Assembly (NCBI GenBank): GCA_021827465.1
Contig: JAKAVX010000012.1
Span: 1-15,305, forward strand
Source: Deltaproteobacteria bacterium
GTDB taxonomy: Bacteria > Desulfobacterota_B > Binatia > Binatales > Binataceae
Length of the DNA stretch: 15,305 nucleotides
Reading direction: 5' to 3'
Under the pieces are notes generated by a model. That model worked only from the letters and a program-made list of their open reading frames with translations, was not told the DNA's origin and searched no databases. Of the stretch, positions 1 through 15,305 are shown one piece after another. The position numbers and the translations under genes were made by a program. Within the stretch, counting starts at the first letter, position 1, and every line of letters begins with the position of its first letter.

Positions 1-491
1 CGCGTCACCTGGTTCTTCATCAGCGCCGCGAGCGCCATCGCCATCGCGAGGTAAGTCTTTCCGGTGCCGGCGGGACCGATGCCGAAAACGATGTCGTGGT
101 TGCGGATCGCGTCGATATAGAGCTTCTGATGGATGCTCTTGGGGGCGATTACGCGCTTGTGCGCGGACACGTAAACCGTGTCGAGAAAGATGTCCTTGAG
201 TTCGGCGTTGCGATCGCCGCGCAGGATGCGGATGCCATACTCGACGTCGCTCGCGTAGATCGAGTAGCCGTGCTTGAGCAGCTCGTACAGTTCGCCGAGC
301 AGCTTTCCCGCGAGCGCCTGTTCCGCGTCGCCGCCGCTGATACGGATCGAGGTTCCGGTGACCGCGATTCGCACTCCGAGAGCCTGCTCGATCGTGCGCA
401 CATGGGCGTCATGCTGGCCAAGCAGGTCTGTGAACAGACGATGGTCGTCGAAATGTAACTCGAGAGAATCTTCGGTAGCTAACTGAGAAAT
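1..491 (-). CDS. phoH: PhoH-family ATPase, N-terminal part (runs off left edge)
   Basis: Partial gene: 163 codons are visible and the 3' part lies beyond base 1. The conceptual protein has the PhoH/YbeZ N-terminal region (LELHFDDHRLFTDLLGQHD near residues 10-28, then IEQALGVRIAVTG) and a Walker A loop GPAGTGKT at about residues 139-146, preceded by NHDIVFGI. PhoH-like proteins are cytoplasmic ATPases, usually encoded beside ybeY and linked to RNA metabolism; that neighbour would lie outside the window. The start is odd. Between the in-frame TGA at 522-524 and a GTG at 399-401 there is no ATG, GTG or TTG. An ATT at 489-491 would give MSQLATEDSLELHF, a natural PhoH N-terminus, whereas the GTG at 401 would delete about 30 conserved residues. 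The family call is firm; the start is inferred. Confidence 0.88.
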   Translation of the reverse strand, partial: MSQLATEDSLELHFDDHRLFTDLLGQHDAHVRTIEQALGVRIAVTGTSIRISGGDAEQALAGKLLGELYELLKHGYSIYASDVEYGIRILRGDRNAELKDIFLDTVYVSAHKRVIAPKSIHQKLYIDAIRNHDIVFGIGPAGTGKTYLAMAMALAALMKNQVT

Positions 492-692
492 ACTCTTCCT
501 GGACCTCGCTCTAAAGGTTCTTCAAAGCGCCTCGGACACCTCGTGCAACCGGTCAGATCCTAACTCTTTTCGGCCTCTCTTTTAAAGCCGAATCGCGCCG
601 GTTCCGCGGCGCAACCCGAGGTGACCATCGGCCTTAACAAGAACGTAATCATCCCCGCGGCGGTTGTCAGCCGAAGAGCCATTCGACCGGCT

Positions 693-3347
693 TCATCCGA
701 GCGCGGCGGCGACCCGTTCCAGCGCCTCGTCGAGCTTCGAGGGATCCTTTCCGCCGGCCTGCGCAAAATCGGGGCGTCCGCCGCCCGAACCGCCGACAAT
801 CGGCGCGATTTGCTTGATAATATCGCCCGCTTTGATGCGCGCGGTCAGGTCGGGAGTGACCGCGACCAGGATGGCGACCTTGTCGTCGCCGAGCACGGAG
901 CCGAGCGCGACCACGCACGAACGATGTTTCTGGCGGAGCCGATCGGCGACTTCGCGCAGCGCGCGCGCCTCGACCCCCTCGACCTTTCGGGTGACGAGCG
1001 TGATACCCCCGACTTCGCGGACATTCTCCTCCGCACCGGCCGCGCCGGCGCCCGTGGCGAGCTTCTGTTCGAGCGCGCGAAGCTTCTTCTCCAGTTCCTT
1101 TTCGCGGGCGAGCAGCTTTTCGAGCCGCTCCAGCGCCTGCGCGTCGCGGGCGCCCAGATGGCTTCCGATTTCCTCGAGAATCTTCTCGCGCCGGCGGATT
1201 GCTTCGACCGCGCCCTGCCCGGTCACGGCCTCTATTCGGCGCACGCCGGCTGCGACGCCCGATTCGGCTTCGAGTTTGAAGAAGCCGACGTCGCCGGTGC
1301 GATTCGCGTGCGTACCGCCGCACAGCTCGATCGAGAAATCGCCCATCCGGACCACGCGCACGCGGTCGCCGTACTTGTCGCCGAAGAAGGCCAGCGCGCC
1401 CGCCTTTATCGCGTCGTCGTAGGCCATCTCCTCGGTCCTGACTTCGGCGTTCTCGCGGATACGCGCGTTGATTTCCTCCTCGATCGTTTCGAGGTCGCCC
1501 GCGCCAACCGGTCCCTGATGGGCGAAGTCGAAGCGGAGCCGATCGGGCGCGACGAGCGAGCCCGCCTGATGCACTCCGGAGCCGAGCAGGTCGCGGAGCG
1601 CGTAGTGCAGGATATGGGTCGCCGAATGATTCAGCATCGCGGCGTCGCGCCGTGCGCGATCGACCTTGAGCGTGACGCGCTGACCGCGCTCGAACTCAAG
1701 GCGATCGCCGCGCAGCAGCTTGCCGACGTGGATTATTGCGCCGTTGCCCTTTCGGGTGTCGAGCACTTCGAGAATCGCGCCCGATTCGGACTCGATAACG
1801 CCGCGGTCGCCGACCTGTCCGCCGCCCTCGGGATAGAAAGGAGTTTCCGCGACGACCACGGCGACGGAGCCGCCCTCGCCGCCGAGCGCCAGGACTTCGG
1901 ATTGGCCTTCGTATTCGTGGTAGCCGACGAAGCGCGACGCGACCGCCGGGCCAAGCTGGATTTCCGGCGCGACCGCTTCTTCCTTGCGAGCGGCGCGGGC
2001 GCGCTCGCGTTGCTCGTCCATCAGGCGGTCGAACTCGGCCACGTCAACGTCGATACCGTCGTTGCGCAGCACGTCCTCGGTCAGATCGAGCGGAAAGCCG
2101 TAGGTATCATAGAGCTTGAAAGCGACTTCGCCGGGGAGCGTATGGCCGCCGCTTTGTTTTAGGCGCGCGCGCTCCTGGTCGATCAGTTCCAGCCCGCGGT
2201 CCAGCGTCTCGCCGAAACGGGTCTCTTCCTGCGTGATTACGTCGGCGATTCGCGCAGCGCGCTCGCGGATTTCCGAATACGCGTCGCCCATCGCCTCGAT
2301 AACGCCCTCGTTGACGCCGGCGAGGAACGGGCGATGAATCCCGAGATAACGGCCGTGGCGCGCGGCGCGGCGAATTATCCGTCGCAGCACATACTCGCGG
2401 TCGGTGTTGCCGGGATTGACTCCCTCGGCGACGAGGAAGGTCATCGTGCGCGCATGGTCGGCGATCGCGCGGAAAGAGACGTCGGATTCTGCGCTGGCGG
2501 CGTAGCGCGCGCCGTCGCCATGCTTGCGCGCGGCTTCCTCGATTCTCCGGATAATCGTCTGGAACAGGTCGATATCGTAATTGCCGAGCAGACGGCCGGT
2601 CTCGAAGGTCTGCATCACGGCGGCGACCCGCTCCAGCCCGGTTCCGGTGTCCACGTGCTTCATCGGAAGCGGCGTCAGCGCTCCCGTGGCGTCGCGGTTG
2701 TACTGGATAAACACCAGGTTACCGAGTTCGATAAACCGCGAGCATCCGTCCACGTTGACCGCACAGGGAACGCCGCGATGCGCGACGCCGTCGCACGCGG
2801 CCGGACCGCGGTCGATGTCGATTTCCGAGTTGGGACCGCACGGCCCTGTCTCGCCCATCTCCCAGAAATTGTCCTTGTCGCCGAAGCGCAGGATGCGATC
2901 CTTGGGCAGTACGCCCATCCTGAGCCAGATTTCTTCGGCTTCGCGGTCGTCCTTATGAACGGTCGCCCACAGCAGCTTGGGATCGATTTCCCAGACCCTG
3001 GTGATCAGGTCCCAATGCCACCGAATCGCTTCTTCCTTGTAATAATCGCCGAACGACCAGTTCCCGAGCATCTCGAAGAACGTGTGATGGTACGTGTCGC
3101 GGCCGACGGCTTCGAGATCGTTGTGCTTGCCCGAGATGCGCAGGCACTTCTGGCAATCCACTACGCGCTTTTCGCTCGGCGTCCGGATAGCGAGGAAATA
3201 ATCCTTGAACGGGACCATCCCGGCGTTGGTGAAAAGCAACGTCGGGTCGCCCTTCGGAACCAGCGAGGCCGAGGGAACGATCGCGTGGCCGCGCTCGCGG
3301 AAAAAGTCTAGAAACGATTGACGTATCTTTGCGGTCGTCCAGCGCAT
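693..3347 (-). CDS. alaS: Alanyl-tRNA synthetase
   Basis: Cytoplasmic class II synthetase that charges tRNA-Ala with alanine and hydrolyses mischarged Ser/Gly-tRNA. The product is 884 residues, the usual full length. Visible landmarks are the catalytic core with LLFTNAGMVPFKDYF (about 38-52), DTYHHTFFEMLGNWSFGDY (about 84-102), ETGPCGPNSEID (about 166-177) and DTGTGLERVA (about 233-242). The editing domain carries the zinc ligands HSATH (His574, His578) and CGGTH (Cys676, His680). The C-Ala domain ends in a Gly-rich GGSGGGRPDFAQAGGK segment. The ATG gives the standard N-terminus (RWTTAKIRQSFLDFF). No clear Shine-Dalgarno precedes it; a TACAAT box lies only 10 bases upstream. It is downstream of the VOC gene on the same strand, 109 bases apart. 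Confidence 0.98.
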   Translation of the reverse strand: MRWTTAKIRQSFLDFFRERGHAIVPSASLVPKGDPTLLFTNAGMVPFKDYFLAIRTPSEKRVVDCQKCLRISGKHNDLEAVGRDTYHHTFFEMLGNWSFGDYYKEEAIRWHWDLITRVWEIDPKLLWATVHKDDREAEEIWLRMGVLPKDRILRFGDKDNFWEMGETGPCGPNSEIDIDRGPAACDGVAHRGVPCAVNVDGCSRFIELGNLVFIQYNRDATGALTPLPMKHVDTGTGLERVAAVMQTFETGRLLGNYDIDLFQTIIRRIEEAARKHGDGARYAASAESDVSFRAIADHARTMTFLVAEGVNPGNTDREYVLRRIIRRAARHGRYLGIHRPFLAGVNEGVIEAMGDAYSEIRERAARIADVITQEETRFGETLDRGLELIDQERARLKQSGGHTLPGEVAFKLYDTYGFPLDLTEDVLRNDGIDVDVAEFDRLMDEQRERARAARKEEAVAPEIQLGPAVASRFVGYHEYEGQSEVLALGGEGGSVAVVVAETPFYPEGGGQVGDRGVIESESGAILEVLDTRKGNGAIIHVGKLLRGDRLEFERGQRVTLKVDRARRDAAMLNHSATHILHYALRDLLGSGVHQAGSLVAPDRLRFDFAHQGPVGAGDLETIEEEINARIRENAEVRTEEMAYDDAIKAGALAFFGDKYGDRVRVVRMGDFSIELCGGTHANRTGDVGFFKLEAESGVAAGVRRIEAVTGQGAVEAIRRREKILEEIGSHLGARDAQALERLEKLLAREKELEKKLRALEQKLATGAGAAGAEENVREVGGITLVTRKVEGVEARALREVADRLRQKHRSCVVALGSVLGDDKVAILVAVTPDLTARIKAGDIIKQIAPIVGGSGGGRPDFAQAGGKDPSKLDEALERVAAALG

Positions 3348-3357
3348 AAGAGGTGTT

Positions 3358-3363
3358 ATTGTA
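3358..3363 (-). promoter_or_regulatory. Possible -10 box of alaS (TACAAT)
   Basis: On the minus strand TACAAT (5 of 6 matches to TATAAT) ends 10 bases before the alaS ATG. Transcription would then begin within about 3-4 bases of the start codon, giving an almost leaderless mRNA, in agreement with the lack of a Shine-Dalgarno. No good -35 hexamer lies at 16-18 bases, so this is weak evidence. Confidence 0.3.
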
Positions 3364-3456
3364 CCTTAGCCGGGCGCTGCCTTCCTACACATGTCACGCT
3401 ATCTTCGCCCTGCCGACGGGGCTGCACGACACGCGCGAGGCCGCTTGCGCGAAGGC

Positions 3457-3822
3457 TCAGCGGGCGGGATGGGTGACGCTTCGATGGTCGAAGAAGCGGA
3501 CGATGTAGCCGTCGGGGTCGCGAAACTGCGGGCCGTATCCCCATTCGGTCTGGCGCGGCGGATGGTCAAGGCTGAGCCCCTTGTCCATCAAGTCGCGGCA
3601 CAGTTCATCGACGTCGCGCACCTCGAAATAGATTATCGGCGAGTCGGGATTGGGCGCGATATCGCCCTGGCTCAGCAACAGGCCGAAGCCCGAGTCGTCT
3701 TCGAGCGCGGCGAATCGGCGCTCGGGGATTTCGAATTCCAGGCTGATACCGAGATTCGAGACGTACCAATCGCGCGATTTCACAACGTCGCGCACGACCA
3801 GCCCCAGATGGTTTAGCTTCAT
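3457..3822 (-). CDS. VOC-superfamily (glyoxalase/bleomycin-resistance fold) protein
   Basis: Protein of 121 residues, the usual size for a one-chain vicinal-oxygen-chelate protein with two beta-alpha-beta-beta-beta modules. Module 1 starts with KLNHLGLVVRDVVKSRDWY (His5 at the first metal-ligand position). Module 2 starts at IIYFEVRDVDEL (Glu67). The C-terminus has the typical Asp-Pro-Asp-Gly turn (102-105), but the residue usually Glu in the last metal position is Arg109 (DPDGYIVRF). Metal binding and catalysis are therefore doubtful; a ligand-binding or metal-independent role is possible. The substrate cannot be told. A GGAGG lies 11 bases upstream of the ATG, a rather long spacing. The gene lies between the MocR regulator and alaS, all on the minus strand. 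Confidence 0.88.
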   Translation of the reverse strand: MKLNHLGLVVRDVVKSRDWYVSNLGISLEFEIPERRFAALEDDSGFGLLLSQGDIAPNPDSPIIYFEVRDVDELCRDLMDKGLSLDHPPRQTEWGYGPQFRDPDGYIVRFFDHRSVTHPAR

Positions 3823-3905
3823 GGCGGATTAAACCTCCGGCGAGCACCGAGGCTAAGGCGCGGCGATCGGTTATCCAAGGTCTATCGCAATGCCATACTC
3901 TGCGG

Positions 3906-5237
3906 CTATGCGGGCAGGCTTATATGCCGGGGTGCAAGCGCGCGGGCCAAATCGGCGGCGAGCCTTGGCGCTTCCTCGGGCTTGAGATTACCGATCGAAA
4001 TCCGGACCGCGGGCGGACCCTTCAGCCGATAGCGTTCGCCGGCTGCGACCGCCCATCCCGCGTCGAGCATCGCCTGGACCACTGCGGCTTCCTCGACCAC
4101 CGGAATCCATACGTTCAAGCCCGAATCGCCCGAAGCCGCGATTGCGTAAGCCGCGAGCGCGTCGATCAACGCGCGCCTTCGCTCGGCGTACGCGGCCGCA
4201 GCCCTGGCGACCAGCCGCGCGGTTCGCGCATCGGAGAGCATTGCGGCGACGATTCGCTGCAGGATATGGCTCACCCATCCGCTGCCGAGCGCCTGCCGGC
4301 CCTCGACACGGCTTATCGTTGTCTCGTCACCGGTCATCATCGCAAGCCTGAGATCGGGGCCGAGGAACTTCGAGACCGAACGGACCACGGCCCATCGCGG
4401 GCGGCCGCTCGTGCATAGCGTCATCGGGGGTGCGCCGGCGACCGGCCCGGCATGGTCGTCTTCGATAATCATCACGTCGGGATGTCGCTTCAGCGTCTTG
4501 CGCAGCGAAGCCACGCGCTCCGCGTCGAAGGCGGCGCCGGTCGGATTCTGCGCGCGTGGCGTTACGACAATCGCGGCGACTCCGGCGCGAAGCGCGCGTT
4601 CGAGTTCCGAAGGCATGATCCCGCGCCTGTCGAGCGCGACCGGCACCGGAACAATCCCGAGCGTGCGCGCGAGATCCATGATCGGCGGATAGCCCGGGTC
4701 CTCGACCGCGATTCGATCGCCGAAGCGCAGATGCGCTGCGAAGAGCCGCTCGATTGCGTCCATCGCGCCACCCACGATCGCAACCGGCCCCGCCGGGATT
4801 CCGTCGCGGCGAAAAAGCTCGGCGGCAAGAGCGACGAGATCGGACAGATTGCGCGCGCGGGCGTACAAGCCGGGCGGGCCGTCGAGGCCGGCAAGCGCGG
4901 GTGCGAGCGAAGGGAGCATCGTGGGGTCGGGATTTCCCGAGGCGACATCTCGCGCGCCGCGCGGTATCGCGGGAGCGGGACGCGCCGCAATCGGCGGGCG
5001 TGCCGTGACCCGCGTTCCGCGCCTGCCAGCGCCGCTCAGGACGCCGCGCGCCGCGAGCGAGCGATAGGCGGCCTGGACGGTGGTCGGGCTTACGCCGAGG
5101 CGATGCGCCAGGGCACGGACGGCGGGCATCCGCGCGTCGGGACGAAGCCTGCCGTGGATCACGGCGTCCTCGATACTTGCGGCGATTTTCCTTGCCGAGG
5201 AACCGGCGATCCGGTACGATTGCTCCGTAACATTCAC
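3906..5237 (-). CDS. MocR-type regulator: GntR winged helix fused to PLP aminotransferase fold
   Basis: A protein of 443 residues starting at GTG 5235-5237. The open frame extends upstream to 5672, but that part overlaps the divergent gene and is not family sequence. Residues about 7-80 form a GntR winged helix (ASIEDAVIHGRLRPDARMPAVR, then LAHRLGVSPTTVQAAYRSLAARGVL). Residues about 95-440 form a fold-type I aminotransferase domain: EDPGYPP (179-185), NPTG (231-234), EDDHAG (259-264, Asp260 for the pyridine nitrogen) and SVSKF with the PLP lysine Lys290. In GabR-type proteins a Tyr follows the Asp pair; here it is His262. MocR proteins bind PLP or related amines and act as transcription factors for vitamin B6 or amine genes. 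The divergent flavin protein, 54 bases away, is the likely target. Confidence 0.9.
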   Translation of the reverse strand: MNVTEQSYRIAGSSARKIAASIEDAVIHGRLRPDARMPAVRALAHRLGVSPTTVQAAYRSLAARGVLSGAGRRGTRVTARPPIAARPAPAIPRGARDVASGNPDPTMLPSLAPALAGLDGPPGLYARARNLSDLVALAAELFRRDGIPAGPVAIVGGAMDAIERLFAAHLRFGDRIAVEDPGYPPIMDLARTLGIVPVPVALDRRGIMPSELERALRAGVAAIVVTPRAQNPTGAAFDAERVASLRKTLKRHPDVMIIEDDHAGPVAGAPPMTLCTSGRPRWAVVRSVSKFLGPDLRLAMMTGDETTISRVEGRQALGSGWVSHILQRIVAAMLSDARTARLVARAAAAYAERRRALIDALAAYAIAASGDSGLNVWIPVVEEAAVVQAMLDAGWAVAAGERYRLKGPPAVRISIGNLKPEEAPRLAADLARALAPRHISLPA

Positions 5238-5254
5238 AATTATGTACTGTAACA
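5227..5254. promoter_or_regulatory. Candidate MocR operator: direct repeat GTAACA, 22 bp apart
   Basis: GTAACA occurs at 5227-5232 and at 5249-5254 in the same orientation, each preceded by C and a pyrimidine. The repeat period is 22 bp, close to two helical turns, which places both sites on one face of the DNA. Known MocR regulators (for example PdxR and GabR) bind direct repeats between divergent genes. The left copy lies within the first codons of the MocR gene and the right copy in the 54-bp intergenic gap. The stretch is AT-rich relative to its surroundings. The repeat is seen; its operator role is inferred. Confidence 0.45.
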
Positions 5255-5291
5255 AACATCCGAACGAATTCAATAGCGATTGGAGCGTCGC

Positions 5292-5945
5292 ATGAGAACC
5301 GAGCGCAGCACGGTCAGGCGCAACCCGGTTCGCGCCGTCTATGAGCGCGAACGTATCGACGCGATCCTCGACGAGGCGCTCATCTGCCACGTCGGCTTCA
5401 TTATCGACGGCGAGCCGCGCGTGCTCCCGACGATCCATGCGCGAGTGGGAGACCGGCTCATCCTGCACGGCGCGGCGGCCAACCGGATGCTCGGCGCGAT
5501 GCGTTCTGGCGTGCCGGTATGCGTGACGGTCACGATCCTCGACGGCCTGGTGCTGGCGCGCTCGGCCTTTCACCATTCGATGAACTATCGATCCGTGGTC
5601 GTGTTCGGCAGGGCGCGTGCGATCGAGGGCGAGGCGGAAAAACTCGCCGCACTTCGGGCGATCGTCGAGCACGTGATACCGGGGCGATGGAGCGATGCGC
5701 GCCGGCCGAGCGCCGAGGAATTGAAGGCAACGCTCGTGATGGAGCTCGAAATCGAGGAGGCGTCGGCGAAGGTTCGCACCGGACCGCCGATAGACAGCCA
5801 GGGCGATCTCGTGTTTCCCGCATGGGCCGGTGAGATTCCGCTCGAGCTGGTCGCGCGGGCTCCCGCTCCGGCGCCGGAACTCGACGTCGCACTCACGCCG
5901 CCGCGCTATGCGGTCGATTACCGGCGCGGCGGGCGAGCCGAGTGA
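5292..5945 (+). CDS. Flavin-binding protein of the pyridoxamine 5'-phosphate oxidase family
   Basis: Product of 217 residues. ATG 5292 is preferred over an upstream in-frame TTG at 5280 because GGAG (5282-5285) lies six bases before the ATG. The split-barrel FMN-binding fold of COG3467/NimA-like proteins is recognised from the N-terminal DEALICHVGFIIDGEPRVLPT, followed by LILHGAAANRML, VPVCVTVTILDGLVLARSAF and HHSMNYRSVVVFGRA. Such proteins are cytoplasmic FMN or heme binding oxidoreductases of mostly unknown substrate; true PNPOx activity is not implied. Divergent from a MocR regulator, an arrangement common for PLP-responsive control. The C-terminus is Pro/Ala-rich and probably flexible. 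Confidence 0.88.
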   Translation: MRTERSTVRRNPVRAVYERERIDAILDEALICHVGFIIDGEPRVLPTIHARVGDRLILHGAAANRMLGAMRSGVPVCVTVTILDGLVLARSAFHHSMNYRSVVVFGRARAIEGEAEKLAALRAIVEHVIPGRWSDARRPSAEELKATLVMELEIEEASAKVRTGPPIDSQGDLVFPAWAGEIPLELVARAPAPAPELDVALTPPRYAVDYRRGGRAE

Positions 5946-5969
5946 CCGTCGCGTGATTCAGGGATAAGC

Positions 5970-5990
5970 CGGGCGGCGCGTGACCGCCCG
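5970..5990. terminator. Stem-loop between convergent genes, possible bidirectional terminator
   Basis: Perfect 7-bp inverted repeat CGGGCGG / CCGCCCG with a 7-base loop, 25 bases after the flavin-protein stop and 37 bases beyond the stop of the facing SmpA-like gene. There is no T-run on either strand, so it is at best a weak terminator. A second imperfect stem (GATTGTTC / GAACGATC) spans 6001-6028 and reaches the stop of the facing gene. Confidence 0.3.
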
Positions 5991-6026
5991 ACTCGTACTC
6001 GATTGTTCGGGTTAAGCGGGGAACGA

Positions 6027-6383
6027 TCAGCGCGCGGAATCGGCCGACGATATCGGCGTGATTCGCCCGGGACTGACTTCGAAGACGTAATGCTTCTGGT
6101 TGGGCCGCACATAAACCAGCATATCGCCGCCCGTGTCCTTCATCCGATAGACCTGCGAGGGTTCGCCGAGGGTCTTGATGACGTGGCTCGCGTCTCTGCC
6201 GAGCCACTGCTGCCTCGCCTCGCCGGTCGCCATGTCGCCGTAGGGCGGTCCGACAAGGACATTGCTGACGTAAAGCGAGGATTGCGAAGGCGTCTCAGCC
6301 ATCGTAGCCCGGCTTCCGCAGAATCCGGTGCCGACGGCCATCGCTACGATCCCAATCATCGCCGCAGCTTTGAAACTTCTCAC
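6027..6383 (-). CDS. Small exported SmpA/BamE-like protein
   Basis: The start is set at GTG 6381-6383 because a perfect GGAGG (6392-6396) lies 8 bases upstream. The longer in-frame GTG at 6398 would overlap this ribosome site. The product is 118 residues: a signal peptide (RSFKAAAMIGIVAMAVGTGF) with a likely signal peptidase I site after Thr-Met-Ala, and no proper lipobox around the Cys. The mature part has WLGRDASHVIKTLGEPSQVY and a Gly-Gly-Asp-Met-Leu-Val-Tyr strand, the pattern of SmpA/OmlA-type modules in which a Leu-Gly-x-Pro turn is followed by a beta strand. The role is probably periplasmic, but the function is not known and the family match is by pattern only. Confidence 0.7.
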   Translation of the reverse strand: MRSFKAAAMIGIVAMAVGTGFCGSRATMAETPSQSSLYVSNVLVGPPYGDMATGEARQQWLGRDASHVIKTLGEPSQVYRMKDTGGDMLVYVRPNQKHYVFEVSPGRITPISSADSAR

Positions 6384-6407
6384 CGTTGGTACCTCCACGA
6401 TTTCGGA

Positions 6408-6433
6408 TTCCGGCCCGATTAAGCGGGCCGGAA
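6408..6433 (-). promoter_or_regulatory. 10-bp perfect stem-loop in the leader of the SmpA-like gene
   Basis: TTCCGGCCCG and CGGGCCGGAA pair perfectly around a 6-base loop. The hairpin ends about 11 bases before the GGAGG of the SmpA-like gene and is not followed by a T-run on either strand. This position fits a 5' leader structure or an upstream transcription barrier more than a classical terminator. The hairpin is seen; any regulatory role is inferred. Confidence 0.4.
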
Positions 6434-6529
6434 ATCATTGAGACCTTTCGCGGAGCGAAGAGCGTGCCACCCCAACAGAGGGTTCCATCCAGGCCGGATT
6501 TAAGGCGCATTTCCCTGTCTTTCTGTGAA

Positions 6530-6543
6530 ATTTTGGCCAAAAT
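6530..6543. repeat. 14-bp perfect palindrome ATTTTGGCCAAAAT
   Basis: Perfect palindrome in the AT-rich core of the intergenic region, about 150 bases upstream of the SmpA-like start. Symmetry and position suggest a dimeric-regulator site, but no regulator can be named. Confidence 0.5.
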
Positions 6544-6599
6544 ATTTACAAAACCCCAAAAATCTGCGACACGCGGGTTCCCTTGCATTCGCAGAGTAG

Positions 6600-6616
6600 T
6601 TTCGCGAGTCGCGAAA
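6600..6616. repeat. Inverted repeat TTTCGCGA-N1-TCGCGAAA
   Basis: Two 8-bp arms separated by one base. As RNA it would form a short hairpin (TTTCGC stem); as DNA it is a near-perfect operator-like palindrome. On the plus strand it is followed by more A residues. Function unknown. Confidence 0.45.
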
Positions 6617-6631
6617 AAGCGCGTCGACCGA

Positions 6632-6652
6632 TTTGCTTAACGCGAAAGCAAA
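6632..6652 (-). repeat. Stem-loop TTTGCTT-N7-AAGCAAA
   Basis: Perfect 7-bp arms with a 7-base loop. It lies about 70 bases past the TAA of the OsmC-family gene and, with the stem-loop at 6670-6686, could help end that transcript. No uridine run follows immediately. Confidence 0.3.
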
Positions 6653-6669
6653 ACGAATAGACCGTGACA

Positions 6670-6686
6670 CCGCAGGTCCTCTGCGG
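6670..6686 (-). terminator. Stem-loop downstream of OsmC-family gene, weak terminator candidate
   Basis: CCGCAG-N5-CTGCGG forms a 6-bp stem about 38 bases after the TAA at 6724-6726. A T-rich stretch (minus strand TTCGTTTTGCTTTC) starts about 11 bases further on. The geometry is poor for an intrinsic terminator. Confidence 0.25.
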
Positions 6687-6723
6687 CATCGGCCGGGGAT
6701 TCAGCAGTTCGCCGGGAGGCGTG

Positions 6724-7167
6724 TTAGCCGGGGACTACTTCCAGCTCAACCGTCGTGTCGGGGGTCGCGACCGCGACCGAACCGTAGAGGGGTCAGCGAT
6801 GCTTGTACACCTCGACCATCTGGCGCGCCCTGTCCTCGGGGATACCCGCCATCCGAAAACGCATCCGCGCGTTTGCGAGCACGGGAGGTCCGGTATGCTT
6901 CGCCTCGGTATCGATGGTCGCGTCCATCGAGACTTCGACATGCTTCAGCGGAACGTTCTCGGCACGAGCGATTCGCTCCATCATCATCGTGGCGCATCCT
7001 GTGATGCCGGCGAGGAACAATTCGAGCGCGTTGACCGCTTCGCCCGGGCCGCCGTGGCCGGCGGTGTCGTCGAAGATGAGATGGTTCTGGCGGGCGCTCA
7101 GGATATGCCGCCCGGGGATTCCGGTGCTGTGGGCTTTCACCCCACCGGTCAGATACCGATCGGCCAT
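6724..7167 (-). CDS. OsmC-family redox protein with selenocysteine (in-frame TGA recoded)
   Basis: OsmC/Ohr-family proteins are cytoplasmic thiol peroxidases with two redox cysteines. The frame from ATG 7165-7167 (GGGAGG at 7177-7182, 9 bases upstream) reads FLAGITGCATMMMERIA with the first redox Cys58, reaches VEVYKHR, then TGA at 6793-6795. The same frame continues PLYGSVAVATPDTTVELEVV-Pro-Gly to a TAA at 6724-6726. Family members have Cys-Pro at this point, so TGA replaces the second catalytic Cys and is read as Sec125; the whole protein is 147 residues, a normal family length, against 124 without the family C-terminus. A suitable SECIS-like hairpin follows. The gene lies 19 bases after the DUF3047 gene, downstream of recA. 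Alternatives are a nonsense mutation or a base error (TGC/TGT to TGA). Recoding needs selABCD elsewhere in the genome. Confidence 0.87.
6759..6784 (-). promoter_or_regulatory. Bacterial SECIS-like hairpin following the Sec codon
   Basis: Downstream of TGA 6793-6795 the mRNA can form GGUCGC (6778-6773) paired to GCGACC (6768-6763), six Watson-Crick pairs around a GGUC loop (6772-6769). An outer CGG/CCG stem (6784-6782 with 6761-6759) follows across an asymmetric internal loop. Twenty bases separate the UGA from the apical loop and the loop begins with G; both agree with the general bacterial SECIS model (loop about 16-37 bases after UGA, G among its first two bases). This is the site SelB would bind. 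GC-rich DNA forms hairpins easily, so by itself this is supportive, not decisive. Confidence 0.7.
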
Positions 7168-7186
7168 CGGTTTGCACCTCCCGGAT

Positions 7187-8299
7187 TCAGATGACTTTCA
7201 GCGAATGGGTTCCGTCGTCGAGCGTGATATCCGCGAACTCGCATCGCCCCTCGCGCCGCTGAAACAGGCTCACGGCTATCAGCCATACGCGCACGATTCG
7301 CGCCGGTATCGGACCGCCGATCGCCGCGCGGTAATCGGCGTGGACGTTGCGCTCCTCGCCGAACCATCGCCCAAGCCCGACCGCCCCGGAGCGGACCACG
7401 AGATGGGTCTCGCGCGCGGTCCACGACGGCAGCGGGCATCGGAAGGACGTTTCGGGTTCGAGCGCCTTGCTCCAGTAGTAGGTAAGGTCCTGTCCGTTGT
7501 CGAACTCGACCGCGATACTCATGTAGTCGTGGACCGAGGCGTCGTTCTCGGCGACTTCGGACGGCAGCGCGTCGATCTTCCACGACCATCCAAGGCGCGT
7601 CTTCGGCGAGAGCGCGAATTCGGCGTCCTTGTGCAGGATTCCGACGTCGCAGTGCGTGCGGCATTCGATATGACCGGGCGATTTGCCGTTTCGATGGAAA
7701 ATCTCCGCCGCTCCGAGGAACCATAGATAGTCCCATCCCGAGGGCGGCGGAACGAACGAAGCGAGGCGATCGCGTTCTGCCGCAAGCATCCCGAGCGGAT
7801 CGCCCTTGGCGGCGAGCGAGCGTAGCGCGTCGAGCGGTTCCACTTCGCGGCGCCATCGGAGCACGGCGACCGCGACTCCGCCTGCGGCGCCCTGAAAAAG
7901 CTCGGGCGGCGTGGCGAGCCGTCCCGTCGGATCGGCCCAGTCGCCGGGAAAATGATTGCCGAGATAGAGCTTGCCCGCGTGCTCGGCGCGAAACGTATTG
8001 GTGTCGCGTCCGCCGCGGAAAATCGGTCCCGCTTCGCCGATTCGGAACCATAGCTGGAACGACGTCGGGAACCATAGTGCGGGTGCCCCCGCGAGGTAGG
8101 CTTTGCCGCGCGCGAGCGTGGTCATGCGATCGGCGCTTTCCAGCGCGAGTCCGCTATCGAACCAGGGCGGAAGATTCGCGGGCAGATAAAGGAAGCGGTA
8201 ATCGCTCAGTAATTCGCGTCCGGCGCCTTCAAACAGCGGCCCGTAGGCGTTTTTCAGATCGTCAACGGAGAGTTCGCGTTCTTCGTCCGCCACGTTCAT
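7187..8299 (-). CDS. DUF3047-like protein
   Basis: A 370-residue protein from ATG 8297-8299, 32 bases after the recA stop; the longer open frame to 8533 overlaps recA and is rejected. No clear signal peptide or membrane segment. The C-terminal half shows the DUF3047-like pattern: LGWSWKIDALPSE (about 236-248), then HDYMSIAVEF (257-266), TYYWSKALEP, CPLPSW, ETHLVVRSG (297-305), LGRWFGEERNVHADYRAAIG (309-328) and PARIVRVWLIAVS. This suggests a beta-sandwich domain of unknown role. The first 180 residues are Trp/Phe-rich (ALWFPTSFQLWFRIG) and not recognised. It is probably cotranscribed with recA and the OsmC-family gene. The function is not known; the family match is by pattern. Confidence 0.75.
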   Translation of the reverse strand: MNVADEERELSVDDLKNAYGPLFEGAGRELLSDYRFLYLPANLPPWFDSGLALESADRMTTLARGKAYLAGAPALWFPTSFQLWFRIGEAGPIFRGGRDTNTFRAEHAGKLYLGNHFPGDWADPTGRLATPPELFQGAAGGVAVAVLRWRREVEPLDALRSLAAKGDPLGMLAAERDRLASFVPPPSGWDYLWFLGAAEIFHRNGKSPGHIECRTHCDVGILHKDAEFALSPKTRLGWSWKIDALPSEVAENDASVHDYMSIAVEFDNGQDLTYYWSKALEPETSFRCPLPSWTARETHLVVRSGAVGLGRWFGEERNVHADYRAAIGGPIPARIVRVWLIAVSLFQRREGRCEFADITLDDGTHSLKVI

Positions 8300-8331
8300 C
8301 GCTTCGCCGGATGCGCGCGCGCGCCGCGCGC

Positions 8332-9399
<1,068 letters not shown>

Positions 9400-9494
9400 C
9401 GGGATCCCCGCTTGAAAGTCCGCCTCATGCGAATCTTGCCACAAAACACCACCCACCGCGCTAGGGGGCCGCGGCGTTTGAGCCCGGTTCGCGG

Positions 9495-10100
9495 CTATCC
9501 GGCCGCGCCGCCGAGTTCATAGCGCGCGAGCGGCTCGTAAACCGGGCCCTCGGGCGTGAGCGTGCTCCGGTACAGCGTCATCGCGTCGATCCGCGAGCGT
9601 CCGAAGTCGCGATCGGCTGCGGCCGAAAGCGCGCGGCGGGTCTTCTCGAAGCCGCGATAGGAATTGACCCGTCCGACCGTAAGATGCCCCGTAAAGGGCC
9701 GCCTTTCCGGCTCGAAGCCGCATCGCGCCGCCGCTTCCTCGACCCGCTTTGCCAATTGCTGAAGCCCCTCGCCTTCCAGTCCAACCCAGATGACCCGCGG
9801 ACGCTCCAGACTCGGAAAGCCGCCGACGCCGTGGACCCGCAACTCGAACGGCGCGCTCTCGGCGGCCACCCGTTCGAGCATCGGCTTGAGCGGTTCGAGC
9901 TTTCCGATCGGAACCGCGGGGCCGAGGAACTTGAGCGTCAGATGGAGATTGCCGCGCCGGACCCATCGGACGCCTTCGCCTTGCGCGGCCCGGAGTTCAT
10001 CGACCAGCGCCGCGACCGCATCCTCGACCGCGTCGTCCACCCTGACCGCGATGAAGGCGCGGACCGTCTGCGGCGGCTCGATACGATTGTTTGCGGCCAA
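9495..10100 (-). CDS. thpR: RNA 2',3'-cyclic phosphodiesterase (LigT/ThpR family)
   Basis: 2H-phosphoesterase that opens 2',3'-cyclic phosphates on RNA ends. The product is 201 residues with both HxT signatures: HLTLKFLG (His53, Thr55) and HLTVGRV (His139, Thr141), plus the usual AFIAVR N-terminal strand. The start is TTG 10098-10100 with GAGG about 10 bases upstream; no ATG occurs nearby in frame, so the exact start is uncertain by a few codons. It lies 12 bases after the stop of the DsbA-like gene and about 95 bases before recA. thpR next to recA is a common arrangement in this kind of bacterium. Confidence 0.92.
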
Positions 10101-10112
10101 TCGCGAAATGCC

Positions 10113-10712
10113 TCACTTCGAGAGTTCCCACTCGACCAGCGCCAGGCGGTCATTGCCGAAGAACATCACGCCGTCCACGAAAATCGTCGGCGAGCCGAAG
10201 CCGCCGCGCTCGATCAGTTCCTCGGTGTTGGCGCGAAGCCTCGCCTTGTACTCGGGCGAATTGATCTTCTCGAAGAACTCGCCTTCGTCCAGCCCGACCG
10301 CGCGCACGATATCGCGCATCACGTCGTCTTGGTTGATATCGAGATCGTCGCCCCAGTAGCTCTCGAACACGCGCCGCGAGTAAGCCGAGATTTTCCCGTG
10401 CTCGAGCGCGACGAACGCGCCGCGCATGGCCTTTACCGAGTTGACCGGGAATACCGTAGGGTTGCCGATTTTGATTCCGTAGAACGCGGCCCAGTCCTGA
10501 AGGTCCTTGGCGTAGTAGCGCGCCTTGGGTTTGACCGGGTTGGTGCGCGATTCGTAGACGGAGGGATTAACAGCATTGAACACGCCGCCGACCAGGATCG
10601 GCTTCCATATGAGGTCCGCCTGATGACGGCGTGCGACGTCTTCGATTTTCGTGAAAGCGAGATAGGTCCAGGGACTCGAACAGTCATAGAAGAACTCAAG
10701 CTTCTTGCCCAC
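10113..10712 (-). CDS. DsbA-family / 2-hydroxychromene-2-carboxylate isomerase-like protein
   Basis: Starts at GTG 10710-10712 with GGAGG (10720-10724) 7 bases upstream; an in-frame start at 10862 would add 50 non-family residues. The product is 199 residues, normal for the GST-kappa/HCCA isomerase group. The N-terminus KKLEFFYDCSSPWTYLAFTKIE has Cys11-Ser-Ser13-Pro where HCCA isomerases carry the glutathione-binding Ser; a CxxC pair is absent, so a disulfide oxidase role is unlikely. The C-terminus GGFGSPTIFVDGVMFFGNDRL is the typical cis-Pro and Asp-Arg-Leu segment. No signal peptide, so probably a cytoplasmic glutathione-dependent isomerase or transferase. The substrate is unknown. Confidence 0.88.
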   Translation of the reverse strand: MGKKLEFFYDCSSPWTYLAFTKIEDVARRHQADLIWKPILVGGVFNAVNPSVYESRTNPVKPKARYYAKDLQDWAAFYGIKIGNPTVFPVNSVKAMRGAFVALEHGKISAYSRRVFESYWGDDLDINQDDVMRDIVRAVGLDEGEFFEKINSPEYKARLRANTEELIERGGFGSPTIFVDGVMFFGNDRLALVEWELSK

Positions 10713-10889
10713 GGGCGATCCTCCAGGCGAGTGGGGCGGCGCGGCCGGCGGTTTCAAACCGGCTCCGAGACGCGCGCCTCGACTGAATCGAATATCACGC
10801 CAACCGTCCGCCCGACCAGTCACGGCTCGCGAGCGGGCCGCAACCACGCGGATTTGCTCCAACCGAACGCGTCGTTGTCGGGACCCGTC

Positions 10890-10919
10890 TTGACCCGGTG
10901 GGCGTGTTCAACCCATTCT
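10890..10919 (+). promoter_or_regulatory. Possible promoter of the DUF5131 gene
   Basis: TTGACC (10890-10895, 5 of 6 matches to the -35 consensus) and CATTCT (10914-10919) are 18 bases apart, upstream of the GTG start at 10934. The -10 match is poor (3 of 6), so this is a tentative call. The leader would be very short, consistent with no visible Shine-Dalgarno. Confidence 0.25.
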
Positions 10920-10933
10920 CATTATGACCCGCC

Positions 10934-11683
10934 GTGAGTGAGAACAGCCCTATCGAATGGACCGATTCCACCTGGAACCCGGTTCGCGGATGCACCAAAA
11001 TCAGTTCCGGCTGCAAGCATTGCTACGCAGAGAGATTTGCGGAGCGCTTTCGCGGCGTCGCGGGCCATCCGTTCGAGCAGGGCTTCGATCTCCGCCTGAT
11101 TCCCGAAAAACTCGACGCGCCGATTCTGTGGCGCAAACCGCGGCGCATCTTCGTCAACTCGATGAGCGATCTGTTCCACGACGACGTTCCGGTCGAGTAC
11201 GTCGCGAAGGTCGGAGCCGTGATGCGTCGCGCTGACTGGCATACCTACCAGGTGCTAACCAAGCGCCATGAGCGGATGCGCGCGCTTCTGTCGGGCGAGC
11301 TCAACTGGATGGCGCGCCTTGCGCACGTATGGTTCGGCGTCAGCGTCGAGGATCGCGAGCACGGGCTAGCGCGTATCGACGCGCTTCGGCGCACTCCGGC
11401 GGCGACCCGCTTTCTTTCGGTCGAGCCGCTGCTCGAAGACTTGGGCGAGATCGATCTCAGCGGAATCGATTGGGTGATAGCCGGCGGTGAGAGCGGACCG
11501 GGCGCGCGGCGGATGGAAGAGCGATGGGTGTTGTCGCTGCTCGCGCGATGCCGCGCGCAGGGCGTGCCGTTCTTCTTCAAGCAATGGGGCGGTGTATCGA
11601 AAGGCAGGAACGGCCGGAGTCTGAACGGGCGCACCTACGACGAGTTGCCGGCGGCGCTCAGCGAGAGTCGCGCGACGTTCTAG
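10934..11683 (+). CDS. DUF5131 (phage Gp37/Gp68-like) protein
   Basis: A 249-residue protein starting at GTG 10934; an ATG at 10924 is out of frame and stops after five codons. It opens with IEWTDSTWNPVRGCTKIS and a cysteine cluster Cys20, Cys27 and Cys30 (GCTKISSGCKHCYAERF). This and IFVNSMSDLFHDDVP, YQVLTKRHERM, VWFGVSVED and GGESGPGARRMEERWV are hallmarks of DUF5131. The cluster hints at an iron-sulfur, radical-SAM-like centre, but the function is unproven. The C-terminal FFKQWGG motif is present, so the gene looks intact. It stands alone with no phage genes around it, and runs tail to tail into the DUF3108 gene, sharing the four bases CTAG. Confidence 0.9.
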   Translation: MSENSPIEWTDSTWNPVRGCTKISSGCKHCYAERFAERFRGVAGHPFEQGFDLRLIPEKLDAPILWRKPRRIFVNSMSDLFHDDVPVEYVAKVGAVMRRADWHTYQVLTKRHERMRALLSGELNWMARLAHVWFGVSVEDREHGLARIDALRRTPAATRFLSVEPLLEDLGEIDLSGIDWVIAGGESGPGARRMEERWVLSLLARCRAQGVPFFFKQWGGVSKGRNGRSLNGRTYDELPAALSESRATF

Positions 11684-12546
11684 TCGTGAACCTCGACCAG
11701 GTCGGCGCGGACGTATCCGATAAAGGCCGCGGCCTGGATTCTGAGCGGCAGGTGGCGCTTGTCGGCCGACACCCATATCGTCGTGTCACGCGCCTTTCCG
11801 GTGAGCTTTTGGTCGCTCATGTAAGGAGTCGTCGGCACGATCCTGAACGCGTCGAAGGTGCCCAACTGAGTGCTGATCCGCTCGCGATCCTTCACGTGGA
11901 AATCGAACACGAAGCGCTTGCCGCCGGTGAACACGTCGAAGCTGAGCGACTGGCCGGGCGTCAGCGGCTGCGACAGCGCCATCACCGCGCCCGAGAGCGG
12001 ACCGAACGGATTCGACGACAGGTACTCGCTCTCGTGAACGCCATGATGGTTGAACCTAAGCGCCTTGACGAGCTTGCCGGGGTGGTGGAACGTGACGTCG
12101 TATTCGTCGAGACGGCGGTTCTCGGCCTGGCGGATATAAATTTGCTCGGGCGAGAACGATTCGGCGGCGAATTCCTCGCGCATGTAGTCGCGCATCCGGT
12201 ACAGCATGTCGACGACCTTGTTGGTCTGAATCCAGGCCTGCGCGGTCCAGAGTTTCGGGTCCTTCTTGTTCGGAGCGAGCCTGATACGCGCGGTCGCGGC
12301 GGGGATTCCGATCCACGAAGCGACGTAAACCAGTTCCTCGCCGGGATGGAACGGATTCGGGCCCGGTTTGTAGACCGGCGGGTCGATGCCCGCGGGAAGC
12401 GCCTTGGGCGTAAGCTTCTGATGCGCGCGAGCCCTGAGATGGGCCGTATGGGCGTTCGGCTCGGCCAGTCCCGGCGCGGACGACAAGCCGAGTGCCGCAG
12501 TGGCCACGAAAAGTACAATAAGCGTAAGATTGGCAAAACCGCTCAT
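11680..12546 (-). CDS. DUF3108 exported protein
   Basis: A 288-residue protein with a signal peptide (NLTLIVLFVATAALGLSSAPGLA, cleavage probably before Glu-Pro). Residues from about 60 to the end follow the DUF3108 pattern: PFHPGEELVYVASWIGIPAATA, then YRMRDYMREEFA, SFDVFTGGKRFVFDFHV, a Gly-Thr-Phe-Asp-Ala-Phe-Arg-Ile turn, and ISADKRHLPLRI-type strands (here WVSADKRHLPLRIQ). DUF3108 proteins are secreted beta-rich envelope proteins of unknown function. The start ATG 12544-12546 lacks a good Shine-Dalgarno. Divergent from the HEAT-repeat gene across 122 bases; its stop codon overlaps that of the convergent DUF5131 gene. Confidence 0.9.
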   Translation of the reverse strand: MSGFANLTLIVLFVATAALGLSSAPGLAEPNAHTAHLRARAHQKLTPKALPAGIDPPVYKPGPNPFHPGEELVYVASWIGIPAATARIRLAPNKKDPKLWTAQAWIQTNKVVDMLYRMRDYMREEFAAESFSPEQIYIRQAENRRLDEYDVTFHHPGKLVKALRFNHHGVHESEYLSSNPFGPLSGAVMALSQPLTPGQSLSFDVFTGGKRFVFDFHVKDRERISTQLGTFDAFRIVPTTPYMSDQKLTGKARDTTIWVSADKRHLPLRIQAAAFIGYVRADLVEVHD

Positions 12547-12612
12547 AGTAGGCTTACATCACTAAAGACGTTCCAATTAACCGGCGGTTTCGAGGCTTTG
12601 CGGTAGCTTTGC

Positions 12613-12642
12613 TTGCAATCGTGAGCCTCGATCGAAAATAAT
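12613..12642 (+). promoter_or_regulatory. Candidate promoter of the HEAT-repeat gene
   Basis: TTGCAA (12613-12618, 4 of 6) and AATAAT (12637-12642, 5 of 6) are 18 bases apart. Transcription would begin near 12649, giving a leader of about 20 bases that contains the GGAGG at 12656-12660. Confidence 0.4.
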
Positions 12643-12668
12643 CTTGACCGATTCCGGAGGTCTGCGAA

Positions 12669-13466
12669 ATGCCCTCGAAGCGTGTGTTGCTTGCGGCTGT
12701 TATGATGCTGTTGGTGGCTGCGGTGCCGCATCTGGCGTTCGCGCAGTACGGCGGTAATGGCACCGGAAGCCCACTGTCAAATAGCGGCATGATGCACCAG
12801 GGGTTCGTCCAGCCCGGTGTCGACGATCTCCAGGGGCGGATGGCGCGCGAGACTCCGTTCCGGACCCTCAAGGACGTCGAGACCGGCATGAAGGACGCCG
12901 ATCCGATCGTCAGGGTCACGGAACTGAAGAAACTGCGCTTTCTGCAGGATCCCAAGGTCAACAAGATTCTGATTCGCGCGTTGTCCGATCCCGATATCCG
13001 GGTCCGGATTAAGGCCGTGGATATTCTCGGCGCGCGCGGTGCGAATGAAGCGGTCGGGCCGCTCTCGCAGATGCTGTTCCTGCGCTCGACCGAGCCTATC
13101 GTCAAGCTCCACGTGGTGGCGGCGCTCGGTAGGATCGGCGACGCCGGCGGCGTGCTTCCGGTGATGCAGTATCTCAACGAGGAGCGCGCCTCGGACGACA
13201 ATCCGCAGGATTGCGGAACGGCAGTGTTCGCTCTCGGCGAGATGGGAAGCGAGCAAGCCACACCGCTTCTGACCAAGATGATCGCGACCGACAAGAGCGC
13301 GATGGTGCGGCAGCTCGCCAAGGAGGCGCTCGAGAAGATCGACGGCGAGCTTCCGAGCATCCATTCGGCCAAGCTTGCCGAGCAGAACAAGAGCGTCGTT
13401 CCAACCGACGAGAAGCTCGCCAAGCTTCGCAAGCTCGACGAGAAGGTCCAGCAGATGGAACGCTAG
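12669..13466 (+). CDS. Exported HEAT-repeat protein
   Basis: A 265-residue protein starting at ATG 12669, with a strong GGAGG at 12656-12660, 8 bases upstream. A signal peptide ends at about residue 25 (AVPHLAFA, then Gln-Tyr). The mature N-terminus is Gly/Asn/Met-rich. Residues about 70-245 form four to five helical HEAT/PBS-lyase-like repeats: DADPIVRVTELKKLRFLQDP, LSDPDIRVRIKAVDILGARG, EPIVKLHVVAALGRIGDAGG, DCGTAVFALGEMGSEQATPL and KSAMVRQLAKEALEKIDG. The last 30 residues are Lys/Glu-rich and probably a coiled coil. It probably scaffolds protein contacts in the periplasm; the partner is unknown. The gene is monocistronic, closed by a strong terminator. Confidence 0.9.
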   Translation: MPSKRVLLAAVMMLLVAAVPHLAFAQYGGNGTGSPLSNSGMMHQGFVQPGVDDLQGRMARETPFRTLKDVETGMKDADPIVRVTELKKLRFLQDPKVNKILIRALSDPDIRVRIKAVDILGARGANEAVGPLSQMLFLRSTEPIVKLHVVAALGRIGDAGGVLPVMQYLNEERASDDNPQDCGTAVFALGEMGSEQATPLLTKMIATDKSAMVRQLAKEALEKIDGELPSIHSAKLAEQNKSVVPTDEKLAKLRKLDEKVQQMER

Positions 13467-13491
13467 ACGATCGATCTACTTCGGGCTAAGC

Positions 13492-13532
13492 GGGCGGCCG
13501 CGGGTCATCGACCTCCGGCCGCTCTTGTTTTT
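13492..13532 (+). terminator. Rho-independent terminator of the HEAT-repeat gene
   Basis: Starts 25 bases after the stop codon. The outer stem GGGCGGCCG (13492-13500) pairs with CGGCCGCTC (13516-13524), including one G-U pair. A C-C mismatch separates it from an inner stem GGGTC/GACCT with an ATC loop. The T-rich tail TTGTTTTT (13525-13532) follows directly. Confidence 0.85.
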
Positions 13533-13678
13533 GCGAGGCGCGATATCGATGCGACAGGCCTCGTCATTCCATGGCATCGGAATCTTCGCGCGCAACCGGC
13601 GCCGAAGGCAAATCGCAAGCGCCGGGCGCGCCGGACCTTGCGCGGGCGCGCCGCGCCGTATGAAATCGCATCCCACTG

Positions 13679-14659
13679 ATGGCGACCGTACTGGTAATCG
13701 GAGCGCAGGGCGTTCTCGGCGGACTAATTGCGGACGTGCTTCGGGAGCGCGGAGAGCATCGCGTGCTCGTCGGCGGAAGGCGGCGCGAAAACCGCGACGG
13801 TTTTCGTTTCGTCGATCTGGCGGATCGGGCGGCGATACGCGCCGCGCTCGAAGGGGTGGATTTCACGATCAGCACGGTCGCCGATCCGCAATTCGAGCTC
13901 GAGCGCGTCGTGGTCGAGACCGGCGCGCGCACCATCAATGTGTCGAGCGCGGTGCTGCCGCCGGGCGGCCACGGCTCGATCAAGGGAAACGGGCTTGCGA
14001 TCGTTCACGCCGGGCTTGCTCCGCTCGGACTTGAGGCGTTGATCGCCAAGGAGCTGCTCGCGCAGAATCCCGAAGCCGCGCGGCTTGAAGTCGCGATGTG
14101 CCTTTCGGCGCGCGGCGCGAGCGGACGTCAGGGCAAGGAGTTCGCGTACGCGGCGCTGACACGTCTTCCGTTCGAAGCGGCGCGGGTGATTCCGTTCACC
14201 GCGCCGGTCGGGCCGCGGCGATGCGTCCCCGCGGCGATCGGAGAACGCGACATCCTGCAAGGACTCTCGCCGGAGATCGATGCAAACATCTACGTCGGCT
14301 TCTCCGAGCGATTCGTGAACGGCGCAATCGGGATGCTTCGCGCGTCGCGGATGATCCGGATTCTGCCGCGCGCGATGTTCGTCAACGGAAAGTCGGGTCC
14401 GGCGCGCGCGACGAAAGAGCCGACGCGTCAGTGGGTTGCCATTTACGCGAGCGACGGCCGGCGGCTTGCCGCGCGGGCGACCGAAGGCGAGTGCGATTAC
14501 CTGACGACCGCGCTATGCACGCGCGCTTTTCTCGACGCGCTAATCGAGCGGCTCAAGTCGCGAAATCCGATCGGGGTTCACAGCGTCGAGCGTCTTTTCA
14601 CGCTCGACGATCTGCGGCCTCATCTGCCCGCCGAAGTGCGAATCCGCGACGTTGCCTGA
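13679..14659 (+). CDS. Saccharopine-dehydrogenase-like NAD(P)-binding protein
   Basis: A 326-residue protein beginning ATVLVIGAQGVLGGLIADVLRERG: a Rossmann strand with a GxxGxxG dinucleotide loop (Gly8, Gly11, Gly14). Next come a second strand (HRVLVGGRRR) and DFTISTVADP at the end of a later strand, as in saccharopine-dehydrogenase and trans-acting enoyl reductase families. It is shorter than lysine-pathway saccharopine dehydrogenases, so a role in lysine biosynthesis is not implied; the substrate is unknown. ATG 13679 follows without a clear Shine-Dalgarno. The gene stands alone between a terminator and decayed genes. It may belong to the SDR-like or saccharopine-like group; that split needs a profile search. 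Confidence 0.82.
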   Translation: MATVLVIGAQGVLGGLIADVLRERGEHRVLVGGRRRENRDGFRFVDLADRAAIRAALEGVDFTISTVADPQFELERVVVETGARTINVSSAVLPPGGHGSIKGNGLAIVHAGLAPLGLEALIAKELLAQNPEAARLEVAMCLSARGASGRQGKEFAYAALTRLPFEAARVIPFTAPVGPRRCVPAAIGERDILQGLSPEIDANIYVGFSERFVNGAIGMLRASRMIRILPRAMFVNGKSGPARATKEPTRQWVAIYASDGRRLAARATEGECDYLTTALCTRAFLDALIERLKSRNPIGVHSVERLFTLDDLRPHLPAEVRIRDVA

Positions 14660-14692
14660 AGCACTGACGGTGTGACCCGCGACGGCGCGAAG

Positions 14693-14840
14693 TCACGCGC
14701 GGATAAGGCCGTTGATGTTGCCGCTTGGGCGCGGACGGCCGGGAAGCACGCTGTCGATTTGCGCGTCGCCGAGCCCGAGATACGCTCCGAGCACGGTCGC
14801 GATGACTTCGCGGAAGTCGGTCGTGATGAAATTCGAATCG
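14693..14840 (-). pseudogene. C-terminal remnant of a DUF1501 protein
   Basis: On the minus strand, ending at TGA 14693-14695, the frame reads HDSNFITTDFREVIATVLGA then YLGLGDAQIDSVLPGRPRP and ends NINGLIRA. The TTDFREV-x-A-x-VL-x-x-x-LG pattern is the typical C-terminus of DUF1501 secreted proteins, where it is followed by a short Pro-Gly-containing tail. Only about 50 codons remain. There is no start, and upstream of about 14835 the sequence turns into the oppositely oriented ligase fragment. The bulk of the gene has been lost. The right border is approximate. Confidence 0.55.
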
Positions 14841-15221
14841 TGGACGACACCGGGCAGGATGTCCCCGGGGCGCGATCGGCGATCTCCTGGTGCGCGGCGA
14901 CAGCATGACCACGTATTACCCGGCCAATGGGTTTCTCCGGTCGAGGTGGAGAGTGCGTTGGTCGAGCATCCGGCGGTGCTCGAAACCGCGGTAATACCGC
15001 ATGAAGAAACCAGCGGGATTTACACTACGAAGGCGTTCGTGGTCTTGAAGGAGGGTCTCGCCGCGACGTCCAAACTGGTTCAGGAACTGCAAGCCTTCGT
15101 GAAGCAGCGGATCACGTCTTACAAGTACCCCCGCCGGAGCGAGTTCCTGTCCGAATTGCCGAAGAACGCTACTGGAAAACTGCTGCGTTACAAGCTGCGG
15201 GAATTGGACGGGACAAACTGA
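14828..15221 (+). pseudogene. Decayed aryl/benzoate-CoA ligase C-terminal fragment
   Basis: Three frames carry consecutive pieces of an AMP-forming acyl-CoA ligase. Frame one (14828-14866) reads EIRIVDDTGQDVP. Frame two (from 14866) reads RGAIGDLLVRGDSMTTYY, reached through a single-base deletion in the CCCC run at 14863-14866. After YY about 45 codons are missing, including the hinge and Gly-Asp motif. Frame three (from 14922) reads GQWVSPVEVESALVEHPAVL and ends PKNATGKLLRYKLREL, with the lysine motif and stop TGA 15219-15221. The order matches benzoate-CoA ligase-type enzymes. The N-terminal 350 or more residues are absent, so the gene is non-functional. The ORF called from 14712 has unrelated residues before 14922. 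Confidence 0.8.
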
Positions 15222-15222
15222 G

Positions 15223-15270
15223 GGCGCGACAGGCCTGCGGCATCGATGGTGCGCGCGGACCTGTCGCGCC
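15223..15270. repeat. 11-bp perfect inverted repeat after the ligase fragment
   Basis: GGCGCGACAGG (15223-15233) and CCTGTCGCGCC (15260-15270) are exact reverse complements with a 26-base loop, starting 2 bases after the ligase stop. No T-run follows on the plus strand. It could be an old terminator or the end of an inserted element; the remaining 35 bases to the window end show no supported gene. Confidence 0.45.
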
Positions 15271-15305
15271 GGCATAAATGCTATGGGCTGGGCGGGCCAC
15301 CGGGT

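What the first reader, a model, noticed from the sequence alone, without database searches (positions are those of the whole stretch)
6724..7167. OsmC-family gene with an in-frame TGA at the redox cysteine: a probable selenoprotein
Standard gene calling would stop at TGA 6793-6795 and lose the C-terminus. The frame continues for 22 codons with family-like sequence (PLYGSVAVATPD and on) to a clean TAA. The TGA sits exactly where OsmC proteins have the Cys of a Cys-Pro motif, and Cys58 provides the other redox residue. A GGUC-loop hairpin follows at SECIS distance. Four independent lines of evidence agree. From memory, Sec-containing OsmC-like proteins have been reported in metagenomic selenoproteomes, so the family may be known; this locus and its coupling to recA and a DUF3047 gene may be new.
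Basis: partly seen in the sequence, partly recalled or inferred. Interest (0 to 1): 0.92.

Follow-up and report, generated by a model that had tools for sequence, protein, structure and literature searches.

The report
OsmC selenoprotein read through UGA
This bacterial gene very probably uses the stop codon UGA to insert selenocysteine at a redox site of a small OsmC-type protein, so most of its relatives in databases appear cut short.

Summary
The finding is real. On the minus strand (7167-6724) an OsmC-family gene has an in-frame TGA as codon 125, then 22 more codons to TAA. In 16 of 120 listed homologs this position is Cys in CPLYGSVA; the other 104 database proteins end one residue before it. 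DNA of 13 related genomes shows TGA there in 13 of 13, with a like tail. The tail is under protein-level selection (pN/pS 0.34). A 6-bp hairpin starting 14 nt after the TGA forms in all 14 genes, and the third codon positions that pair never change. Nine of those genomes were checked for Sec genes: selA, selB and selD in 9 of 9, tRNA-Sec (UCA) in 7 of 9. The window's own genome is not held. Sec would replace the second Cys of the OsmC/Ohr pair. OsmC-like selenoproteins have been known since 2005, with motif UxxT. This group has UPLY (UPLF once) and scores 42.1 against the 95-bit cut-off of the curated OsmC (seleno)protein model, so I call it a new variant of a known kind. The proposed recA/DUF3047 coupling is not conserved; alaS is the usual neighbour.

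The parts
6724..7167 (-). OsmC-family gene read through TGA: 147 residues, ATG 7167 to TAA 6726-6724
   Evidence: translate; Pfam OsmC 51.6 bits over residues 40-133; AlphaFold best model pLDDT 88.4, with C for U
6793..6795 (-). In-frame TGA, codon 125, proposed selenocysteine codon
   Evidence: Cys in the 16 full-length proteins among 120 listed homologs; TGA in 14 of 14 genes with DNA, window included
6763..6778 (-). SECIS-like hairpin: stem 6778-6773 / 6768-6763, loop GGUC 6772-6769; stem starts 14 nt and loop 20 nt after the TGA
   Evidence: 6 of 6 pairs in 14 of 14 genes, one pair with a change on both sides; invariant paired third codon positions
6727..6792 (-). Tail PLYGSVAVATPDTTVELEVVPG: last helix and last beta strand of the modelled OsmC fold
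   Evidence: pN/pS 0.337 outside hairpin codons versus 0.427 upstream; helix 126-134 and strand 138-145
6994..6996 (-). Codon of Cys58, first cysteine of the OsmC/Ohr pair
   Evidence: Invariant in A1 (25 rows) and A2 (40 rows); aligns with the first Cys of the chains shown
7021..7023 (-). Codon of Glu49, invariant, nine residues before Cys58
   Evidence: one residue off the Glu of Ohr chains in the alignments
7175..7182 (-). Shine-Dalgarno-like GGGAGGTG before the ATG
   Evidence: Sequence; inference

Best explanation
The gene encodes a 147-residue OsmC-like selenoprotein. When the ribosome meets UGA at codon 125, SelB with Sec-tRNA(Sec) binds the hairpin just downstream and inserts selenocysteine; translation then goes on through the last helix and strand to UAA. 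Sec125 takes the place of the second redox cysteine of OsmC/Ohr proteins and would work with Cys58 (the distance between them was not measured here). The likeliest chemistry is thiol-dependent reduction of an organic hydroperoxide or a similar electrophile. Either Cys58 is oxidised and Sec125 resolves it as a selenenylsulfide, or the selenolate reacts first and Cys58 resolves; a cellular dithiol then resets the pair. Shown by comparison: UGA in place of Cys, the conserved tail, the constrained hairpin, and Sec genes in relatives. Inferred: actual Sec insertion, the selenenylsulfide and the substrate.
For: Of 120 listed homologs (127 found), 104 stop at the residue before the site and 16 have Cys in CPLYGSVA; a second search from an alignment of more distant rows listed 109 further proteins, all with Cys-Pro at the site. 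DNA: TGA in 14 of 14 genes (window plus 13 genomes, the ones with a match at E <= 1e-15 among 41 of one order), while their terminal stops vary: 7 TGA, 4 TAG, 3 TAA. Tail outside the hairpin: pS 0.59, pN 0.199, ratio 0.337; 120 codons upstream 0.427. Hairpin codons: pS 0.135. The four fourfold sites whose third base pairs have no variation, against 2 of 49 comparable sites upstream; six random upstream columns are as constrained in 2 of 100000 draws. 6 of 6 pairs in 14 of 14, with GC to AU at one pair. selA, selB, selD over cut-off in 9 of 9 genomes, the selD match itself with one TGA in 9 of 9; tRNA-Sec (tca) in 7 of 9. The 50 listed PDB matches are led by OsmC/Ohr chains, with alignments of 141-162 columns, gaps included. 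Both Cys positions align with the chains shown.
Against: The window's own genome is not held. Its closest relative G001 and also G009 gave no tRNA-Sec: the best match of each is a tRNA-Ser. Both are fragmented (contig numbers reach C175 in G001 and C370 in G009), so absence is not proof. The Rfam tRNA-Sec cut-off is itself not specific: 5 of 14 control genomes exceed it; only the best match of each of the nine genomes was given to ARAGORN. The single-sequence hairpin is not exceptional. Covariation rests on one pair, and its shuffle control is moderate to weak (24/500 on three measures, 217/500 on two). If the codons were inherited as one shared choice, all 14 genes would form the hairpin in 1253 of 20000 draws. 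No DNA of a Cys-type homolog with this tail could be obtained, so it is unknown whether those genes lack the hairpin. No protein evidence exists. For the chemistry: the invariant Glu lies at Cys58-9, whereas in the Ohr chains the Glu lies one residue earlier (its catalytic role is recalled), so an Ohr-type peroxidase is not established.
Confidence: 0.95

Rival explanations
1. The TGA is the true stop: a 124-residue OsmC-like protein ends there and the rest is a relic or an untranslated region.
For: 104 of 120 listed database homologs end there, as any gene caller that treats UGA as a stop would have it. In the window 7 of 13 other presumed genes end in TGA.
Against: Tail under purifying selection; the tail matches the CPLYGSVA tails of Cys homologs; the site is never TAA or TAG in 14 of 14 genes; the cut would remove the last helix and strand of the model.
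Confidence: 0.02
2. UGA is read as another amino acid (Trp, Gly or Cys) by a changed genetic code, or by leaky near-cognate readthrough.
For: The frame is open after UGA.
Against: UGA ends 7 of 13 other presumed window genes (5 of the 8 with a Pfam match) and 7 of 14 of these osmC genes, so it is not a general sense codon. The position is Cys in the 16 full-length proteins among 120 listed homologs. selA is found in 38 of 41 genomes of the order.
Confidence: 0.01
3. Sequencing or assembly error: the true codon is TGC or TGT.
For: Cys is the alternative residue in homologs; the window is a single contig.
Against: The same TGA appears in 13 related genome records, and 104 of 120 listed protein clusters are cut at the same place.
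Confidence: 0.01
4. It is a selenoprotein but not a peroxide reductase: a YhfA-type (COG1765) thiol/selenol protein acting on sulfane sulfur, a disulfide or another electrophile. (This rival concerns the chemistry only and is compatible with Sec.)
For: The Glu sits at Cys58-9, not at the Ohr position; scores to the Ohr and OsmC peroxidase models are far under cut-off (26.5 of 88.85; 18.9 of 85.8); 1ml8 (recalled as E. coli YhfA) is among the fold matches.
Against: Nothing decisive; both cysteine positions of Ohr are kept.
Confidence: 0.4

Closest known systems
OsmC-like selenoprotein of the Sargasso Sea and GOS surveys (PMC1088965, PMC2398784; passages seen)
   Same: OsmC superfamily protein with UGA in place of a Cys and a bacterial SECIS-like hairpin directly downstream
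   Different: Their listed motif is UxxT (3 sequences in the Sargasso table; the GOS row reads 5, 3, 161, column heads not seen); here U-P-L-Y/F. Their sequences were not obtainable, so position and kinship were not compared directly.
NCBIfam NF041052, OsmC-related (seleno)protein
   Same: Best of the four NCBIfam matches of the window protein (42.1 bits)
   Different: Curated cut-off is 95 bits. None of the 41 genomes of the order has a match over the cut-off.
Ohr / OsmC organic hydroperoxide reductases
   Same: Fold and both redox positions
   Different: Second Cys is Sec; the Glu is shifted by one residue; model scores far under cut-off
SelD selenophosphate synthetase of the same genomes
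   Same: Also has an in-frame UGA with a hairpin just downstream
   Different: Different protein; in the 8 loci where the frame was found the loop starts 17 nt after UGA and is GGC or GGA in the best hairpin

Membership tests
OsmC superfamily (PF02566) | Score over Pfam gathering cut-off | tested here: met
   51.6 bits against 27.5
OsmC superfamily (PF02566) | OsmC fold | tested here: met
   AlphaFold best model pLDDT 88.4, the five range from 73.7; the listed Foldseek hits are led by OsmC/Ohr chains, best E 3.3e-9
Bacterial selenoprotein | In-frame UGA at a conserved Cys position, frame conserved beyond | tested here: met
Bacterial selenoprotein | SECIS: stem-loop just after UGA, small apical loop with G | tested here: met
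   6-bp stem, loop GGUC, CGUG or GGUG, 14 of 14. bSECISearch or a SECIS covariance model was not run; Rfam gave no SECIS match.
Bacterial selenoprotein | selA, selB, selC, selD in the same genome | tested here: inconclusive
   Own genome not held. In relatives: selA, selB, selD 9 of 9, tRNA-Sec 7 of 9.
Bacterial selenoprotein | Selenium in the protein | not testable with these tools
   Needs mass spectrometry or 75Se labelling
NF041052 OsmC-related (seleno)protein | Score over curated cut-off | tested here: not met
   42.1 against 95 bits
Known OsmC-like selenoprotein (UxxT) | Motif UxxT | tested here: not met
   UPLY in 13 and UPLF in 1 of 14 genes; UxxT in PMC1088965, PMC2398784, PMC9312934, PMC13188914 (passages)
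Ohr peroxidase (TIGR03561) | Score over curated cut-off | tested here: not met
   26.5 against 88.85
Ohr peroxidase (TIGR03561) | Two active-site Cys positions | tested here: met
   Cys58 and codon 125 align with the two Cys of Ohr chains; the second is Sec
Ohr peroxidase (TIGR03561) | Catalytic Glu ten residues before the first Cys (role recalled) | tested here: not met
   Invariant Glu49 lies nine before Cys58; residue 48 aligns with the Ohr Glu (read)

The most novel reading that the evidence does not exclude
A distinct CPLY-type OsmC subfamily has replaced its second redox cysteine by Sec at least twice: once in the ancestor of the window's lineage (Candidatus Binataceae and kin) and again among 24 listed proteins (P0098-P0121) that lie among Cys-type rows and all stop at the same residue. 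Sec would thus be favoured at the resolving position of this enzyme rather than at the classical peroxidatic one.
Probability: 0.55. Interest if true: 0.5.

Novelty: new variant of a known kind. Interest (0 to 1): 0.42.

Why it matters
It adds a well-supported subgroup to an OsmC selenoprotein class that the surveys list with few sequences and one motif, in a lineage for which my searches found no selenoprotein paper. It also shows that 104 of 120 listed database relatives are cut short at their redox residue (80 of them in the window's own branch), which would mislead any functional or structural study. Sec and Cys forms of one small fold offer a clean test of what selenium gains at the second cysteine.

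Tried and rejected
No whole genome for the window, so the Sec machinery was tested only in relatives. The single-protein scan of genome contigs found nothing; the alignment scan gave nine loci. Rfam over 6500-7200 gave three matches, all far under gathering score. Folding energy alone does not single out the hairpin. Searches for Cys-type or second-branch DNA in viral contigs and plasmids found none, so the planned Sec-versus-Cys comparison of the hairpin could not be made. The selA co-occurrence test does not discriminate: 13 of 13 carriers and 25 of 28 non-carriers in the order have selA. The phylum sample gave 19 matching genomes of 297; only two matches were strong, both already known, and the rest (E 1.2e-7 or weaker) were distant OsmC proteins. 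L079, the strongest NF041052 match in the order (84.3 bits), is a Cys-type paralog without TGA and did not help to place UxxT. The wish to call it an Ohr peroxidase was dropped because of the shifted Glu and low model scores. The recA/DUF3047 coupling was tested and not borne out. A promoter/terminator scan of 6350-7300 found nothing above shuffles. One broad paper search (four papers listed) added nothing and none of its three new papers was opened.

Full report
The observation. On the minus strand, ATG at 7167 opens a frame of 124 codons that ends at TGA 6795-6793. Read through, it continues 22 codons to TAA 6726-6724. Pfam OsmC covers residues 40-133, across the TGA. A Shine-Dalgarno-like GGGAGGTG precedes the ATG. 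The window's genome is not held, so further evidence comes from relatives.

Homologs. A protein search gave 127 matches, 120 listed. In 104 of those 120 the database protein ends at the residue before the site (judged by their shared ends; 8 of them are in alignment A1). The other 16 continue with CPLYGSVA; none has another residue. A second search, from an alignment of Cys-type and second-branch rows, had 5152 matches; the 109 new ones among its 120 listed all have Cys-Pro there. Downstream of the site the window reads PLYGSVAVATPDTTVEL, like the tails of P0087 and P0095.

DNA of relatives. The alignment scan of genome contigs used patterns upstream of the site and gave nine loci. A search of the 41 held genomes of the same order, at E <= 1e-15, gave 13 with a match, including those nine. 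All 13 have exactly one TGA inside the frame, at the same place (codon 125; 126 in three that have one more residue upstream), followed by PL[YF]GS. The terminal stops of the 14 genes (window included) are 7 TGA, 4 TAG and 3 TAA, while the inner codon is TGA in 14 of 14. One of the nine record titles names Candidatus Binataceae, and so do source names of P0016, P0024 and P0067; the other eight titles say Deltaproteobacteria, Proteobacteria or bacterium.

Selection on the tail. Over all pairs of the 14 genes, the tail outside the hairpin codons has pS 0.59 and pN 0.199 (ratio 0.337); the 120 codons upstream have 0.583 and 0.249 (0.427). So the tail evolves as translated protein (one codon was left out of two tails to keep register).

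Hairpin. After 14 nt comes a stem GGUCGC/GCGACC with loop GGUC. Loops CGUG (three genes) and GGUG (one) occur in relatives, always with the loop starting 20 nt after the TGA. All 14 genes form 6 of 6 pairs. One pair is GC, AU or GU and its neighbour UA or UG, in genes where the encoded residues also change (Val to Ile, Thr to Val). The four fourfold sites whose third base is in the stem (codons 130, 131, 134, 135) never differ, while the two whose third base lies in the loop (132, 133) do. Upstream, 2 of 49 comparable sites are invariant. Six random upstream columns are as constrained as codons 130-135 in 2 of 100000 draws. With synonymous codons redrawn independently, no draw of 20000 gave 14 of 14 (maximum 9); with one shared codon per column and residue, 1253 of 20000 did, so that test alone does not exclude a single inherited chance hairpin. 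For one sequence the hairpin is unremarkable. Shuffle support for covariation is moderate to weak.

Sec machinery. In the nine genomes, selA, selB and selD exceed their curated cut-offs in 9 of 9, and the best selD match contains one TGA in 9 of 9; the selA match of G004 is cut by a contig end. For tRNA-Sec the best Rfam match of each genome was given to ARAGORN: 7 of 9 are tRNA-Sec with anticodon TCA; in G001 and G009 it is tRNA-Ser. The Rfam cut-off alone is not specific: 5 of 14 control genomes exceed it. A hairpin follows the selD TGA in 8 of 8 loci where my script found the SelD frame; for L037 it picked another frame, which I did not pursue. In the order, selA is found in 38 of 41 genomes: 13 of 13 with this gene and 25 of 28 without.

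Structure and chemistry. The best model (pLDDT 88.4; the five range down to 73.7) has a helix 126-134 and a strand 138-145 after the site; a 124-residue product would lack both. The listed PDB matches are led by OsmC and Ohr proteins. By profile alignment Cys58 and codon 125 fall on the two cysteines of Ohr chains. In Ohr the first is peroxidatic and the second resolving (recalled). So Sec sits at the resolving-type position. The invariant Glu49 is at Cys58-9, one residue off the Ohr Glu, so the substrate remains open.

Neighbours. alaS is the next match downstream on the same strand in 9 of 9 loci L001-L009; between the tblastn matches lie 62-178 nt in eight and 736 nt in L001. In the window it is about 3.4 kb downstream. 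recA was found upstream only in L001 (in the window it is upstream with DUF3047 between), and DUF3047 in none of the 14 loci (13 places; L047 repeats L006) nor in the four wider regions. L003 and L007 hold only 0.5 and 1.2 kb upstream, so recA there is not excluded. Of the four wider regions, three have alaS 5.3-5.5 kb away on the opposite strand and one has none in 10.5 kb.

Evolution. In a tree of 80 chosen proteins (residues before the site only; 25 of this lineage, 24 of the second truncated group, 31 Cys-type) the 25 rows of this lineage form one side of a branch (support 90/79, 88% of bootstraps). The 24 others lie among Cys-type rows and need 3 changes, with P0118 apart and two Cys rows inside. 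The tree has few columns and the program warns of long branches. For the second group no DNA was seen, so Sec there is inference.

Known or new. OsmC-like selenoproteins were reported from the Sargasso Sea (PMC1088965) and GOS (PMC2398784), and are listed in two reviews (PMC9312934, PMC13188914), each time as UxxT (passages seen). NCBIfam has OsmC_like_Se with cut-off 95; the window protein scores 42.1 and no genome of the order exceeds the cut-off. Paper searches: OsmC-like with selenoprotein and selenocysteine, 5 papers, 4 opened, PMC7435645 seen in the listing only; OsmC with selenocysteine, 10 papers, the same 4 opened, the rest seen in the listing only; a broader search listed 12 of 153, of which the same 4 and PMC1794560 were looked into by passages. 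Binatota with selenocysteine gave one paper, where the word is only in a reference title (PMC9999580); Binatota with selenoprotein none; the NCBIfam name none. None of what I saw describes this subgroup, but the library holds open-licence papers only. I judge it a new variant of a known kind.

Noticed in passing
L001-L009; window 693-3347 and 6724-7167: alaS is the next match after the Sec-type osmC on the same strand in 9 of 9 loci (62-178 nt between matches in eight, 736 in L001); in the window four presumed genes lie between. Possible operon, unexplained.
   Followed up: partly
P0098-P0121 (protein ids): 24 further OsmC-like proteins, lying among Cys-type rows in the tree, end at the same residue before the Cys position: probable second UGA group; no DNA obtained.
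   Followed up: partly
L037-L045: selD itself carries an in-frame TGA in 9 of 9 genomes, with GGTCC-GG[CA]-GGACC soon after it in the 8 loci where the frame was found.
   Followed up: partly
G005:C18:23069-23160 and 25930-26021: Two strong tRNA-Sec matches (72.0 and 68.7 bits) about 2.8 kb apart in one genome; only the first was confirmed by ARAGORN.
   Followed up: no
window 10113-10862: DsbA-family protein with a weak match (17.6 bits, cut-off 190) to a thioredoxin-like (seleno)lipoprotein model; no internal TGA in its frame.
   Followed up: no
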